The notes under the pieces are model-generated. The model saw nothing but the letters and a program-made list of their open reading frames with translations, had not been told where the DNA came from and made no database searches. Shown here piece by piece: positions 1-64,000 of a stretch of DNA of 64,000 bases. Position numbers and translations under genes: made by a program. The first letter of the stretch is position 1, and the number at the start of each line of letters is the position of its first letter. The DNA comes from an uncultured Anaeroplasmataceae bacterium (GTDB lineage: Bacteria > Bacillota_I > Bacilli_A > Acholeplasmatales > Anaeroplasmataceae), in contig CANRFF010000002.1 in the NCBI GenBank assembly GCA_947629825.1, forward strand, positions 89,875 through 153,874, read 5' to 3'.

Positions 1-1
1 T

Positions 2-307
2 GTTCCGTGGTATGCCGAACTGATTGTGTTTGCGGGAGTGTCTTTTTTGACGATGGTGCTGACAAGACCGTTTGTCAAACGATTGTTGACCAATGCGACC
101 CGCTACACCAACATCGATGAGTTTATCGGAAAAAGAGTTCCGGTGATGAAAGACATTTCCAAATTCGAAATGGGAGAAATCAAACTGAACGGGATTATTT
201 ATTCAGCCAGTCTGACGGAAGAGGATTCGGAAAAGATTTCCGCCGGGGAAATTGTCGAAATCGTAGCGTTCAAAGGAAATAAAGTAGTAGTAAGGAAAAT
301 TGTATAA
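2..307 (+). CDS. NfeD-like membrane protein, C-terminal part (5' truncated by window)
   Basis: The reading frame is open from the window edge, so the true start lies upstream; a GTG at 26 is only an internal codon. What is seen is the end of a membrane segment (about residues 1-20) followed by a small beta-rich domain with glycine turns (EFIGKRVPVMKD, GEIKLNGIIYSA, AGEIVEIVAFKGNKVVV), the pattern of the OB-fold NfeD C-terminal domain. NfeD-like proteins are usually paired with SPFH/stomatin proteins and thought to act in membrane microdomains. The gene directly downstream, 15 bp away, is exactly such an SPFH protein, which supports the call. The N-terminal part is not visible, so the subtype cannot be judged. 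Confidence 0.8.
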   Translation, partial: VPWYAELIVFAGVSFLTMVLTRPFVKRLLTNATRYTNIDEFIGKRVPVMKDISKFEMGEIKLNGIIYSASLTEEDSEKISAGEIVEIVAFKGNKVVVRKIV

Positions 308-322
308 AAGGAGAGGAAAAGA

Positions 323-1258
323 ATGAATACAGGTGTTATTGTTACAATTGTTTTAAGTGTGATTTTGGTCATTATTCTGATTGTGTTGATCAGCAGAATC
401 CGAGTTGTCAAACAAACGCAAAAATTGATTGTGGAAAGATTGGGAGCATATCATAAAACGTGGGAAGTCGGTTTTCACTTTTTGGTTCCGTTTATCGATC
501 GGATTGCTCAAAATGTTTCGATGAAAGAACAGGTCAGCGATTTCGATCCGCAACCGGTAATTACAAAAGACAACGTTACGATGCAAATCGATACGATTGT
601 TTTCTATCAGATTACCGATCCGAAGTTATATGCTTACGGAGTGGAAAATCCGTCTTTGGCATTGGAAAGTTTGTCTTCCACAACACTGCGTAATATTATC
701 GGAGAGTTGGATTTGGATGAAACGTTGACTTCCAGAGATTTGATCAATGCGAGAATGAGATCGATTTTGGATGAAGCCACGGATCCGTGGGGAATCAAGG
801 TCAATCGTGTCGAAGTAAAGAATATTTTGCCTCCGAAAGATATTCGGGATGCGATGGAACGGCAAATGCGTGCGGAACGGGAAAGAAGAGAGACGATTTT
901 GCTTGCCGAAGGAGAAAAGAAAAGCCAGATTTTACGGGCTGAGGGAGAAAAAGAATCTCAGATTTTAAAAGCGGAAGCCGAAAAACAATCGATGATTCGC
1001 AAAGCCGAAGGAGAAGCAGAGTCGATTTTAAAAGTAAAACAAGCCGAAGCGGAAGGAGTTCGTCTGACACGGCAGGCACAGGCCGAAGGATATAAAATGT
1101 TGATAGATGCGGGACTGACCAAAGAAGTTCTGGCCATCAAATCCTTTGAGTCTTTGGAAAAAGTGGCCGACGGTCAAGCAACGAAAATCATTGTTCCTTC
1201 GGAAATTCAGAATCTTGCGGCAACGATTTCTTCGATTACCGAAGTTGCGAAAAAATAA
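323..1258 (+). CDS. SPFH/band 7 (stomatin/QmcA-like) membrane protein
   Basis: 311 aa. Residues 1-25 form one hydrophobic anchor (VIVTIVLSVILVIILIVLI). They are followed by the SPFH core, with the family hallmarks 'QTQKLIVERLGAYHKTWEVGFHFLVPFIDRI' and 'DEATDPWGIKVNRVEVKNI'. About residues 175-265 are a charged coiled coil made of AEGEK/AEAEK-type repeats. Proteins of this architecture oligomerise at the inner face of the membrane and organise microdomains or regulate proteases. It follows the NfeD-like gene by 15 bp with an AAAGGAGAGG ribosome site, so the two form an operon. Length is normal for the QmcA/stomatin group. The precise client is unknown. Confidence 0.92.
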   Translation: MNTGVIVTIVLSVILVIILIVLISRIRVVKQTQKLIVERLGAYHKTWEVGFHFLVPFIDRIAQNVSMKEQVSDFDPQPVITKDNVTMQIDTIVFYQITDPKLYAYGVENPSLALESLSSTTLRNIIGELDLDETLTSRDLINARMRSILDEATDPWGIKVNRVEVKNILPPKDIRDAMERQMRAERERRETILLAEGEKKSQILRAEGEKESQILKAEAEKQSMIRKAEGEAESILKVKQAEAEGVRLTRQAQAEGYKMLIDAGLTKEVLAIKSFESLEKVADGQATKIIVPSEIQNLAATISSITEVAKK

Positions 1259-1307
1259 ACAGGTACCGAAGTACCTGTTCTGAGGGGATTTTCCCCTCTT
1301 TTTTTTA
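1259..1307. terminator. Bidirectional double-hairpin terminator
   Basis: Two adjacent perfect hairpins. ACAGGTAC/GTACCTGT (1259-1278) is followed, on the minus strand, by TTATTTTTT and would end the udk transcript. GAGGGGA/TCCCCTC (1282-1298) is followed on the plus strand by T9 and would end the SPFH transcript. The udk stop codon lies inside the T tract. Confidence 0.9.
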
Positions 1308-1925
1308 TCGCTCTTGGCAGATGTCTTTGATTTTCGAAATCATAACATCTACCGCAACATCATGGGTGTGGTCGTTGGGAATGATAATATCCGCATATCG
1401 TTTGGATGGTTTTACGAATTGATAATACATCGGTTTGACCGTATCCAAATACTGACGGATTACGGCGTCCATCGATCTTCCGCGTTCTTTGATATCCCGT
1501 ACCAACCGCCGGATAAAGCGGATATCGTCATCGGATTCCACATAAATTTTAATATCCGCCAAGTTTCGGATCCGTTCGTCGTGAAGTGCCAGAATGCCTT
1601 CTAAAACAATCACTTTGGTCGGCACGATTTTTTTGATTTCGTCGCTTCTGGTATGTCGGATAAAGTCATAGGTCGGCGAGTCGATGGGTTGACCGGACAA
1701 CAATAGATTCAACTGGGTCAACAACAATTCGTTATCCAAAGCGTCCGGATGATCGTAATTGGTTTTCAGACGTTCTTCGATATTCAAAAAACTTTGGTCT
1801 TTATAATAATCGTCCTGTCGGATGACTGTTATATCAAGAGAATTGAGTTTGTTTTTGATTTTATTGACAACCGTGGTTTTTCCGGATGCGCTTCCTCCGG
1901 CAATCAGAATCAATACGGGTTTCAT
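1305..1925 (-). CDS. udk: Uridine kinase family protein
   Basis: 206 aa counted from the ATG at 1925, which overlaps the stop of patB as ATGA. An upstream in-frame extension would run into patB and is not needed, because the protein then begins directly at the beta strand before the P-loop (GGSASGKTT, residues 10-18). A lid/substrate motif DDYYKD and the DHPDALD stretch are typical of uridine/cytidine kinases, which phosphorylate uridine and cytidine in pyrimidine salvage. Translation is probably coupled to patB. Related phosphoribulokinase/Udk-like kinases share this fold, so substrate assignment rests on overall similarity. Confidence 0.88.
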   Translation of the reverse strand: MKPVLILIAGGSASGKTTVVNKIKNKLNSLDITVIRQDDYYKDQSFLNIEERLKTNYDHPDALDNELLLTQLNLLLSGQPIDSPTYDFIRHTRSDEIKKIVPTKVIVLEGILALHDERIRNLADIKIYVESDDDIRFIRRLVRDIKERGRSMDAVIRQYLDTVKPMYYQFVKPSKRYADIIIPNDHTHDVAVDVMISKIKDICQER

Positions 1926-3088
1926 TTTTGGCTCCACTCCTTTACTCCTTTTCGGAGGCGATTCAGTCCGTCTTCCAATCGTTTTTTCGGACAAGCGATA
2001 TTCATACGAATAAATGTTTTTCCGCTTTGACCGTATTGTCCTCCGTCGGACAGATACAGTCCGGTGGTTTTACGAATCCATTCGGTAAGTTCAAGGGCAT
2101 TGTCCGTGAGTGCGGAACAATCGATCCACAAAAGGTAGGTGGCTTCCGAAGGAACCAAATGAAGTTCCGGAAGATTTCTTTTGAGATACTCGGATACGAT
2201 TTTTTTGTTTTCCGCCAGATATTTTTTCAACTCTGCCAGCCACAAGGCTCCTTTGGTAAATGCCGCAATCGTTGCGGATACGGCAAAAGAATTGGGTTCT
2301 GCGACTTCATCGGTATTGATTCCCCGGTTGACTTTTTCCTTGAGAATCGGATTCGGCACCACAATGGCCGCCGTTTGCAAGCCGGCCAGATTGAATGCTT
2401 TGGTCGGCGCAATGCAAGTGATACTGTTTTGCCGGCATTCTTCGGAAACGGAAGCAAACGGAACATAAGTTTTATCCGGATCGGTCAAATCGCAGTGGAT
2501 TTCGTCGGACAGTACCAAAACATGATGTTTGGCACATAAATGGCCGATTTTTTGTAAGGTTTCTTTATCCCAGATTTTTCCAATGGGATTATGAGGATTA
2601 CATAAGATCATCAAAGTGGTTTGCGGATCGGCAAGTTTTGTTTCCAAATCATCGAAGTCGATATGATAATTTTGTCCGTCGTAGCGTAAAGGACTTTCGA
2701 GAACATGCCGTCCGTTATTTACAATGGAATTGAAAAAAATGTTGTAAACGGGGGTTTGAATCAAAACATTTTCCCCGACGGTAGTCATTTTCCGGACGAT
2801 ACTGGAAATGGCCGGAACGACGCCGGTACAAAACAGCAACCAATTTTCGTCCATCGAAAATCGGTGTTGGGTTTCCCACCAGAAGCAAATGCTTCGGTAC
2901 CATTCTTTCGGGACGATATTATATCCGAAGACTCCGTGGGAAAGACGTTTTTCCAAAGTGTCGATGATTTCCGGTGCGGTTTGAAAATCCATATCGGCCA
3001 CCCACATCGGCAGTTCGTCGGGACGGACATCCCATTTCAAAGAATCGGTATTGAATCGGTTGATGAGCAGATCGAAATTATACGGCAA
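1922..3088 (-). CDS. patB: MalY/PatB-type cystathionine beta-lyase (PLP aminotransferase fold)
   Basis: 388 aa. The start 'MPYNFDLLINRFNTDSLKWD' and 'ELPMWVADMDFQTAPEI' are signature sequences of the MalY/PatB C-S lyase branch of fold-type I aminotransferases. The PLP lysine is K230 in 'APTKAFNLAGLQ' and the pyridine-binding aspartate is D195 in 'LSDEIH'. Such enzymes cleave cystathionine or cysteine conjugates to thiol, pyruvate and ammonia. The start codon is TTG at 3088, 9 bp behind GGAGG inside the end of the DUF3737 gene. That start reproduces the family N-terminus exactly, so no later ATG is preferred. It is the middle gene of DUF3737-patB-udk. Confidence 0.9.
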   Translation of the reverse strand: MPYNFDLLINRFNTDSLKWDVRPDELPMWVADMDFQTAPEIIDTLEKRLSHGVFGYNIVPKEWYRSICFWWETQHRFSMDENWLLFCTGVVPAISSIVRKMTTVGENVLIQTPVYNIFFNSIVNNGRHVLESPLRYDGQNYHIDFDDLETKLADPQTTLMILCNPHNPIGKIWDKETLQKIGHLCAKHHVLVLSDEIHCDLTDPDKTYVPFASVSEECRQNSITCIAPTKAFNLAGLQTAAIVVPNPILKEKVNRGINTDEVAEPNSFAVSATIAAFTKGALWLAELKKYLAENKKIVSEYLKRNLPELHLVPSEATYLLWIDCSALTDNALELTEWIRKTTGLYLSDGGQYGQSGKTFIRMNIACPKKRLEDGLNRLRKGVKEWSQK

Positions 3089-3929
3089 CTTTTTTCACCT
3101 CCGTAATTTGAGTTCTGGACGGAGTGATTTTCGTTTCATCTAAAGTGAGTTGCAGGATTTCATCGGCAGTGATTTCACCGGAAAGCGGATTGAACACACT
3201 GTCGATTGTTCCATTGATATCCGCATGAACGGAAGAATATTCGAAAGCCAACGTGGTACGAATCAGTCGACAATTTTCCAAGCGGACGTTTTTCATATAA
3301 CACATTCCCTGTAAACTTTCGATGGTGCAATTGATAAAAGTGACGTTTTTGGAATTCCAACCGAGATATTCTCCGATGATGGTCGAATCGAAGACCAAGA
3401 CATTTTCACAATTCCAAAAAGCGTCTTTGGAATTGAGAACGGCATTGTGAATTTCGATATTACTGCCTCCGTCGAAACAATAATTTCCGTTGATTTTCAA
3501 TTCCTGTGCAAAAATATTGGAGGAATTCATTCCGAAGTAATCTCCGGTAACCTCCACATTTTCCAAGCGGACATCTTCGCACGTCCATAATGTTTCCGTC
3601 GCATGCGGAAGCGTGACGTTTTTCAAGTGAATGTAAGAAGACCGACGGAATGTTTTGGGAGCGTCGATCGTTGAGTCCGTAATGGTGATGTCTTGCGTGT
3701 ACCAGATTCCAGATCGGGCGCTTTCTTTGAAATAAGTATGATCTGCGGAAATTTTTCTGCAGTACCATAAAGGATATTTCCATTGAAAAGAACAATTTTT
3801 CAAAACGATTTGCATACTTTCTTTCAACGGAGATTCGCCATTTTCGAATTGACAGGATTCGATTTCTTTATTCCGGGACATAAATAAGGCCCGCTCTTCC
3901 TGAAATAATTGATCTTTTATTTTTTCCAT
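3078..3929 (-). CDS. DUF3737 family protein, beta-helix type
   Basis: 283 aa from the ATG at 3929 (GGAGG seven bases upstream; the TTG at 3944 would put the SD inside the gene). The protein is a run of short repeats of the form 'x-x-n-C/V-x-F/I-x-N/D-x-x' (for example LKNCSF, LENVEV, IHNAVLNSKDAFWNCENVLVFDSTIIGEYLGWNSKNVTFINCTI), as in right-handed beta-helix or pentapeptide-like folds. I recognise the sequence as DUF3737, a family of unknown function common in Firmicutes and Bacteroidetes. Its end overlaps the start of patB by 11 bp, so it is first in a three-gene operon. No signal peptide is visible, so it is probably cytosolic. Confidence 0.85.
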   Translation of the reverse strand: MEKIKDQLFQEERALFMSRNKEIESCQFENGESPLKESMQIVLKNCSFQWKYPLWYCRKISADHTYFKESARSGIWYTQDITITDSTIDAPKTFRRSSYIHLKNVTLPHATETLWTCEDVRLENVEVTGDYFGMNSSNIFAQELKINGNYCFDGGSNIEIHNAVLNSKDAFWNCENVLVFDSTIIGEYLGWNSKNVTFINCTIESLQGMCYMKNVRLENCRLIRTTLAFEYSSVHADINGTIDSVFNPLSGEITADEILQLTLDETKITPSRTQITEVKKVAV

Positions 3930-3952
3930 CCGTAAAACCTCCAATCAGTACT

Positions 3953-3981
3953 ATTATAATATAATTATGAAAATTAAACAA
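3953..3981 (-). promoter_or_regulatory. Sigma-A promoter of DUF3737-patB-udk
   Basis: On the minus strand TTGTTT (3976-3981) is separated by 17 bp from a perfect TATAAT (3953-3958), placed about 25 bp before the DUF3737 start codon. Confidence 0.75.
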
Positions 3982-3992
3982 ACACCAAAAAT

Positions 3993-4017
3993 AAAAAGCC
4001 TAAGTACCTAGGCTTTT
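3993..4017 (-). terminator. Terminator of the tRNA-Asp/tRNA-Arg transcript
   Basis: AAAAGCCTA and TAGGCTTTT pair around a 6-nt loop (stem 3994-4002/4009-4017) and end in a run of T on the minus strand, 12 bp beyond the tRNA-Arg gene. Confidence 0.85.
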
Positions 4018-4028
4018 CAATTTTCAAG

Positions 4029-4105
4029 TGGCGCATCCTAGAGGATTCGAACCCCCAGCCTTTTGATCCGTAGTCAAACGATCTATCCAATTGATCTAAG
4101 GATGC
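4029..4105 (-). tRNA. tRNA-Arg (anticodon ACG)
   Basis: A complete cloverleaf on the minus strand. Acceptor arms GCATCCT/AGGATGC are followed by discriminator G and an encoded CCA. The anticodon stem TTTGA/TCAAA encloses loop CTACGGA, giving anticodon ACG, presumably deaminated to ICG and reading CGU/CGC/CGA. The T arm carries GGTTCGAATC. It lies 8 bp behind tRNA-Asp in the same transcript. Confidence 0.96.
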
Positions 4106-4113
4106 AGTTTTCT

Positions 4114-4189
4114 TGGCGGTTCGGACGGGACTTGAACCCGCGATCTCCAGTGTGACAGACTAGCATGTTAACCACTACACCACCGAACC
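4114..4189 (-). tRNA. tRNA-Asp (anticodon GTC)
   Basis: Cloverleaf on the minus strand: acceptor GGTTCGG/CCGAACC, discriminator G and encoded CCA. The anticodon loop CTGTCAC sits between CTAGT and ACTGG, and the T arm GCGGGTTCAAGTCCCGT is as in bacterial tRNA-Asp. First gene of the two-tRNA unit. Confidence 0.97.
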
Positions 4190-4207
4190 TTTTCCGAACG
4201 CTTGTAT

Positions 4208-4237
4208 ATTATAGCATATCGGGAATAAAAAAAACAA
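4208..4237 (-). promoter_or_regulatory. Promoter of the tRNA pair
   Basis: On the minus strand TTGTTT (4232-4237), 18 bp spacer, TATAAT (4208-4213), about 18 bp before the tRNA-Asp 5' end. Confidence 0.75.
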
Positions 4238-4255
4238 GTAGTTTTTACTTTTTTA

Positions 4256-4284
4256 TTGTAGGTTTCGGGTTTTTGTTTTATAAT
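4256..4284 (+). promoter_or_regulatory. Promoter of the M42 peptidase operon
   Basis: TTGTAG (4256-4261), 17 bp, TATAAT (4279-4284). It lies back to back with the tRNA promoter. Confidence 0.65.
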
Positions 4285-4312
4285 ATAAAGAGTTTATGAG
4301 GGAGGTATGACA

Positions 4313-5335
4313 ATGGATTTGAATTTCGTGAAAAAAATTGTTCCGGATTTGTTTTTGACCGATTCTCCGACGGGATACAGTGGGGAAATCGACCGCTATG
4401 TTCTTCGGATTTTGGAAGAAATGGGATATCACCCCCAAGTAACCAACAAAGGAAATATCGTTTTGAAATTAGAAGGAAAAAAACACGATAAAATTCGGGC
4501 GACCAGTGCCCATTTGGATACGTTGGGATTGATGGTTCGCTCTATCAACTCCGACGGAACGTTACAGGTCACCAATATCGGCGGTCCTTGTCTGCCGACG
4601 TTAGACGGAGAATATTGCAAAATCGTTACGAGAAATCAAAAACGATATACGGGAACGATTTTGTGTCATAGTGCTTCATCGCATGTCTATGAAGATGCCA
4701 AAAGCAAACCGAGGGATCTGGATTCTTTAATGGTTCGTATCGACGAAAAAGTATTTTCGAAAAAAGATGTGGAAACCTTGGGAATTGCCAATGGGGATTA
4801 TATCATGATCGATCCGAAAACGACTTTGACCGTTTCGGGATTTTTGAAAAGCCGTTTTATCGATGACAAGGGAAGCGTCTGTGCCATTCTCGGCGTTTTG
4901 GAGTCGATGAAAGAAGAAAAACCGATGTATGATACTTATGTCTATTTTGTCAATCAGGAAGAAGTGGGACATGGTGCTTCCGCCATTTGTCCGGATATCG
5001 ACGAATTTGTTACGGTAGATATGGGATGTATCGGAAAAGATTTGGCCGGAAACGAATATGCCGTATCCATTTGCGCCAAAGATTCCGGAGGACCATATAG
5101 TTATGAACTGACCAATCAACTGTGTCGATTGGCTCAACAGGAAAAGATTCGTTATGTGGTAGATATCTTTCCGTATTACGGATCGGATATCGGTGCCGCT
5201 TGGCGAAGCGGAGTTGATTGTAAAGGAGCGTTGATCGGTCCGGGAGTTCACGCCAGTCACGGAATGGAACGGACTCATTTCGATGCGATTTTGGAAACGA
5301 TGAAATTGTTAAGAGCATATTTGAGGAGCGAATAA
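4313..5335 (+). CDS. M42-family metallo-aminopeptidase
   Basis: 340 aa. The start is placed at ATG 4313 because GGAGG ends 7 bp before it; the ATG at 4307 lies only one base behind the SD. Metal-ligand motifs of the M20/M42 fold are present in order: SAHLDTLG (His/Asp), RFIDDKGSV (bridging Asp), NQEEVGHG (general base Glu and Glu ligand), VDMG (Asp) and HASHGMERTH (His). M42 enzymes are dinuclear, often tetrahedral-complex aminopeptidases that finish peptide breakdown in the cytosol. The gene opens a probable operon with the downstream kinase gene, one base away. Confidence 0.88.
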   Translation: MDLNFVKKIVPDLFLTDSPTGYSGEIDRYVLRILEEMGYHPQVTNKGNIVLKLEGKKHDKIRATSAHLDTLGLMVRSINSDGTLQVTNIGGPCLPTLDGEYCKIVTRNQKRYTGTILCHSASSHVYEDAKSKPRDLDSLMVRIDEKVFSKKDVETLGIANGDYIMIDPKTTLTVSGFLKSRFIDDKGSVCAILGVLESMKEEKPMYDTYVYFVNQEEVGHGASAICPDIDEFVTVDMGCIGKDLAGNEYAVSICAKDSGGPYSYELTNQLCRLAQQEKIRYVVDIFPYYGSDIGAAWRSGVDCKGALIGPGVHASHGMERTHFDAILETMKLLRAYLRSE

Positions 5336-5336
5336 A

Positions 5337-6176
5337 ATGAATTCAACGAAAAGAATTTTAACCATTCAGGATATTTCATGTGTCGGGCAATGTTCCTTGA
5401 CGGTGGCACTTCCGATTATTTCGGCGGCGGGCATCGAAACCGCTGTTTTGCCTACGGCCGTTCTTTCCACGCATACCGGAGGGTTTGAAGGATTTACTTT
5501 TTGCGATTTGACCGAAGAAATGCCGAAAATCGAAAATCATTGGAAAAAAGAACATATTTTCTTTGACGGAGCATATACCGGATATATCGGAAGCATTCGG
5601 CAAATCGATTATATTTTGTCTATTTTTTCTTCCGTAGTCAAAAAAGACGGAATCATTGTCGTAGATCCTTGTATGGCGGATCACGGGAAATTGTATCCGG
5701 GATTTTCTTCGGACTTTCCGAAAGAAATGTTGCGATTGTGTCAAAGAGCCGATATTTTGGTTCCGAATATGACCGAAATGTGCTTGTTGTTGGAAAAAGA
5801 ATACAAGGAGCAGTTTACGAAAGAGGAAATCGAACAAATGGTGATTTCTTTGGCTGACAAAACCGATACTTCCATTGTTTTAACGGGAGTTTCTTTTTCG
5901 GCAAATCAATTGGGATGTTGTATTTATCACCGGGAAAACAAAACCATTCAATATTATTTTACGGAGAAAATTCCGTATTCTTTTCATGGTACGGGAGATT
6001 GTTTTGCCAGTTCTTTTTTTGCGGGAATCATGAAAAATCTTTCTTTGGAAGAGGCCGTTCGTTTGGCTTGTGAATTTACCTATCAGGCCTTATCGGCAAC
6101 GATAGAAGACCGAAAAGAACATTGGTACGGTGTTCATTTTGAAAAGGCGTTGTATTTGTTGAATTCGATAAAGTAA
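5337..6176 (+). CDS. Pyridoxal/pyridoxamine kinase (ribokinase superfamily)
   Basis: 279 aa. The opening 'KRILTIQDISCVGQCSLTVALPIISAAGIETAVLPTAVLSTHTGGF' is characteristic of the pyridoxal kinase branch of the PfkB/ribokinase superfamily. The anion-hole and catalytic base motif GTGDCF (H-GTGD) is near residue 221. Such enzymes phosphorylate pyridoxal/pyridoxamine in vitamin B6 salvage. It starts one base after the M42 stop with a GAGGAG site. A role on hydroxymethylpyrimidine (ThiD-like) is possible but less likely from the N-terminal sequence. Confidence 0.87.
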   Translation: MNSTKRILTIQDISCVGQCSLTVALPIISAAGIETAVLPTAVLSTHTGGFEGFTFCDLTEEMPKIENHWKKEHIFFDGAYTGYIGSIRQIDYILSIFSSVVKKDGIIVVDPCMADHGKLYPGFSSDFPKEMLRLCQRADILVPNMTEMCLLLEKEYKEQFTKEEIEQMVISLADKTDTSIVLTGVSFSANQLGCCIYHRENKTIQYYFTEKIPYSFHGTGDCFASSFFAGIMKNLSLEEAVRLACEFTYQALSATIEDRKEHWYGVHFEKALYLLNSIK

Positions 6177-6188
6177 AAGGAGAATCCG

Positions 6189-7277
6189 ATGCGGAAACTG
6201 ATTTTGGAAAATGAAGCGTTAATCGAAAAATTTAATATCGATAAATATTTGGAGCAAAAAAATTTTCCGGTGGCTGCGGCCCTTTCCGCTTTGGAAGCAA
6301 CCAACGAAGTTCAGAAAAATTATTTTTTGACCGAGAAAACGTGTGAAGAAAACTCGGAAAATATTTTACGGCTGTATGCGTTACTGCAGGCATTGTTCGT
6401 TTCGATCGACTCTTTGTACTCTTTGGCGTATTCATTTACCAGAAGTAAAAATTTTATCAATATCAATCTGAATCCCCAGATGAGAGAACTCAAATATATC
6501 CGAAACGATGTCGTAGGACACCCCAGCAACCGGATCTATCATCATGAAACGATTGCGTTTTGTATTCTGGATACCAAAAGTATCGGTCAAAATGAGTTTC
6601 GGTATCATATTTATACGGCTGACGAGACGATTGAAAAACAGGTGGATTTACGAGAACTTGCGTACAACTATTATGTCGAATGTAATCGATATCTGAATCG
6701 GTTATATGATATCGCTTATCATAAAAACGAAGAAAATCAGGCGATTTCGTCGATGTTGAAAGTGTTGGATTTGTATCGTTTTCAAAAGGATTATCATGCG
6801 GAATTGGCTCAATTTCAAAAAGTATATTCCGAATGTTTTCCGCAGACGGACGCTTCCGGAAACCGAATTTTTTGGAGATTGCGGTTGATTGACCGACTGA
6901 AGAACTATTCTGCCCGGAATGCCGATGAGGCGGATTTGAAAGAATACTGTATCGGATTGGAACTGATTAAAATCTTCGAATTGTTGGCTCAACAAAAATG
7001 CGATGGTATGACCGAACGGAAAAAACCGTATTTGGTGGTAAGTTTTTACCGCTTTTTGAAAAAGAACCGTATTGATAAAAATCTCTTGATTCCGGTGCAT
7101 GATTCAAAGCATCCGACAATTGAGGTTACTTTAAATTATTTGACGGACTTGGCCAAAAAGAAAAAGGCCGAAGGTCCGCTTCGATATCTGACGCTGTTGA
7201 AAGAGCTTTTGGAACAAAAACAGGAAGAGCTTCTTTATGCGTTTGCGTTGCCGATCAAAGAATATCAAAAGAAGTAG
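6189..7277 (+). CDS. Unknown protein with a HEPN-like R-x5-H motif
   Basis: 362 aa, almost entirely helical by composition, no signal peptide or membrane segment. I do not recognise a named family. About residues 60-125 resemble a HEPN helical domain: an amphipathic helix (LYALLQALFVSIDSLYSLAYSF) followed by 'RELKYIRNDVVGHPSN', where R105-N106 ... H111 fits the R-polar-x4-H motif found in HEPN RNases and HEPN nucleic-acid-binding subunits. The rest (150-362) is charged helices without a recognisable catalytic motif. It lies 12 bp after the pyridoxal kinase gene and its stop overlaps the ribosome site of typA, so it is co-transcribed with typA. Nuclease activity is not shown by sequence alone. 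Confidence 0.7.
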   Translation: MRKLILENEALIEKFNIDKYLEQKNFPVAAALSALEATNEVQKNYFLTEKTCEENSENILRLYALLQALFVSIDSLYSLAYSFTRSKNFININLNPQMRELKYIRNDVVGHPSNRIYHHETIAFCILDTKSIGQNEFRYHIYTADETIEKQVDLRELAYNYYVECNRYLNRLYDIAYHKNEENQAISSMLKVLDLYRFQKDYHAELAQFQKVYSECFPQTDASGNRIFWRLRLIDRLKNYSARNADEADLKEYCIGLELIKIFELLAQQKCDGMTERKKPYLVVSFYRFLKKNRIDKNLLIPVHDSKHPTIEVTLNYLTDLAKKKKAEGPLRYLTLLKELLEQKQEELLYAFALPIKEYQKK

Positions 7278-7288
7278 TGAGGAAAATC

Positions 7289-9124
7289 ATGGAAATCAGA
7301 AATATTGCGATTATTGCCCATGTGGACCATGGGAAAACAACGTTAGTGGATAAATTATTGAAAAGTTCGCATACTTTTCGGGAAAATCAAGTGGTACAGG
7401 AAAGAGTTCTGGATTCCAACGATTTGGAACGGGAACGCGGAATTACGATCTTGGCTAAAAATACGGCGATTGTGTATCGGGATACGAAAATAAATATTTT
7501 GGATACTCCCGGGCATGCCGATTTTTCCGGCGAAGTGGAACGGATTATGAAAATGGTCGACGGAGTGGTTTTGGTTGTCGATGCTTATGAGGGCACGATG
7601 CCTCAGACCAGATTTGTTTTGAAGAAAGCATTTGAGGCTCATTTGAAACCGATTGTCGTCATCAATAAAATCGATAAGTCTTCGGCTCGACCGTTGGAAG
7701 TGTTGGATGAGGTACTGGAATTGTTCATCGACTTGGGATTTGATGAAGAGGATCTGAATTTTCCGGTTTGTTATGCTTCGGCAATGAATAATACCTGTTC
7801 CATGTCGGCGGATATTTCGACTCAACAGGAGGGAATGGGATTATTGTTGGATTTGATTATCAAAGAAATTCCGTCTCCGAATCGGGATATCACGGGAAGT
7901 TTGCAACTGCAACCGGCATTATTGGATTATACGGATTTCGTGGGACGAATCGGGATCGGAAAAATTGCCCGGGGAACGATTCATGCCGGAGAAGTGGTTT
8001 CGTGTTGTCGGTTGGACGGCTCGGTCAAAACGTTCCGGATTCAGAAATTGTTCGGCTTTTTGGGACTGGATCGAATCGAAGTGGCGGAAGCTTCTGCGGG
8101 GGATATCGTGGCGTTTGCCGGATTGGCGGATGTTTCCGTGGGGGAGACGATTTGCAATGTCGGTAAAGAAGAACCGCTTGAAAAAATTCATATTTCCGAG
8201 CCGACGGTACAAATGACTTTCGGGATCAACACTTCGCCGTTTTGCGGAAAAGACGGAAAGTTTGTCACGGCATCGAAAATCGAAGAACGCTTGTTTCGGG
8301 AAGTTCAGAAGGATGTTTCTTTGCGGGTTCAAAGAATCGAAAACAAAGAAGAATGGATTGTTTCCGGTCGGGGCGAATTGCATTTGGGAATTTTGATTGA
8401 AACGATGCGAAGAGAAGGATATGAATTTGAAGTTTCCCGTCCGCAAGTCATTATGAAAACCATTGACGGCGTCCTTTCGGAACCATATGAGTATTGTCAG
8501 ATTGATGTTCCGTCGGAATCGGCCGGATCCGTTATCGAAATGATGGGAAATCGCAAGGGAATTATGGAAAATATGGCAAATACGGAAACGCAAACCCGTT
8601 TGATTTATACGATTCCGTCCCGAGGACTCATCGGCTTTAATACGGATTTTATGACTTTGACCCGGGGATATGGTATTCTGAATCATAATTTTTCGGAATA
8701 TCGACCGGTGGAAAATGTTTCGGTATCCGAACGGCTTGCGGGAGTATTGGTATCGATGGCGCAAGGACAGTCTACGGCCTATTCCATCGGTGCTTTGGAA
8801 GATCGCGGAACCATGTTTATTGCCCCGGGAGAAGAAATTTACGAAGGAATGATTGTCGGTGAGGCGAATAAAGATCTGGATCTTGCGGTCAATGTCGTCA
8901 AGGCCAAACAACAAACCAATACCCGATCGTCCAACAAAGATATGACGGTCGTTTTGAAAACGCCGAAGAAATTTTCTTTGGAAGAATGTCTCGAGTACAT
9001 CAATGAAGACGAATTGGTCGAAATCACGCCTTCTCATATCCGGTTGCGGAAAAAAATACTGGATATGGTCGAGCGGAAAAAATTCGATGCGAAAATGAGA
9101 AATTTGAAAGAAAACGAAGAATAA
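7289..9124 (+). CDS. typA: Ribosome-associated GTPase TypA/BipA
   Basis: 611 aa from ATG 7289 (TGAGGA six bases upstream; the in-frame GTG at 7277 sits on the previous stop). G1 motif HVDHGKTT (11-18), switch 'ERERGITI', G3 'DTPGHADF', G4 'NKID' and G5 'SAM' are all present. EF-G-like domains III and V follow, with 'GRGELHLGILIETMRREGYEF', and the BipA-specific C-terminal domain ends in 'ITPSHIRLRKK'. TypA is a translational GTPase that assists 50S assembly and growth under stress and cold. Length is normal. Confidence 0.97.
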   Translation: MEIRNIAIIAHVDHGKTTLVDKLLKSSHTFRENQVVQERVLDSNDLERERGITILAKNTAIVYRDTKINILDTPGHADFSGEVERIMKMVDGVVLVVDAYEGTMPQTRFVLKKAFEAHLKPIVVINKIDKSSARPLEVLDEVLELFIDLGFDEEDLNFPVCYASAMNNTCSMSADISTQQEGMGLLLDLIIKEIPSPNRDITGSLQLQPALLDYTDFVGRIGIGKIARGTIHAGEVVSCCRLDGSVKTFRIQKLFGFLGLDRIEVAEASAGDIVAFAGLADVSVGETICNVGKEEPLEKIHISEPTVQMTFGINTSPFCGKDGKFVTASKIEERLFREVQKDVSLRVQRIENKEEWIVSGRGELHLGILIETMRREGYEFEVSRPQVIMKTIDGVLSEPYEYCQIDVPSESAGSVIEMMGNRKGIMENMANTETQTRLIYTIPSRGLIGFNTDFMTLTRGYGILNHNFSEYRPVENVSVSERLAGVLVSMAQGQSTAYSIGALEDRGTMFIAPGEEIYEGMIVGEANKDLDLAVNVVKAKQQTNTRSSNKDMTVVLKTPKKFSLEECLEYINEDELVEITPSHIRLRKKILDMVERKKFDAKMRNLKENEE

Positions 9125-9146
9125 AAGAGAAAAGCGGGAAGAGTTA

Positions 9147-9175
9147 TTGATTTTTATGCGTTTTTATGTGATAAT
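9147..9175 (+). promoter_or_regulatory. Promoter of the DUF4234 gene
   Basis: TTGATT (9147-9152), 17 bp, GATAAT (9170-9175), 25 bp before the start codon. Confidence 0.6.
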
Positions 9176-9199
9176 TATGGACAAAGGAGAAAAAGGAAA

Positions 9200-9529
9200 A
9201 TGCAAAACAGGGGAGTTATCAAAGTATTATTTTTATCGTTGATTACTTGCGGAATCTATTCGATTTACTGGTATTATGTTACCGCGCAGGCATTGAATGA
9301 AGAACAACCGGATGATCCATTGATGAATTATATCGGCGCTTTTCTTTTGGGATTCGTTACTTGCGGGATTTACGAACTTTATTGGTTTTATAAGTTCTAC
9401 AAGAAAGTGGACACCGTTACTTCCGGGGACAGCTGTTTGGTGAATTTTTTGGTGACATTGTTCTTTACACCGTTGATTGGTCAGTTGATTGCCCAAAGTC
9501 AAATCAATGCTTTCGTAGACAAACAATAA
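9200..9529 (+). CDS. DUF4234 small membrane protein
   Basis: 109 aa. Two similar hydrophobic hairpins carry the repeated motif 'L-x-T-CGIYxxYWxYxxxxxx' (residues 12-27 FLSLITCGIYSIYWYY and 54-68 GFVTCGIYELYWFYK), followed by a third hydrophobic segment near 82-98. This is the DUF4234 pattern, an integral membrane family of unknown role. It has its own promoter and a downstream terminator, so it is monocistronic apart from read-through into the next membrane protein gene. Confidence 0.82.
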   Translation: MQNRGVIKVLFLSLITCGIYSIYWYYVTAQALNEEQPDDPLMNYIGAFLLGFVTCGIYELYWFYKFYKKVDTVTSGDSCLVNFLVTLFFTPLIGQLIAQSQINAFVDKQ

Positions 9530-9540
9530 AAAACGAGAAG

Positions 9541-9574
9541 AATTCACTTTTCCAAGTGAATTTTCTTTCTTTTT
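9541..9574 (+). terminator. Terminator after the DUF4234 gene
   Basis: Perfect 9-bp stem AATTCACTT/AAGTGAATT with loop TTCC (9541-9562), followed by TTTTCTTTCTTTTT-type tract. It ends just before the SD of the next gene, so that gene depends on read-through or an unseen promoter. Confidence 0.8.
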
Positions 9575-9587
9575 GGAGTGAAATCAT

Positions 9588-10028
9588 ATGAAAATTGTCA
9601 AAGAGTACGGAGTACTTCTGATTCAATTTGTCCGAAAAAATTGGATACTGTTGTTGATTTTTGCAGTCTATGTCTCGGTGGCTTATTTTTGTCGGTGGCA
9701 GACTTGCATTCTGAAACTTCTGATTGGCTATCCTTGTCCCGGTTGCGGTATGACCAGAGCGGTTTTTTCGTTGTTTCGATTGGATTTTGCCCAAGCGTTT
9801 TATTATCATCCGTTGGTGTTTTTACTTCCGGTGGTTCTTTGGGTGATTGTTTTTTCCAAACGTCCGCTGATTTCCAAGATTCATCGCAGTACGCTTTTCT
9901 GGTCGATTTTATTGGTTTTGGTATTGGTGGTTTATATTTTGCGTTGGTTTTATGTGTATCCCGAAATACCGATGGACTACAATGAACATAATTTGTTGCA
10001 TTTTATTCTGTCATTTTTGAAAAGATAA
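9588..10028 (+). CDS. DUF2752 membrane protein
   Basis: 146 aa with three or four membrane segments. The family hallmark 'YPCPGCGMTRAVFSL' followed by 'YYHPLVFLLP' identifies DUF2752. Function is unknown; the CPxCGxTR motif suggests a metal or thiol site at the membrane. The SD GGAG lies about 9 bp before ATG. It sits between two terminators (9541-9574 upstream, cold-shock promoter downstream). Confidence 0.85.
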   Translation: MKIVKEYGVLLIQFVRKNWILLLIFAVYVSVAYFCRWQTCILKLLIGYPCPGCGMTRAVFSLFRLDFAQAFYYHPLVFLLPVVLWVIVFSKRPLISKIHRSTLFWSILLVLVLVVYILRWFYVYPEIPMDYNEHNLLHFILSFLKR

Positions 10029-10038
10029 AACGAAAGTC

Positions 10039-10066
10039 TTGCAGTTTTGCTTTTTTTTGATATAAT
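10039..10066 (+). promoter_or_regulatory. Promoter of the cold-shock gene
   Basis: TTGCAG (10039-10044), 16 bp, TATAAT (10061-10066); predicted start near 10073. Confidence 0.75.
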
Positions 10067-10072
10067 ATTTAC

Positions 10073-10132
10073 ATAGATAGGAATATCTGACCCGAATGGA
10101 TATTCGGGGTTGGTTTGAAAGGAGAAAAGGTA
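10073..10132 (+). promoter_or_regulatory. Structured 5' leader of the cold-shock mRNA with two exclusive hairpins
   Basis: About 60 nt lie between the predicted transcription start and the start codon. Two perfect 7-bp hairpins share bases and cannot coexist: GAATATC (10081-10087) with GATATTC (10099-10105), and CCCGAAT (10091-10097) with ATTCGGG (10102-10108). The SD AAAGGAG follows at 10118-10124. Csp leaders of several bacteria refold with temperature, so a switch is plausible but inferred. Confidence 0.5.
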
Positions 10133-10339
10133 ATGAAAGGTAAAGTGAAATGGTTTAATGCCGAGAAGGGCTTTGGATTTATCATTTCGGAAGAAGGAAA
10201 AGATGTCTTTGTTCATTTTAGTGCGATTTTATCCGATGGATATAAAACCTTAAATGAAGGCGAAGAGGTTACTTTTGAAGTTGTTGAAGGTGAACGTGGA
10301 CCACTTGCCAAAAATGTTCAAAGACAATCGGCAGAATAA
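10133..10339 (+). CDS. Cold-shock protein (CspA family)
   Basis: 68 aa, one cold-shock OB fold. RNP1 (KGFGFI) and RNP2 (VFVHF) RNA-binding motifs are intact in '[31 protein letters not shown]'. The protein binds single-stranded RNA/DNA and acts as an RNA chaperone and antiterminator. The ATG at 10133 is chosen over the upstream in-frame TTG because AAAGGAG lies eight bases before it and the family N-terminus starts MKGKVKWF. It is monocistronic with its own promoter, leader and terminator. Confidence 0.96.
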
Positions 10340-10346
10340 ACAATGG

Positions 10347-10378
10347 AACTGTTGACGATTCGGTCAACAGTTTTTTTT
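10347..10378 (+). terminator. Terminator of the cold-shock gene
   Basis: ACTGTTGAC/GTCAACAGT stem (10347-10355/10362-10370), loop GATTCG, then a run of T. Confidence 0.93.
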
Positions 10379-10442
10379 ATCGCAAAATGCCCACGCTTTC
10401 GTCCTTTCGGACTCATATGTTAAAATAGGAGTTGTATATAGT

Positions 10443-11318
10443 ATGCTGACAGGAAGTATTGTGGCTTTCGTTACCCCTTTTGACGAAAATAATGAAATCG
10501 ACTATTCCGAAATCCGACGGCTTTTGGATTTTCATTTGGAAAATCATACGGACGGAATTTTGCTTCTGGGGACGACAGCCGAGGCGGAATCGTTGAGTGA
10601 AGAAGAAAAAATCACTTTGGTTCGGTTTGTTACCGAATACTTACAGGGGCGAATGAAAACGATGGTGGGGCTGATCTTTAATGTGACGAAGAATGTCATT
10701 GATTTTGAAAAGAAATTGAAAAACTTCGATATCGACAGTTATTTGGTGATTACCCCTTATTATAATAAGAGTAATACCTCCGGACTTTTGAAGCATTTTA
10801 CGCAAATTGCCGATGCGGTTTCGCATCCGATTGTTTTATATCATGTTCCGAAAAGAACGGGAGTTCATTTGGATGTTTCTTTGGTTCGGATGCTTTCGTA
10901 TCATAAAAATATCATCGGAATCAAAGAAGCGTCGGGAGATTTGGCATATCAAGCTCAGATCGCCCGGTTTTGTCGGGACGATTTTCAATTGTATTGCGGA
11001 GATGATCTGACGGCTTTGGCAAGTCTTTCTTTGGGGGCTTGCGGAGTGATTTCGGTCATCAACAACGCTTTTCCCAAAGAAATCAAACTGATGATCGATT
11101 CGTTTCCGAAAAATATCGGAATTTCGAGAAGTGTTTTTTATTCGTTGCTTCCGCTTTCTCAAGCGATTTTTATGGAAGTTTCGCCGATCCCGATTAAATA
11201 TTTGCTTTTTTTAATGGGATTTCATACCAAAAACGTGCGAATGCCGCTTGCGGAGCCGTCCCTTTTGTGTAAAAGGACATTGGAAGCCGCCTATTTGGAA
11301 TTATTAAGTGAAAATTAA
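10443..11318 (+). CDS. dapA: 4-hydroxy-tetrahydrodipicolinate synthase (DapA family)
   Basis: 291 aa. The catalytic residues of DapA fall at the textbook positions: T44-T45 in GTTAEAES, Y133 in 'LYHVPKRTG', R138, and Schiff-base K161 in 'GIKEASGD'. The enzyme condenses pyruvate with aspartate semialdehyde in the diaminopimelate/lysine branch. The normally strict glycine after the TT pair is alanine (A46), and the YNVPxRT asparagine is histidine, so a related aldolase/lyase of the same superfamily cannot be excluded. No other dap genes are adjacent; it stands alone between two terminators. SD AGGAG is about 11 bp upstream. Confidence 0.82.
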   Translation: MLTGSIVAFVTPFDENNEIDYSEIRRLLDFHLENHTDGILLLGTTAEAESLSEEEKITLVRFVTEYLQGRMKTMVGLIFNVTKNVIDFEKKLKNFDIDSYLVITPYYNKSNTSGLLKHFTQIADAVSHPIVLYHVPKRTGVHLDVSLVRMLSYHKNIIGIKEASGDLAYQAQIARFCRDDFQLYCGDDLTALASLSLGACGVISVINNAFPKEIKLMIDSFPKNIGISRSVFYSLLPLSQAIFMEVSPIPIKYLLFLMGFHTKNVRMPLAEPSLLCKRTLEAAYLELLSEN

Positions 11319-11325
11319 AAGAAAG

Positions 11326-11370
11326 AACCGGAAAAAATGCGACAGAAACAAAAACTTTTCTGGTTTTTTT
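11326..11370 (+). terminator. Terminator of dapA
   Basis: AACCGGAAAA (11326-11335) pairs with TTTTCTGGTT (11356-11365) with one G-U pair and a 20-nt loop, followed by T7. Confidence 0.75.
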
Positions 11371-11383
11371 GCGTACTATGAGG

Positions 11384-11412
11384 TTGAATATTTTGATTAA
11401 AGAGATTATAAT
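11384..11412 (+). promoter_or_regulatory. Promoter of the pyruvate:ferredoxin oxidoreductase gene
   Basis: TTGAAT (11384-11389), 17 bp, TATAAT (11407-11412). About 35 nt of leader and an AGGAGG-type SD (TAGGAGG) precede the start codon, matching a strongly expressed gene. Confidence 0.8.
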
Positions 11413-11452
11413 AGTAATAAATAAATATTTTGTATTTCATTAGGAGGAAATT

Positions 11453-14400
11453 ATGAGTGAAAAACAAAAAAGAATGGCGATAGATGGGAACTATGCCGCC
11501 GCATATTCTTCTTATGCGTTCACGGAAGTTGCCGGAATCTATCCGATTACTCCATCATCACCAATGGCGGAGTACACAGACGAATGGGCATCTCAGGGGA
11601 AAAAGAACCTGTTCGGAATGCCTGTGAAAGTAGTTGAAATGCAATCGGAAGGAGGGGCTGCCGGTACCGTTCACGGATCACTGGAAGCAGGGGCTCTGAC
11701 AACGACTTATACGGCATCTCAGGGATTATTGTTAAAGATTCCTAATATGTATAAGATTGCCGGAGAATGTTTGCCGGGAGTGATTCATGTTTCCGCTCGT
11801 ACACTTGCGGCTCAGAGTTTGGCGATTTTCGGAGATCATCAGGACGTTATGGCTTGTCGTCAGACGGGATTTGCCATGTTGTGTTCCGGATCCGTACAGG
11901 AAGTTATGGATTTGGCCGGTGTCGCACACTTGTCCGCAATCAAGACAAGCATTCCATTCTTACATTTCTTTGACGGTTTCAGAACTTCTCATGAAGTAAA
12001 TACCATCGAGCCGATCGACTATGAAGTGTTCGATCGTTTGTTGGATCGGGATGCCGTTGCGAAATTCAGAGCCAATGCTTTGAATCCTCTTCATCCGAAA
12101 ACCCGCGGAACTGCGCAAAATGACGACGTTTATTTCCAGACGAGAGAATTACAGGCACAAAAATATGAAGGTGTTTCCGAAGTTGTGGAACATTATATGG
12201 ATGAAATTGCCAAAGCAACGGGACGGGTTTACAAACCATTCAGTTACTATGGTGCCAAAGATGCCGACCGTGTCATTGTCGCAATGGGCTCTGTTACGGA
12301 ATGTGCTTCGGAAGTAGTTGATTATTTACAAGCCAAAGGCGAAAAAGTCGGCGTGTTGAAAGTTCATTTATATCGTCCTTTCGATACGAAGAAATTCTTG
12401 GATGCAATGCCGAAATCCGTCAAGAAAATTGCGGTTTTGGATCGTACGATTGAACAAGGTGCTTTGTATGAACCATTATGTTTGGATGTTCAGGCGGTAT
12501 ATTACGGAGTTAAGAATGCTCCGGTCATTGTCGGCGGAAGATATGGTTTGTCTTCTAAGGATACGACTCCAGATCTGGTGAATGCGGTATTTGTCAATTT
12601 GAAACAATCCGCACCGAAAGATCACTTTACTTTAGGTATTACCGACGACTTGAAACATACTTCTTTGGAAGTAACGGAATCGATTGACGTTGCCGATAAG
12701 ACCACAACGGAATTGTTGTTCTTCGGATTGGGTTCCGACGGTACCGTAGGTGCTTGTAAAAACATTTCCAAAATCGTCGGAGATTATACGGAATTCTATT
12801 CTCAGAGTTACGCTGCGTATGACTCCAAAAAATCCGGTGGATCCACAAGATTGCATTTGCGTTTTTCCAAAAAGCCGATTCGTTCCACTTATTTGGTAAA
12901 TCAACCGCACTTCGTTTCTTGTTCGTTGGATGCTTATCTGGATAAATTCGATATGATTTCCGGTTTGCGTGACGGTGGTACATTCTTACTGAACACCGTT
13001 GTGGACAAGGACCATATCGAAGAACGGTTACCGAACAGTTATAAGAGAATCTTGGCACAAAAGCATGCGAAATTCTATATTATCGCCGCAAATGCCGCCG
13101 CAAGAGAATGCGGATTCCGTCCGGGGTTGGGTGTCAATACGATTATGCAATCCGCTTTCTTCAAATTGAATGAACAAATCATGGATTTTGAAGAAGCCAA
13201 AGTACATATGAAAGAATTTGCTACCAAGACTTATCTGAGAAAAGGTCAGGAATTGGTAGATCAGAATCATCGTGCCATCGATATGGGCGGTACGAAATTG
13301 GTAGAAGTCGAAGTAAAACCGGAATGGGCAAATTTAAAAGATGAAGTGAAGACCGTTGATATGACTCGTCCTGCTTTCGTCAGAGAAATTGCCGATGTCA
13401 TCAATTCGATCAAAGGAGATTCGTTACCGCTGTCTGTATTTGATAAGTTCGGCGACGATTGCCATATGCCTCAGGGAACGGCCGCTTATGAAAAACGTGG
13501 TGTGGCAACAGATGTTCCTCTGTGGACTTCTTCGAATTGTATTCAATGTAATCAATGTGCCTTTGTTTGTCCTCATGCTTGTATCCGTCCGTTCTTGTGT
13601 ACGGAAGAAGAAGTGGCAAATGCTCCGGCAGGCGCTCAATTCTTGGATGCAACGGGATTTAAAGGCTACAAATATACTCTTCAGATTTCGACATTGGATT
13701 GTACGGGTTGCGGAGTATGTTTGACGGTATGTCCGGGTAAACCGACCAAGGCTGCCGACGGAAGCATTGAAAAACATCCGGCATTGACTTCGCATACGAT
13801 GGCTGCTTCCCGTGAAAATCACGAAGCGGAAACTTGTGCTTATTTCTATGAACATGTTACTTATAAAGGAGACGTTGCGGGAACGGCAAATGCCAAGAAC
13901 GTTCAATTCTCCAAACCGTTATTTGAATTCTCCGGTGCGTGCGGAGGATGTGGTGAAACTCCTTATGTCAAGGCAGTTGCTCAATTATTCGGCGATCGTA
14001 TGATGGTTGCCAACGCAACGGGATGTACATCGATTTATTCGGGTTCCTATCCGTCCAGTCCATATACCACCAATGCGGAAGGACATGGTCCTGCTTGGGC
14101 AAATTCATTGTTCGAGGACAATGCGGAATTCGGATTCGGTATGAGAATGGCGGTTGAAACGTTACGGGATCGTCTGCAAAACGTAATGGCTGTGAATATG
14201 GAAGCAATGACTCCGGAACTTCAGGCATTATGCAAAGATTGGATCGAACACAGGAATTCCGGAATCGCAACCAAAGAATTGGCACCGAAAATCATTGCCG
14301 CTGTTGAAAAAGAAAATGCTCCTTGGGCAAAAGAGATTCTTTCTTTGAAAGATTATCTGATTAAAGTTTCTCAATGGATCATCGGTGGTGATGGTTGGGC

Positions 14401-15031
14401 TTATGATATCGGCTATGGCGGATTGGATCATGTCATTGCCAACGATCAGGATGTCAACATTCTGGTAGTGGATACGGAAGTATATTCCAACACCGGTGGT
14501 CAGGCGTCCAAGTCTTCGAGAACCGGTGCCATCGCAAAATTTGCCGCAGCCGGCAAACCGACGGCGAAAAAGGATCTGGCATCGATTGCCATGGCTTACG
14601 GTCATGTATATGTCGCAACGGTTTCTCATGGATATAATCAAAATCAAGTGATCAAAGCGTTGAAAGAAGCCGAAGCATATAATGGTCCGTCCATTGTCAT
14701 CTGTTATGCACCATGTATCGCTCACAATATTAAGAAGGGCTTGTTTATGTCGCAAATGGAAGCTAAGAAAGCAACCGAATGCGGATACTGGCCGACATTC
14801 CGATACAATCCTGATCTTGCCAAAGAAGGAAAGAACCCAATGCAATTGGATTCCAAAGAACCAGATTGGTCCAAATATAATGACTTCTTAATGAATGAAG
14901 GACGTTATGCTCAATTGACGAAAGTCAATCCGCAACGGGCACAGGAACTGTTGGAACATAACTTAAAGGATGCTCAGAAGAGATATGCCAACTATGTTCG
15001 TTTGGCAAATATCGAATATCCGAACAAGTAA
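11453..15031 (+). CDS. nifJ: Pyruvate:ferredoxin (flavodoxin) oxidoreductase, homodimeric
   Basis: 1192 aa, the normal length of single-chain PFOR. Domains in order: pyruvate/pyrimidine-binding N-terminal domain (ITPSSPMAEYTDEWASQGKKNLFG, about 30-50), transketolase-like domain II, gamma domain (FGLGSDGTVGACKNISKI, about 420), and an 8Fe-8S ferredoxin domain near 690-760 (CIQCNQCAFVCPHACIRP and CTGCGVCLTVCPGKP). The C-terminal thiamine-diphosphate domain has 'ACGGCGETPY' and 'GGDGWAYDIGYGGLDHVI'. It converts pyruvate and CoA to acetyl-CoA and CO2 with reduced ferredoxin, the central step of anaerobic fermentation. Its own promoter and terminator make it monocistronic. Confidence 0.97.
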   Translation: MSEKQKRMAIDGNYAAAYSSYAFTEVAGIYPITPSSPMAEYTDEWASQGKKNLFGMPVKVVEMQSEGGAAGTVHGSLEAGALTTTYTASQGLLLKIPNMYKIAGECLPGVIHVSARTLAAQSLAIFGDHQDVMACRQTGFAMLCSGSVQEVMDLAGVAHLSAIKTSIPFLHFFDGFRTSHEVNTIEPIDYEVFDRLLDRDAVAKFRANALNPLHPKTRGTAQNDDVYFQTRELQAQKYEGVSEVVEHYMDEIAKATGRVYKPFSYYGAKDADRVIVAMGSVTECASEVVDYLQAKGEKVGVLKVHLYRPFDTKKFLDAMPKSVKKIAVLDRTIEQGALYEPLCLDVQAVYYGVKNAPVIVGGRYGLSSKDTTPDLVNAVFVNLKQSAPKDHFTLGITDDLKHTSLEVTESIDVADKTTTELLFFGLGSDGTVGACKNISKIVGDYTEFYSQSYAAYDSKKSGGSTRLHLRFSKKPIRSTYLVNQPHFVSCSLDAYLDKFDMISGLRDGGTFLLNTVVDKDHIEERLPNSYKRILAQKHAKFYIIAANAAARECGFRPGLGVNTIMQSAFFKLNEQIMDFEEAKVHMKEFATKTYLRKGQELVDQNHRAIDMGGTKLVEVEVKPEWANLKDEVKTVDMTRPAFVREIADVINSIKGDSLPLSVFDKFGDDCHMPQGTAAYEKRGVATDVPLWTSSNCIQCNQCAFVCPHACIRPFLCTEEEVANAPAGAQFLDATGFKGYKYTLQISTLDCTGCGVCLTVCPGKPTKAADGSIEKHPALTSHTMAASRENHEAETCAYFYEHVTYKGDVAGTANAKNVQFSKPLFEFSGACGGCGETPYVKAVAQLFGDRMMVANATGCTSIYSGSYPSSPYTTNAEGHGPAWANSLFEDNAEFGFGMRMAVETLRDRLQNVMAVNMEAMTPELQALCKDWIEHRNSGIATKELAPKIIAAVEKENAPWAKEILSLKDYLIKVSQWIIGGDGWAYDIGYGGLDHVIANDQDVNILVVDTEVYSNTGGQASKSSRTGAIAKFAAAGKPTAKKDLASIAMAYGHVYVATVSHGYNQNQVIKALKEAEAYNGPSIVICYAPCIAHNIKKGLFMSQMEAKKATECGYWPTFRYNPDLAKEGKNPMQLDSKEPDWSKYNDFLMNEGRYAQLTKVNPQRAQELLEHNLKDAQKRYANYVRLANIEYPNK

Positions 15032-15050
15032 AAATGCTTGAATATCAGAA

Positions 15051-15079
15051 AAGGTCTAAAGTTATTTAGGCCTTTTTTT
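15051..15079 (+). terminator. Terminator of the PFOR gene
   Basis: AAGGTCTAAA/TTTAGGCCTT stem (one G-U pair), loop GTTA, followed by T7. Confidence 0.88.
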
Positions 15080-15170
15080 GATACGGTTGATGAAAGTGCC
15101 GGTATTTCTTTTTTGAAAAAAATGCTTTGCGACTTTTGAAAACGGGAAATCGTCTCAGGGGAAAATCCAT

Positions 15171-15199
15171 TTGTCTTTTTGGGTGGAATATGTTACAAT
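15171..15199 (+). promoter_or_regulatory. Promoter of nfo
   Basis: TTGTCT (15171-15176), 17 bp, TACAAT (15194-15199). It lies inside the longer reading frame that starts at 15171, which argues for the later nfo start. Confidence 0.7.
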
Positions 15200-15224
15200 A
15201 ATGTCAGAAACAAAGGAGTCAATG

Positions 15225-16058
15225 ATGTTAAAAATCGGGTGTCATTTGTCGATTGCCGATGGTTTTTTGGCGGCTGCCGAAACGATTGTGCGATTGGGTG
15301 GAAATACATTTCAATATTTTTCGAGAAATCCGCAAGGCGGAAAAGCAAAACCTTGGGACGAACGGGATTTTCAAAACTTTACGGACTATGCGAAAACGCA
15401 TGGGATCGAAAATATTTTATGCCATGCGCCATATACTTTGAATTGTTGTTCGATTCATAGTGAAACCAGAGAATTCGCAAAAATGATCTTCACAGACGAC
15501 CTTCGTCGCTTGGAACATTTTCCTCATGCGTTATACAATTTTCATCCGGGCAGTCATACCGGACAGGGCGTCGAAGTGGGAATTGATGAGATTGCCGAAA
15601 TTTTAAACGAAGTTTTGTATCCGGAAATGAAGACGACGGTTTTGTTGGAATGTATGGCCGGAAAAGGCAGTGAAATCGGTCGGAATTTCGATGAGATTGC
15701 GGCCATTATCGACAAAATTCAATGCAAAGATCACGTGGGAGTTTGTCTGGATACTTGTCATGTTTTTTCGGCGGGATATGATATTGTAAAACATTTGGAT
15801 GAAGTATTGGAAGAATTTGATCGGAAAATCGGTTTGGAACGCTTGCGAGCCATTCATTTGAACGATTCGAAAATGCCGTTTGCGTCCAATAAAGATCGCC
15901 ATGCCCGAATCGGCGAAGGAACGATCGGTACGGAAGCATTGGTGCGGATCATCAATCATCCGAAACTGAAAGATCTGTATTTTTATTTGGAAACCCCGAA
16001 TGAAGAAGACGGATATGCTGCGGAAATTGCTTTGCTGAAAAAAGCGTATCGTTGGTAA
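15225..16058 (+). CDS. nfo: Deoxyribonuclease IV (endonuclease IV)
   Basis: 277 aa from the second of two adjacent ATGs (15222, 15225), which has the better six-base distance from AAAGGAG. The 'KIGCHLSIADGFLAAAE' start is the family start. Zinc-ligand motifs of the AP endonuclease 2 TIM barrel are visible: H in 'CHAPY', H in 'NFHPGSH', E in 'LLECMAG', 'CLDTCHVFSAGYD', 'HLNDSK', 'DRHARIGEG' and 'LETP'. The enzyme cuts DNA at abasic sites in base excision repair. Single gene with own promoter and terminator. Confidence 0.95.
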   Translation: MLKIGCHLSIADGFLAAAETIVRLGGNTFQYFSRNPQGGKAKPWDERDFQNFTDYAKTHGIENILCHAPYTLNCCSIHSETREFAKMIFTDDLRRLEHFPHALYNFHPGSHTGQGVEVGIDEIAEILNEVLYPEMKTTVLLECMAGKGSEIGRNFDEIAAIIDKIQCKDHVGVCLDTCHVFSAGYDIVKHLDEVLEEFDRKIGLERLRAIHLNDSKMPFASNKDRHARIGEGTIGTEALVRIINHPKLKDLYFYLETPNEEDGYAAEIALLKKAYRW

Positions 16059-16083
16059 ACCGGAAGAACTTTTGAAAACCATG

Positions 16084-16116
16084 AAAAAGAGGATTTGCGA
16101 ACCTCTTTTTTATTTT
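16084..16116 (+). terminator. Terminator of nfo
   Basis: AAAAAGAGG/CCTCTTTTT stem (16084-16092/16102-16110), 9-nt loop, then TATTTT. Confidence 0.88.
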
Positions 16117-16174
16117 ATAAAAAAAAACGAATCTTTTTGTGTTACTTTTTCCTTTTCTTTTTCTGAAAAAAGCC

Positions 16175-16180
16175 TATAAT
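16175..16180 (+). promoter_or_regulatory. -10 box of the ABC exporter operon
   Basis: A perfect TATAAT 24 bp before the start of the first exporter gene. The -35 region (CTTTTC at 17 bp) is poor, so activation or weak expression is possible. Confidence 0.45.
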
Positions 16181-16203
16181 AGAACTGTAAGTAGGTGAAA
16201 ACG

Positions 16204-17970
16204 ATGATAAAATTTGTCAAAAGTCTTTGGTGGTTTATTTCGAAACATTGGTATCATTATCTTATCATCGTGATTGTCGGGTTATCATTGACGGTTTTGA
16301 ATCTGTTTCCGGCCGAATTCGTCAAACGGTTGACGGAAGTGATCGATCCGGCTTCCGAAAGTGAAATTTCTTTAACCATTGAGTTTTTATTATATCAGGT
16401 GATTGTTCCTTATCTGGTGATTATTCTGTTGTTGTATGTCGTAACAACCACCAAAAAAATCCTTCAGAATCGTTTGAAAGTAAAATTATATTATGCTCTT
16501 CAGGTTCGTTATATGGAAAATATTTTAGTTCAGGATGCGACATTTTTCGAAAAATTTCAGTCTGGGGACTTATTGACCAGAGCGCTGGGAGATGTCAAGT
16601 CGGTCAATTTCAGTGGCGGGAACCGGCTGTTGAATATTTTTTTGGAGGCCATGACGGTATTTGTTACGTTGATTGCGATGATGAGAATCAACTGGCAGTT
16701 GACGTTGTTGTGTCTGATTCCTTTGAGTTGTATTTTTTTGGTAAATTTTTTCTTGAAAAAGAAAGTAAAGAGAAATTGGCAAATGGTTCGGGAAAAATCT
16801 TCTTTGATGGGAAATGTCATTCTGGAAAGTATTACGAATGTCAGAACCATTCGTGCTTTTTCGAAAGAAGAAGAAAATTATCAAAAAAATCTGAAATATT
16901 CGCAAGACACTTACGATGTGGAAAAGGCAAATCTGAAAATCAATGTTTTGTTTCAACCGATGTTCGATTCGATTGTGGCGATAGCGACGATAATCGCTTA
17001 CGGATTGGGTGCTTATTTTTGTTATCGGGGACAACTCGGTGTTCCGGAACTGGTTCAATTTACCTTGTATCTGAATTTATTTCAATCGCCGCTCACAAAC
17101 ATCGGGAATATGATCAACAATTTTTATCAATCGTTGATTTCGGCGGATCGGCTGAATGAAATTTATGATTCCAGAAGTGCGGTGGTCGACAAGAAACAAG
17201 AACCGTTACCGGCGATTAAAACGATTGAATTCAGAGATTTTTCCTTTCGGTATCAAGGAGATCATGAAGATGTATTGAAAAATATCAATTTGAAAATCGA
17301 AGAAGGACAGACGTTGGGAATTGTCGGAAAAACCGGTAGCGGAAAATCGACATTGGTTCGTCAGTTGATGCGTCAACTTCCGATTGAAAGCGGAAAAATT
17401 TATATCAACGGCGAAGAAATCGAAGATTTCAATCAACAGGTGGTTCGAAAACATGTCGGTTATGTTCCTCAGGAGCATATCCTGTTTTCCCGTTCGGTGT
17501 TGAAAAATGTATTGCTTGGAGATACGACGGCTTCGGAAGAAGAAATCAATCATGCGGTGGTATTAGCGGATTTCGAAAAGGATATCGAAATGCTTTCGGA
17601 CGGTTACGATACGATTGTCGGAGAATACGGAGTTACGTTGTCGGGAGGCCAAAAACAGAGATTGGCCATCGCCCGAGCATTTTTGAAAAATGCGGATGTG
17701 TTGATTATGGACGATTCTTTGTCGGCAGTCGACGGAAAGACGGAATCCAACATTTTGCATTCTTTGAAAGATTCTCGTTCTCATCGGACGAACATCATTG
17801 TGGCGCATCGTCTTTCTGCGGTGATGCATGCGGATATGATCATCGTGATGGATCAGGGAAAAATCGTCGAACGCGGAACGCATCGGGAATTGATGGAACA
17901 ACGGGGTTGGTATTATGAACAATTCATGATGCAACAAATGGAAGACGAAGGAGGAAAATCCCATGAGTAA
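16204..17970 (+). CDS. ABC exporter half-transporter, subunit with degenerate catalytic site
   Basis: 588 aa from ATG 16204 (TAGGTG seven bases before; an in-frame GTG at 16195 is too close to the SD). Six hydrophobic segments in residues 1-310 form the type IV exporter membrane domain. The ATPase domain follows with Walker A GKTGSGKS, Q-loop YVPQEH, an intact signature LSGGQKQR, Walker B 'LIMDDSLSAVD' and H-loop 'VAHRLSAV'. The residue after the Walker B aspartate is Asp instead of the catalytic Glu, the mark of the degenerate half in heterodimers such as BmrC/LmrC/TM287. It overlaps the next gene by 8 bp. Substrate is unknown, usually drugs or lipids. Confidence 0.93.
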   Translation: MIKFVKSLWWFISKHWYHYLIIVIVGLSLTVLNLFPAEFVKRLTEVIDPASESEISLTIEFLLYQVIVPYLVIILLLYVVTTTKKILQNRLKVKLYYALQVRYMENILVQDATFFEKFQSGDLLTRALGDVKSVNFSGGNRLLNIFLEAMTVFVTLIAMMRINWQLTLLCLIPLSCIFLVNFFLKKKVKRNWQMVREKSSLMGNVILESITNVRTIRAFSKEEENYQKNLKYSQDTYDVEKANLKINVLFQPMFDSIVAIATIIAYGLGAYFCYRGQLGVPELVQFTLYLNLFQSPLTNIGNMINNFYQSLISADRLNEIYDSRSAVVDKKQEPLPAIKTIEFRDFSFRYQGDHEDVLKNINLKIEEGQTLGIVGKTGSGKSTLVRQLMRQLPIESGKIYINGEEIEDFNQQVVRKHVGYVPQEHILFSRSVLKNVLLGDTTASEEEINHAVVLADFEKDIEMLSDGYDTIVGEYGVTLSGGQKQRLAIARAFLKNADVLIMDDSLSAVDGKTESNILHSLKDSRSHRTNIIVAHRLSAVMHADMIIVMDQGKIVERGTHRELMEQRGWYYEQFMMQQMEDEGGKSHE

Positions 17971-19747
17971 GAAAAAGAAAGAAGGATACTCCAAAGGATT
18001 GTTGTTCCGAAAGACGCTTCCTTACATTTTTAAAGAAAAATATCTGGTATTGATCACATTTTTGTTTTCTTTCGGCGTGGCTTTGGTTACGACAATCACT
18101 CCGCTGTTGACCAAACAGATTTTGGATGAATTTATTCCGAACAATCAAATGGATCGGGTAGGGCAATATCTGTTGTTTTATTTCTTGTTGACGGTATTGA
18201 TTGTCTTTATGCGGTATGGGTTACAGTATTTTCAAACGTTAACGGGAATGCATATTGAAAAAAATCTTCGGGAAGAAGCGATTCTGAAAATCAATCAGCT
18301 GCCGGTAGATTATTATTCTTTGGAACCGGACGGAAAAATCGTTGCGAAAATCACGTCCGACAGTAATGGCGTCCGGACCTTTTATATGACGCTCTTTTCC
18401 ATTACCAACGCATTGTTGAATATCGTGGTTGTTTATGTGGGTTTGATCATATTGAGTCCGATGTTGGGATTGATTATTTTGGCACTCGTTCCGATTATTC
18501 TGGTTTGGATTACGGTGTATCGAAGAAGAGTTCATCGGTATTATTTGGATTTACGGGAAACCGGTTCGAGAATCACCGGAAAACTGAACGAATTGATCAG
18601 CGGAGCGCTGATTATTCAGGATTTCAATCAGGAAGAAGAAATGATGGGCGAATATAAAGAACTGGTGAACCGGTATAATTATAACGACAAGAAAGCCAAC
18701 ACGATCAATATCTATTTCGGTTGGGAACTTTTGATTGCGTTGAAACGACTTGCGGAAGTGGGAATCCTGTTTTTTATGGGCTATCAGGCAGTGGAATTGG
18801 GCGGTGATGTTATCACAGCCGGATTGATTACCACGTTTTTGACCTATTTGGATCGAATGATTAACCCAATCAATGCGATCTTCAATAATTTAAACGAATT
18901 GGAAGATTCTTTGGTTGCGGCCAACCGGGTTTACCAATTTATCGATGAGGCGAACGACACGAGAATTTTAGACGGAGAAGAAGCGCCGAATGAGATTCAG
19001 GGAGATGTCGAATTCAAAAACATTCGCTTTGCGTATATCGGTGACAATTACGTTTTAAATGATGTATCTTTAAAAGTTCCGGCCGGGAAAAAGATCGGAA
19101 TTGTCGGACATACCGGTAGCGGAAAGTCTTCTTTGATGAATCTGTTGTTGGCTTATAACGATTATCAGGAAGGCTCTTTATTGGTTGACGGTGTCGATAT
19201 CAAAAAGTACAACAAAGCGTCTTATCGGAAAAATCTGGGGATTGTGTTACAGACGCCTGCGTTATTTGCGGGAACGATTCGGTCGAATGTTTCCATGGAA
19301 CGAGATTGGTACCGGGATGAAGAAATCATTCAAGTGATTGAAGAAGTCGGTGCGGGCTATCTGTTGGAAAAAAGCGGAATGGGCTTGGATACGCCGATTT
19401 CTTTCAAAGGAGAAAATTTGTCTTTGGGCGAAAAACAACTGTTGTCTTTTGCGAGAATTCTTTTAAGAAAACCGAAGATTCTGGTGCTGGATGAGGCGAC
19501 CGCCAATATCGATACGGACACCGAAAATAAAATCAAACATGCGATGGATGTGGTTGCCAAAGGAAGAACGACGTTTATCATTGCCCATCGTTTGTCTACA
19601 ATCAAAGATGCGGATGAAATCGTGGTATTGGATCACGGAAAAATCGTCGGTCAGGGAAGTCATCAGCACTTATACGAACATTGTGCGGTATATAAAGATA
19701 TGTACGATTCTCAGTTCGAACAGGAACAGAAGAAAAGAAGAGCCTGA
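17963..19747 (+). CDS. ABC exporter half-transporter, catalytic subunit
   Basis: 594 aa. Six membrane segments then ATPase domain: Walker A GHTGSGKSS, Q-loop VLQTPALF, Walker B 'ILVLDEATANID' with the catalytic Glu, and H-loop 'IIAHRLSTI'. Its signature is LSLGEKQ instead of LSGGQ. This complements the previous subunit exactly: the good signature there faces the good Walker A/B here, so one consensus and one degenerate ATP site result. GGAGGA precedes the start inside the upstream gene, so the two subunits are translationally linked. Confidence 0.94.
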   Translation: MSKKKKEGYSKGLLFRKTLPYIFKEKYLVLITFLFSFGVALVTTITPLLTKQILDEFIPNNQMDRVGQYLLFYFLLTVLIVFMRYGLQYFQTLTGMHIEKNLREEAILKINQLPVDYYSLEPDGKIVAKITSDSNGVRTFYMTLFSITNALLNIVVVYVGLIILSPMLGLIILALVPIILVWITVYRRRVHRYYLDLRETGSRITGKLNELISGALIIQDFNQEEEMMGEYKELVNRYNYNDKKANTINIYFGWELLIALKRLAEVGILFFMGYQAVELGGDVITAGLITTFLTYLDRMINPINAIFNNLNELEDSLVAANRVYQFIDEANDTRILDGEEAPNEIQGDVEFKNIRFAYIGDNYVLNDVSLKVPAGKKIGIVGHTGSGKSSLMNLLLAYNDYQEGSLLVDGVDIKKYNKASYRKNLGIVLQTPALFAGTIRSNVSMERDWYRDEEIIQVIEEVGAGYLLEKSGMGLDTPISFKGENLSLGEKQLLSFARILLRKPKILVLDEATANIDTDTENKIKHAMDVVAKGRTTFIIAHRLSTIKDADEIVVLDHGKIVGQGSHQHLYEHCAVYKDMYDSQFEQEQKKRRA

Positions 19748-19759
19748 CGGCTCTTTTTT
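19738..19759 (+). terminator. Terminator of the ABC exporter operon
   Basis: AAGAGCC/GGCTCTT stem with TGAC loop, followed by T5; the stem starts inside the final codons of the second subunit. Confidence 0.9.
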
Positions 19760-19765
19760 CTTGCC

Positions 19766-19794
19766 TTGAAAGAATGAAAAAGATATGATAGAAT
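19766..19794 (+). promoter_or_regulatory. Promoter of the aromatic amino acid operon
   Basis: TTGAAA (19766-19771), 17 bp, TAGAAT (19789-19794); predicted start near 19801. The -10 lies within a perfect dyad (separate entry). Confidence 0.7.
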
Positions 19795-19807
19795 ATTTAT
19801 ATTCTAT
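19788..19807. promoter_or_regulatory. Operator-like perfect palindrome over the aro promoter
   Basis: ATAGAATAT (19788-19796) and ATATTCTAT (19799-19807) are exact inverted repeats with a 2-bp centre. They cover the -10 box and transcription start of the operon, the position expected for a repressor that blocks polymerase. The binding protein is unknown. Confidence 0.55.
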
Positions 19808-19818
19808 GAGGATGTAAA

Positions 19819-19836
19819 ATGGTGGGGTTTTTATGA
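19819..19836 (+). CDS. Five-codon leader ORF (M-V-G-F-L) overlapping aroF start
   Basis: ATG GTG GGG TTT TTA TGA, with a GAGG SD seven bases upstream (19808-19811). Its TGA overlaps the aroF ATG as ATGA. aroF itself has no purine-rich SD at a normal distance apart from the GGTGGGG inside this mini-ORF, so translation of aroF is probably coupled to it. With one Phe and one Leu codon it is too short for a classical attenuator. Expression is inferred only. Confidence 0.4.
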   Translation: MVGFL

Positions 19837-20849
19837 TTATTCGAATGAAACAAAACATTACGGACAAAGAATGGAAAAATATCATCAGATATTTTGAAGA
19901 AAGAGGATTGTCTGTAAAAGATATCAGCGGAGAAACGTTCAAGGTTGTCGGTATCGTGGGAGATACTTCCGTTTTAACGGATACCGATGTGAAATCTTTG
20001 GCCGGAGTCGATGAGATAACAAGAATTCAGGTGCCTTATAAGAAAGCATCGAAAGTATTTCATCCGACGCCGACGATTATCAAAGTGGGAAACGTAACGA
20101 TCGGTGGCGGTCATTTTACGGTTATGGCCGGTCCTTGTTCGGTGGAAACGAGAGAACAAATCATCAGTGTTGCGGAAGATGTGAAAAAAAGCGGAGCCCA
20201 AATTTTAAGAGGCGGTGCTTATAAGCCGAGAACGTCTCCTTACGCATTTCAGGGATTGGAATTGGAAGGATTGGATCTTTTGATGGAAGCAAGAAAAGAA
20301 ACGGGACTTCCCATTGTCACGGAAATTCAATCGACAGATATGATCGAACGCTATGTCAAAGATGTGGATATCATTCAAGTCGGTGCCAGAAATATGCAAA
20401 ATTTTCATCTGTTGAAAGCGCTGGGGAAAATCGATAAGCCGATTTTATTGAAAAGAGGATTGTCTGCGACGATCGAAGAATGGTTGATGGCGGCGGAATA
20501 TATTTTGGCCGGCGGAAATGAAAAAGTCATTCTTTGCGAACGAGGAATCCGTACGTTTGAAAAATATACGAGAAATACTTTGGATTTGTCTGCGGTTTTG
20601 GCAGTCAAAGAACTTTCGCATCTGCCGGTCATTGTGGATCCGTCTCATGCGGCAGGAAGATGGTCGATGGTTTCCGATTTATCGAAAGCGGCCTTGGCGG
20701 TCGGTGCGGACGGAATTATTGTGGAAGTGCATAACAATCCCGAATGCGCATTATGCGACGGAGCTCAGAGTTTGAAACCGGAAAAATTCGATTCGATGAT
20801 GAAACAGTTGAAGTTGATCGCTCCGATTGTCGGAAAGAAGATGCAATGA
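19833..20849 (+). CDS. aroF: 3-deoxy-7-phosphoheptulonate (DAHP) synthase
   Basis: 338 aa, type I-beta DAHP synthase. Residues 1-65 form an N-terminal ferredoxin/ACT-like regulatory domain (MIIRMKQNITDKEWKNIIRYFEERGLSVKD). The TIM barrel follows with 'MAGPCSVETREQ', 'LRGGAYKPRTSPYAFQGLE', 'QVGARNMQNFHLLKALG', 'LKRGLSATIEEWL' and 'DPSHAAGRWSMV'. It makes the first intermediate of the shikimate pathway from PEP and erythrose 4-phosphate. The N-terminal domain in homologues mediates feedback by aromatic amino acids or prephenate. First gene of the operon; it ends in an ATGA overlap with tyrA. Confidence 0.96.
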   Translation: MIIRMKQNITDKEWKNIIRYFEERGLSVKDISGETFKVVGIVGDTSVLTDTDVKSLAGVDEITRIQVPYKKASKVFHPTPTIIKVGNVTIGGGHFTVMAGPCSVETREQIISVAEDVKKSGAQILRGGAYKPRTSPYAFQGLELEGLDLLMEARKETGLPIVTEIQSTDMIERYVKDVDIIQVGARNMQNFHLLKALGKIDKPILLKRGLSATIEEWLMAAEYILAGGNEKVILCERGIRTFEKYTRNTLDLSAVLAVKELSHLPVIVDPSHAAGRWSMVSDLSKAALAVGADGIIVEVHNNPECALCDGAQSLKPEKFDSMMKQLKLIAPIVGKKMQ

Positions 20850-21676
20850 AAACGTTGATTGTCGGATTGGGAGTCATCGGCGGAGCCTATGCGATGAAGT
20901 TATCTCAGGCGGGATATGAAGTTTATGGTGTGGATCAAGAAGAACAAACCGTTCGGTATGCCCTTCAAAAAAAATGGATTTTGGAAGGATCTTCTTCGGC
21001 AGAAGAATTTCTTCCGCAAGTCGATCTGTTGATTCTGGCGATTTACCCTCAGAGCATTTTGCGTTTTTTGAACCGGTATCGTCATTTGTTTCGTTCGTCT
21101 TTGGTGATTACGGATGTCTGCGGAGTAAAGAGTTCCTGGTTGAATGAGGCGGTCGAAAGTTCTTTTCCGGCCAGATACTGTTCTCATCATCCGATGGCGG
21201 GAAGAGAAAAAAGCGGAATTGCTTTTGCGGATGCTTCCGTCTTTGAAAAAGCCAATTTTTTGATTACACCATTACCGGATACCGATTTACAAGCGGTTGA
21301 AGTCATCGAACGGTTGGGAAAAGATTTGGGGTTTGGCAAAATCAGCAAAATCTCTGCGAAAGATCATGATGAAATGATCGGGTTTACTTCTCAGCTGACT
21401 CATGCGATTGCGGTATCTTTGGTCAATAGCGATTCCAATCGGAATACCAAAAATTTCATTGGGGATTCTTATCGTGATCTGACGAGAATTGCGATGATCA
21501 ATGACGAATTATGGAGCGAGTTGTTTTTGGAAAACAAAGAAATTCTTTTCCGTCATATCGAACATTTCGAAACGGAATTGGATCGTTTGAAAAGCGCCTT
21601 GAAAAATGACGATCGGGAAGAATTAAAACGGATTTTTTGCCGGTCGACCCAAAAAAGAAAAGAGATGGAAAAGTGA
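20846..21676 (+). CDS. tyrA: Prephenate dehydrogenase
   Basis: 276 aa from the ATG that overlaps the aroF stop; the upstream in-frame extension is aroF sequence. Rossmann motif 'VGLGVIGGAYA' (6-16), 'ITDVCGVKSSW', the active-site 'HHPMAGRE' and 'LTHAIAVSLV' are typical of TyrA. It oxidises prephenate to 4-hydroxyphenylpyruvate for tyrosine. There is no C-terminal ACT domain, so tyrosine control is not encoded here in the usual way. No phenylalanine-branch enzyme (prephenate dehydratase) is in the operon. Confidence 0.93.
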   Translation: MKTLIVGLGVIGGAYAMKLSQAGYEVYGVDQEEQTVRYALQKKWILEGSSSAEEFLPQVDLLILAIYPQSILRFLNRYRHLFRSSLVITDVCGVKSSWLNEAVESSFPARYCSHHPMAGREKSGIAFADASVFEKANFLITPLPDTDLQAVEVIERLGKDLGFGKISKISAKDHDEMIGFTSQLTHAIAVSLVNSDSNRNTKNFIGDSYRDLTRIAMINDELWSELFLENKEILFRHIEHFETELDRLKSALKNDDREELKRIFCRSTQKRKEMEK

Positions 21677-22692
21677 GACAGTTACATATTGAATTAAAGG
21701 ATCATTCCTATGATATTCGGATAGAAAACGGTTTGCTTGAACATCTCGTTTTTTATATAGAAGAAATTTATCAGGGGGAAAAAGTCTATATTGTTACCGA
21801 TGACAATGTCGCAAAAATTTATTTAGATGCGGTGCGGGAAAATCTTTGTTCGCATTATCAGGTCGAAAGCGTCGTCATCCCTCACGGAGAGTCGTCGAAA
21901 TCATTGGAAATTTATGCGAAATTGTGCGAAATGCTTCTGGAAAAAGAAATTCGCAGAAACCATTTGTTGATTGCGCTGGGTGGTGGTGTGATCGGCGATC
22001 TGACGGGATTTGTTTCCGCAACATTGTATCGGGGATTGCCGTATGTGAGCATTCCGACATCTTTGCTCAGTCAAGTGGATTCGTCGATCGGCGGAAAGAC
22101 GGGGATTGATTTTTATCAAAGAAAGAATATTTTGGGAGCCTTCAAACAACCGAAAGCGGTTCTGATCGATCCGAACACTTTGAAAACTTTACCGGCGGAA
22201 GAATTCAATAACGGTATGGGGGAACTGATCAAACACGGAGTGATCGGAAATGTTTCTTTACTGCGAAGACTGAAAGAACACCCGGTTATTGACGAAGATG
22301 TGATTTACGAAAGTCTGACGGTGAAAAAAAAGGTGGTAGAATCGGACGAGTTTGACACGGGAAATCGGATGATTTTGAATTTCGGGCATACGTTTGGTCA
22401 TATTCTGGAATTGAAACGGAATTTAAGACATGGAGAAGCTGTTTCGTTGGGAATGTTGATGGTCATTCGGATGGGAATGGATTTGAATCTGACGCCGTCT
22501 TATTGTTATCGGGAATTGAAAGAACTTTTGGAACAATTTCATTTACCGGCTGTTCCGCCGGATTATAAGAATCATTTCCGGGAAATCATCTTTGATAAGA
22601 AAAACATTTCCGGAACGATTCAGATGATTTTGATTAAAGATTTTGGGCAACCGATATTATATCCGGTTAGCGAAAAAGAAATCGGGAGATAG
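21673..22692 (+). CDS. aroB: 3-dehydroquinate synthase
   Basis: 339 aa, starting at GTG 21673, which overlaps the tyrA stop as GTGA; the protein then begins 'VRQLHIELKDHSYDIRIENG' like other AroB proteins. NAD-binding 'ALGGGVIGDLTGFVSATLYRGLPYVSIPTSLLSQVDSSIGGKTGID' and metal ligands in 'NNGMGELIKHGVI', 'LNFGHTFGH' and 'RHGEAVSLGM' are intact. It cyclises DAHP to 3-dehydroquinate. Confidence 0.96.
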   Translation: MRQLHIELKDHSYDIRIENGLLEHLVFYIEEIYQGEKVYIVTDDNVAKIYLDAVRENLCSHYQVESVVIPHGESSKSLEIYAKLCEMLLEKEIRRNHLLIALGGGVIGDLTGFVSATLYRGLPYVSIPTSLLSQVDSSIGGKTGIDFYQRKNILGAFKQPKAVLIDPNTLKTLPAEEFNNGMGELIKHGVIGNVSLLRRLKEHPVIDEDVIYESLTVKKKVVESDEFDTGNRMILNFGHTFGHILELKRNLRHGEAVSLGMLMVIRMGMDLNLTPSYCYRELKELLEQFHLPAVPPDYKNHFREIIFDKKNISGTIQMILIKDFGQPILYPVSEKEIGR

Positions 22693-22694
22693 AA

Positions 22695-23963
22695 ATGAAT
22701 GTAACCATTACGCCTAAAAAATTAAAAGGAGAAGTTGTGATTCCGCCTTCAAAAAGTCTTTCCCACCGTGCGATTATAGCGGCCGGACTGGCTCAGGGAA
22801 AATCCAAGATATCCAACGTGATGTATTCGCAGGATATTTTGGCAACCATAGAAGCGATGAAAGCAATCGGGGCAAAAATCGAACAACATACCGATTATCT
22901 GTTGATCGAAGGAAGCGAAGTTCAACGTTGTTCGCAGGTCATCGACGCCAATGAATCGGGCTCGACATTACGGTTTATGATTCCGATTGCGTTGGTCTGC
23001 AAAGAACCGCTTTGTTGGATCGGTAAAGGACAATTACCTTATCGTCCGTTGGATAGTTATCTGGAGATTTTCCAAAAACAGAAGATTTCTTACGAAAAAC
23101 CCGAAGATGCTTATCTTCCGCTTAAAACAGACGGGGGATTACAACCGGGCGTGTTCGAAATCCGAGGAGATATTTCTTCCCAGTTTATCACGGGATTGTT
23201 GTACGCTTTGCCTCTTTTGAAACAAGACAGTACCTTGATCATTACCACACCGTTGGAATCGAAAGGATATGTGGATTTGACACTGGACATCTTGAAAAAA
23301 TACGGAATTCGCATTCATAACGACGAGTATCGTCGATTTGATATTCCGGGGAATCAGACGTACCATGCCTATGACTATACGATTGAAGGGGATTATTCCC
23401 AGTCGGCCTTTTTTTTGGTGGCGGATTGTTTGGGAGCCGAGATTCGTTTGAAAGCGATGAATTCGGATAGTTATCAGGCCGATCGGAAAATATTGGAAGA
23501 TTTGAAACAATTTCAGGCAAATTTACGAATGAATGACGATGAAATTTTCTGTTTGCCCGGTGAGACGAAAGGGGCAACCATCGATTTTTCGCAATCTCCG
23601 GATTTGGGACCGGCATTAACCGTGTTGGCCGCTCTTTCCCAAGGAGAAAGTCATTTTATCAATGCGAAACGTCTGCGAATCAAAGAATGCGATCGCATTC
23701 ACTGTATGGTGGAAGAATTGAACAAATTGGGTGGAAATTTAAAAGAATTGGAAGAGGGAATGGAGATTTTGGGAGTCCCGTCTTTGAGAGGAGCCATTGT
23801 TTCTTCTCATCATGATCATCGCATCGCAATGGCCTTGGCCATGGCTTCTTTGAAAATGGAAGAAAAACTGACGATTTTAAATGCGGAATGTGTTCAAAAA
23901 TCTTTCCCTCATTTTTGGGAAGTTTTCGAGCAGTTGGGAGGAGAAATTTTATATGAAGAATGA
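22695..23963 (+). CDS. aroA: 3-phosphoshikimate 1-carboxyvinyltransferase (EPSP synthase)
   Basis: 422 aa. 'PPSKSLSHRAIIAAGLAQGKSKISNV' is the shikimate-3-phosphate loop, and 'DANESGSTLRFMIPIAL', 'SSQFITGLLYALPLL', 'EGDYSQSAFFL', 'RIKECDRIHCM' and 'SHHDHRIAMALAMA' are diagnostic. The PEP-binding loop reads ESGSTLRFM, lacking the NAGTA/xRPLxG arrangement of class I enzymes and closer to class II-type enzymes. It follows aroB by two bases. Confidence 0.96.
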   Translation: MNVTITPKKLKGEVVIPPSKSLSHRAIIAAGLAQGKSKISNVMYSQDILATIEAMKAIGAKIEQHTDYLLIEGSEVQRCSQVIDANESGSTLRFMIPIALVCKEPLCWIGKGQLPYRPLDSYLEIFQKQKISYEKPEDAYLPLKTDGGLQPGVFEIRGDISSQFITGLLYALPLLKQDSTLIITTPLESKGYVDLTLDILKKYGIRIHNDEYRRFDIPGNQTYHAYDYTIEGDYSQSAFFLVADCLGAEIRLKAMNSDSYQADRKILEDLKQFQANLRMNDDEIFCLPGETKGATIDFSQSPDLGPALTVLAALSQGESHFINAKRLRIKECDRIHCMVEELNKLGGNLKELEEGMEILGVPSLRGAIVSSHHDHRIAMALAMASLKMEEKLTILNAECVQKSFPHFWEVFEQLGGEILYEE

Positions 23964-24225
23964 ACTGGAAGAAGCCAGAGAAAAAATCAATGAAATCGAC
24001 CGAAAAATGATTGATCTTTTCAAAGAAAGAATGGATGCCGTTTTAAAAGTGGCTCGGTATAAAAAAGAAAACGGACTTCCGATTTTGGATCGCCAAAGAG
24101 AAGAAATCTTGCTTGAAAAAAATCTGAAGTGGTTGGGAGACGAGTCGCTTGCGAAGTATTATAAAATTTTTCTGGAAGGAGTTCTTGCTTCTTCGAAAAG
24201 TTATCAAGAGGATTTCCTTCAATGA
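23953..24225 (+). CDS. Chorismate mutase (AroQ class)
   Basis: 90 aa, a free-standing all-helical AroQ mutase. 'ELEEAREKINEIDRKMIDLFKERMDAVLKVARYKKENGLPILDRQREEILL' has the expected catalytic arginines and lysine (R in the first helix, R27-like, K39-like, 'DxxREE'). It turns chorismate into prephenate, the substrate of TyrA in the same operon. It starts at ATG 23953 behind GGAG within the end of aroA (11-bp overlap), and ends in an ATGA overlap with aroE. Confidence 0.93.
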   Translation: MKNELEEAREKINEIDRKMIDLFKERMDAVLKVARYKKENGLPILDRQREEILLEKNLKWLGDESLAKYYKIFLEGVLASSKSYQEDFLQ

Positions 24226-24995
24226 AACGATACGCATTGATCGGTGAAAAATTGGGACATAGTTATTCCAAAATTCTTCACGAAAAAATCTTTGAAACTT
24301 TGAAAATCGATGCGGTTTACGAATTGAAAGAATGCAAAAAAGAAGAATTGAAAGCAGTCATCGAAGATTTGCGAAACGGAATCTACAGCGGATACAATGT
24401 GACCATTCCGTATAAAAAAGTCATTATGAATTATCTGGATGAGATTACTTCCAAAGCAAAGGAAATCGGAAGTGTCAATACGATCTTTCTTCGTAACGGC
24501 AAAGTCGTGGGAACCAATACGGATTATGACGGTTTTTTGGCCGAATTATCTTATTTTCATTTGGATGTTGCCCGAAAAAAATGTTTTGTTTTGGGAAGCG
24601 GAGGAGCCTCTTTGGCGGTTTGTAAAGCGTTGAAAGATAAAAGTGCCGATGTTTGTGTGGTTTCCAGAACGCCTCAGGCCGGGCAAATCGGCTATGAAGA
24701 ATTATGTTTTCAACCCATCGATATTCTGATTAACACGACGCCGGTGGGAATGTATCCTTCGGTGGAAGCGTGTCCGCTTTCCGAAGAGACCATTTTAAAA
24801 GCGGGCGATGTGGTGGATATCATTTTCAATCCGCTTCAGACTCGTCTTTTAAAAATCGCCCATTCCGAAAAAAACGGTTTGGTGATGTTGGCAGGTCAGG
24901 CATTGGAAGCGGAAAAATATTTTCAAAACAGAGAGATTCCGTTGGAAATCGAAGAGTTGATCTTGTTTTTGAAAAAAGAAATAGGAGGAAGGTAA
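24222..24995 (+). CDS. aroE: Shikimate dehydrogenase
   Basis: 257 aa. Shikimate-binding 'IGEKLGHSYSKILHEKIFE' and 'GYNVTIPYKKVIMNYLDE' (catalytic Lys), 'GTNTDYDGF', NADP-binding 'LGSGGASLAVCKAL', 'INTTPVGMYPS' and 'MLAGQALEAEKYF' are all present. It reduces 3-dehydroshikimate to shikimate. The dehydroquinate dehydratase that should supply its substrate is not encoded in the window. Confidence 0.95.
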   Translation: MKRYALIGEKLGHSYSKILHEKIFETLKIDAVYELKECKKEELKAVIEDLRNGIYSGYNVTIPYKKVIMNYLDEITSKAKEIGSVNTIFLRNGKVVGTNTDYDGFLAELSYFHLDVARKKCFVLGSGGASLAVCKALKDKSADVCVVSRTPQAGQIGYEELCFQPIDILINTTPVGMYPSVEACPLSEETILKAGDVVDIIFNPLQTRLLKIAHSEKNGLVMLAGQALEAEKYFQNREIPLEIEELILFLKKEIGGR

Positions 24996-26000
24996 ATGAA
25001 TCAGTTCGGAAGATTGTTTCAAGTTCATATTTTCGGTGAAAGTCACGGAGATATTGTCGGTGTATTGGTAGACGGAATGCCTTGTGGAATCAAGGTGTCT
25101 TCGGAAGATTTTCAACCGGATCTTTTGAGAAGAAAATCCGGCGGATTGGGGACGACTCCCCGTTTGGAAGCAGACGAAATCCATATTTCATCGGGAGTGT
25201 TCAACGGATATACGACCGGCCGGCCGATTTTGTTGACGTTTCAAAATCAGAATACTCACAGTAAAGATTATTCAACATTTACGACGCATCCCCGTCCTTC
25301 TCATGCCGATTTTGTGGCGGAACGGAAATATCGGGGATTTCAGGATTACCGGGGTGGCGGTGCTTTTTCGGGCCGATTGACCTTGGGACTCGTTGCGGCC
25401 GGAGTTTTGGCCAAAAAGATTCTTCCGGACGTTCGTTTTGATACGAAAATCACCAATTTGGGCGGCGAAACCCGTTCGGAAGCATTCGAAGAAGTATTGA
25501 AAAAAGCGGTAGAAACCAAAGACAGTGTCGGCGGGATCGTTTCGATTCGAGTTTCGTCGGTACCGATCGGGTTGGGAGAACCGTATTTCGATTCTTTGGA
25601 ATCGACGATTTCCCACTTATTGTTTTCCGTCGGTGGAGTCAAAGGAGTGGAATTCGGTGTCGGTTTTTCCGGAGTCGGAATGAAAGGAAGCGAATTCAAC
25701 GATCGGATCGTTGATTCTGCGGGAAATACCGCAACCAATCATAACGGCGGGATCAATGGGGGAATTTCCAACGGAAATCCTTTGGAGTTGAATGTCTTTG
25801 TCAAACCGACGGCGTCCATCGGGATTCCTCAAGAAACGTTCGATTTTCAAACCAATCGGATAGAACCGTTGACCATTACGGGAAGACATGATGCGGCCAT
25901 TGTTTTACGGGCGCAAGTGGTATTGGAAAATTGTGTGGCGATTGCGCTTGCGGATGCGGTATTGTTGAATAAAGTTTACAGAAAGGACGAATCAAAATGA
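24996..26000 (+). CDS. aroC: Chorismate synthase
   Basis: 334 aa. 'GRLFQVHIFGESHGDIVGVLVDGMPCGI', 'RRKSGGLGTTPR', 'RPSHADFVAERKYRGFQDYRGGGAFSGRLTLGLVAAGVLAKKIL' and 'GGINGGISNGNPL' are signature motifs of AroC. The FMN-dependent enzyme removes phosphate from EPSP to make chorismate. It starts immediately after the aroE stop (AGGAGG in the end of aroE) and ends in an ATGA overlap with the oxidoreductase gene. Length is slightly short for the family (about 350-390) but no core motif is missing. Confidence 0.96.
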   Translation: MNQFGRLFQVHIFGESHGDIVGVLVDGMPCGIKVSSEDFQPDLLRRKSGGLGTTPRLEADEIHISSGVFNGYTTGRPILLTFQNQNTHSKDYSTFTTHPRPSHADFVAERKYRGFQDYRGGGAFSGRLTLGLVAAGVLAKKILPDVRFDTKITNLGGETRSEAFEEVLKKAVETKDSVGGIVSIRVSSVPIGLGEPYFDSLESTISHLLFSVGGVKGVEFGVGFSGVGMKGSEFNDRIVDSAGNTATNHNGGINGGISNGNPLELNVFVKPTASIGIPQETFDFQTNRIEPLTITGRHDAAIVLRAQVVLENCVAIALADAVLLNKVYRKDESK

Positions 26001-27304
26001 ATCTGGATTGGCAAATGCCCGAAGGTTGGAATTCAGAACAGGTCAAACGGGAAAGTGCCCGTTGTCTGTCTTGTAAAAATCCCCAATGTGAAAAGGGCTG
26101 TCCCACGCATATGCGAATTCGTGATTTTATTTTTCAAATCAAAAAAGACAATTTGTCGGAAGCAAGAAAAATCATCGATTCCTGTTCCGATTTACCGCAT
26201 ATTTGTTCGATTGTGTGTCCTCATGAAAGGCAGTGCGAGGGGCATTGCGTTTTGAATGCCCGACAAAATCCCATTTCGATTGGTCATTTGGAAAGATATG
26301 TCAGCGAACAGGTTCCGTCTGTGAAAATTTCAGCGGAACCGACGGGAAAAAAAGCGGCAATCATCGGTGCCGGTCCTGCCGGAATTTCCTGTGCATTGGA
26401 ATTGGCGAAAAAGGGAGTCCATGTGGAAATTTTCGAAGAAAAAGAATATATCGGCGGAGTGTTGGTTTACGGAATTCCTTCTTATCGTCTGGAAATTCAA
26501 AAAGTTCGAAAAATTCGGGAAGAACTGGATCAATATGGCATTTTGGTGCATTTGAATCATAAGATGACGGAATCGGATATTTTAAGTTTGAAAGAACGGT
26601 TCGATGCGGTATTTATTTCGATTGGTCTTACCAAAGTGAAAAAGATGAGAATCCCCAATGAAGATGCCGTTGGCGTTTACGACGCTTTGGATTTTTTAAA
26701 ACAAGTCAATGAATTTGTCAAATGGAACAAAGGCACTCTTCCGGTATTGAAACCGAAAACGATTGTTGTCGGTGCCGGCAATGTCGCTATGGATGCCGCA
26801 AGAACCGCTCTTCGTCTGAATTCGGAAGTGACGGTCGTTTACCGGCGATCGATTGAAGAGGCTCCTGCGACCAAAAAAGAAATCGAAGAGGCCGAAAAAG
26901 AAGGCGTTCGTTTTCGCTTTTTGACCAATCCCGTGGAAATTATCAAAGATCCGGACGGCAAGGTCTGTCAAGTTCGGATGGAAAAAATGGAATTGGGAAA
27001 ACCGGACGCTTCCGGAAGAAGAAGTCCGATTCCGACTCAAAAGTTTTTTACAATGGATTGCGATCAGATCATTTCGGCAATCGGTCAATCGCCGGAAGAT
27101 ATTTATGACGTTCATCAGTTGAATCAGGATCACGGATATCTGGTTTGTGATGGCTTGAAAACGAATATCGAGGGCATTTTTGCCGGCGGTGATATTGTCT
27201 TTGGCGCGAAAACCGTCGTGGAAGCGATGAATAACGGACGTTCGGCGGCAAAGATGATGTTAAACCTATGGGAACCGGGGTCTGAGCAGGAGGAATTTCG
27301 ATGA
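25997..27304 (+). CDS. GltD-like NAD(P)H-dependent FAD/Fe-S oxidoreductase
   Basis: 435 aa. An N-terminal Fe-S region with cysteines 'ARCLSCKNPQCEKGCPTHMRIRDFI' and 'CSIVCPHERQCEGHCVL' precedes two dinucleotide folds: FAD site 'AAIIGAGPAGISCALELAKKGVHVEIFE' and NAD(P) site 'IVVGAGNVAMDAARTALRLNSEVTVVYRR'. 'GIFAGGDIVFGAKTVVEAMNNGRSAAKMM' closes the FAD site. This is the fold of the glutamate synthase small subunit and of NfnB/dihydropyrimidine dehydrogenase N-terminal halves. No GltB is nearby, so it may work with an unlinked partner or feed electrons to another enzyme. It is fused to the aro operon by an ATGA overlap. Confidence 0.88.
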   Translation: MNLDWQMPEGWNSEQVKRESARCLSCKNPQCEKGCPTHMRIRDFIFQIKKDNLSEARKIIDSCSDLPHICSIVCPHERQCEGHCVLNARQNPISIGHLERYVSEQVPSVKISAEPTGKKAAIIGAGPAGISCALELAKKGVHVEIFEEKEYIGGVLVYGIPSYRLEIQKVRKIREELDQYGILVHLNHKMTESDILSLKERFDAVFISIGLTKVKKMRIPNEDAVGVYDALDFLKQVNEFVKWNKGTLPVLKPKTIVVGAGNVAMDAARTALRLNSEVTVVYRRSIEEAPATKKEIEEAEKEGVRFRFLTNPVEIIKDPDGKVCQVRMEKMELGKPDASGRRSPIPTQKFFTMDCDQIISAIGQSPEDIYDVHQLNQDHGYLVCDGLKTNIEGIFAGGDIVFGAKTVVEAMNNGRSAAKMMLNLWEPGSEQEEFR

Positions 27305-28260
27305 TTAAAGATCAAATTGAATTTTTCAATGTGGAAGAAATCGGACCCGAAGGTCAATTATGGCGTTTTCCGAAAAAGTTGATGGATCGGTTGGGCGATG
27401 AAAATCATGATCGGGGACGATTTTACAGCGAAAGAGCCATTGGCGTCGAACTTCGGTTTCGTTTTGACGGAACCTATTTCGATATTCGTTTTTCAAGTGC
27501 CAAAGAACCGACGGAAATCACGTTGTTTTTCGGGGATTACCAACATCGGCGATTGCTTGTTCCGGCCGATACGGAAACGACATTTCATATAGAACTTCCC
27601 GAAAAATATTTTCAGTTGACAGACGGTGCGTTTTCCAAAGAAGTCATTCGTTTTGTGATCGGGTATTCGGGATATGTTTCTTTCAAAGGAATCGAAACAT
27701 TCGGACATACCGTTTCTTTACCTCGCCGTACGGATCTTCCTTCGCAAACACTTTTGATTTACGGCTCTTCGATTTCCCACGGAAGCGAATGTGCTCAATA
27801 TATTCATTCTTATCCGTTTCTTTTGAGTCAATTCGGAAAAGTCAATGTTTTGAATAAAGCCATACCGGGAGGTTGTCAGGCCGAATATATCATGAGCGAC
27901 TATTTGAAAACACTGTCATATGATTTGGCGTTTGTGGAATTCGGAGTCAATGTATTGGGACTTTATGATGCGTTTCGCTATCGCAGCCATTTCGAATATT
28001 TATTGAAACAATTCCGGGAAAAGCCTTTGTTTTATACCGGTGTTTTGAAAAACGGAAACGAACAGACCGACGGAGTGCTTCATCAGAGAATCACGGAATT
28101 TCAAAGGATTGCCGAGCAGTTGGAGTTTCCCAACTATATTCCGCCGGAAGAATTGTTGGACGACTTTACTTTTTTGACGACTGATTTGGTTCATCCTTCC
28201 GATTTCGGTCAACTGCAGATTGCGATTCGTCTGGCAAAAAAATTGGGATATTTTCATTAA
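27301..28260 (+). CDS. SGNH/GDSL-family hydrolase with N-terminal beta domain
   Basis: 319 aa. Residues 1-140 form a beta-rich domain like those preceding GDSL hydrolases of carbohydrate-esterase type. The hydrolase part has block I 'LIYGSSISHG' (nucleophile Ser), block II Gly in 'NKAIPGGCQAEY', block III 'VEFGVN' (Asn) and block V 'DLVHPSDFG' (Asp and His). No signal peptide is visible, so it is cytosolic. It overlaps the upstream gene by ATGA and ends the aro operon at a terminator. Likely an esterase or deacylase; the substrate is unknown and its link to aromatic synthesis is unexplained. Confidence 0.82.
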   Translation: MIKDQIEFFNVEEIGPEGQLWRFPKKLMDRLGDENHDRGRFYSERAIGVELRFRFDGTYFDIRFSSAKEPTEITLFFGDYQHRRLLVPADTETTFHIELPEKYFQLTDGAFSKEVIRFVIGYSGYVSFKGIETFGHTVSLPRRTDLPSQTLLIYGSSISHGSECAQYIHSYPFLLSQFGKVNVLNKAIPGGCQAEYIMSDYLKTLSYDLAFVEFGVNVLGLYDAFRYRSHFEYLLKQFREKPLFYTGVLKNGNEQTDGVLHQRITEFQRIAEQLEFPNYIPPEELLDDFTFLTTDLVHPSDFGQLQIAIRLAKKLGYFH

Positions 28261-28288
28261 AAAAGAAACCGACTTCGGTTTCTTTTTC
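28261..28288 (+). terminator. Terminator of the nine-gene aro operon
   Basis: AAAAGAAACCG/CGGTTTCTTTT stem (28261-28271/28276-28286) with ACTT loop, ending in T. Confidence 0.92.
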
Positions 28289-28551
28289 ATTTTTATAAAT
28301 GATTTTTCTTCGTCATGATTTAAGAGGTGCCCGCCGCTTATTCGTTGTGATTGTTTTCCTATTTCGGTTGAACCTTTTACGAACTGAACTTTGGCCATAC
28401 TTCAAGCCGGATAAATATATTTTATAACTTTTATTGCATATTGTACGAAAGAGGAAAAATCGAAATATATTTCAATGAAGTCCTACATTGCTTTCCGCTC
28501 GTTTCATTTCCGTGAAAATATGGGAATAATTTTGAGATAAAAGTGAATTTT
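28289..28551. other. Intergenic region without a recognisable gene
   Basis: About 260 bp between the aro operon terminator and the end of the esterase gene. No supported ORF, tRNA or promoter is seen. One oddity: TTTTATAAATGATT with a following TC-rich stretch near 28293 recurs at the esterase 3' end near 28557, hinting at a short duplicated segment. Short minus-strand frames lack a ribosome site and run through the terminator. Confidence 0.5.
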
Positions 28552-29352
28552 TTAATTTTTATAAATGATTTCTTCCTCGTAGATAAAACTGAAAAAATCG
28601 AGAAGTTGTCTTTCCCAAGTCGCTTCGCAGTGGGTTCCGTTTTCGCTGATGACCAATCGGTGTTTGACATTCAGCTGTTGAAGTTGACGATGAAGTCGTA
28701 ATGTGCTTTCGTAATATAAGGTTTCGTCAAACGCTCCGTCGGAAGTCTCTTTCAGTCCCACATAAAGAAATACTTTGCTTTCGGGATTTCCTTTTTCTTT
28801 CATAAAATCAAACAATTCTTTTTCACACAAAAACGAAGCAGTGGAAAAAGCTCCGATGACCTGAAAAGAATCGGGATATTGAAAAGAAGTGTAGAGTGCC
28901 GTAACGGCGGCCAAAGAAGAACCATATAGAAAACGATGTTTTTTTCCTTGTAATACCGGATAATTTTTTTCGATATAAGGAAAAAGCGTATGGACAAAAT
29001 CATCACAGAAATTTTTACTGATTTGTGTTTGATGTTCTTTCCAAAGCGTTTTTTCTTCCGTTGCGATCGAAAACGGAAGATATTCGTTGGTTCTTCCCAG
29101 ATCGGATCCCGCATTATAAACGGCCACTCCGAGCATTTGATGATGAGTGTGTTTTGAAAACAGATTCAGATATTTTCCGGCTCGAATGGATCTTCCGAAT
29201 GCCGCAGAAGAATCTTTAAATGCATTTTGTCCGTCCAAAAAATAAAGGACATCCATAAAAACAGGATTTTTTGAATCGTAGTGTGGAAGAGAAATTTCCA
29301 AAGTGACGTTTCTTTTGGATTTCGGAAAGTAAAGTTTTTTCTTGAAAATCAT
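28552..29352 (-). CDS. Putative esterase (alpha/beta hydrolase, Fes/esterase D type)
   Basis: 266 aa. Beta-rich start 'SKRNVTLEISLPHYDSKNPVFMDVLYFLDGQNAF' followed by the nucleophile elbow 'RFLYGSSLAAVTALYTSFQYPDSFQ' (GxSxA type) and the catalytic-His region 'ISENGTHCEATWERQLLDF'. This is the layout of the esterase family that includes siderophore esterases, S-formylglutathione hydrolase and BES1. No signal peptide. It is single and divergent from the flavodoxin-like gene, with GTGAGG ahead of the start. Substrate unknown. Confidence 0.82.
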   Translation of the reverse strand: MIFKKKLYFPKSKRNVTLEISLPHYDSKNPVFMDVLYFLDGQNAFKDSSAAFGRSIRAGKYLNLFSKHTHHQMLGVAVYNAGSDLGRTNEYLPFSIATEEKTLWKEHQTQISKNFCDDFVHTLFPYIEKNYPVLQGKKHRFLYGSSLAAVTALYTSFQYPDSFQVIGAFSTASFLCEKELFDFMKEKGNPESKVFLYVGLKETSDGAFDETLYYESTLRLHRQLQQLNVKHRLVISENGTHCEATWERQLLDFFSFIYEEEIIYKN

Positions 29353-29371
29353 TTGTGATTACCTCACTTTC

Positions 29372-29377
29372 ATTATA
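29372..29377 (-). promoter_or_regulatory. -10 box of the esterase gene
   Basis: Perfect TATAAT on the minus strand 20 bp before the start codon; no good -35 at 17 bp. Confidence 0.4.
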
Positions 29378-29414
29378 ATGGAAAAAAGAAAAAAATGCAC
29401 GAGATTTCATTTTG

Positions 29415-29423
29415 TGTTATAAT
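29415..29423 (+). promoter_or_regulatory. Extended -10 promoter of the flavodoxin-like gene
   Basis: TGT followed by TATAAT (29418-29423) is an extended -10 element; no clear -35. It lies 22 bp before the proposed TTG start. Confidence 0.5.
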
Positions 29424-29444
29424 TTTTTTAACGGAGATGATAAA

Positions 29445-29969
29445 TTGATTGATTGTATTGTCTATTATTCCGAAATGGGACACACCAAAAAGTATGCCGA
29501 AGAGATTGCCGAACAACTGAATTTACCGGTCTTGCCGTTCAACAAAGCCAAAAAACAACTTCAAAAAGACACCTCTGTTTTATTTTTCACGGGAATTCAT
29601 TCGAATGTTTTATTGAAATTGAATCGCCTGTATCACTACCATTTGGTTGGTGTGGTCGGCGTCGGAATTTCTTACGGAACAGAAGAACAGCTTCACAAAA
29701 TTTCGGACGAAAATGTGCTGTATTGTCCGTTTTATTATTTGCGTGGCGGAATCTGCCGGAAAGGTCTTTCGCTTTGGAATCGCCTCCGTTTAAAATGGAT
29801 CGAACAAGAACTTTCTTATAAGGTTTTGGAACATCGGGCAACGGAAGAAGAACTTTCTATTCTGGATGCGATTTTACACCAAACGGATTTTTATGACGAA
29901 ACGGCAAGAGATCTGTTGGTCTCGAAATTGAAACAAACGGATTTCGATTTTTCAAATACTACACATTAA
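29445..29969 (+). CDS. Flavodoxin-fold protein
   Basis: 174 aa if translation starts at TTG 29445, eight bases behind GGAG; the protein then opens with the flavodoxin first strand and FMN-phosphate loop 'DCIVYYSEMGHTKKYAEEIAEQL' (T/S-x-x-G-H-T-x-K). 'TSVLFFTGIHSNVLLKLNRLYHYHLVGVVGVGISYGTEEQLHKI' resembles strands 3 and 4 of flavodoxin/IscA-like flavoproteins. The C-terminal 60 residues are helical and unlike standard flavodoxins. It could be a small FMN electron carrier or an oxidoreductase. The initiator is uncertain because no ATG lies close to the SD. Confidence 0.65.
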   Translation: MIDCIVYYSEMGHTKKYAEEIAEQLNLPVLPFNKAKKQLQKDTSVLFFTGIHSNVLLKLNRLYHYHLVGVVGVGISYGTEEQLHKISDENVLYCPFYYLRGGICRKGLSLWNRLRLKWIEQELSYKVLEHRATEEELSILDAILHQTDFYDETARDLLVSKLKQTDFDFSNTTH

Positions 29970-30065
29970 ATTGTTAAATTTCCTATTTACGTTCATCATA
30001 ATGAACAAATATTTTCCTTTTTCGACAAAAAACTGGAAAAATTTTACTTTTTTCGAGATTGTTTC

Positions 30066-30095
30066 TTGTTGTAAAATATAAAAATGTGATAAAAT
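30066..30095 (+). promoter_or_regulatory. Promoter of the TPR regulator gene
   Basis: TTGTTG (30066-30071), 18 bp, TAAAAT (30090-30095). An upstream inverted repeat GTTCAT-CATA-ATGAAC occupies 29991-30006. Confidence 0.5.
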
Positions 30096-30118
30096 AAAAC
30101 AAAGAAAGGGGAATTGGA

Positions 30119-31255
30119 ATGAATATAAAAAAATATATTTCTTTAGAGTCTTATTTTCAGTCGACCAATAAATACTATCTGTTTTTCGATAGCATTATGA
30201 AACAACAGCATAAATTACAAAAAGAGGTTCTCAAAGAAGTCGGAATTCCGGCTTCGACTTATCGGGTCAATCGAATGTCGGATGTTGTGAAAAACGATAA
30301 TTATTTGAAACTTCTGAATTACTTCGATATTCAACCGCTCCGCCCGGAACAACAAAAAGAATACGAAAACGTATTGACCGAATGTTTTTCGGCCATCTAT
30401 TATCGTAACGTGGAAGAATTGGAAAAAAATTATAATACGCTTTGTCGGTTTATCGAAGAAAACAATTATCTGAAACCGATTTTCGTATTGTTTCGGCTGC
30501 AAACCGATTATATCCTCTATGGTGCTGAACAAGTAAGACAGGATGAGAATATCAAACGGGATCTCGAATACTTGTCTTTGTTTGAAAGAGACTTTTTCGA
30601 AAATGAATTTGAAATTCTGTATTTGGGGTGTTTTTTATTCGTAGTTCAAAATAAAGGAACGATTGACGACGAGATGACTTGGGCAAAATATCCGGAGTGC
30701 TCGGGATTTTATTATTTTCAACTGGCTCGTTATTATCATCACACCGGAAGAGATGCCGAGGCGGTATTATATTTGGAAAAATCGCAGAAATTGTTTTTGG
30801 AAGACTGCAATATCGATCGGTATTTACTTGCGACGCAGCATATGGCCGCCTTATATACCCATATCGAATGTCCGAATGTCGCTTATGATGTTTTGAAACC
30901 TCTATTTGAATATGTGATCAGTAAATCATGTGAAAAGGGTTTGAAAAAAGAGATTGTTTCAACGTATCTTTTGTCTTTGTTTATGATGAAGAAATTTCAA
31001 TCGGTGGTATCGACGGTTCAACAGTATCTGGATCAGGACGATTTTTTTCCTGTGACGGCGATTCTTGTGATGTTGTCTTATAAGGAAACGGGAAATTTTG
31101 AAAAAATCGAATCTCTTTCTTCGGTCGGTTCACGTTCGGAAGTATTTTATAAATTTTATTTCCAACGACAACCGTTGACGGAAGAGGAGCGTCCTTATTT
31201 GAAAGGCTCGAAAGTTTTGGATCTGATTTTAAAACAGATGAAAATTGTCATTTAA
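30119..31255 (+). CDS. TPR-type cytosolic regulator resembling RRNPP sensors
   Basis: 378 aa, helical throughout, no membrane segment. Residues 25-75 look like a degenerate helix-turn-helix ('QKEVLKEVGIPASTYRVNRMSDVVKNDNYLKLLNYFDI'). From about 95 to 340 there are repeated helix pairs of TPR type, such as 'GFYYFQLARYYHHTGRDAEAVLYLEKSQKLFLE' and 'LATQHMAALYTHIECPNVAYDVLKPLFEY'. HTH followed by TPRs is the architecture of Rgg/PlcR/PrgX-like receptors that bind exported, re-imported peptides. A small gene with a signal sequence lies 141 bp downstream. No family name can be assigned with certainty, and the HTH is weak, so a Rap-like protein-binding role is also possible. Confidence 0.65.
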   Translation: MNIKKYISLESYFQSTNKYYLFFDSIMKQQHKLQKEVLKEVGIPASTYRVNRMSDVVKNDNYLKLLNYFDIQPLRPEQQKEYENVLTECFSAIYYRNVEELEKNYNTLCRFIEENNYLKPIFVLFRLQTDYILYGAEQVRQDENIKRDLEYLSLFERDFFENEFEILYLGCFLFVVQNKGTIDDEMTWAKYPECSGFYYFQLARYYHHTGRDAEAVLYLEKSQKLFLEDCNIDRYLLATQHMAALYTHIECPNVAYDVLKPLFEYVISKSCEKGLKKEIVSTYLLSLFMMKKFQSVVSTVQQYLDQDDFFPVTAILVMLSYKETGNFEKIESLSSVGSRSEVFYKFYFQRQPLTEEERPYLKGSKVLDLILKQMKIVI

Positions 31256-31260
31256 TGTCG

Positions 31261-31284
31261 AAAAACAAGAAAATGTTGTTTTTT
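31261..31284 (+). terminator. Weak terminator after the TPR regulator
   Basis: AAAAACAA/TTGTTTTT stem (A/T-rich, 8 bp) around GAAAATG, then T. GAAAATGT in the loop also forms a dyad with ACATTTTC at 31290-31297. Confidence 0.45.
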
Positions 31285-31340
31285 AATACACATTTTCTTT
31301 TTTTATGAAGAAAAAAACAATAAAAAAATGTTTTTTATGG

Positions 31341-31369
31341 TTGAATTGTGTAAAATGTTGTGCTATAAT
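31341..31369 (+). promoter_or_regulatory. Strong promoter of the secreted peptide gene
   Basis: TTGAAT (31341-31346), 17 bp ending in the TGC of an extended -10, TATAAT (31364-31369). AAAATGTT occurs three times in the 100 bp before it (31270, 31325, 31352), a candidate recognition element. Confidence 0.75.
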
Positions 31370-31396
31370 CCTTATAAACAGGGAAGGGGATAGCGT

Positions 31397-31606
31397 ATGA
31401 AAATGTTAAAAAGAATTTTCTTAATCTTTTTATTGGCCTTGGCTGTTGCTCCTGTCGTACAGGGGATAAGTCATATGGTAGATCAACCGCAAATGACGGA
31501 AGACATTGTCGGTAAAGGAGATAAAGGCGGTCCGAAAGGTGGCGGAGGAACCGGAGACGACGGCGACGGCAGAAGTTCCGTAACTCCGAATCATCAATCG
31601 GCATAA
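31397..31606 (+). CDS. Secreted small Gly/Asp-rich peptide precursor
   Basis: 69 aa. Residues 1-24 are a classical signal peptide: MKMLKR, then a hydrophobic core IFLIFLLALAVAPVV ending at QG. The remaining 45 residues are polar and flexible: acidic start 'SHMVDQPQMTEDIVGKGDKGG', a glycine tract and a GDDGDGR stretch, ending RSSVTPNHQSA. AAGGGG seven bases before ATG and a near-consensus promoter argue that it is real and well expressed. Its place directly behind a TPR regulator suggests a pheromone precursor, an inference. Other options are a small secreted or membrane-anchored factor. There are no cysteines, so it is not a disulfide-bonded bacteriocin. Confidence 0.6.
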   Translation: MKMLKRIFLIFLLALAVAPVVQGISHMVDQPQMTEDIVGKGDKGGPKGGGGTGDDGDGRSSVTPNHQSA

Positions 31607-31641
31607 AGAAAAAGGTAGACAATGATGATTCATTGTCTACC
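31604..31641 (-). terminator. Terminator of the XRE pair, shared hairpin with the peptide gene
   Basis: A perfect 12-bp stem GGTAGACAATGA/TCATTGTCTACC (31614-31625/31630-31641). On the minus strand it is followed by TTTTTCTTT, a full terminator for the XRE genes. On the plus strand it lacks a T run but may stabilise the peptide mRNA end. Confidence 0.88.
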
Positions 31642-31653
31642 GAAAATTCCCGT

Positions 31654-32013
31654 TTAAAATATTTTGGTTCCGTCTAAAATATAGTTGATGAGTTCCTGCT
31701 GTTCTTCCGTGCAGGAAGTAATGGCGGTATATAATTCTTTTTCAAGCAATGATTTTGCGATAAAACTGGTATAGTCTTTTTGCATATCATAGCCCAAATC
31801 TTCATTATAGTTTTCTTTGTCGACGCCTAAGATATAATTGACGGTGACATTGAATGTTTCCGCAATGGCTTTGAGATTGGTGATACTCGGTTCCGTCCGA
31901 CTGGTTTCCCAATCGCAAATCGTATGCCGTTTGACATTCAACAGAGCGGCCAAGTCATCTTGCGACATTTTGGCGGACTTTCTCAGAAAACGGATTCTGT
32001 TTGAATATTGCAT
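31654..32013 (-). CDS. XRE-family HTH regulator (second of a tandem pair)
   Basis: 119 aa. Residues 1-60 are a lambda-repressor-type HTH: 'RIRFLRKSAKMSQDDLAALLNVKRHTICDWETSRTEPSITNLKAIAETFNVTVNYILGVD'. Residues 61-119 are a short helical C-terminal domain with no protease or sensor motif. AAAGGAG lies seven bases before the ATG, in the end of the upstream paralogue, with a 2-bp gap between genes. The DNA-reading segment VKRH(T/S)ICDWE is nearly identical to that of its neighbour, so both probably recognise the same or overlapping operators. Confidence 0.88.
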   Translation of the reverse strand: MQYSNRIRFLRKSAKMSQDDLAALLNVKRHTICDWETSRTEPSITNLKAIAETFNVTVNYILGVDKENYNEDLGYDMQKDYTSFIAKSLLEKELYTAITSCTEEQQELINYILDGTKIF

Positions 32014-32015
32014 GA

Positions 32016-32369
32016 TTATTCTCCTTTATGAAAATTTTTTAAATTGGAAATGATGGAACGGAATCTTTCCTGTTGATTCGGCGACATTTCGCTTGCCCGG
32101 GATAAAAGATTGTGTTCCAATGGGGTATTTGTTTTGAATTTCGTCAAAATAATGTGATCTACATTGGAATCCCAGTTGTCGACTCCCAACAGATAGTCGG
32201 TAGTAATATTAAAAATTTCGGCGATATTTTGAATGTGAGTCACATTGGGTTCTGTTCTTCCGGATTCCCAATCACAGATACTATGGCGTTTTACGTTTAA
32301 TTTCACGGCCAAATCGTCTTGAGTCATATGATAGAATTTTCGGAAATGTCTGATTACATCGCTATACAT
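32016..32369 (-). CDS. XRE-family HTH regulator (first of a tandem pair)
   Basis: 117 aa from ATG 32369, with GGAGG ten bases upstream; the longer frame to 32432 would overlap the promoter. The HTH 'MTQDDLAVKLNVKRHSICDWESGRTEPNVTHIQNIAEIFNITTDYLLGVD' matches the neighbouring protein in 33 of 50 positions. The C-terminal 45 residues differ completely between the two. This points to a tandem duplication with divergence of the effector half. It may autoregulate the pair and act on the convergent peptide gene or divergent amidase gene. Confidence 0.86.
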   Translation of the reverse strand: MYSDVIRHFRKFYHMTQDDLAVKLNVKRHSICDWESGRTEPNVTHIQNIAEIFNITTDYLLGVDNWDSNVDHIILTKFKTNTPLEHNLLSRASEMSPNQQERFRSIISNLKNFHKGE

Positions 32370-32403
32370 TTTTGTCAATCCTCCATTCTTCGATATTATT
32401 TCT

Positions 32404-32432
32404 ATATTATCATAATTTATATGTTTGTGCAA
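32404..32432 (-). promoter_or_regulatory. Promoter of the XRE pair
   Basis: On the minus strand TTGCAC (32427-32432), 17 bp, TAATAT (32404-32409). Confidence 0.6.
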
Positions 32433-32472
32433 ATCTGTGAAAAAAACAAAAAAAGTTTAAAAAAATAGAAAA

Positions 32473-32498
32473 ATCTCATTTTGTGAGATATTTTTTTT
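32473..32498 (+). terminator. Orphan plus-strand terminator upstream of the amidase gene
   Basis: ATCTCA/TGAGAT stem (32473-32478/32484-32489) with TTTTG loop, followed by A and T8. No plus-strand gene precedes it; it could end a small RNA starting near 32406. Confidence 0.6.
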
Positions 32499-32668
32499 AT
32501 TATTGACGGTTTTTTCAAACATAAGCATTCTGTTTTTTGTATTTTTTTAAGTTAAATTTAGTTTCAAAAAAATGTATTTTAATCCCCAATTTCGCCATTT
32601 TTTTCTCTTTTTATTGTCGTATAGTTATTTTTGCGGATTTTTTGAACATAAAATGGAGTGGTGATTTG

Positions 32669-33322
32669 ATGAAAAAGAAATGGTTGGGGCTGATTTTGTC
32701 TTTGATTTTTATCGCATTCAGCTTTATGACGACGACAGCCGGACGGATTTCGAGTTGGCAGACGATTTACTTGGATCCCGGTCACGGGGGAACCGACGGG
32801 GGTGCAATGCAAGACGGAATCAAAGAGTCGACTTTGACATTGTCGATTGCCCTTTGTATCAAGGAAATTTTGGAAGAGCATCACTTTCGGGTTTTGTTGA
32901 CACGGACGGAGGATTCTTCTTTGTGCGACAAAGAATTTATCAAAAAAGAAGATATGAGTAAGCGGGTAGCCCAAATCAATCAAAGTGATGCGGCTTTGGC
33001 GCTTTCCATTCATTTGAATCATTTCGGAATAGCGAAATATCGGGGAGCGCAGGTTTTTTACAGTAATGCCAATGCCGGTAATGAAATTCTGGCCAAAACC
33101 ATTCAGAATCATCTCCGGTATTATCTGGGAAATACGGATCGGGAAGTTGTTTTGCGGGATAATATTTTCATTTTGAATCGAATTACGATTCCCTGTTGTA
33201 TCGTAGAATGCGGATTTATGTCCAATCCGGAAGAATTCCGTCTGTTACAGACGGCAGATTACCGGTATCAGTTCGCACAGGCGATTTTATACTCGATTCA
33301 GGATTATTTGAAAGTGTATTGA
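32669..33322 (+). CDS. N-acetylmuramoyl-L-alanine amidase (Amidase_3, CwlD-like)
   Basis: 217 aa from ATG 32669; an upstream in-frame extension would add a second implausible hydrophobic stretch. Residues 1-25 are an uncleaved anchor or signal (KKWLGLILSLIFIAFSFM). The catalytic domain has the zinc ligands in order: H in 'YLDPGHGGTDGGA', E in 'GIKESTLTLSIAL', H in 'LSIHLNH', and the catalytic E in 'CCIVECGFMSNPEE'. It cleaves the amide bond between muramic acid and the stem peptide. The short single-domain form resembles CwlD, but no sporulation genes are present here, so a general wall-turnover role is equally likely. Confidence 0.9.
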   Translation: MKKKWLGLILSLIFIAFSFMTTTAGRISSWQTIYLDPGHGGTDGGAMQDGIKESTLTLSIALCIKEILEEHHFRVLLTRTEDSSLCDKEFIKKEDMSKRVAQINQSDAALALSIHLNHFGIAKYRGAQVFYSNANAGNEILAKTIQNHLRYYLGNTDREVVLRDNIFILNRITIPCCIVECGFMSNPEEFRLLQTADYRYQFAQAILYSIQDYLKVY

Positions 33323-33330
33323 ATATCAAC

Positions 33331-33359
33331 TTGAAAAAAAGAAAATTTCTGAGTACAAT
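33331..33359 (+). promoter_or_regulatory. Promoter of the aldo/keto reductase gene
   Basis: TTGAAA (33331-33336), 17 bp, TACAAT (33354-33359), just behind the amidase stop codon. Confidence 0.7.
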
Positions 33360-33390
33360 TAAATTAAATAAAAGACACGGAGGGAAGTTT

Positions 33391-34500
33391 ATGGAGTACC
33401 GGTATATCAAAAATACAAAAGTTTCTTTGTTGGGAATGGGATGTATGCGATTGCCCGTTCTACCGGATTCGGAGGAAATCGATGTTCCTTTGGTTGAGAA
33501 AATGGTAGAAGAAGCGTACAAGTCCGGAATCACGTATTTTGATACGGCGTATCCGTATCATAACGGGAAAAGCGAAGAGGTCATCGGACAAGTGTTGAAA
33601 AAATATCCGCGGGATCACTTTTATTTGGCGGATAAACTTCCGATTTGGAAATGTCATTCTTTGGACGATGTTCGAAATCTATTCGAAGAACAACTGAAAA
33701 AGTGTCAAGTGGAGTATTTTGATTTTTATTTGTGCCATGCGATGAATATGGAACGGTTTGAAATGTATCAAAAATATCAGGTTTTCCCGTATTTGAAACA
33801 GTTGAAAAAAGAAGGGAAAATCAGACATCTTGGTTTTTCTTTTCATGACGCACCGCAAAAGATTGAGATCATCGCAGACGCATTGGACTGGGATTTTGCG
33901 CAAATTCAATTCAATTATCTGGATTATGAAATGCAGGATGCCCGCAAGCAATATGAAATTCTGACTTCCAAAAACATTTCCGTTATTGTGATGGAACCGG
34001 TTCGGGGCGGGATGCTTGCGAATGTCTGTCCGCAGGCGGAAGAGATTTTCCGAAATGCAAGACCTCAGGCTTCGAATGCTTCTTGGGCGCTTCGATATGT
34101 GGCGCAATTTGAAAATGTCAAAGTCATTTTATCCGGAATGTCCAATCTGGAACAGATGAAAGATAACTTGCACACATTTTCCACTTATGAAGTGCTTTCC
34201 TGCGAAGAAAATCAAGTCATTCAACAAGCCAAAAAAGCCATTTTGGGAGATGATTTTATTCCGTGTACGGGGTGCCGTTACTGTATGCCTTGTCCGTTCG
34301 GTGTGAATATCCCTCAAATTTTCAAAAGTTATAATCTGTACGGAATTCATAAAAATAAAGAAAAATTCTGTCAGGATATGCAGAATCTGGAAGAAGAACA
34401 TCAACCGGATCGTTGTCGGGCTTGCGGAAAATGTATGAAGTCCTGTCCGCAGCGGATTAAAATTCCGGATCAAATGAAAAAAATCGGGGAAATCTTGTGA
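33391..34500 (+). CDS. Aldo/keto reductase with C-terminal 2[4Fe-4S] ferredoxin domain
   Basis: 369 aa from ATG 33391 (GGAGGGAAGTTT upstream). The TIM barrel has 'LGMGCMRLPV', catalytic Asp/Tyr in 'YFDTAYPYHNGKSEEVIG', Lys in 'YLADKLP', and His in 'FYLCHAMN'. Residues about 290-365 carry 'CTGCRYCMPCPFGVNIP' and 'CRACGKCMKSCPQRIKIP', two four-cysteine ferredoxin motifs. This fused type is typical of strict anaerobes and probably couples substrate redox to ferredoxin instead of NADPH alone. The substrate is unknown. Its terminator overlaps the stop codon and it converges on tspO. Confidence 0.92.
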   Translation: MEYRYIKNTKVSLLGMGCMRLPVLPDSEEIDVPLVEKMVEEAYKSGITYFDTAYPYHNGKSEEVIGQVLKKYPRDHFYLADKLPIWKCHSLDDVRNLFEEQLKKCQVEYFDFYLCHAMNMERFEMYQKYQVFPYLKQLKKEGKIRHLGFSFHDAPQKIEIIADALDWDFAQIQFNYLDYEMQDARKQYEILTSKNISVIVMEPVRGGMLANVCPQAEEIFRNARPQASNASWALRYVAQFENVKVILSGMSNLEQMKDNLHTFSTYEVLSCEENQVIQQAKKAILGDDFIPCTGCRYCMPCPFGVNIPQIFKSYNLYGIHKNKEKFCQDMQNLEEEHQPDRCRACGKCMKSCPQRIKIPDQMKKIGEIL

Positions 34501-34511
34501 TTTCCCTTTTT
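34487..34511 (+). terminator. Terminator of the aldo/keto reductase gene
   Basis: GGGAAATC/GATTTCCC stem with TTGT loop, then T5. It includes the stop codon of the gene and the end of the convergent tspO gene. Confidence 0.88.
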
Positions 34512-34971
34512 AATTGATGAGATAGATATGAGCCATTAAGATAGAGGCATAGAATGTCCATAAGAGATAAGGAACGAAAATCAGTCCTTGTCTGGTGTCT
34601 TCTTTATAAGCGGTAAAAGCGATGAATAATCCGGTAATGAAAGAAAAGAACGTAACGCCGAAGGTCAAAAAGAGATTTTTGTTTTGAAAGAAAACGAAAT
34701 TAAAGAAAAATCCGATCAGATAATTCACGACAAAATAAATCATTTGTTCTTTCGAAAGAGTCCGGTTCACATATTTTACGGCCAGATACAAAGCGAATAT
34801 CACGTAAAGAATCGGCCACATAATCGCAAAAAGAATCGCAGGCGGTGCATAAAACGGTCGATTTAAAGAACGATAATATTCCGGTTGGGACGGAAACAAA
34901 AGTGCCGGAAGAAAATACAGTAACATCAATACGGCAAACAGTAAAATGATTTTTACGACTTTTTTTCCCAT
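34510..34971 (-). CDS. tspO: TspO/MBR family membrane protein
   Basis: 153 aa, five membrane segments. The hallmark motifs 'RPFYAPPAILFAIMWPILYVIFALYLA' (segments 1-2) and 'PYLLWTFYASILMAHIYLIN' (segment 5) identify the tryptophan-rich sensory protein/mitochondrial benzodiazepine receptor family, though fewer tryptophans are present than in proteobacterial TspO. TspO proteins bind tetrapyrroles and respond to stress. It converges on the aldo/keto reductase gene, with stops 9 bp apart. Confidence 0.9.
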   Translation of the reverse strand: MGKKVVKIILLFAVLMLLYFLPALLFPSQPEYYRSLNRPFYAPPAILFAIMWPILYVIFALYLAVKYVNRTLSKEQMIYFVVNYLIGFFFNFVFFQNKNLFLTFGVTFFSFITGLFIAFTAYKEDTRQGLIFVPYLLWTFYASILMAHIYLIN

Positions 34972-35099
34972 AACTGAACACCTCTGGTATAGTGTATTAC
35001 GTTTTCATTGAAAAAATTCATTTTTCCGAAAAAAGAGTATCAAAGTAGAAACTCGTAGAAATGTTGGGTGCGGTTTTTATGGAATCGGAATTGCCGGCA

Positions 35100-35108
35100 T
35101 GTTATAAT
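35100..35108 (+). promoter_or_regulatory. Extended -10 promoter of the 73-aa gene
   Basis: TGT-TATAAT (35100-35108) with no clear -35; it lies 27 bp before the start codon. Confidence 0.55.
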
Positions 35109-35135
35109 TAGCCAAACAATAAAAAGAGGGATAGA

Positions 35136-35357
35136 ATGATTGAATTTGTAAAGAAGAATTACCGGCAAATGCTTCAGTTGTTTATGGTCGTAAAATTCAA
35201 TGAGCGTTATGAGTACTATATGATTTTTTCGGAAGAAGAATGTATCGGATATGTGGTTGTCGACGGAAAAGAACTTTTCCCGAAATTTTTCACAACGGAA
35301 AAAGACGTGATTTCCCGCTGTACCCAACAAATGAAATATCGATTTTCGGAATCCTGA
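35136..35357 (+). CDS. Small protein of unknown function, 73 aa
   Basis: No family recognised. The sequence is soluble and mixed alpha/beta: a helix with 'YRQMLQLFMVVKFNERYEYYMIF', then 'GYVVVDGKELFPKFFTTEKDVISRCTQQMKYRF'. An AGAGGG ribosome site, an extended -10 promoter before and a terminator directly after make it a convincing monocistronic gene. There is no signal peptide. Confidence 0.65.
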   Translation: MIEFVKKNYRQMLQLFMVVKFNERYEYYMIFSEEECIGYVVVDGKELFPKFFTTEKDVISRCTQQMKYRFSES

Positions 35358-35373
35358 AAGCGAAAGGGCAAAG

Positions 35374-35395
35374 AGACAAATCCTTTGTCTTTTTT
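35374..35395 (+). terminator. Terminator of the 73-aa gene
   Basis: AGACAAA/TTTGTCT stem with TCC loop, followed by T5; the T run leads straight into the TTGACT -35 of the next operon. Confidence 0.82.
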
Positions 35396-35396
35396 A

Positions 35397-35425
35397 TTGA
35401 CTTGTTTTAGTTTGGGTTATAAAAT
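35397..35425 (+). promoter_or_regulatory. Promoter of the MarR-ABC-FtsX operon with direct repeat
   Basis: TTGACT (35397-35402), 17 bp, TAAAAT (35420-35425). GTTATA occurs at 35416 and 35427, one helical turn apart over the -10 region, a possible MarR site. Confidence 0.65.
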
Positions 35426-35458
35426 AGTTATAGGGAGAAAACAAAAAGAGGTGTTAAA

Positions 35459-35869
35459 ATGAATCCGACGGATCTTTTGAAAGAAGAACTTTCCGAATTG
35501 ATGAAATTGGGTCAATTCAAAGATTTGAAAATATTTGTCGAAGGAGAAACGGCAGTATTGTTTATGTTGTATTCTCATAAAAAAATGACCCCCAAAGAAC
35601 TATCGAAGGTGTTGGGAATTACCAAAGGAAGAGTGACCTCTTTGTTGAATCGTCTCAATGAGAAAAAATATATCCGGATTTCCATATCTTCGGAAGACCG
35701 CAGATGTTTCAATGTCGAGTTGACGGAAGCGGGAATGCATGAGTTACGGCCGAAGATGAATCGGGCGGAGAAACACTTGAAGCGTGTTTTTGAGGTTTTG
35801 AAAGAAGAAAAAATGAATCTTTTGATTGAATTGATTCACGAAATGAGAACATCGTTGGAGGCGGAATAA
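35459..35869 (+). CDS. MarR-family transcriptional regulator
   Basis: 136 aa. Winged helix-turn-helix with 'MTPKELSKVLGITKGRVTSLLNRLNEKKYIRISISSEDRRCFNVELTEAG' (about 40-95), the classic MarR recognition helix and DRR wing. The flanking helices form the dimer. MarR proteins repress efflux operons until a small ligand binds. Here it is the first gene before an ABC transporter, with ATPase starting one base after the stop, so autoregulation of the operon is likely. Confidence 0.93.
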   Translation: MNPTDLLKEELSELMKLGQFKDLKIFVEGETAVLFMLYSHKKMTPKELSKVLGITKGRVTSLLNRLNEKKYIRISISSEDRRCFNVELTEAGMHELRPKMNRAEKHLKRVFEVLKEEKMNLLIELIHEMRTSLEAE

Positions 35870-36571
35870 ATGGATTATGTTGTTTTTGATCGGGTAACGA
35901 AAAAATATGTGATGGGGAGTTCGGAAATTTATGCGAATCGGGAAGTTTCTTTTTCGATCCGCCAGAAAGAATTTTGTGTGATTGTCGGACCGTCCGGTGC
36001 CGGAAAAACCACGATTCTGAATCTGTTGGGCGGGATGGAAACCGCCGATGAAGGCCATATTTTCGTCGATGGACGGGAGATTACGCAAATGAAAGAAAAA
36101 GATTTGACGAATTATCGCCGATATGATGTCGGATTTGTGTTTCAGTTTTATAATTTAATGCCGAATCTGACGGCGTTGGAAAATATTGAAATCGCATCGG
36201 AAATCTGTAAAAATCCATTGAAAGCCGCAGATACGTTGTCTCAGGTGGGACTGGAAGGAAGATTTCAGAATTTCCCTTCGCAGTTGTCCGGCGGGGAACA
36301 ACAAAGAGTATCCATTGCGAGAGCGATTGCGAAAAATCCCAAAATTCTGCTTTGTGACGAGCCGACGGGCGCTTTGGATTATTTGACCGGAAAAAGCATT
36401 TTGAAATTACTGCACAATACCTGTCGGAATATGGGAAAAACGGTGATTGTCATCACTCATAATACGGCTTTGACACAAATGGCCGATCATGTCATTCAGA
36501 TTAAAAACGGGTCGGTGGAAAAGGAATATTGGAATGAATCTCCGCAAAATATTGATGAAATCGAATGGTGA
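35870..36571 (+). CDS. ABC transporter ATP-binding protein (MacB/LolD type)
   Basis: 233 aa. Walker A 'GPSGAGKTT', Q-loop 'VFQFYNLMPNLTALENIEIA', signature 'LSGGEQQRVSIARA', Walker B 'ILLCDEPTGALD' and H-loop 'VITHN' are complete. The 'FQFYNLMPNLTALENV'-like sequence is typical of ATPases that partner FtsX-type permeases. It works with the next gene, whose start overlaps this stop. Confidence 0.95.
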   Translation: MDYVVFDRVTKKYVMGSSEIYANREVSFSIRQKEFCVIVGPSGAGKTTILNLLGGMETADEGHIFVDGREITQMKEKDLTNYRRYDVGFVFQFYNLMPNLTALENIEIASEICKNPLKAADTLSQVGLEGRFQNFPSQLSGGEQQRVSIARAIAKNPKILLCDEPTGALDYLTGKSILKLLHNTCRNMGKTVIVITHNTALTQMADHVIQIKNGSVEKEYWNESPQNIDEIEW

Positions 36572-38895
36572 TGAAAATGAAAACATTTCGAAAATCCGTT
36601 TTTAGAGATTTAAAAAAGAATCTGAGTCGTTTTATTGCGATTATTGCCATTATGGCGCTGGGGGTCGGTTTTCTGATCGGACTTCTTTCGGCAACACCGG
36701 ATTTGGAAAAATCGATGGATTCGTATTATGATCGGGAACAAATGTGGGATATTTTGATTAAAAATACCGACCCAAGAGGGTTTACGGAAGAAGATTTGGA
36801 AAACCTTCAAAACGAATTTTCCGATTTTGAAAAAGCAGAAACATATTTTCAAAACGATATCGTCGGAAGTTATCAGGATAGCGATATTACTTTACGTCAA
36901 GTCATTTGTTCTTTTTCTTCGGAAACGGCAAAAATTCATTTGATCGAAGGGACGCTTCCGCAAGAAGAAAACGAAATCGTTGTGCAGAATATCGGTATTT
37001 TTCAATCGGCATCGCCGGTCGGCAAAAGTCTGAAAATCAGGGGAAACGATTATACGATTGTCGGCGTTTGCGAAAGCCCCGTTTATTTTTATAAACTGCC
37101 GGAACCTGCTCTTGCGGGAACGGGGAATTTGGATGCGGTGGTTTATCAGGATCGATCCTTTTCCATGATTCCTTATCCCGATACGGATCTGGTGATTCGG
37201 GTTGCGGGATTTTCGTCGAAAAATTGTTTTTCATCCAAGTATTTCGATGATTTAAAAGTCTATGAAGAGCAGTTGGAAGACCATGCGAAAGAAAATCATA
37301 AATCTTGGATCGTACTGGACCGGAAAAGCAATGCCAGTTATGTCAGTTTTAAAGAAAATGCCGAAAAAGTCAATAAAATCGCCGTAGTGTTTCCGGTCTT
37401 TTTCTTCTTTATTGCTGCTTTGATTGCGCTCACTTCGATGACGAGGTTGGTTACGGAAGATCGAATGAGTATCGGAACGCTCAAATCACTGGGTTTTTCC
37501 AAAGGAACCATTCTTGCGAAATACCTGTCGTACTCTTTTTTGGCTTGTATGATCGGCTCGGTCGGCGGAATTTTAATCGGAGTTTATTTGTTGCCTATGG
37601 TCATTTATCAGGCTTATGTAACGCTTTTTCTGATGCCGAAAGGAATTTTTTTGTGGAATGGTTGGTTTATTTTATTGGCATTTGTCTCTATGACGGGAAC
37701 CATTCTTGCAGTAACGATATACACTTGCCTCAAAACTTTGAAAGAACGACCGAATTCTTTACTGATTCCCCGTAGTCCGCGCCCGGGCAAAAGAATCTTA
37801 TTGGAAAAGATTCCTTGGATTTGGTCTCATCTGAAATTCAAGTACAAATCCGCAATTCGCAACATTTTCCGCTTTAAGAAAAATCTGTTGATGATGATGA
37901 TCGGGATCGGCGGATGTATGGCGTTGATTTTGGTAGCATTCGGATTGCAGGATTCGATCAATGCGCTTTCTCAAGATCAGTATCGGGATATTCTGAAATA
38001 TGATTTATTGATGGAAACAAGCGGTTCTTTGAATTTGGAAGAAATCATCAAAGACAGTCAGACGCTTCCGATTCGTTTGGAGAAAACTCAACTGAAAGAA
38101 AATACGGATTACGATGTTTCGTTGATTTATGCGGATGAACGGATTTTGGAATATATGGATTTGAATGTTTCCGAGTTCCGACAAAAAGATGTGATTATCT
38201 CCAAGCAGTTATCGGTGGATTTTCATTGGGGGAAAAATGATCTCATTCGTCTTCAAAATTCGCAAAGCGATTGGTCTTTTACGGTAAGTTCGGTATTCGA
38301 AAATTATATCGGCAATTATGTGATTGTTTATTCGGAGGATCTTTCGGATTCCAATGCCTTGTTTTTGCGTTACGGAACGGACGATCGAAAGCGGGAAGAA
38401 GAAATCGTTCAGAAACTGTATCAACTTCCCGAAATCCGTCAGATCGAAGTCCTGTCAACTACCAAAGAAAACTATGGTACGATGCTCGACAGTTTACGAA
38501 CGATCATATCCGTGATTATTCTTTGTTCGGGAGCGCTTGCGGTGATTGTTATCTACAATCTGACGAATATCAATATCAACGAACGTTTGAAAGAAATCGC
38601 CACTTTGAAAGTTCTCGGCTATCACAGAAAAGAAATTTGCGGATATATTTATCGGGAGATCATCATTATGAGCGTTTTCGGTATGTTGTTCGGCTTCTTG
38701 TTGGGCGTGGTGCTGAATTATTTTGTAATGCATCAACTGGCCAGTATCGGCCAATATTTCAAAACGTCGTTAAACGGGTGGAATTATTTGTATGGTATCG
38801 GTATCACTTTGGCGTTTGTATTGTTGGTTTTGGTTTTGTTTATTCCGAAAATGAAAAAAATCAAAATGGTCGAATCCTTGAAATGTGTGGATTAG
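36571..38895 (+). CDS. FtsX-like ABC permease with two FtsX domains
   Basis: 774 aa from the ATG in the TGATG overlap (ATGs at 36565 and 36577 are also possible). The layout is one N-terminal membrane helix (ALGVGFLIGLL), a large extracytoplasmic domain (about 50-265), three helices of the first FtsX domain (270-390), a second outer domain with 'LILVAFGLQDSI', and three C-terminal helices starting 'IISVIILCSGALAVIVIYNLTNININERLKEIATLKVLG'. This mechanotransmission type exports or displaces antimicrobial peptides and lipids. MarR control suggests a small-molecule or peptide resistance function. Substrate not known. Confidence 0.92.
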   Translation: MKMKTFRKSVFRDLKKNLSRFIAIIAIMALGVGFLIGLLSATPDLEKSMDSYYDREQMWDILIKNTDPRGFTEEDLENLQNEFSDFEKAETYFQNDIVGSYQDSDITLRQVICSFSSETAKIHLIEGTLPQEENEIVVQNIGIFQSASPVGKSLKIRGNDYTIVGVCESPVYFYKLPEPALAGTGNLDAVVYQDRSFSMIPYPDTDLVIRVAGFSSKNCFSSKYFDDLKVYEEQLEDHAKENHKSWIVLDRKSNASYVSFKENAEKVNKIAVVFPVFFFFIAALIALTSMTRLVTEDRMSIGTLKSLGFSKGTILAKYLSYSFLACMIGSVGGILIGVYLLPMVIYQAYVTLFLMPKGIFLWNGWFILLAFVSMTGTILAVTIYTCLKTLKERPNSLLIPRSPRPGKRILLEKIPWIWSHLKFKYKSAIRNIFRFKKNLLMMMIGIGGCMALILVAFGLQDSINALSQDQYRDILKYDLLMETSGSLNLEEIIKDSQTLPIRLEKTQLKENTDYDVSLIYADERILEYMDLNVSEFRQKDVIISKQLSVDFHWGKNDLIRLQNSQSDWSFTVSSVFENYIGNYVIVYSEDLSDSNALFLRYGTDDRKREEEIVQKLYQLPEIRQIEVLSTTKENYGTMLDSLRTIISVIILCSGALAVIVIYNLTNININERLKEIATLKVLGYHRKEICGYIYREIIIMSVFGMLFGFLLGVVLNYFVMHQLASIGQYFKTSLNGWNYLYGIGITLAFVLLVLVLFIPKMKKIKMVESLKCVD

Positions 38896-38910
38896 AGTGT
38901 TTTTTCGCAT

Positions 38911-38939
38911 TTTACAATTCGGTATGAATATGGTATAAT
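38911..38939 (+). promoter_or_regulatory. Near-consensus promoter of the 132-aa membrane protein gene
   Basis: TTTACA (38911-38916), 17 bp ending in TGG, TATAAT (38934-38939). Confidence 0.8.
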
Positions 38940-38975
38940 TTTATCAATAAAAATAACTTTTGGAGGTTGAAAACG

Positions 38976-39374
38976 ATGAAAGGAAGAATTTACGGGGGAA
39001 TTGTTTTGGCACTGGTTTGTCTGGCGTCGATCGGATTGATTTTCGCATTTGATACGCAGGAAGCCTATCAAATTGTCAGTACAGAAGGTAAAATCGTTTA
39101 TTATACTTGTAAAGTCTTGGCGATTTTGATGTTGGTAGCGGTAATGGCTTATGCCTTTTTGCGCAAAAATCAACGCAATCTTCCGATTTTGATGTATGGT
39201 CTGGCGGTTCTCTATCAGTTTTTACCTTTGGGAATCCGGTTTTTGAGTATCGGAGAAAATCCGAATATCATTGTCTCTTGGCTTTTGGTCAGTTTTGTGA
39301 CGATTCTTTTTATCGGTGTCATGTTGGCGTTTGAATTTATCAGTTCCAAAGACGGTACCAAAAGTAGCGAATAA
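38976..39374 (+). CDS. Unknown small membrane protein, 132 aa
   Basis: Four predicted membrane helices: about 6-25 (GIVLALVCLASIGLIFAF), 48-65 (VLAILMLVAVMAYAFL), 73-90 (ILMYGLAVLYQFLPLGI) and 104-125 (WLLVSFVTILFIGVMLAFEF). No family is recognised. ATG 38976 has GGAGG ten bases upstream. Own strong promoter and terminator; it is between the efflux operon and a GH43 gene, and the context gives no clear clue. Confidence 0.72.
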   Translation: MKGRIYGGIVLALVCLASIGLIFAFDTQEAYQIVSTEGKIVYYTCKVLAILMLVAVMAYAFLRKNQRNLPILMYGLAVLYQFLPLGIRFLSIGENPNIIVSWLLVSFVTILFIGVMLAFEFISSKDGTKSSE

Positions 39375-39384
39375 AAAAAACAGA

Positions 39385-39413
39385 CAGTAGCCGAAACGGA
39401 GGCTACTGTTTTT
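39385..39413 (+). terminator. Terminator of the 132-aa membrane protein gene
   Basis: CAGTAGCC/GGCTACTG stem with 8-nt loop and T5. Confidence 0.88.
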
Positions 39414-39439
39414 CTATGGAAGAAGTTGGAGGGGAAAAA

Positions 39440-41002
39440 ATGAAAATCAAAAATCCGATTTTGAAAGGATTCCATCCGGATCCGTGTATTATTTGTGTGG
39501 AAGATACGTTTTATATCGCCACCTCTACATTTGAATATTTTCCCGGAGTCAATTTTTATCAGTCCAAAGATCTTGTCCACTGGGAACAAATCGACAGTCC
39601 TTTAAATACCGAAGAACTGTTGGATATGAGAAGTCAAGTGGCTTCCAGTGGCGTATGGGCACCGGATCTGACTTATGCGGACGGCCGATTTTATTTGGTG
39701 TATTCCAATATGTCTCATGTTCAAAGCGGCCCCTTTAAAGACGGAAGCAATTATATTGTTACCGCTTCGAAGATTCAAGGGCCTTGGAGTTTTCCGCACT
39801 ATTTCAATTCCAGTGGATTCGATGCGTCGTTATTTCACGATAAAAACGGGAAGTCTTACTTCGTCAATATGGAATGGAATTTTACCAAAGGTGGTTCGAA
39901 ACCGTCTTTTACCGGAATTTTATTACAGGAAATCGATCGGAGAACTCTGGAGAAAAAAGGGCCGGTGAAACGAATTTTCACGGGTTCGGAATGGGGATTT
40001 ACAGAGGGGCCTCATCTGTATCAAAAAGACGGGTACTATTATTTGTTCTGTGCCGAAGGCGGAACGGGATTTCGTCATGCGGAAATCGTTGCCCGTTCTC
40101 GTCAGGTGGAAGGTCCGTATGAAATTCATCCGAACACGCATCTTCTTCATTCTCACGAAGGACTTTCTTTACAACGAACGGGACATGCTTCTTTGGTAGA
40201 CGGTAAAGAAAACGGTTGGTTGATCGCTTATCTTTGCGGAAGAAAAAATTCTTCCGGAAAGTGTATTTTGGGAAGAGAAACCGCTTTGCAGAATATTGTT
40301 TGGAAAGACGACTGGCCGTATTTGGCCGATGGAACGGATTGTGCTTCCGAAACCTTTTTTTTGGTAAAGGAAACCGAAATCCATCCCGAAAATCCTTTGA
40401 CGCAATATGCGGTGGCTTCCGAAAAATTCGCAAGGGATTTCAAGACGCTTCGTATGCCGATGGATCGCTTTCGCAAAATCGAGAAAGACAGAATCATTTT
40501 GGAAGGAAAAGAATCTCTGCATTCGGAATATATGCAAAATGCACTGTTTCGTCCGCAGACCGAATTGAATTGCAGTTTTCAGGTCCATTTGAAATATGAA
40601 CCGAATGGTTATCAGGAGTGGGCGGGAATGACCTATCGTTATCAGGAAAGCAATTTTTTTGCCTTTTATTCGACGTTTGACGAACAACTTCAACAAAAAG
40701 TTCTGCGCCTGATGATTTCCGAAGATTATCGGGTGACTTATGATCCGCAAGTGGTTTTTATCGGCTGTGAAGTGGATTTGAAATGCAGGGTCAGGGACAA
40801 CAAAGTCAGATTCTATTATTCGACCGACGGGAAAAACGAGATTCCTTTCGGGGAAGAATATTCCAATGATTTTCTCACGGACGATGCGATTCAAGGCGGA
40901 TTTACCGGAGCTCATTTCGGTTTTTTTGCCTGTGATTTGGCATTTCATCGAAAAGAAGCGGAATTCAGCAAAATTTGTTATCAAAACGAGGATGATATTT
41001 GA
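39440..41002 (+). CDS. Glycoside hydrolase family 43 (beta-xylosidase/arabinosidase type)
   Basis: 520 aa from ATG 39440 behind GGAGGGG. The five-bladed propeller starts 'NPILKGFHPDPCIICVEDTFYIATSTFEYFPGVNFYQSKDLVHWEQIDSPL', with catalytic base Asp in 'FHPDP'. Transition-state Asp 'FDASLFHDKNGKSYFV' and acid Glu 'TEGPHLYQKDGYYYLF' follow. Residues about 330-515 form the C-terminal beta-sandwich of GH43 beta-xylosidases (GH43_11-like). No signal peptide, so it acts on imported oligosaccharides such as xylobiose. It stands alone with no adjacent transporter or xyl gene, which is unusual for this family. Confidence 0.93.
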   Translation: MKIKNPILKGFHPDPCIICVEDTFYIATSTFEYFPGVNFYQSKDLVHWEQIDSPLNTEELLDMRSQVASSGVWAPDLTYADGRFYLVYSNMSHVQSGPFKDGSNYIVTASKIQGPWSFPHYFNSSGFDASLFHDKNGKSYFVNMEWNFTKGGSKPSFTGILLQEIDRRTLEKKGPVKRIFTGSEWGFTEGPHLYQKDGYYYLFCAEGGTGFRHAEIVARSRQVEGPYEIHPNTHLLHSHEGLSLQRTGHASLVDGKENGWLIAYLCGRKNSSGKCILGRETALQNIVWKDDWPYLADGTDCASETFFLVKETEIHPENPLTQYAVASEKFARDFKTLRMPMDRFRKIEKDRIILEGKESLHSEYMQNALFRPQTELNCSFQVHLKYEPNGYQEWAGMTYRYQESNFFAFYSTFDEQLQQKVLRLMISEDYRVTYDPQVVFIGCEVDLKCRVRDNKVRFYYSTDGKNEIPFGEEYSNDFLTDDAIQGGFTGAHFGFFACDLAFHRKEAEFSKICYQNEDDI

Positions 41003-41027
41003 TTATCCCGTCAATTAGAGGTATAAT
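40999..41027 (+). promoter_or_regulatory. Promoter of the CobW GTPase pair
   Basis: TTGATT (40999-41004) overlapping the GH43 stop, 17 bp, TATAAT (41022-41027). No Zur-like palindrome is recognisable. Confidence 0.72.
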
Positions 41028-41057
41028 ATAACCATATGGGAAAAGAGGTTAAAAACA

Positions 41058-42149
41058 ATGAAAATTGATATTATATCCGGTTTTTTGGGAGCCGGCAAAA
41101 CAACGTTTATCAAAAGGTTGTTGAAAACAAAAACATTTTCCGAAGAAAAAGTCGTGCTAATTGAAAACGAGTTTGGCGAAATTTCGGTAGACACGGCCTT
41201 TTTGGCAGATACGAAAGTAAATATTCAGGAATTGTCGCAAGGGTGTATTTGTTGTAGCTTGGTCGGCGATTTTTCCAAAGCATTGAAAAAAATCATGGAA
41301 GATTATCATCCGGATCGGATTTTGATCGAACCTTCCGGTGTCGGAAAACTTTCCGATATCATTTCCGCAATTCAAACCGCCGGACTCAGTGAATATCTGA
41401 ATGCCTTGGTTTGTTTGGTGGATGTGAAAAAAGCGAAAATGTATGTCAAAAATTTCGGGGAATTCTTTATTGATCAGATCGAAAGCGCTCATACGGTCAT
41501 TTTAAGTAGAACAGATGTTGCCGATTCCGAAAAAACAGAAGAAGCACTTCAAATCATTCGGGAACATAATGGAAAAGCCACAATCGTTACGACACCGATT
41601 TCTTTGCTTTCTGATGAAGTTTTATTGGAAGCCTATTTTGGAATCCGTCCGGATTTTCATCAGGAATTGTTGGATCGCATTCATAACGAAGAGTGTGAGT
41701 GTGAACATCATCATCACCACGATGACGAGGAATGTGGATGTGAACATCATCACCACGATGATGACGAAGAGTGTGAGTGTGGACATCATCATCACCACGA
41801 TGACGAGGAATGTGGATGTGAACATCATCACCACGATGATGACGAAGAGTGTGAGTGTGGACATCATCATCACCACCATGCAGATGAAGTATTTACTTCG
41901 GTCGGATTTGAAACGGCCAAGAAATATCATTTGGAAAGTCTGAAGCAGATTTTAAATGATTTGTCTTTCGGGCAATATGGTATGGTTGTGCGGGCCAAAG
42001 GTGTTTTATGTACCGATGAACAAGGGTGGATTCAGTTCAATGTAACTCCGAGTGAAGTTGAAATTCTTCCGACAAAGAGTTTTCCTACGGGAATGGTCTG
42101 CGTGATTGGCTCTCAAATAGATACCGATCGGATTCGGAAATTATTTTAG
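41058..42149 (+). CDS. CobW/COG0523 metal GTPase with His/Cys-rich repeat insert
   Basis: 363 aa. P-loop 'GFLGAGKTT' (8-16), the metal-binding 'GCICCS' motif (C63-x-C65-C66), Walker B 'RILIEPSGVGKLSDI' and the 'SRTD' base-specificity motif mark a COG0523 G3E GTPase, the family of zinc (ZNG1/YciC/YeiR), cobalt and nitrile-hydratase metal chaperones. Residues about 212-277 are an extraordinary tract of (E)CxC-(E/G)-H4-6-D2-3-E2 units. It is followed by the C-terminal CobW domain ('TSVGFETAKKYHLESLKQILNDLSFGQYGMVVRAKG'). The tract probably stores or hands over metal. It is co-transcribed with a second GTPase 11 bp downstream. Confidence 0.92.
   Translation: MKIDIISGFLGAGKTTFIKRLLKTKTFSEEKVVLIENEFGEISVDTAFLADTKVNIQELSQGCICCSLVGDFSKALKKIMEDYHPDRILIEPSGVGKLSDIISAIQTAGLSEYLNALVCLVDVKKAKMYVKNFGEFFIDQIESAHTVILSRTDVADSEKTEEALQIIREHNGKATIVTTPISLLSDEVLLEAYFGIRPDFHQELLDRIHNEECECEHHHHHDDEECGCEHHHHDDDEECECGHHHHHDDEECGCEHHHHDDDEECECGHHHHHHADEVFTSVGFETAKKYHLESLKQILNDLSFGQYGMVVRAKGVLCTDEQGWIQFNVTPSEVEILPTKSFPTGMVCVIGSQIDTDRIRKLF
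41691..41876 (+). repeat. 78-bp coding tandem repeat, about 2.4 copies
   Basis: Two nearly identical 78-bp copies (41691-41768, 41769-41846) and a 30-bp partial third (41847-41876). Each copy is two 13-codon half-units, ECECxHHHHHDDE and ECGCEHHHHDDDE. The full copies differ essentially at one codon (GAA to GGA), so the expansion looks recent and copy number may vary between strains without breaking the frame. Confidence 0.95.
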
Positions 42150-42160
42150 GATGTGATTTT

Positions 42161-43084
42161 ATGGTAGAGGTTCCTCTGTTTATTGTCAATGGGTTGATTG
42201 AAAGCGGGAAAACCACTCTCATTAAAGAAATTATCGAGAACAATCCGTCTTATCAGGAACACAATACGTTATTGATTGTCTGTGAAGAGGGAGAAGTTGA
42301 ATATGGGCAGGAGTGGTTGGAAAAAAATCAGGTGGATATCGAATATGTTACCGATCAGGGACAACTGAATCCGGATTTTTTGGAAAAAATGGACCGTCAG
42401 TATGAACCGACGCAAATCGTCATCGAATACAATTCGTTTTATGATACGGATGAATTGGAATTGCCGTCTTATATGGTGATTTATCAACAAATCACATTGA
42501 TTGACGCTTCCAATTTCAAGGTGTATTTCAACAATATGAAACAGGTATTTAATAATTTGGTGAAATATTCGGCGTTGATTATTTTCAATCGTTGTGACGG
42601 AATCAAGGAATTGGGAACGTATCGTCGGCAAATCCGGGCATTCAATCAGAACTGTCAAATCGGCTTCGAAGGAAACGACGGACGATTAACGGCGATGTTG
42701 GATGAAGATCTGCCGTATGATTTGTCCAAGAATGAGATTTTGTTGGAAGAAGAAGATTATCCGATTTGGTATATGGATGTTTTTGACAATTTCCAAAAAT
42801 ATTTCGGGAAAAAAATAAAATTCAAAACATTTGTTCGGGATATTTTGGATAAAACATTTGTGGTCGGTCGCAATGTAATGACTTGTTGCGAAAACGACAT
42901 TCAATTTTTGGGATATGAAGTGGTTAACGAAACGACGGAACAGGTTCGTATCGGGGATTGCATTTTTTTGGAGTGTCAGGTAAAAAGAGAATTTTCGGAG
43001 TTTGCGAAAGAAGAAGTTGTCGTTTTACATGCACAAAAGATTTTTCATCTTCCGAAAGAACGGGAAAAAACATTATCCATGTGA
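42161..43084 (+). CDS. CobW-like GTPase fused to a TIGR03943-type C-terminal domain
   Basis: 307 aa. The N-terminal G3E GTPase domain has P-loop 'GLIESGKTT' (11-19) and 'IIFNRCDG' as NKxD-like motif; the CxCC motif of COG0523 is missing, its place taken by 'VCEEGEVEYGQEWL'. Residues about 225-305 ('IKFKTFVRDILDKTFVVGRNVMTCCENDIQFLGYEVV ... VRIGDCIFLECQV') resemble the C-terminal domain of the TIGR03943/YcgQ (DUF1980) proteins, with their conserved 'GRxVxTCC' signature. Those proteins accompany permeases and CobW GTPases in metal-related clusters. This gene thus joins both partners in one chain. Its metal is unknown. Confidence 0.78.
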   Translation: MVEVPLFIVNGLIESGKTTLIKEIIENNPSYQEHNTLLIVCEEGEVEYGQEWLEKNQVDIEYVTDQGQLNPDFLEKMDRQYEPTQIVIEYNSFYDTDELELPSYMVIYQQITLIDASNFKVYFNNMKQVFNNLVKYSALIIFNRCDGIKELGTYRRQIRAFNQNCQIGFEGNDGRLTAMLDEDLPYDLSKNEILLEEEDYPIWYMDVFDNFQKYFGKKIKFKTFVRDILDKTFVVGRNVMTCCENDIQFLGYEVVNETTEQVRIGDCIFLECQVKREFSEFAKEEVVVLHAQKIFHLPKEREKTLSM

Positions 43085-43094
43085 TTTGATATAG

Positions 43095-43120
43095 AAAGGG
43101 CAGCCGATTTGCCTTTTTTA
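43095..43120 (+). terminator. Terminator of the CobW pair
   Basis: AAAGG(G)CA pairs with TGCCTTT with one bulged G, 7-nt loop, then T6. Confidence 0.65.
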
Positions 43121-43152
43121 TCTTTTTATTTACGGAAACGGAGAGGATTTAT

Positions 43153-43614
43153 ATGAAACAAGTATGGATATCCGAAGATTCTTTTCAGACGATTCTTTTC
43201 GGAGAAAAAATCGGAAGATTATTGAAGCCGAACGATGTGATTTTATTGATTGGCGATTTGGCTTGCGGAAAGACGACAATGACCAAAGGAATCGGAAAAT
43301 CTTTGGGCGTTCGGCAAGTCATCAATTCGCCGACCTTTACGATTGTGAAAGAATATGAAGGTTCGCTTCCGCTTTATCATTTGGATTTGTATCGATTGGA
43401 CGGAATTCAAAATGATTTCGATCTGGAAGAATATTTCGATAAAAACGGCGTTTGCGTGGTGGAGTGGCCGTATCAGGTCAAAGAACTTCTCCCGAAGGAA
43501 TATCTGAAAATAGAAATGGAAAGAATGGACGAATCCAAACGGAAAATCACTTTACAGGGAGTCGGTCAAAGATATGAGGAATTGATTGCACAACTCGGAA
43601 AGGAAACGATATGA
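43153..43614 (+). CDS. tsaE: tRNA threonylcarbamoyladenosine biosynthesis ATPase TsaE
   Basis: 153 aa. P-loop 'GDLACGKTT' (34-42), 'INSPTFTIVKEYEG' and 'YHLDLYRLDG' followed by 'VVEWPYQVKELLP' are diagnostic of TsaE. It drives the catalytic cycle of the TsaB-TsaD-TsaE complex that makes t6A37 in ANN-reading tRNAs. It starts 33 bp after a terminator and overlaps tsaB by ATGA. tsaD is not in the window. Confidence 0.96.
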   Translation: MKQVWISEDSFQTILFGEKIGRLLKPNDVILLIGDLACGKTTMTKGIGKSLGVRQVINSPTFTIVKEYEGSLPLYHLDLYRLDGIQNDFDLEEYFDKNGVCVVEWPYQVKELLPKEYLKIEMERMDESKRKITLQGVGQRYEELIAQLGKETI

Positions 43615-44204
43615 AAACTTTGATTTTGGATTCATCGACGCAAATTTTGTACGTTTGTTTATGTATCGACCATCGTAAAATTTATGAAAATTATTTGCTT
43701 GGTCAAAATGATCATGCGAAATTTATTCTTGCGGAAATCGAAAAAGCCTGTCATCAAGCCGACATCTCTTTGAAAGACTTGGACCAAGTCGTTGTCGGAT
43801 ACGGTCCGGGTTCTTATACCGGAGTGCGTATGTCCGTTACGATCGGAAAAATGATTGTGACATTGGAAGAAAAAATTCAACTGCGGGTGATTTCAACGTT
43901 ATTGTTGATGGCAAGCGGCAGTGAAGGGGTTGTCTTTTCTTCGATTGATGCCCGAAGAGGAAATTGTTTCGGATGCGTTTATGACATTGATCATGAAAAA
44001 TACATCAAAGAAGAAGGTCTTTATCCGACAAATTCGTTTTCAAGGGAGTCCTATCAAACTTGCGTTTCGGAAAAAGAGTATGTTGTCGATCCGTTTCGGG
44101 TGATACGTTGGTCCGAAAAGGTGGAAAATCCGCAGGTATTGGTACCCAACTATTTACGTAAAACGGAGGCGGAAGTGAAACGAAATGATACGAAAATGTC
44201 GTGA
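43611..44204 (+). CDS. tsaB: tRNA threonylcarbamoyladenosine biosynthesis protein TsaB
   Basis: 197 aa, ASKHA fold. 'MKTLILDSSTQILYVCLCID', 'LDQVVVGYGPGSYTGVRMSVTIGKMI' and 'SSIDARRGNCFGCVYD' are the TsaB signatures. It is the scaffold partner of TsaD in t6A synthesis. The gene overlaps tsaE (4 bp) and rimI (20 bp), a common arrangement. Confidence 0.95.
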   Translation: MKTLILDSSTQILYVCLCIDHRKIYENYLLGQNDHAKFILAEIEKACHQADISLKDLDQVVVGYGPGSYTGVRMSVTIGKMIVTLEEKIQLRVISTLLLMASGSEGVVFSSIDARRGNCFGCVYDIDHEKYIKEEGLYPTNSFSRESYQTCVSEKEYVVDPFRVIRWSEKVENPQVLVPNYLRKTEAEVKRNDTKMS

Positions 44205-44631
44205 GTCGGACGTGGCTCGTATGGCTGAAATCGAATCTTTGGTATTTCCGAATGGTTTGGGAGCCGATTTTTATCGGGAAAGTCTTTCCAATCCGCTGGC
44301 GTTTCATCTGGTTTTGGAAGAAGACGGTAAGGTTCTGGGGTTCATTTCGAGTTTTTTCGATCAAACAACGGTGGAAATTTTGAATTTTGCGATTCATCCA
44401 AAATTTCAGAATCAAAAAAAGGGAACGCTGTTGTTGAGAAGATTTTTGACGGAAATCCATCGGCTCGGCGGAACGAAAGCCATATTGGACGTTCGAACGT
44501 CCAATGTCCGGGCGATTCATCTTTATCAAAAAACGGGATTTCGTTTGCTTCGGATTCGCAAACAATATTACGAGAATTCGGAAGACGCTTTGGTGTTGGA
44601 ATGCGATTTGACGGCGGGAAGTATTTTTTAG
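44185..44631 (+). CDS. rimI: Ribosomal-protein-alanine N-acetyltransferase
   Basis: 148 aa GNAT enzyme. 'VARMAEIESLVFPN' and the acetyl-CoA region 'LNFAIHPKFQNQKKGTLLLRRFLTEIHRLGGTKAILDVRTSNVRAIHLYQKTGFRLLRIRKQYYENSEDALVLECDL' match RimI, which acetylates the N-terminal alanine of S18. In the pyrophosphate loop the usual R/Q-x-x-G-x-G/A is Q-K-K-G-T, slightly degenerate. Third gene of tsaE-tsaB-rimI. Confidence 0.9.
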   Translation: MIRKCRESDVARMAEIESLVFPNGLGADFYRESLSNPLAFHLVLEEDGKVLGFISSFFDQTTVEILNFAIHPKFQNQKKGTLLLRRFLTEIHRLGGTKAILDVRTSNVRAIHLYQKTGFRLLRIRKQYYENSEDALVLECDLTAGSIF

Positions 44632-44655
44632 AGTGTATTTTTTCTTTTTCTTATA

Positions 44656-44661
44656 GTATAA
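44656..44661 (+). promoter_or_regulatory. -10 box of glnS
   Basis: TATAAT 25 bp before the glnS start; a -35 is not evident. No T-box leader fits in the 55-bp intergenic space. Confidence 0.45.
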
Positions 44662-44686
44662 TTAAAAAGAATAATGAGGTGTGCTT

Positions 44687-46336
44687 ATGGAAGAAATGAG
44701 TAATTATATAAAAACAATTATGGCAGAAGATTTGAAAGAAGGCAGGGTAAGCGAAATCGTTACCCGCTTTCCGCCGGAACCGAATGCCTATTTGCATATC
44801 GGTCATGCACGGGCCATTATTACGGATTTCGAATGTGCCAAAGCCTTTGGCGGAAAGACCAATTTGCGATTTGACGATACGAATCCGACCAAAGAAGATA
44901 ATGAATATGTGGAAGCGATTCAAGAAGATTTGAAATGGTTGGGATATGAACCGGATCATGTTTTTTTCGGGTCCGATTATTTTGAGGCAACTTATGAAAA
45001 AGCTTTGTTGCTGATTCGGAAAAATCTGGCCTATGTCGACGATCTTTCTCAAGAAGAAATTTCCAAATATCGTGGGACTTTGACAGAACCGGGAATCGAA
45101 AGTCCTTGGAGAAATCGAAGTGTAGAAGAAAATCTGGATCTTTTCCAAAAAATGAGACAAGGCGTGTTCAAAGACGGAGAAAAAACACTTCGTGCGAAAA
45201 TCGATATGGCTTCTCCGAATATCAATATGAGAGATCCGATTTTATACCGGATTTTACATATGCATCATCATCGGCAAAAAGATCAGTGGTGTATTTATCC
45301 GATGTATGATTTCGCACACCCCCTGCAAGACAGTTTTGAAAAAGTAACGCATTCCTGTTGTTCTTTGGAATTCGACAATCACCGCGTCTTATACGATTGG
45401 GTCATTGCCAATTGCGATGTGGAACACGTTCCGCACCAATATGAATTCGGACGCTTGAATATTACGGGGATGATTATGTCCAAACGATATTTAAGAATGC
45501 TTGTGGACATGAAAAAAGTCAGCGGTTATGATGATCCGAGAATGCCGACATTGGTCGGTTTGAAAAGAAGAGGGTTTACGGCCGATGCCATCAAAAATTT
45601 CGTCAAATCCACCGGGCTTTCCCGAGTGAATTCGACAGTGGATTATGCGGCACTGGAAGAAGCGCTCAGAGACGATTTGAAAACCAAAGCTCTTCGTCCG
45701 AATGCGGTGATTCATCCGTTGGAAGTGGTGATTGACAATTATCCGGAAGAAAAAGTGGAATATCTGGATTGCCCGAACAATGCCGAAGTGGAAGAAATGG
45801 GAAGTCGTCCGATCGCTTTTTCCAAACATGTATATATCGAACAAGATGATTTTATGGAAGAAAAACCGAATAAAAAATGGAAAAGACTGGCTTTGGGCGT
45901 TGAAGTTCGTCTGATGCATGCTTATTTCATTACGGCGACATCTGTGGAGAAAGACGAATCCGGTAAAGTGATTCGGGTTCATGCGACGTATGATCCCGCA
46001 ACTCGTTCCGGTAGCGGTTTCGACGGAAGAAAACCGAATGGTAATATCCATTTCGTAGAGAAAACGACAGCGCTTCCGGCGGAATTCAGACTATTCGGAC
46101 CGCTTCTTATCGAAGAAGACGACACCAATAAAGATTTGGATTTCATCGAACGATTGAATCCGCATTCTTTAACGACGGCGCAGGGTTTTGTCGAAAGTTT
46201 TTTGAAAGACACTCAACCCTTCGATCATTATCAGTTTGTCCGGAACGGATACTTTGTCACAGATAAGGACAGCACTCGGGAAAAACTGATTTTCAATCGG
46301 ACTTGCGAGTTGAAATCGTCTTTTAAATTATCTTAG
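44687..46336 (+). CDS. glnS: Glutaminyl-tRNA synthetase
   Basis: 549 aa from ATG 44687, with GAGGTG five to seven bases upstream (a GTG at 44681 is too close to that SD). Class I signature HIGH (37-40 in 'PPEPNAYLHIGHARAI') and the KMSKS-like 'MIMSKRYL' are present, with 'DDTNPTKEDNEYVEAIQEDLKWLG' typical of GlnRS/GluRS. The C-terminal beta-barrel anticodon-binding domain (about 340-549) is of the GlnRS type. It charges tRNA-Gln directly. Many Firmicutes lack GlnRS and use GatCAB, so this is a lineage-informative gene. Confidence 0.96.
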   Translation: MEEMSNYIKTIMAEDLKEGRVSEIVTRFPPEPNAYLHIGHARAIITDFECAKAFGGKTNLRFDDTNPTKEDNEYVEAIQEDLKWLGYEPDHVFFGSDYFEATYEKALLLIRKNLAYVDDLSQEEISKYRGTLTEPGIESPWRNRSVEENLDLFQKMRQGVFKDGEKTLRAKIDMASPNINMRDPILYRILHMHHHRQKDQWCIYPMYDFAHPLQDSFEKVTHSCCSLEFDNHRVLYDWVIANCDVEHVPHQYEFGRLNITGMIMSKRYLRMLVDMKKVSGYDDPRMPTLVGLKRRGFTADAIKNFVKSTGLSRVNSTVDYAALEEALRDDLKTKALRPNAVIHPLEVVIDNYPEEKVEYLDCPNNAEVEEMGSRPIAFSKHVYIEQDDFMEEKPNKKWKRLALGVEVRLMHAYFITATSVEKDESGKVIRVHATYDPATRSGSGFDGRKPNGNIHFVEKTTALPAEFRLFGPLLIEEDDTNKDLDFIERLNPHSLTTAQGFVESFLKDTQPFDHYQFVRNGYFVTDKDSTREKLIFNRTCELKSSFKLS

Positions 46337-46403
46337 GACTGTCAGATGACAGCCCTTTAACATATATAAAACGACGAATGGTCGAAAATTCGGAGGGAAA
46401 TGG

Positions 46404-47984
46404 ATGTTAAGAACGGTAAATTTGGGTTTACAGTATGGTTCCAGGAAACTGTTCGAACATGTGGACCTTACTTTTACAAAAGGAAATTGCTATGGAATCA
46501 TCGGCGCCAACGGAGCGGGGAAAACCACGTTTTTGAAATTGTTATCCGGTGAAATCGAATCGACTTCCGGAGAAGTTTTGTTGGATCCGAACGAAAGAAT
46601 GTCGGTGTTGAAACAGGATCAGAACGCCTTCAACGATCAGACCGTACTGCAGACGGTATTACTGGGACATTCCCGCTTGATGGAGATCATCCGGGAAAAA
46701 GAAGCGTTGTATGCGAAGGAAGATTTCTCCGAAGAAGACGGAATTCGTGCGGCGGAATTGGAAGGAGAATTTGCGGAACTCGGCGGTTGGGAAGCCGAAA
46801 GCGATGCGGAAGATTTGTTGAATGGATTGGGAGTGGATCAAAAGGTTCATTCTTTATTGATGAAAGATTTGGATGCGAAACTGCGAATCAAGGTTTTATT
46901 GGCTCAGGCGCTGTTTGGAAATCCGGATATTTTGTTGTTGGACGAACCGACCAATCATCTGGACTATCGTTCGACAAGATGGTTGGAAAATTTTTTATTG
47001 AATTTCGAAAATACCGTGTTGATTGTTTCTCACGATCGGCACTTTTTGAATAATGTCTGTACGCATATTTGCGATGTCGATTTCGGGAAAATCAAATTAT
47101 ATGTCGGAAATTATGAATTTTGGTATGAATCGAGTCAATTGGCTTTACGGCAATCCAAAGATCTCAATAAGAAAAAAGAGCAGAAAATCAAAGAACTGCA
47201 AGAATTCATTGCTCGATTTTCCGCAAACAAATCCAAATCCAGACAAGCGACTTCCCGAAAAAAATTATTGGAAAAAATCGAACTTTCCGAGATTGAGCCG
47301 TCTTCCAGACGATATCCTTATATTGCGTTTAAACCGAAAAGAGAAGTTGGAAATGATATTTTGACGGTGGACAAACTGTCGAAAGAGGGATATTTCAAAG
47401 AACTCAGTTTTACGATTCATAAAAATGAAAAAATCGCATTTTTATCGGAAAACTCAACGATCATTACCGCTTTATTCGATATCTTATCCGGAAAAGATGC
47501 GGAATTTACCGGAACGGTCAAATGGGGAATTACGACCAGCGTCGGCTTTCTTCCGCAAGAAAACAAAGAGTATTTTTGCCGGGACATTTCTTTAATCGAT
47601 TGGTTGCGTCAATATTCCAAGGAAGATCAGACGGAGACGTTTATTCGCGGATGGTTGGGCAGAATGCTTTTCAGCGGAGAAGAATCTTTGAAAAAATGCA
47701 CCGTTTTGTCCGGTGGCGAAAAAGTTCGCTGTCTGTTGGCCAAGTTGATGTTGGAGGGAAGCAATATTTTGATATTGGAAGATCCGACCAATCATCTGGA
47801 TTTGGAATCCATTACGGCACTCAATGAAGGAATGTGTCAATTCAAAGGAAATATTTTGTTTTCTTCTCATGACGCCGAATTACTGCAAACCGTGGCGAAT
47901 CGGATCATTTCTTTTGAAAAAGACGGATCGGTCAAAGACCGCTTGACCACTTATGAGGAGTTTATCGAAAGTAAAGAAGAATAG
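46404..47984 (+). CDS. ABC-F family ATPase (YbiT/YkpA-like)
   Basis: 526 aa with two ATPase domains on one chain and no membrane segment. Domain 1 is complete: Walker A 'GANGAGKTT', 'ILLLDEPTNHLD' and H-loop 'VSHDRHFLN'. The linker (about 240-310) is charged and helical. Domain 2 has a replaced Walker A ('LSENSTIITALFDIL', without GxGK) and Walker B 'ILILEDPTNHLDLESITALNEG' but a good signature 'LSGGEKVRCLLAKL'. Such a degenerate second site is, as I recall, usual in this YbiT-like Firmicute subgroup. ABC-F proteins act on the ribosomal E site; a translational role is inferred. Confidence 0.9.
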   Translation: MLRTVNLGLQYGSRKLFEHVDLTFTKGNCYGIIGANGAGKTTFLKLLSGEIESTSGEVLLDPNERMSVLKQDQNAFNDQTVLQTVLLGHSRLMEIIREKEALYAKEDFSEEDGIRAAELEGEFAELGGWEAESDAEDLLNGLGVDQKVHSLLMKDLDAKLRIKVLLAQALFGNPDILLLDEPTNHLDYRSTRWLENFLLNFENTVLIVSHDRHFLNNVCTHICDVDFGKIKLYVGNYEFWYESSQLALRQSKDLNKKKEQKIKELQEFIARFSANKSKSRQATSRKKLLEKIELSEIEPSSRRYPYIAFKPKREVGNDILTVDKLSKEGYFKELSFTIHKNEKIAFLSENSTIITALFDILSGKDAEFTGTVKWGITTSVGFLPQENKEYFCRDISLIDWLRQYSKEDQTETFIRGWLGRMLFSGEESLKKCTVLSGGEKVRCLLAKLMLEGSNILILEDPTNHLDLESITALNEGMCQFKGNILFSSHDAELLQTVANRIISFEKDGSVKDRLTTYEEFIESKEE

Positions 47985-47995
47985 GAGGGGATTTT

Positions 47996-50104
47996 ATGGA
48001 AACAGGTTTATTGGATGAGTTGAATGAGGCGCAGAAAGAAGCGGTACTTCAAACCGAGGGGCCGGTGATGGTTATGGCCGGTGCGGGTTCCGGGAAAACG
48101 AAAGTCCTGACTCACCGAATCGCTTATCTCCTTCTGGAAAAACAAGTCCCTTTGGATGCGATATTGGCAGTTACTTTCACCAACAAAGCAGCGGCGGAAA
48201 TGAAACAACGGGTGCAGAATCTCGTCGGGGAAAACACGATGTGGATGTGGATTTCGACATTTCACAGTTTTTGTGCCCGCTTCTTGAGAAGAGAAATTCA
48301 TCTGCTTCCTCCGTATACTTCCAATTTCGGTATTCTGGATGAAGAAGATTCTCTGAAAGTGGTGAAAGATATCGTAAAAGAAGAACAAATCGATGACTTC
48401 AAACCGAAAACCTTTCGCAATCTGATTTCCAAAGTCAAGAATTTTCCGCAATACAAAAGTTCCAATTTGCCGTTATGGAACCGTTATTTGCGGGTTTCTC
48501 AACGTTATCAGCAAAGACTTGCCGAAAGCAATCTTTTGGATTTCGATGATTTGCTTGTGAAGACCTTGGATATTTTAAAAAAGGATCCGATGGTTTTAAA
48601 TCATTATCAAAACAAATTCCGGTATATTTTGGTCGACGAATTTCAGGATACCAACGATTTGCAATACGAACTGATTCAAAAACTGGCAAACGCTCATCAA
48701 AATGTTTTCGTGGTGGGCGACGACTGTCAATCCATTTATTCTTTTCGGGGAGCCAACATCAAAAATATCGAATTGTTTCAAAAAGATTTTCCGAAGTTCC
48801 GTCTGGTGAAGTTGGAACGAAACTATCGGTCGACAACGCAAATTTTAGACGTTGCGAACGAATTGATTCGGAAAAATCCGAACCAGATTCCCAAGACATT
48901 GTATTCTTCGAATACTCACGGAGTATTGCCGTTTTATTATGCTGCCGATAGTTCTTACGAAGAAGTGATGTTTGTCATCGATAAAATCCGTCAGCTTCAT
49001 TTGGCGGGAGATTCGTATCGGGATTTTGCGATTATCTACCGGGCCAATTATATTTCCAGAAATTTCGAAGAATTGCTCATTCGCTATCAGATTCCTTATA
49101 AAATTTACGGAGCGCTTTCTTTTTATTCCCGAAAGGAAATCAAAGATATGTTGGCGTATATCAAAGTGATGATTTCTCCCGAAGACCAAATTTCATTTCG
49201 CCGGATTATCAATGAACCGAAACGAAAAATCGGTCCGATGTTGGTAGAAAGACTGCAGGAATATGCTTACGAGACTCATCAGACCTTATTGGAGGCAATT
49301 CCGACCTTCCCGAAAAAAGGGCAGGGAAGCGAGGCCTTGAAAAATTTTTATGATATGATTCATTCTGTAAAAGCCCAACTGGAAAATATCGAATTGAAAA
49401 ATTTAATCGATGTGCTGTTGGAAGAAACGGGATATAAAGAAATGCTGATGTCCGAAGAAGATCAGGATCGATTGAATAATATCTATGAATTAAAAGGTGT
49501 ATTCAAGGAAATCGACGAATTTTACGAAGGCACTCCGTTGGAAAAACTTTCCGGTTTTATGCAGGATTTGGCCTTGAGAACGGATATGGACGATGAAACG
49601 GAAGAAGATTCGGTTTGTCTGACGACGTATCATCAGGCCAAGGGACTGGAATTCAAAACGGTGTTTATGGTGGCAATGGAAGAAGGGATTTTTCCGAGCG
49701 AAGGATTCAACGATGTCGATATGGAAGAAGAACGTCGGGTTTGTTATGTCGGAGTTACCCGGGCAAAAGAACGTCTTTTTTTAACCAGTGCCAATCGTCG
49801 TCTTTTGTTTGGTACGTACCAACAAATGGCACCTTCCAGGTTTTTGAAAGAACTGTTTGCGCAAAAAGGAAAACCGAAAGAAAAGTCATGGGAAAAATCC
49901 GCACCTTTGGCGGTTTCAAAGCCTTCTTCCCATGAAGAAATCCGAGTGGGAGATAAAATCACGCATAAGATGTTCGGAGACGGATTGGTCATTCAAAAAG
50001 ACGGAAATGTCATTCAGGTGGCGTTTAAAATGCCGGTCGGGATCAAAAAGTTATTGGCCGATCATCCGTCGATTGTCAAAAAAAAGGATTCTCAAAAAGA
50101 CTAA
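47996..50104 (+). CDS. pcrA: ATP-dependent DNA helicase PcrA/UvrD
   Basis: 702 aa, UvrD-family superfamily 1A helicase. Motif Q/I 'LNEAQKEAVLQTEGPVMVMAGAGSGKTKVLTHRIAYLL', Ia 'TFTNKAAAEMKQRV', II 'VDEFQDTN', III 'VGDDCQSIYSFRGA', IV 'LERNYRST', V 'LTTYHQAKGLEFKTVFM' and VI 'YVGVTRAKERL' are all present. The C-terminal tail 'IRVGDKITHKMFGDGLVIQKDGNVIQVAF' is the RNA-polymerase-binding tudor-like domain of PcrA. It works in repair and replication restart. It follows the ABC-F gene by 11 bp. Confidence 0.97.
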   Translation: METGLLDELNEAQKEAVLQTEGPVMVMAGAGSGKTKVLTHRIAYLLLEKQVPLDAILAVTFTNKAAAEMKQRVQNLVGENTMWMWISTFHSFCARFLRREIHLLPPYTSNFGILDEEDSLKVVKDIVKEEQIDDFKPKTFRNLISKVKNFPQYKSSNLPLWNRYLRVSQRYQQRLAESNLLDFDDLLVKTLDILKKDPMVLNHYQNKFRYILVDEFQDTNDLQYELIQKLANAHQNVFVVGDDCQSIYSFRGANIKNIELFQKDFPKFRLVKLERNYRSTTQILDVANELIRKNPNQIPKTLYSSNTHGVLPFYYAADSSYEEVMFVIDKIRQLHLAGDSYRDFAIIYRANYISRNFEELLIRYQIPYKIYGALSFYSRKEIKDMLAYIKVMISPEDQISFRRIINEPKRKIGPMLVERLQEYAYETHQTLLEAIPTFPKKGQGSEALKNFYDMIHSVKAQLENIELKNLIDVLLEETGYKEMLMSEEDQDRLNNIYELKGVFKEIDEFYEGTPLEKLSGFMQDLALRTDMDDETEEDSVCLTTYHQAKGLEFKTVFMVAMEEGIFPSEGFNDVDMEEERRVCYVGVTRAKERLFLTSANRRLLFGTYQQMAPSRFLKELFAQKGKPKEKSWEKSAPLAVSKPSSHEEIRVGDKITHKMFGDGLVIQKDGNVIQVAFKMPVGIKKLLADHPSIVKKKDSQKD

Positions 50105-50127
50105 AATTCAAAAAATAGTCTTTTTTT
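50095..50127 (+). terminator. Terminator of pcrA
   Basis: AAAAGACTA (50095-50103) pairs with TAGTCTTTT (50116-50124); T7 tail. The stop codon lies in the stem. Confidence 0.82.
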
Positions 50128-50180
50128 CTTGCAAAAATTAAAAATATTAAACAAAAAATTAAAAAAATGGATTTTATATA

Positions 50181-50208
50181 TTGACTTTTTTAATTTTTTT
50201 ATTAAAAT
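50181..50208 (+). promoter_or_regulatory. Promoter of the DUF2089-DUF1700/4097 operon
   Basis: TTGACT (50181-50186), 16 bp, TAAAAT (50203-50208), in a very A/T-rich stretch. Confidence 0.68.
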
Positions 50209-50231
50209 AATAAATGAATAGGAGGAAAATC

Positions 50232-50612
50232 ATGAAGAACAAGTTGATTGGCCTTTGTCCGATTTGCGGAAAAAAGTTGATTGCCAGTGAATTGACCTGT
50301 ACGGATTGCGATACGAAAATTCAAGGGGAATTTTCTTTGAGCAAATTCGACTATCTGACTACGGCACAACAAGAATTTGCGTTGGTTTTTTTGAAAAATG
50401 CGGGAAATATCAAATCGATTGAAAAAGAATTGAATATTTCCTATCCGACGGTCAAGAAAACATTGGACGAATTGATTGTGGCTTTGGGATTTAAGACCAT
50501 TTCCATTTTGCCGGAAGACAAATGGGCAAAAGAAGATATTCTGCGGGCATTGAGGGCAAAAGAAATCACTTTCGATGAAGCGGAACGAATGTTAAAGGAG
50601 TGTGGAGAATAA
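50232..50612 (+). CDS. DUF2089 zinc-ribbon/HTH regulator
   Basis: 126 aa from ATG 50232, six bases behind AGGAGG. An N-terminal zinc ribbon 'CPICGKKLIASELTCTDCDTKI' is followed by a sigma-70-region-4-like HTH 'LTTAQQEFALVFLKNAGNIKSIEKELNISYPTVKKTLDELI', the DUF2089 architecture. The last 25 residues ('EDILRALRAKEITFDEAERMLKE') resemble an SHOCT-like segment. Such proteins regulate the adjacent DUF1700/DUF4097 genes, which is what follows here after one base. Confidence 0.86.
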   Translation: MKNKLIGLCPICGKKLIASELTCTDCDTKIQGEFSLSKFDYLTTAQQEFALVFLKNAGNIKSIEKELNISYPTVKKTLDELIVALGFKTISILPEDKWAKEDILRALRAKEITFDEAERMLKECGE

Positions 50613-50613
50613 T

Positions 50614-51522
50614 ATGGAACGGGAATTTTTAGACGAATTGAGAAAAAAGTTGGAAGAAAAAGGAATCGCTTCCGAAAAAATCATTGAAAAATATCAAAGA
50701 AGATTTCGTTTGGGGCGTGAGGCTCAGATGACCGATGAGGAAATCATCGATTTGTTGGGTGGAGTGGATTCTATCGTGGAAAAATATGTTTCCGAAGAAA
50801 AAAACGCAGAAAAAGAACCGGTGTTTGAAGAACCTGCGGAGCAGAAGAAAAAAATCGTTTTGGACTTGGCTTATTTTTCGGAGTTTTCGATTGATTCCGT
50901 ACCGGGAAGCGACATTTCTTTCGATGTCGAAGAAGAAGCCCTCAAATATGTAAAGACAGAGATAACGAATTCGGGGGCCAGTATTCAAAGTATCAATAAA
51001 TTGAAATTTTGGAATAGACAAAACAGAGAATTCAGCGGTACTATGCATATCGGCGAAGACGCATTGATCGAAATGATCAAGATTCAAAATGTATCCGGTG
51101 ATGTCCGGTCGAAAATTTTAAAATCCGATGCCATTGTCATTACCAATACGTCCGGTGATTTTACGATTGACGGATTGTCGGCAAAGGAAGTCAAAATTAC
51201 CAATGTCAGCGGCGATTTCGAAGTGGAAAAGATTGCCTCGGATCAACTGACGATCTCGACGGTCAGCGGAGGGATTGAACTGGGAATCGTGGTCGGCGGT
51301 CAAGCCAATTTAAATACGGTTTCGGGAGATATTAAGATCGAAATGGCGAAAATCGATGCTTGTACGGCAGATACGGTTTCGGGAGATATCACCATTGAAA
51401 GTGCCGATATTTCGGAAGAAAATATCAAAACCAATGCGGTTGCGGGACATGTTTCGATTTCCGGAAAAGCCCAGAAATCTTTATCTGCCAAACTCAAAGA
51501 TGTGTTCTCGGAATTGTTTTGA
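50614..51522 (+). CDS. DUF1700-like N-terminus with DUF4097 beta-repeat domain
   Basis: 302 aa from ATG 50614 (GGAG six bases upstream). Residues 1-60 ('REFLDELRKKLEEKGIASEKIIEKYQRRFRLGREAQMTDEEIIDLLGGVDSIVEKY') match the DUF1700 helical domain. Residues 85-290 are repeating strands 'NVSGDV', 'NTSGDFTI', 'NVSGDFEV', 'TVSGGIEL', 'TVSGDIKI', 'TVSGDITI', as in the DUF4097 beta-helix. No membrane segment is evident, so unlike many relatives it appears cytosolic. The DUF2089-DUF1700/4097 pair is known from envelope stress systems; its role here is inferred. Confidence 0.84.
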   Translation: MEREFLDELRKKLEEKGIASEKIIEKYQRRFRLGREAQMTDEEIIDLLGGVDSIVEKYVSEEKNAEKEPVFEEPAEQKKKIVLDLAYFSEFSIDSVPGSDISFDVEEEALKYVKTEITNSGASIQSINKLKFWNRQNREFSGTMHIGEDALIEMIKIQNVSGDVRSKILKSDAIVITNTSGDFTIDGLSAKEVKITNVSGDFEVEKIASDQLTISTVSGGIELGIVVGGQANLNTVSGDIKIEMAKIDACTADTVSGDITIESADISEENIKTNAVAGHVSISGKAQKSLSAKLKDVFSELF

Positions 51523-51583
51523 AAACCAAAACTCCGACAGGGATGAAATTCGCCAGTTGGAACTATAAATAAAAATTATAATA

Positions 51584-51607
51584 AAATGGCCTTTTTGGCC
51601 GTTTTTT
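51584..51607 (+). terminator. Terminator of the DUF2089 operon
   Basis: AAATGGCC/GGCCGTTT stem (one G-U) around TTTTT, continuing into T7. Confidence 0.8.
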
Positions 51608-51837
51608 TGTTATAAAATTTCGAAAAGTGTCGTTTTTGAGTGTTCTTTTTGCATTTTATAAGAAAAAATGGGGTTTTTGAGGGGAACAAAAGAGCAAACT
51701 ATAAAAAAAAATTATGAAAAAAAATATGAAAATTAAGAAAGATAATATTTGTATTTTATGCTTTTTTTTTGTTTTTTAATGTACTATAATGTAGATACTT
51801 TAAAGTCGATCATTGTTAAGAATTGGAGGATATTTTT
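51608..51837 (+). promoter_or_regulatory. A/T-rich leader region of nrdDG
   Basis: This stretch is strongly A/T-rich and contains no ORF. TATAAT lies at 51785-51790 with only T-rich sequence at -35. The flanking ACTATAATGTAGAT is a weak dyad that only loosely resembles an NrdR box, so specific control is not claimed. The start codon has TTGGAGGA eight bases before it. Confidence 0.45.
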
Positions 51838-54000
51838 ATGAAAATCATTAAAAGAAGCGGAAGCGAAGTCAAATTTGATATTTCCAAAATCATTTCGGCG
51901 ATTTCCAAGGCAAACGACGAGGTGTTGCTTAAGGATCAGTTGAGCAATGACGAAATCAGACAAATTGCGGAAAATGTTCAAAAAATTTGCAAGAAGTCCA
52001 AATATTCTCTGAACGTGGAAGAAATTCAGAATCTGGTGGAAGACGAATTGATGAAAGCCGGATCTTTCAATATTGCGAGAAAATATATTACCTATCGTTA
52101 TAATCGGGCATTGGTTCGGAAATCGAATTCCACCGATGAACAGATTTTGAGTCTGATCGAATGCAATAACGAGGAAGTCAAACAGGAAAATTCCAACAAG
52201 AATCCGACGGTAAACAGCGTGCAACGGGACTATATGGCCGGCGAGGTCAGCAAAGACATCACGAAGCGTTTTTTATTGCCGGCGGATATTGTAAAAGCTC
52301 ATGAAGAAGGAATTATCCATTTTCACGATGCGGATTATTTCGCTCAACATATGCATAATTGTTGTTTGGTCAATCTGGAAGATATGCTTCAGAACGGAAC
52401 CGTCATCAGTCAGACGATGATTGAAAAACCGAAAAGTTTTTCCACTGCCTGCAATGTTGCGACGCAGATTATCGCTCAGGTAGCCAGTTCTCAATACGGA
52501 GGTCAGTCGATAACGTTATCTCATTTGGCTCCTTTCGTGGATATTTCGCGAAAAAAACTGATCAAAGAAGTGACGGAGGAATTCAAACAAGAAGGAATTG
52601 AGGCTTCTTCGGAAAAAATTGCGGAAATTGCCGAGATGAGAGTGAAAAAAGAAATCGAACGAGGGTGCCAGATGATTCAGTATCAGGTCGTAACGTTGAT
52701 GACAACGAACGGTCAGGCTCCTTTTGTGACGGTCTTTATGTATTTGAATGAAGTGCCGGAAGGTCGTTTGCGGGATGATTTGGCGATGATTATCGAAGAA
52801 ATGCTTCGTCAGAGGATTTTGGGCGTCAAAAACGAAAAAGGCGTTTATATCACGCCGGCATTTCCGAAACTGATTTACGTTTTGGAAGAAAACAATATTC
52901 ACGACGATTCCAAATATTTCTATTTGTCCGAACTTGCTGCCAAGTGTACTGCCAAGAGATTGGTTCCGGACTATATTTCCGAAAAAGTCATGATGCAGAT
53001 GAAAGAAGGAAATTGTTATCCTTGTATGGGGTGCCGTTCGTTTTTAAGTCCTTATAAAGATGAAACCGGAGAATATAAATTTTACGGTCGGTTCAATCAA
53101 GGTGTGGTGACGTTGAATTTGGTGGATGTGGCTTGTTCTTCCGAAAAAAATATGGATCGCTTCTGGGAGATTTTAAACGAAAGACTGGAACTCTGTTACA
53201 GAGCATTGATGTGCCGGCATAAACGTTTGCTCGGAACACCATCGGATGTGGCACCGATTTTATGGCAATACGGCGGACTTGCCAGATTGAAAAAAGGGGA
53301 AGTAATCGATAAGTTGTTGTTCAACGGATATTCCACGATTTCGCTTGGCTATGCCGGATTATCCGAATGTGTCCGTTATATGCTTGATGAACCGCATACG
53401 ACCCCTCGGGGAACGGAATTCGGTCTGGCGATTATGCAACGGCTCAACGATGCCTGCAACGAATGGAAAAAAGAAACATCGATCGGCTTCAGCGTTTACG
53501 GAACACCGCTCGAATCCACGACGTACAAATTTGCGAAATGTCTTCAGAAACGATTCGGAATCATTCCGAATGTAACGGATAAAAATTATATTACCAACAG
53601 TTATCATGTCAATGTCCGGGAACAGATCGACGCATTTAAGAAACTGACTTTGGAATCCAGATTCCAGGCGCTTTCTCCGGGAGGAGCGATCAGTTATGTG
53701 GAAGTTCCGAATCTGCAGAACAATATTCCTGCGGTACTGGCTTTGATGAGACATATTTATGATACGATTATGTATGCGGAACTCAATACCAAGAGCGATT
53801 ATTGTCAGTGTTGCGGATATGACGGAGAAATCAAAATCGTAACCGATGCCGACGACAAGTTGGTTTGGGAATGTCCGAATTGCGGAAACAGAGATCAATC
53901 GAAATTGAATGTTGCCCGAAGAACTTGCGGTTATATCGGAACACAATTCTGGAATCAGGGAAGAACGCAGGAAATCAAAGAAAGAGTACTGCATCTGTAA
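51838..54000 (+). CDS. nrdD: Anaerobic ribonucleoside-triphosphate reductase (class III)
   Basis: 720 aa from ATG 51838. An N-terminal ATP-cone allosteric domain (1-95, 'IIKRSGSEVKFDISKIISAISKANDEVL') precedes the glycyl-radical barrel. 'HFHDADYFAQHMHNCCLVNLEDML' and active-site loop cysteines follow. The C-terminal zinc site is 'CQCCGYDGEI ... CPNCGNRD', and the radical glycine is G698 in 'RRTCGYIG'. It reduces ribonucleotides to deoxyribonucleotides without oxygen. Stop and nrdG start overlap as TAATG. No aerobic RNR is present in the window. Confidence 0.97.
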   Translation: MKIIKRSGSEVKFDISKIISAISKANDEVLLKDQLSNDEIRQIAENVQKICKKSKYSLNVEEIQNLVEDELMKAGSFNIARKYITYRYNRALVRKSNSTDEQILSLIECNNEEVKQENSNKNPTVNSVQRDYMAGEVSKDITKRFLLPADIVKAHEEGIIHFHDADYFAQHMHNCCLVNLEDMLQNGTVISQTMIEKPKSFSTACNVATQIIAQVASSQYGGQSITLSHLAPFVDISRKKLIKEVTEEFKQEGIEASSEKIAEIAEMRVKKEIERGCQMIQYQVVTLMTTNGQAPFVTVFMYLNEVPEGRLRDDLAMIIEEMLRQRILGVKNEKGVYITPAFPKLIYVLEENNIHDDSKYFYLSELAAKCTAKRLVPDYISEKVMMQMKEGNCYPCMGCRSFLSPYKDETGEYKFYGRFNQGVVTLNLVDVACSSEKNMDRFWEILNERLELCYRALMCRHKRLLGTPSDVAPILWQYGGLARLKKGEVIDKLLFNGYSTISLGYAGLSECVRYMLDEPHTTPRGTEFGLAIMQRLNDACNEWKKETSIGFSVYGTPLESTTYKFAKCLQKRFGIIPNVTDKNYITNSYHVNVREQIDAFKKLTLESRFQALSPGGAISYVEVPNLQNNIPAVLALMRHIYDTIMYAELNTKSDYCQCCGYDGEIKIVTDADDKLVWECPNCGNRDQSKLNVARRTCGYIGTQFWNQGRTQEIKERVLHL

Positions 54001-54524
54001 TGAATTACGGTACAATAAAAAAGTTCGATATTGCGAATGGATTGGGAGTCAGAGTTTCTTTGTTTGTCAGTGGGTGTACCCATCATTGTAAGGGCTGTTT
54101 CAATGCGGAAGCGTGGGACTTTCAATATGGGGAGTTGTTTACCGAACAGACGGAACAGGAAATTCTGGACGCTTTGGCACACCCTTTTATTCAGGGACTC
54201 TCTCTTTTGGGAGGAGAACCTTTTGAAATCGAAAATCAAAAAGTATTGGTGCCGTTTTTGAGAAAAGTGCGTCAGGCCTTTCCTCAGAAAGATATCTGGT
54301 GTTATTCGGGGTATACTTTGGAAACCGAAATTCTTCAAGGAAAAGTTCATACGGAGGTAACGGATGAATTTTTATCTTATCTGGATGTTTTGGTCGACGG
54401 AGAATTTGTGGAAGAGTTGAAAGATATTTCTTTACCTTATCGGGGATCTTCCAATCAAAGACTGATCGATATTCCCCAGACCCTCCGTTCGTCTCAGGTG
54501 ATTTTAAAAGAAATCAAAAAATAA
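54000..54524 (+). CDS. nrdG: Anaerobic RNR-activating protein (radical SAM)
   Basis: 174 aa, starting in the TAATG overlap with nrdD. The radical-SAM motif is C26-x3-C30-x2-C33 in 'SGCTHHCKGC', followed by 'NAEAWDF' and 'LSLLGGEPF'. It uses S-adenosylmethionine and a 4Fe-4S cluster to generate the glycyl radical on NrdD. A terminator follows, so nrdDG is a closed two-gene operon. Confidence 0.97.
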   Translation: MNYGTIKKFDIANGLGVRVSLFVSGCTHHCKGCFNAEAWDFQYGELFTEQTEQEILDALAHPFIQGLSLLGGEPFEIENQKVLVPFLRKVRQAFPQKDIWCYSGYTLETEILQGKVHTEVTDEFLSYLDVLVDGEFVEELKDISLPYRGSSNQRLIDIPQTLRSSQVILKEIKK

Positions 54525-54552
54525 AACAGACATGCGAAAATGTCTGTTTTTT
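54523..54552 (+). terminator. Terminator of nrdDG
   Basis: AAAACAGACAT/ATGTCTGTTTT stem (54523-54533/54540-54550) with GCGAAA loop and T tail. Confidence 0.93.
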
Positions 54553-54600
54553 CTCATTTTTATGCAATTTAATGTAGGAATGTGAAGTATTTTTCGATAG

Positions 54601-56624
<2,024 letters not shown>

Positions 56625-56625
<1 letters not shown>

Positions 56626-59438
56626 TGGATAAGATTGTCATTAAAGGAGCAAGAGAAAATAATTTAAAAAATATTTCGTTGGAACTTCCCAAAAATAAAT
56701 TGATTGTCATGACCGGCTTATCCGGAAGCGGGAAATCCTCTTTGGCATTTGATACGATTTATCAGGAAGGACAAAGAAGATTTGTCGAATCCCTTTCTTC
56801 TTATGCCCGGCAGTTTATCGGTTCTATGGATAAACCGGATGTAGACAGTATCGAAGGACTTTCGCCCGCAATTTCCATCGATCAAAAATCGGCCAGTCAT
56901 AATCCGCGTTCCACGGTCGGAACCGTAACGGAAATTTATGATTATCTGCGTGTTCTTTTCGCAAGAATCGGAACGCCGTATTGTCCGATACATCACATTC
57001 CGATTTCTTCTTTTTCCAATGAGCAGATTGTCAATCAGATCATGGAATATCCCAACGGGAGTCGGATTTATATCACTTCTCCGGTGGTTTTTCGGGAAAA
57101 AGGCGAACACAAAGCGATTTTTTCAAAGTACCTTCAACAAGGTTTTGTCCGGGCAATGGTCGACGGACAGATGAGAGAACTGGATGAAGAAATCTCTTTG
57201 GAAAAAAATAAAAAACATACGATCTCGATTGTAATCGAACGATTGGTAATGAAAGAAGGTGTACGCAGTCGGATTGCCGAAGCCGTCGAATTGGCGGTCA
57301 AGTTTTCCAACGGATATTGTCAGGTCATCAGAGACGGACAAGAAGAATTTTATTCCACGGTTCATGCTTGTCCGCATTGCGGATATTCTTTGGCGACATT
57401 GGAACCCCGGATTTTTTCTTTCAACAATCCTTTGGGGGCTTGTCCGGATTGTAACGGACTGGGGAAAAAATTATCCGTATCCCCGAATCTGATTGTCGAT
57501 GAGGAAAAGTCTCTGGCAAACGGGTGTATTTTACCTTATAAAAATCAGGAAAAAGAAAATTTGAATAATCTGATGTTGGAACAAACCTGCAAACATTTCG
57601 GAATCGATATGAAAATTCCGTTTAAAAAATTGCCGGAAGAACAAAAGAAAATTATATTATATGGCTCTTCGGAAGAAATCGATTTTAAAATGAAATCGAT
57701 GAGCGGCCGGAATCATGATAAAAAAGATCGTTTCGAAGGAATCGTAACGAATTTCGAAAGAAGATATGTGGAAACCAACAGCGATTGGATCCGGGAATGG
57801 ATCGAAGGGTATATGGTCGAACGGGTTTGCGAAACGTGTCACGGCGCCCGTCTCAACGAACGGATTTTGAATATTTTTATCGACGGAAAAAACATTTATG
57901 ATGTTTGTTCGATGTCCATCGAAGAATTATACGATTGGTTTTCGAATCTTCAACTGGGCGAAGAAAAAAGAATCATTTCCGGTTTGGCAATCAAAGAAAT
58001 CAAGGATCGATTGATTTTTCTGATCAATGTCGGGTTGGAATATTTGACGCTCAGTCGGAGTGCGGATACGCTTTCGGGAGGAGAAGCGCAAAGAATCCGT
58101 TTGGCAACGCAGATCGGATCTCGTCTGACGGGAGTTCTTTATGTTTTGGATGAACCTTCAATCGGTCTTCATCAGAAAGACAATCAAAAACTGATTCAGA
58201 CGCTCAAAGAAATGAGAGATTTGGGAAATACGTTGATTGTGGTGGAACATGACGATGAAACGATGCTTTCGGCGGATTTTTTGGTCGATATCGGACCGGG
58301 AGCGGGAATTCACGGCGGAGAAGTGGTCGCCTACGGAACTCCGCAGGAAGTGATGGACAATCCCAAGAGTATTACCGGAGCATATTTATCCAAAAAAATG
58401 AGAATCGAAGTGCCGAAAACCCGTCGAAAAGGCATCGGGAAAAGTATTAAAATCATCGGTGCCGCTCAGAATAATTTGAAAAATATCACCGTTACTTTTC
58501 CGCTTGGGGTGATCAACTGCGTTACCGGAGTGTCCGGAAGCGGTAAGTCGACGTTGGTCAATGAAGTTTTGTATAAAAATGCGTATGTCCGGTTGTATTC
58601 TTCCAAAAAGATGATTCCGGGACAAGTCAAGAAAATAGAGGGACTGGAAAATATCGATCGGATCGTACATATCTCCCAACAGCCGATTGGCCGGACTCCG
58701 AGAAGTAATCCTGCGACATATACGGGCGTATTCGACGATATTCGGGATTTATTTGCCCAAACGACCGAAGCCAAAGCCCGAGGATACGACAAATCCAGAT
58801 TTTCTTTCAATGTCAAAGGCGGTCGGTGTGAAGCGTGTTGCGGAGACGGAGTCAAAAGAATTTCCATGCATTTTTTACCGGATGTTTATGTTCCTTGTGA
58901 AGTATGTCACGGAACTCGTTTCCAACGGGAAACATTGGAAGTACGGTTCAAAGGAAAAAACATTTCCGATGTTTTGAATATGACGGTGGAAGACGCCTTA
59001 TCTTTTTTTGCGGCTTTTCCGAAAATCAAATCCAAATTACAGACGATTTACGATGTCGGACTCGGTTATATCAAATTGGGACAATCCTCGACGACCCTTT
59101 CCGGAGGAGAGGCTCAAAGAGTCAAGTTGGCAACGGAACTTCATTCCAAAATCACTTCCAAAACATTGTATATTTTGGATGAACCGACGACCGGACTCCA
59201 TGCGGATGATATCAAACGGTTAATGCAGGTGATTTCCCGAATCGCCGATCAACAAGCGACGGTCATTATCATCGAACATAATTTGGATGTCATCAAATTG
59301 GCCGATTATATTGTGGATTTGGGACCGGATGGCGGAAACAAAGGCGGGACGGTGTTGTTTCAGGGAACACCGGAAAAACTGGTATCGATGTCGAATTCCT
59401 ATACTGCCCGTTTTTTGAAACCGTTATTGGAGCAATGA
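56625..59438 (+). CDS. uvrA: Excinuclease ABC subunit A
   Basis: 937 aa with two ABC ATPase domains. Walker A 'GLSGSGKSS' and 'GVSGSGKST', signatures 'LSGGEAQRIRLATQIGS' and 'LSGGEAQRVKLATELHS', and Walker B 'LYVLDEPSIGLH' and 'LYILDEPTTGLH' are complete. Zinc fingers are 'CPHCGYSLATLEPRIFSFNNPLGACPDCNGLG' and 'CEACCGDGVKRISMHFLPDVYVPCEVCHG'. It finds bulky DNA lesions for nucleotide excision repair. uvrB is not next to it in this window. Confidence 0.97.
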
Positions 59439-59457
59439 TCTCGGAAGATCGTTGTTT
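59433..59457 (+). terminator. Possible terminator of ligA-uvrA
   Basis: CAATGATCT/AGATCGTTG stem (one G-U pair) with CGGA loop; the following sequence TTTGC is only weakly T-rich. Confidence 0.4.
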
Positions 59458-59489
59458 GCATAAAATGAAATCCTAGTATATAATAGGAT
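59456..59489 (+). promoter_or_regulatory. Promoter of the hprK operon with a dyad around the -10
   Basis: TTGCAT (59456-59461), 17 bp, TATAAT (59479-59484). Inverted repeat ATCCTA (59470-59475) and TAGGAT (59484-59489) bracket the -10 box with an 8-bp spacer, an operator-like arrangement. Confidence 0.65.
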
Positions 59490-59515
59490 AGAATATCGAT
59501 GAAAGGAGATTCCGG

Positions 59516-60052
59516 ATGCAAGAAGAGAAAAAAGAGAAATTGAGACAAAATCTGGAAAATCTCAAAGAACGTTTGAAACTTCTGAAAGAAACGGATCCGA
59601 CCGGAGATTATTCGCAGATCGAACATTTGATTCAACTTCTTTGTGAATCGCTTGCCGAAATGGAAGAATTCCCTTTGTGGAAAAGAATCCTTAAAGCGAC
59701 GTTTTTCGACGTGCTTCATTATATCGCTTTCTTTTTGGGCGTCTGTGCGTTGTGCGGTTTTGTTTTTTCTTGGATTCGTCCCTTGGAAAAAAACGATTGG
59801 TTGTTTTTCTTTATTTTCCCTTTGGCTTCTTTGATTTTGATGAAAATCATGGATTTCTTTGTCGGTGTTTTTTCAAAACATCCGCTCAGGGATATGATAG
59901 TGGTTTACGGAAGTTTATTTCTGGCGGTCGGCGTTTTGAATGAATTTTGTTTTCACTTTTTTACCGGCTTCGGTTCGACCATTGTCTTTTTAATGGGAAG
60001 TTTCGGAATCAATTTTTTGATAGAATATGTATCTTATCGCCACTGGTTGTGA
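59516..60052 (+). CDS. Unknown membrane protein with N-terminal coiled coil, 178 aa
   Basis: Residues 1-50 are a highly charged amphipathic coiled coil (EEKKEKLRQNLENLKERLKLLKE). Then four hydrophobic helices follow at about 68-88, 95-115, 125-145 and 150-170. No family recognised. It is first in the operon ahead of hprK, with AAAGGAG before ATG, and its stop lies 16 bp before the hprK start. Possible membrane scaffold; function not assignable. Confidence 0.75.
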   Translation: MQEEKKEKLRQNLENLKERLKLLKETDPTGDYSQIEHLIQLLCESLAEMEEFPLWKRILKATFFDVLHYIAFFLGVCALCGFVFSWIRPLEKNDWLFFFIFPLASLILMKIMDFFVGVFSKHPLRDMIVVYGSLFLAVGVLNEFCFHFFTGFGSTIVFLMGSFGINFLIEYVSYRHWL

Positions 60053-60068
60053 TGAAAGGAGAGGGACT

Positions 60069-61004
60069 ATGGAATATATTACGGTACGAAAAATCGTACA
60101 AGAAAACAAATTGAAACTGGTTGCCGGGAAAAACGGGTTGATGCGACATTGTACGGAAGATATGATTGCCCGTCCCGGACTGGAATTTACCGGTTTTTTT
60201 GACTATTTCGATCATAATCGTGTGGTTTTGGTCGGATCAAAAGAAGCGAAATTTTTAAATCAACAGGATCCCGAAAAAATCGAAAAGTATGTCCGTAAAA
60301 TTTTCGAATTGGGACCTCCGTGCATCGTTTTCAGTAAAAATGTGACGATTCCCGAAATTTTCATTCGTTTCGCAGACGAATTCGGAATTTGTGTATTAAA
60401 AAGCAATTTACGTACCACTCCGACTTCTTCGAAACTGTTCAATTATTTACAGGATCGCTTGGCGGAAACCATATCCGTTCACGGAACTTTTTTGGATATT
60501 AACGGCATCGGAACGATGATTATCGGAAAAAGCGGAATCGGGAAATCGGAAACTTCTTTGGATTTGATCAAAAGAGGACATCAACTGATTGCGGACGATT
60601 TGGTGGAAATTATGGAAAAAGAGCCCGGAAATTTAATCGGTACGGCTCCGGATATATTGAAAAGATATATGGAAATTCGCGGAATCGGTATTGTCGATGT
60701 CGTGATGATGTTCGGTGCGGGCGCCTATCGGCCACGTAAGAATCTGAGTCTGGTGGTGGAACTGGAATCTTGGAATGAAGATAAATCCTATGACCGTTTG
60801 GGCTTGGAAGAACAGAAAATCAAGTATTTCAATACGGAAATTACGAAAATAACGATTCCCGTATTACCGGGACGTACGGTATCTTTACTGGTGGAATCGG
60901 CGGCTATGAATGAGAAACTGAAAAGATTGGGACATTTTGCGGCTATGGAATTCGTTTCGAAAGTAGACCAAAAAGCGAAAAGCGGAGGAAAAGACGATGA
61001 TTGA
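60069..61004 (+). CDS. hprK: HPr kinase/phosphorylase
   Basis: 311 aa from ATG 60069 (AGGAGAGGG upstream; the longer frame begins inside the previous gene). Walker A 'GKSGIGKS' (153-160), 'RGHQLIADDLVEI', and the HprK signature 'LKRYMEIRGIGIVDVVMMFG' are present. It phosphorylates HPr on Ser46 and, with phosphate, removes it with release of pyrophosphate, controlling catabolite repression in Firmicutes. The next gene encodes Lgt joined to a PpaX-like pyrophosphatase, reproducing the Bacillus hprK-lgt-ppaX order. It overlaps that gene by 8 bp. Confidence 0.97.
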   Translation: MEYITVRKIVQENKLKLVAGKNGLMRHCTEDMIARPGLEFTGFFDYFDHNRVVLVGSKEAKFLNQQDPEKIEKYVRKIFELGPPCIVFSKNVTIPEIFIRFADEFGICVLKSNLRTTPTSSKLFNYLQDRLAETISVHGTFLDINGIGTMIIGKSGIGKSETSLDLIKRGHQLIADDLVEIMEKEPGNLIGTAPDILKRYMEIRGIGIVDVVMMFGAGAYRPRKNLSLVVELESWNEDKSYDRLGLEEQKIKYFNTEITKITIPVLPGRTVSLLVESAAMNEKLKRLGHFAAMEFVSKVDQKAKSGGKDDD

Positions 61005-62472
61005 TTATATAGATCCTTCCTTTTCTTTATTCGGCTTGAGAATTTATTGGTATGCGGTATGTATTATGGTCGGTGTCATTATTGCCGTATATGCGGGAAT
61101 CAAAGAAGGAAAAAAATTGGGGATTCCCAGCGATTATGTTTATACGGGAGTACTGATTGTCCTGCCGTGTGCGATTATCGGCGCTCGTCTTTGGTATGTT
61201 TTGTTTAATTTGAATGAGTTTTCCGGGATTCAGGCTGTCTTGGGACTCGATGGAAACGGGTTGGCCGGACTGGCCATTCAAGGGGGCGTCATTGCCGCTT
61301 TGATTACCATATATATTTATTGTCGTGTCCGTAAGATTTCTTTATATCGGATTTTGGATATTGTCGCACCCGGTTTTTTGATTGGGCAAATTTGCGGTCG
61401 TTGGGGAAACTTCTGTAATCACGAATTATATGGTCCGGTCATTCAAAACGTCGAATTGTTCAAGAAGATCTGTCCGACGTTTATTGTGGAAAATATGTTG
61501 ATTGACGGAGCGTATCGGCATCCGGTATTTTTGTATGAATCCTGTCTCAACTTGGTGGGATTGGGACTGATTTTTGTCCTGAGAAGAAAATTCAAACCGC
61601 TCCAAAGCGGCGATTTGATGGGAGTTTATTTGATTTGGTACGGCTTGGTTCGGATTTTTACGGAATCTCTTCGCAGTCAAAGCGGAGCCAATGAGATTTT
61701 AATGGCGGGACCGGTTCCGGTATCGATTTTGATGAGCGTGGTTTTCATTGTCTGCGGAATCGGATATCTGATTGTCAAAAGATTTATCGGTCCTCGCAAA
61801 CGATATCGGGAAATTTTAGAAGAAATTCAAAACAAAAAATACGATACGATTTTATTTGATTTGGACGGGACTCTTCTGGATACCAAAGAATTGATCGATC
61901 GCAGTTTTGTGCAGACCTTCGAATATTTCCGTCCGAAGATGAAATTGACCGACGAAGATTTGGATTCTTTTTTCGGTCCGTCGTTACGACAGACGTTTTC
62001 GAGATTCAGTACCGATCCCAAAGAAATAGAAGATATGATTCATTATTATCGGGAATTCAATATTTCCGTTCATGATGAAATGGTAAAAGCATTTCCGGGA
62101 GCGAAAGATCTATTGAAGACATTATCCAAAAAAGGATATAAAATCGGTGTGGTTTCTTCGAAAAAGAAAGATTTGGTCGAGCACGGCTTGGCTTTGACCG
62201 GATTGTTGAAATATGTTTCCTTGGTCATCGGGGAAGAAGATGTCCAACGTCCGAAACCGGATCCGGAAGGATTGTTGAAAGCGGTTCGGATATTCGACAG
62301 TAAAAAAGCGGTTTATGTCGGCGACGGCTTGGGAGATATCGAGGCCGGGAAGAATGCGAAAATGGATACGATCGGCGTGTTATATTCCAAACGGGCCGTT
62401 CAAATTGCGGAAGCGCAACCGACGTATACGATTAAACAATTGGAAGACCTTTTGAAAGTTTTGGTGGAGTAG
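60997..62472 (+). CDS. lgt: Fusion: prolipoprotein diacylglyceryl transferase Lgt with HAD phosphatase (PpaX-like)
   Basis: 491 aa. Residues 1-270 are a complete Lgt with seven membrane helices: 'GLRIYWYAVCIMVG', 'AIIGARLWYVLF', signature 'GQICGRWGNFCNHELYG', 'HPVFLYES' and 'YLIWYGLVRIFTESLR'. It adds diacylglycerol to the lipobox cysteine. After a charged linker (KRYREILEEIQNKKY) residues 284-491 form a complete HAD hydrolase: 'DTILFDLDGTLLDT', 'GVVSSKKKD', 'RPKPDPEGLLKA' and 'VYVGDGLGDIEAGKNAKM'. No start codon or SD exists at the junction. In Bacillus ppaX, which splits the pyrophosphate formed by HprK, is a separate gene near lgt; here it is fused. Confidence 0.9.
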   Translation: MIDYIDPSFSLFGLRIYWYAVCIMVGVIIAVYAGIKEGKKLGIPSDYVYTGVLIVLPCAIIGARLWYVLFNLNEFSGIQAVLGLDGNGLAGLAIQGGVIAALITIYIYCRVRKISLYRILDIVAPGFLIGQICGRWGNFCNHELYGPVIQNVELFKKICPTFIVENMLIDGAYRHPVFLYESCLNLVGLGLIFVLRRKFKPLQSGDLMGVYLIWYGLVRIFTESLRSQSGANEILMAGPVPVSILMSVVFIVCGIGYLIVKRFIGPRKRYREILEEIQNKKYDTILFDLDGTLLDTKELIDRSFVQTFEYFRPKMKLTDEDLDSFFGPSLRQTFSRFSTDPKEIEDMIHYYREFNISVHDEMVKAFPGAKDLLKTLSKKGYKIGVVSSKKKDLVEHGLALTGLLKYVSLVIGEEDVQRPKPDPEGLLKAVRIFDSKKAVYVGDGLGDIEAGKNAKMDTIGVLYSKRAVQIAEAQPTYTIKQLEDLLKVLVE

Positions 62473-62476
62473 GCGT

Positions 62477-63418
62477 ATGAGTTTTTCTACGGATGTCAAA
62501 GAAGATATTTTAAAATTAAATACGGATGATTCGATGCATTTCGTAGAAGCGGAAGCCTTATTGCGTTTCGGAAGCGAGATTATTTTAGGCAATCCGAAGC
62601 GAATTCATTTTTCCACGTCCAATATGGCGGTTCTTCGTTTTTTTGTCAGACGTTTGAAAGAAATTTACAAAGATCTGCATTATGAACTGTTTTCCAGACA
62701 GATGCAGAAACTTCAGCGAACCACGATCTTTTCTTGTATGATTGACGCACCGGTAGAGGCAATTTTAAAGGATTTCGATTTACTTTCGGAACATTCTTCG
62801 AAAAAACAGGAAATCTTGTCGGAACCGGGACTGATGAAAGCTTACTTGCGAGGGGCTTTTCTTGTCAAAGGCACCGTCAATCCTCCGGAGACGTCCAATT
62901 ATCATCTGGAAATGGTAACGGATACGGATTACGAGGCTTTGTTCTTACAGAAGTGTATGAATTATTTCGAACTGAATGCCCGGATTACCAAACGTCGGAA
63001 TCATCTGATCGTCTATCTGAAAGAAAAAGATTCGATCATCGATTTTTTAAGACATATCGGAGCCAATGTGATGATGAACGAATTTGAAAATATCGTTATC
63101 CGAAGAGGTTTGGCAGCCAATGTCAATCGTTTGATGAATATCGACGTTGCCAATCAACAGAAGACCAATCAATCTTCGAAAGAACAACTGAAATATATCC
63201 GATATCTGGAGCGCTATTATCCGTTGGAGAAATTGGATGATAAACTTTTATTGGTGATGACTGTCCGCAAGGAAAATCCGGAGGCCTCTTTGAATGAAAT
63301 GGTTGAAATCATCAATCAGTCTTATCATACGGAAATCACAAAGTCGGGATTGAATCATCGCTTGAGACATTTGAAAGAAATTGCGTTGGATTATGAGCAA
63401 AAAAGGAAGGATGATTAA
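62477..63418 (+). CDS. whiA: DNA-binding protein WhiA
   Basis: 313 aa. The LAGLIDADG-like N-terminal domain starts 'SFSTDVKEDILKL ... AEALLRFGSEIILG' and contains 'YLRGAFLVKGTVNPPETSNYHLEMVTDTDYEALFLQKCMNYF'. The C-terminal HTH has 'NPEASLNEMVEIINQSYHTEITKSGLNHRLRHLKEIA'. WhiA influences cell division and chromosome segregation in Firmicutes and sporulation in actinomycetes. It follows the lgt fusion by 4 bp and touches acpS. Confidence 0.96.
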   Translation: MSFSTDVKEDILKLNTDDSMHFVEAEALLRFGSEIILGNPKRIHFSTSNMAVLRFFVRRLKEIYKDLHYELFSRQMQKLQRTTIFSCMIDAPVEAILKDFDLLSEHSSKKQEILSEPGLMKAYLRGAFLVKGTVNPPETSNYHLEMVTDTDYEALFLQKCMNYFELNARITKRRNHLIVYLKEKDSIIDFLRHIGANVMMNEFENIVIRRGLAANVNRLMNIDVANQQKTNQSSKEQLKYIRYLERYYPLEKLDDKLLLVMTVRKENPEASLNEMVEIINQSYHTEITKSGLNHRLRHLKEIALDYEQKRKDD

Positions 63419-63745
63419 ATGGAAATCGGTATTGATTTGGTTGAACACCAGGATTTTATCGCCAAGGATCAAAGGTTCATCGAATATGTACTGTCGGAAG
63501 AAGAACGGCAGTATTTCGAAAAGGTGTCTCATCCTCAGAGAAAAATAGAGTATCTGGCTTCCCGATTTGCGTGTAAAGAAGCGATTGTGAAGTGCTTGAA
63601 ACGAAAAATCGATTTTAAAAAAGTGTCGATATTAAACGACAAAAACGGAGTTCCTTATATTCAAAGCGATTTGAATCTGGATCTCCGTCTCAGTTTATCC
63701 CACACCGATCATTACAGCGTGGCTGTTGTCATTAGTCTTCCATAA
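63419..63745 (+). CDS. acpS: Holo-[acyl-carrier-protein] synthase
   Basis: 108 aa. 'MEIGIDLVEHQDF' (Mg-binding Asp), 'LSEEERQYFEKVSHPQRKIEYLASRFACKEAIVKCL' (catalytic E/K) and 'LSLSHTDHYSVAVVI' are the AcpS signatures. It attaches 4'-phosphopantetheine to ACP. It starts directly after the whiA stop. Its 3' end overlaps the convergent DUF378 gene by 14 bp. Confidence 0.95.
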   Translation: MEIGIDLVEHQDFIAKDQRFIEYVLSEEERQYFEKVSHPQRKIEYLASRFACKEAIVKCLKRKIDFKKVSILNDKNGVPYIQSDLNLDLRLSLSHTDHYSVAVVISLP

Positions 63746-63944
63746 GCTTGTGACGATTTCTTAAGAAAAGTAAGGCAATATTAAGGATAGCGGCAACGCC
63801 AATAATAATATATATTGTTCTTGAAGCGATGCTTTCCGGTTTCAACAACCATGTCACAAGGTTAAAATCAAATATTCCAATCAGAGCCCAGTTAATACCT
63901 CCGATGATGGTAAGCGCTAGGGCTATTTTTTGTATTACTGACAC
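63732..63944 (-). CDS. DUF378 small membrane protein (YuzA-like)
   Basis: 70 aa from GTG 63944: a perfect AAGGAGGT ends six bases upstream, so the ATGs at 63965 and 63977 lie before the SD and are not used. Two membrane helices ('IALALTIIGGINWALIGIFDFNLV' and 'IYIIIGVAAILNIALLFL') carry the family motif GGxNWGLxGxFxFNLV and mark DUF378, of unknown role. It converges with acpS; its promoter is beyond or at the window edge. Confidence 0.85.
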   Translation of the reverse strand: MSVIQKIALALTIIGGINWALIGIFDFNLVTWLLKPESIASRTIYIIIGVAAILNIALLFLRNRHKLMED

Positions 63945-64000
63945 TTTTTTACCTCCTTTATTCATTAGTTTTCTCAAAGTTTCGAATCTTATGCATACAC

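Follow-up and report, generated by a model that had tools for sequence, protein, structure and literature searches.

Most known RRNPP systems come from Bacillales, Lactobacillales and some clostridia, and from the phages of these bacteria. In NprR-NprX of the Bacillus cereus group, the receptor consists of an HTH followed by a TPR superhelix, and the gene of the peptide precursor lies just downstream. In Rap-Phr systems, the precursor with its signal peptide is likewise encoded downstream of the receptor and yields pheromones of 5-6 residues, but the receptor has no HTH. In phage Rap-Phr systems, the precursors carry 1-4 copies of the pheromone (PMC11343458). The SHP peptide gene of Rgg systems has its own promoter and is part of a positive feedback loop, and mature SHPs, e.g. 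EGIIVIVVG and EGIIVIGVG, are cut before Glu/Asp and begin with Glu/Asp-Gly (PMC12445099). An HTH-TPR receptor is also found in AimR-AimP. The RRNPP_detector survey covered complete Firmicutes genomes and viruses only, and its authors call MAGs unexplored (PMC10075063). In the literature searched, no paper joining RRNPP with Mollicutes was found, which is no proof of its absence in print, nor was an earlier report of a regulator-peptide pair of this kind in Anaeroplasmataceae.

The window, i.e. the whole stretch of 64,000 nucleotides that was analyzed, belongs to an uncultured Anaeroplasmataceae bacterium and sits on contig 2 of its 1.42 Mb genome, which is 96% complete. Two genes in it were studied, with the following features:

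30119-31255, plus strand: HTH-TPR regulator gene (ORF, 378 aa), candidate cytosolic peptide receptor; AF2 model with structural matches to NprR, Rap and AimR
30170-30322, plus strand: Cro/C1-type helix-turn-helix, residues 18-68 (HTH-only model, Foldseek)
30344-31240, plus strand: TPR-type helical array (residues 76-374), presumably the superhelix that binds the peptide (AF2 model, VIA-align, family profile)
31397-31606, plus strand: candidate peptide precursor gene (ORF, 69 aa); its signal peptide extends to about residue 23, with a Gly/Asp-rich tail beyond

The two genes are probably an RRNPP-type intracellular-receptor quorum-sensing cassette that belongs to an as yet unnamed subfamily and works as a local regulator-peptide loop. 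A preliminary description had read them as a regulator and pro-peptide of the RRNPP type, and this reading is supported by the fold and by the conserved pairing, with peptide binding suggested by the fold. It is further based on the HTH class, a conserved promoter, a unique pair of palindromes, the Opp operon and the RseP/Eep-class protease of the host, a [DES]GVG core in the tails and purifying selection. Against it stand the missing sequence match to a named family, the lack of the core in the window peptide, the modest LLR of the motif, and the palindrome, which is common to one relative only and whose pattern was defined post hoc. If confirmed, a family that NCBI assigns to the Mollicutes would join those with intracellular peptide quorum sensing, and a largely uncultured lineage would offer a receptor with promoter and operator for direct tests. 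A gut bacterium would then export a small peptide and carry an internal sensor-switch that probably reads it.

At the sequence level, the regulator could not be assigned to a described family. All Pfam TPR matches were sub-threshold and no Pfam HTH match was obtained, NCBIfam assigned no family, and neither phmmer nor the family profile matched NprR, Rap, PlcR, Rgg or PrgX chains in the PDB, although the profile does match TPR chains there. The AlphaFold (AF2) model, built from a 16-member alignment, reached a pLDDT of 88.5 and contained both predicted domains, a Cro/C1-type HTH made up of helices 18-29, 34-41, 45-53 and 61-68 and a TPR superhelix. The HTH modeled alone reached a pLDDT of 90.8, and Foldseek placed HipB, SaPI2 Stl and 434 Cro on top of mainly lambda-repressor-class matches, each of them weak (best E 0.11). 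When the complete model was compared with the PDB using Foldseek, NprR-NprX was found first (4gpk, E 1e-3; 5dbk, TM 0.55-0.58), with a TM of about 0.5 for these two best entries, followed by Rap of phage Phi105. With VIA-align, Rap was the closest fold (Z 19) and NprR reached Z 16.7, both over residues 74-378, against a background that falls to Z 14 for unrelated TPR proteins. The alignment with AimR begins at residue 1, but its Z of 13.8 lies inside this background, at the level of the unrelated TPR proteins LGN and IFIT1. Rgg was missing from the fold-match lists, and the BFVD matches were generic TPR proteins.

The modeled HTH and TPR domains with their NprR and Rap matches suggest that the regulator has the architecture of a DNA-binding RRNPP receptor. 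Its 378 aa and C-terminal TPR superhelix agree with the RRNPP(A) definition of a receptor (250-500 aa), and its modeled HTH with the N-terminal HTH expected of all subfamilies but Rap. A common fold alone is, in a model, no proof of peptide binding. The sequence does not place the regulator in the NprR subfamily: identity is about 12% without a sequence-level match, and the precursor tail is unrelated. NprR is also 40-50 residues longer. The earlier statement that neither protein resembles a named member therefore holds by sequence (Pfam, NCBIfam and PDB searches) and fails by fold, since NprR-NprX and Rap are the closest solved structures. In the groove, the window regulator has T239, T247, T282 and F293 where most relatives have N, N, H and Y; N is found at position 247 in 14 of 16 members and Y at position 293 in 15 of 16.

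The small gene is preceded by a Shine-Dalgarno sequence, GGGAAGGGG, at 31381-31389. Its product starts with MKMLKRIFLIFLLALAVAPVVQG, which by hydropathy is a plausible Sec signal, and continues in a Gly/Asp-rich tail of 46 residues without Cys, ISHMVDQPQMTEDIVGKGDKGGPKGGGGTGDDGDGRSSVTPNHQSA. An adjacent gene of 10-100 aa with a Sec signal is part of the RRNPP(A) definition, and the 69-aa gene agrees with it as judged by hydropathy. The signal peptide, the tail composition and the separate promoter that had been described for this gene were all recovered. An Rfam search gave no match within 29900-32600 of the window. Between and upstream of the coding regions, the following elements could be identified:

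31341-31369, plus strand: peptide gene promoter with TG extension (TTGAAT-17-TATAAT), the best-placed plus-strand promoter-like site of the region
31262-31304, plus strand: T-rich hairpin holding the dyad 31269-31297, probable terminator of the regulator gene (fold, terminators of relatives)
31261-31283, no strand: palindrome AAAAACA-N9-TGTTTTT, copy 1, candidate operator (23 bp, exact match)
31313-31335, no strand: second copy of the palindrome AAAAACA-N9-TGTTTTT (copy 2), likewise a candidate operator; its end lies 5 bp upstream of the -35 box

The promoter architecture is conserved in the family: a near-consensus sigma-70 promoter was found at most 85 nt upstream of 13 of 19 precursor genes, compared with 0.9 expected from shuffles. 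Two other elements of the preliminary description had to be revised. The motif AAAATGTT, given there as three copies before the promoter, occurs at 31270, 31325, 31352 and 31400; three copies are indeed intergenic (local shuffle mean 0.12; 0 of 2000 shuffles reached 3), but two of these lie upstream of the promoter and one in its spacer, and the fourth falls within the peptide-coding region. A GAAAATGT/ACATTTTC dyad is indeed present at 31269-31297, but is probably not an operator, as it belongs to a longer hairpin with arms at 31262-31276 and 31290-31304 (-12.4 kcal/mol, z -3.1) and a T-rich 3' side. In many relatives an intrinsic-terminator hairpin directly follows the regulator at the same place. 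The dyad is more likely part of a terminator and partly overlaps palindrome copy 1.

By its sequence features, the palindrome pair appears the better operator candidate. Exact matches to AAAAACA-N9-TGTTTTT occur only twice in the 1.42 Mb genome, 52 bp apart and both before the peptide promoter, and when the intergenic stretch was dinucleotide-shuffled 20000 times, two copies never arose together. Copies 1 and 2 contain the AAAATGTT motifs at 31270 and 31325, respectively. In L021, from another genus of Anaeroplasmataceae, the same palindrome abuts the -35 box; the pattern was defined from the comparison of the window with L021, after both sequences had been seen. L021 is the only relative sharing the palindrome, which is absent from more distant ones, as expected if recognition helices differ. 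A wider regulon was considered and rejected: seven of the one-mismatch sites elsewhere were inspected and comprised six in ORFs and one between convergent genes. Because the inspected sites lie in genes or between convergent genes, they point to no additional target gene. Since perfect palindromes occur at this locus only, the visible core of the system is the autoregulatory loop, and the position of a palindrome next to the -35 box suggests an activator, hence positive feedback.

According to this reading, the 69-aa precursor would leave the cell through Sec, be cleaved by signal peptidase and undergo extracellular trimming. A short piece of the tail would re-enter via the oligopeptide permease Opp and bind the TPR superhelix of the regulator, as its fold suggests. 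An oligopeptide permease for uptake of the peptide is part of the RRNPP(A) definition, and a complete OppABCDF operon is present on contig C6 of the host genome, which also encodes an RseP/Eep-class M50 protease. The HTH dimer may then act at the palindrome pair seen upstream of the -35 box. Activation would result in positive feedback as in SHP/Rgg and PapR/PlcR; alternatively, the regulator might repress and be relieved by the peptide.

Regulator homologues were identified in 13 of 99 relatives searched, not counting the own genome, and the family is present in 16 of 55 Anaeroplasmataceae genomes. It extends, more distantly, to other families of the class, and the family profile detected no homologue in other families of the order. 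A profile from a closer sub-alignment, run on genome contigs, gave seven loci with taxon names. These named relatives are Anaeroplasmataceae MAGs, and a MAG of the same genus bears the label Anaeroplasma bactoclasticum. The Mollicutes assignment notwithstanding, a wall-less host is refuted by transpeptidase-domain proteins encoded in the genome, which indicate that the host is probably walled.

Downstream of 12 of 16 full-length Anaeroplasmataceae regulators, the window included, an ORF of 50-69 aa, charged at its start and with a hydrophobic segment, was found at a distance of about 115-220 nt, so the small gene beside homologous regulators that the preliminary description had proposed to look for is indeed common. 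The tails of the encoded peptides are divergent across the family. Five of 11 tails contain a [DES]GVG core, compared with a shuffle mean of 0.13; with a close group collapsed, 3 of 9 do (p 1e-4). All three regulator clades are represented among them. In an unbiased motif search this core obtained an LLR of 129 compared to 122 (sd 3) for shuffles, which is moderate support. As to the short conserved pheromone segment of the RRNPP(A) definition, the core is found in part of the family, and the window peptide has no (D/E/S)GVG core although its nearest relatives carry GVG or GVY. Taken with the groove residues in which the window regulator departs from its relatives, one reading would be a joint drift of signal and receptor. 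For the L022/L023 peptide ORF, the sole informative pair, dN was 0.13 and dS 0.41; this pair is under purifying selection.

The comparison with SHP/Rgg can be extended to the peptides. In both systems, the peptide gene has a separate promoter and the regulator a target operon nearby, and the SHP cores resemble EGVGILGF and DGVGYLGL of relatives of the window peptide, a likeness seen by eye that serves as a lead. Unlike the 69-aa gene product, SHP precursors have no classical cleavable signal and are small, with 20-25 aa in the examples of PMC12445099.

Behind the pair, L022, L023 and L029 carry the gene of a secreted protein and then an ABC transporter gene, with variants in L031 and L035. In L029 the secreted protein, encoded at 5812-7392 two genes past the regulator homologue and next to the ABC transporter gene, is of the MACPF (perforin-like) type. 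Secreted protein and ABC transporter are likely the outputs in those relatives. In other families of the class, the regulator is followed by the gene of a lipoprotein or of a secreted protein 80 to 170 aa long. The larger lipoprotein gene that takes the precursor position in L107 and L094 is easier to explain as an output than as a pheromone and was counted against the RRNPP reading. In L108 (4327-4674), the secreted protein directly after the regulator homologue has four tandem 29-residue repeats (87-nt units) with the core VIIRDDDNDEGTLICSIG. Compared with the multi-copy precursors of phage Rap-Phr (PMC11343458), such long repeat proteins could, by analogy, be multi-copy precursors, or they could be secreted outputs; the L108 repeats are far longer than Phr pheromones and are candidate pheromones by analogy only. 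A homology of long repeats and short tails was also considered. The repeat matrix scored no better on the tails as a set than on shuffles (233 of 1000 as good), so a resemblance noted by eye is not claimed; the best single tail was that of L033 (p 0.04).

These neighbors bear on the chief alternative, in which the small secreted protein is itself the output, an effector or antimicrobial, and the regulator senses another peptide or a protein. The secreted proteins of 134-170 aa and the lipoproteins that hold the downstream slot in other families would suit this explanation, as would the variable tails and the strong separate promoter and operator of the small gene. It is nevertheless unlikely: with about 25-46 residues, the mature parts would be small for a folded effector, and the fold of the regulator is that of receptors with the ligand encoded next door. 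Moreover, several clade A and clade B members have another, larger secreted gene after the small one, so that signal and output appear as separate genes.

It is very improbable that the 69-aa frame is a chance ORF and the regulator an orphan TPR regulator. With a strict definition of the precursor (length, charge, hydrophobicity and Shine-Dalgarno), 9 of 14 regulators were paired, compared with 1 of 206 other long ORFs of the same loci; 4 of 209 control ORFs had qualified, of which 3 were regulator homologues and were removed, and the Fisher p was 4e-10 even with these 3 kept as controls. Although the intergenic region is short and AT-rich, position, promoter, ribosome site and signal-peptide architecture thus recur far above control. 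Four of the 16 relatives have no precursor (L028, near a contig end, L032, L025 and L034), but L032 keeps promoter and ribosome site without the ORF, as a decayed copy would. The L032 regulator (G005:C31) is possibly a relic or a listener-only receptor.

Instead of a quorum system of the cell, the pair might be an arbitrium-like module for lysis or phage-type decisions, which is equally improbable. In its favor, the structural matches include AimR, and in clade C the pair adjoins holin-family genes (Pfam PF16079, PHROG holin) in L033 (6933-7521) and L103 (4123-4413), with small ORFs similar to these by eye in L093 and L099; the holin genes may point to a prophage or to holin-based export. Against it, an arbitrium system would be located in a temperate phage, but no phage genes lie near the window locus, and no relative was found in two IMG/VR scans or by tblastn of a clade C regulator against 50,697 phages.

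For the RRNPP-type cassette, the wider claim can be put forward only tentatively. An undescribed RRNPP-like subfamily may be spread over Anaeroplasmataceae and neighboring small-genome families, with precursors ranging from single peptides to four-copy polyproteins (L108), and may control an adjacent secreted, once MACPF-type pore-forming, protein and its ABC transporter in several hosts.

Several loci showed further arrangements. In L093 (G360:C5), two paralogous cassettes of regulator and small ORF lie ∼11 kb apart, with the same two small genes after each. The regulator homologue of L026 (G008:C9) is broken by in-frame stops or a frameshift and the small downstream ORF is retained. In L103, a large RHS-repeat protein is also encoded beside the regulator copy. 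In the window, no evident output gene directly follows the pair; instead, two tandem paralogous XRE/RstR-DicA-like repressor genes (31654-32013 and 32016-32432, minus strand) are convergent with the peptide gene and are probably terminated by a strong hairpin at 31614-31641. At 35459-38895 on the plus strand, a MarR-like gene, with a further one-mismatch palindrome inside it at 35769-35791, is followed by genes for an ABC ATPase and a 776-aa FtsX/MacB-like permease.
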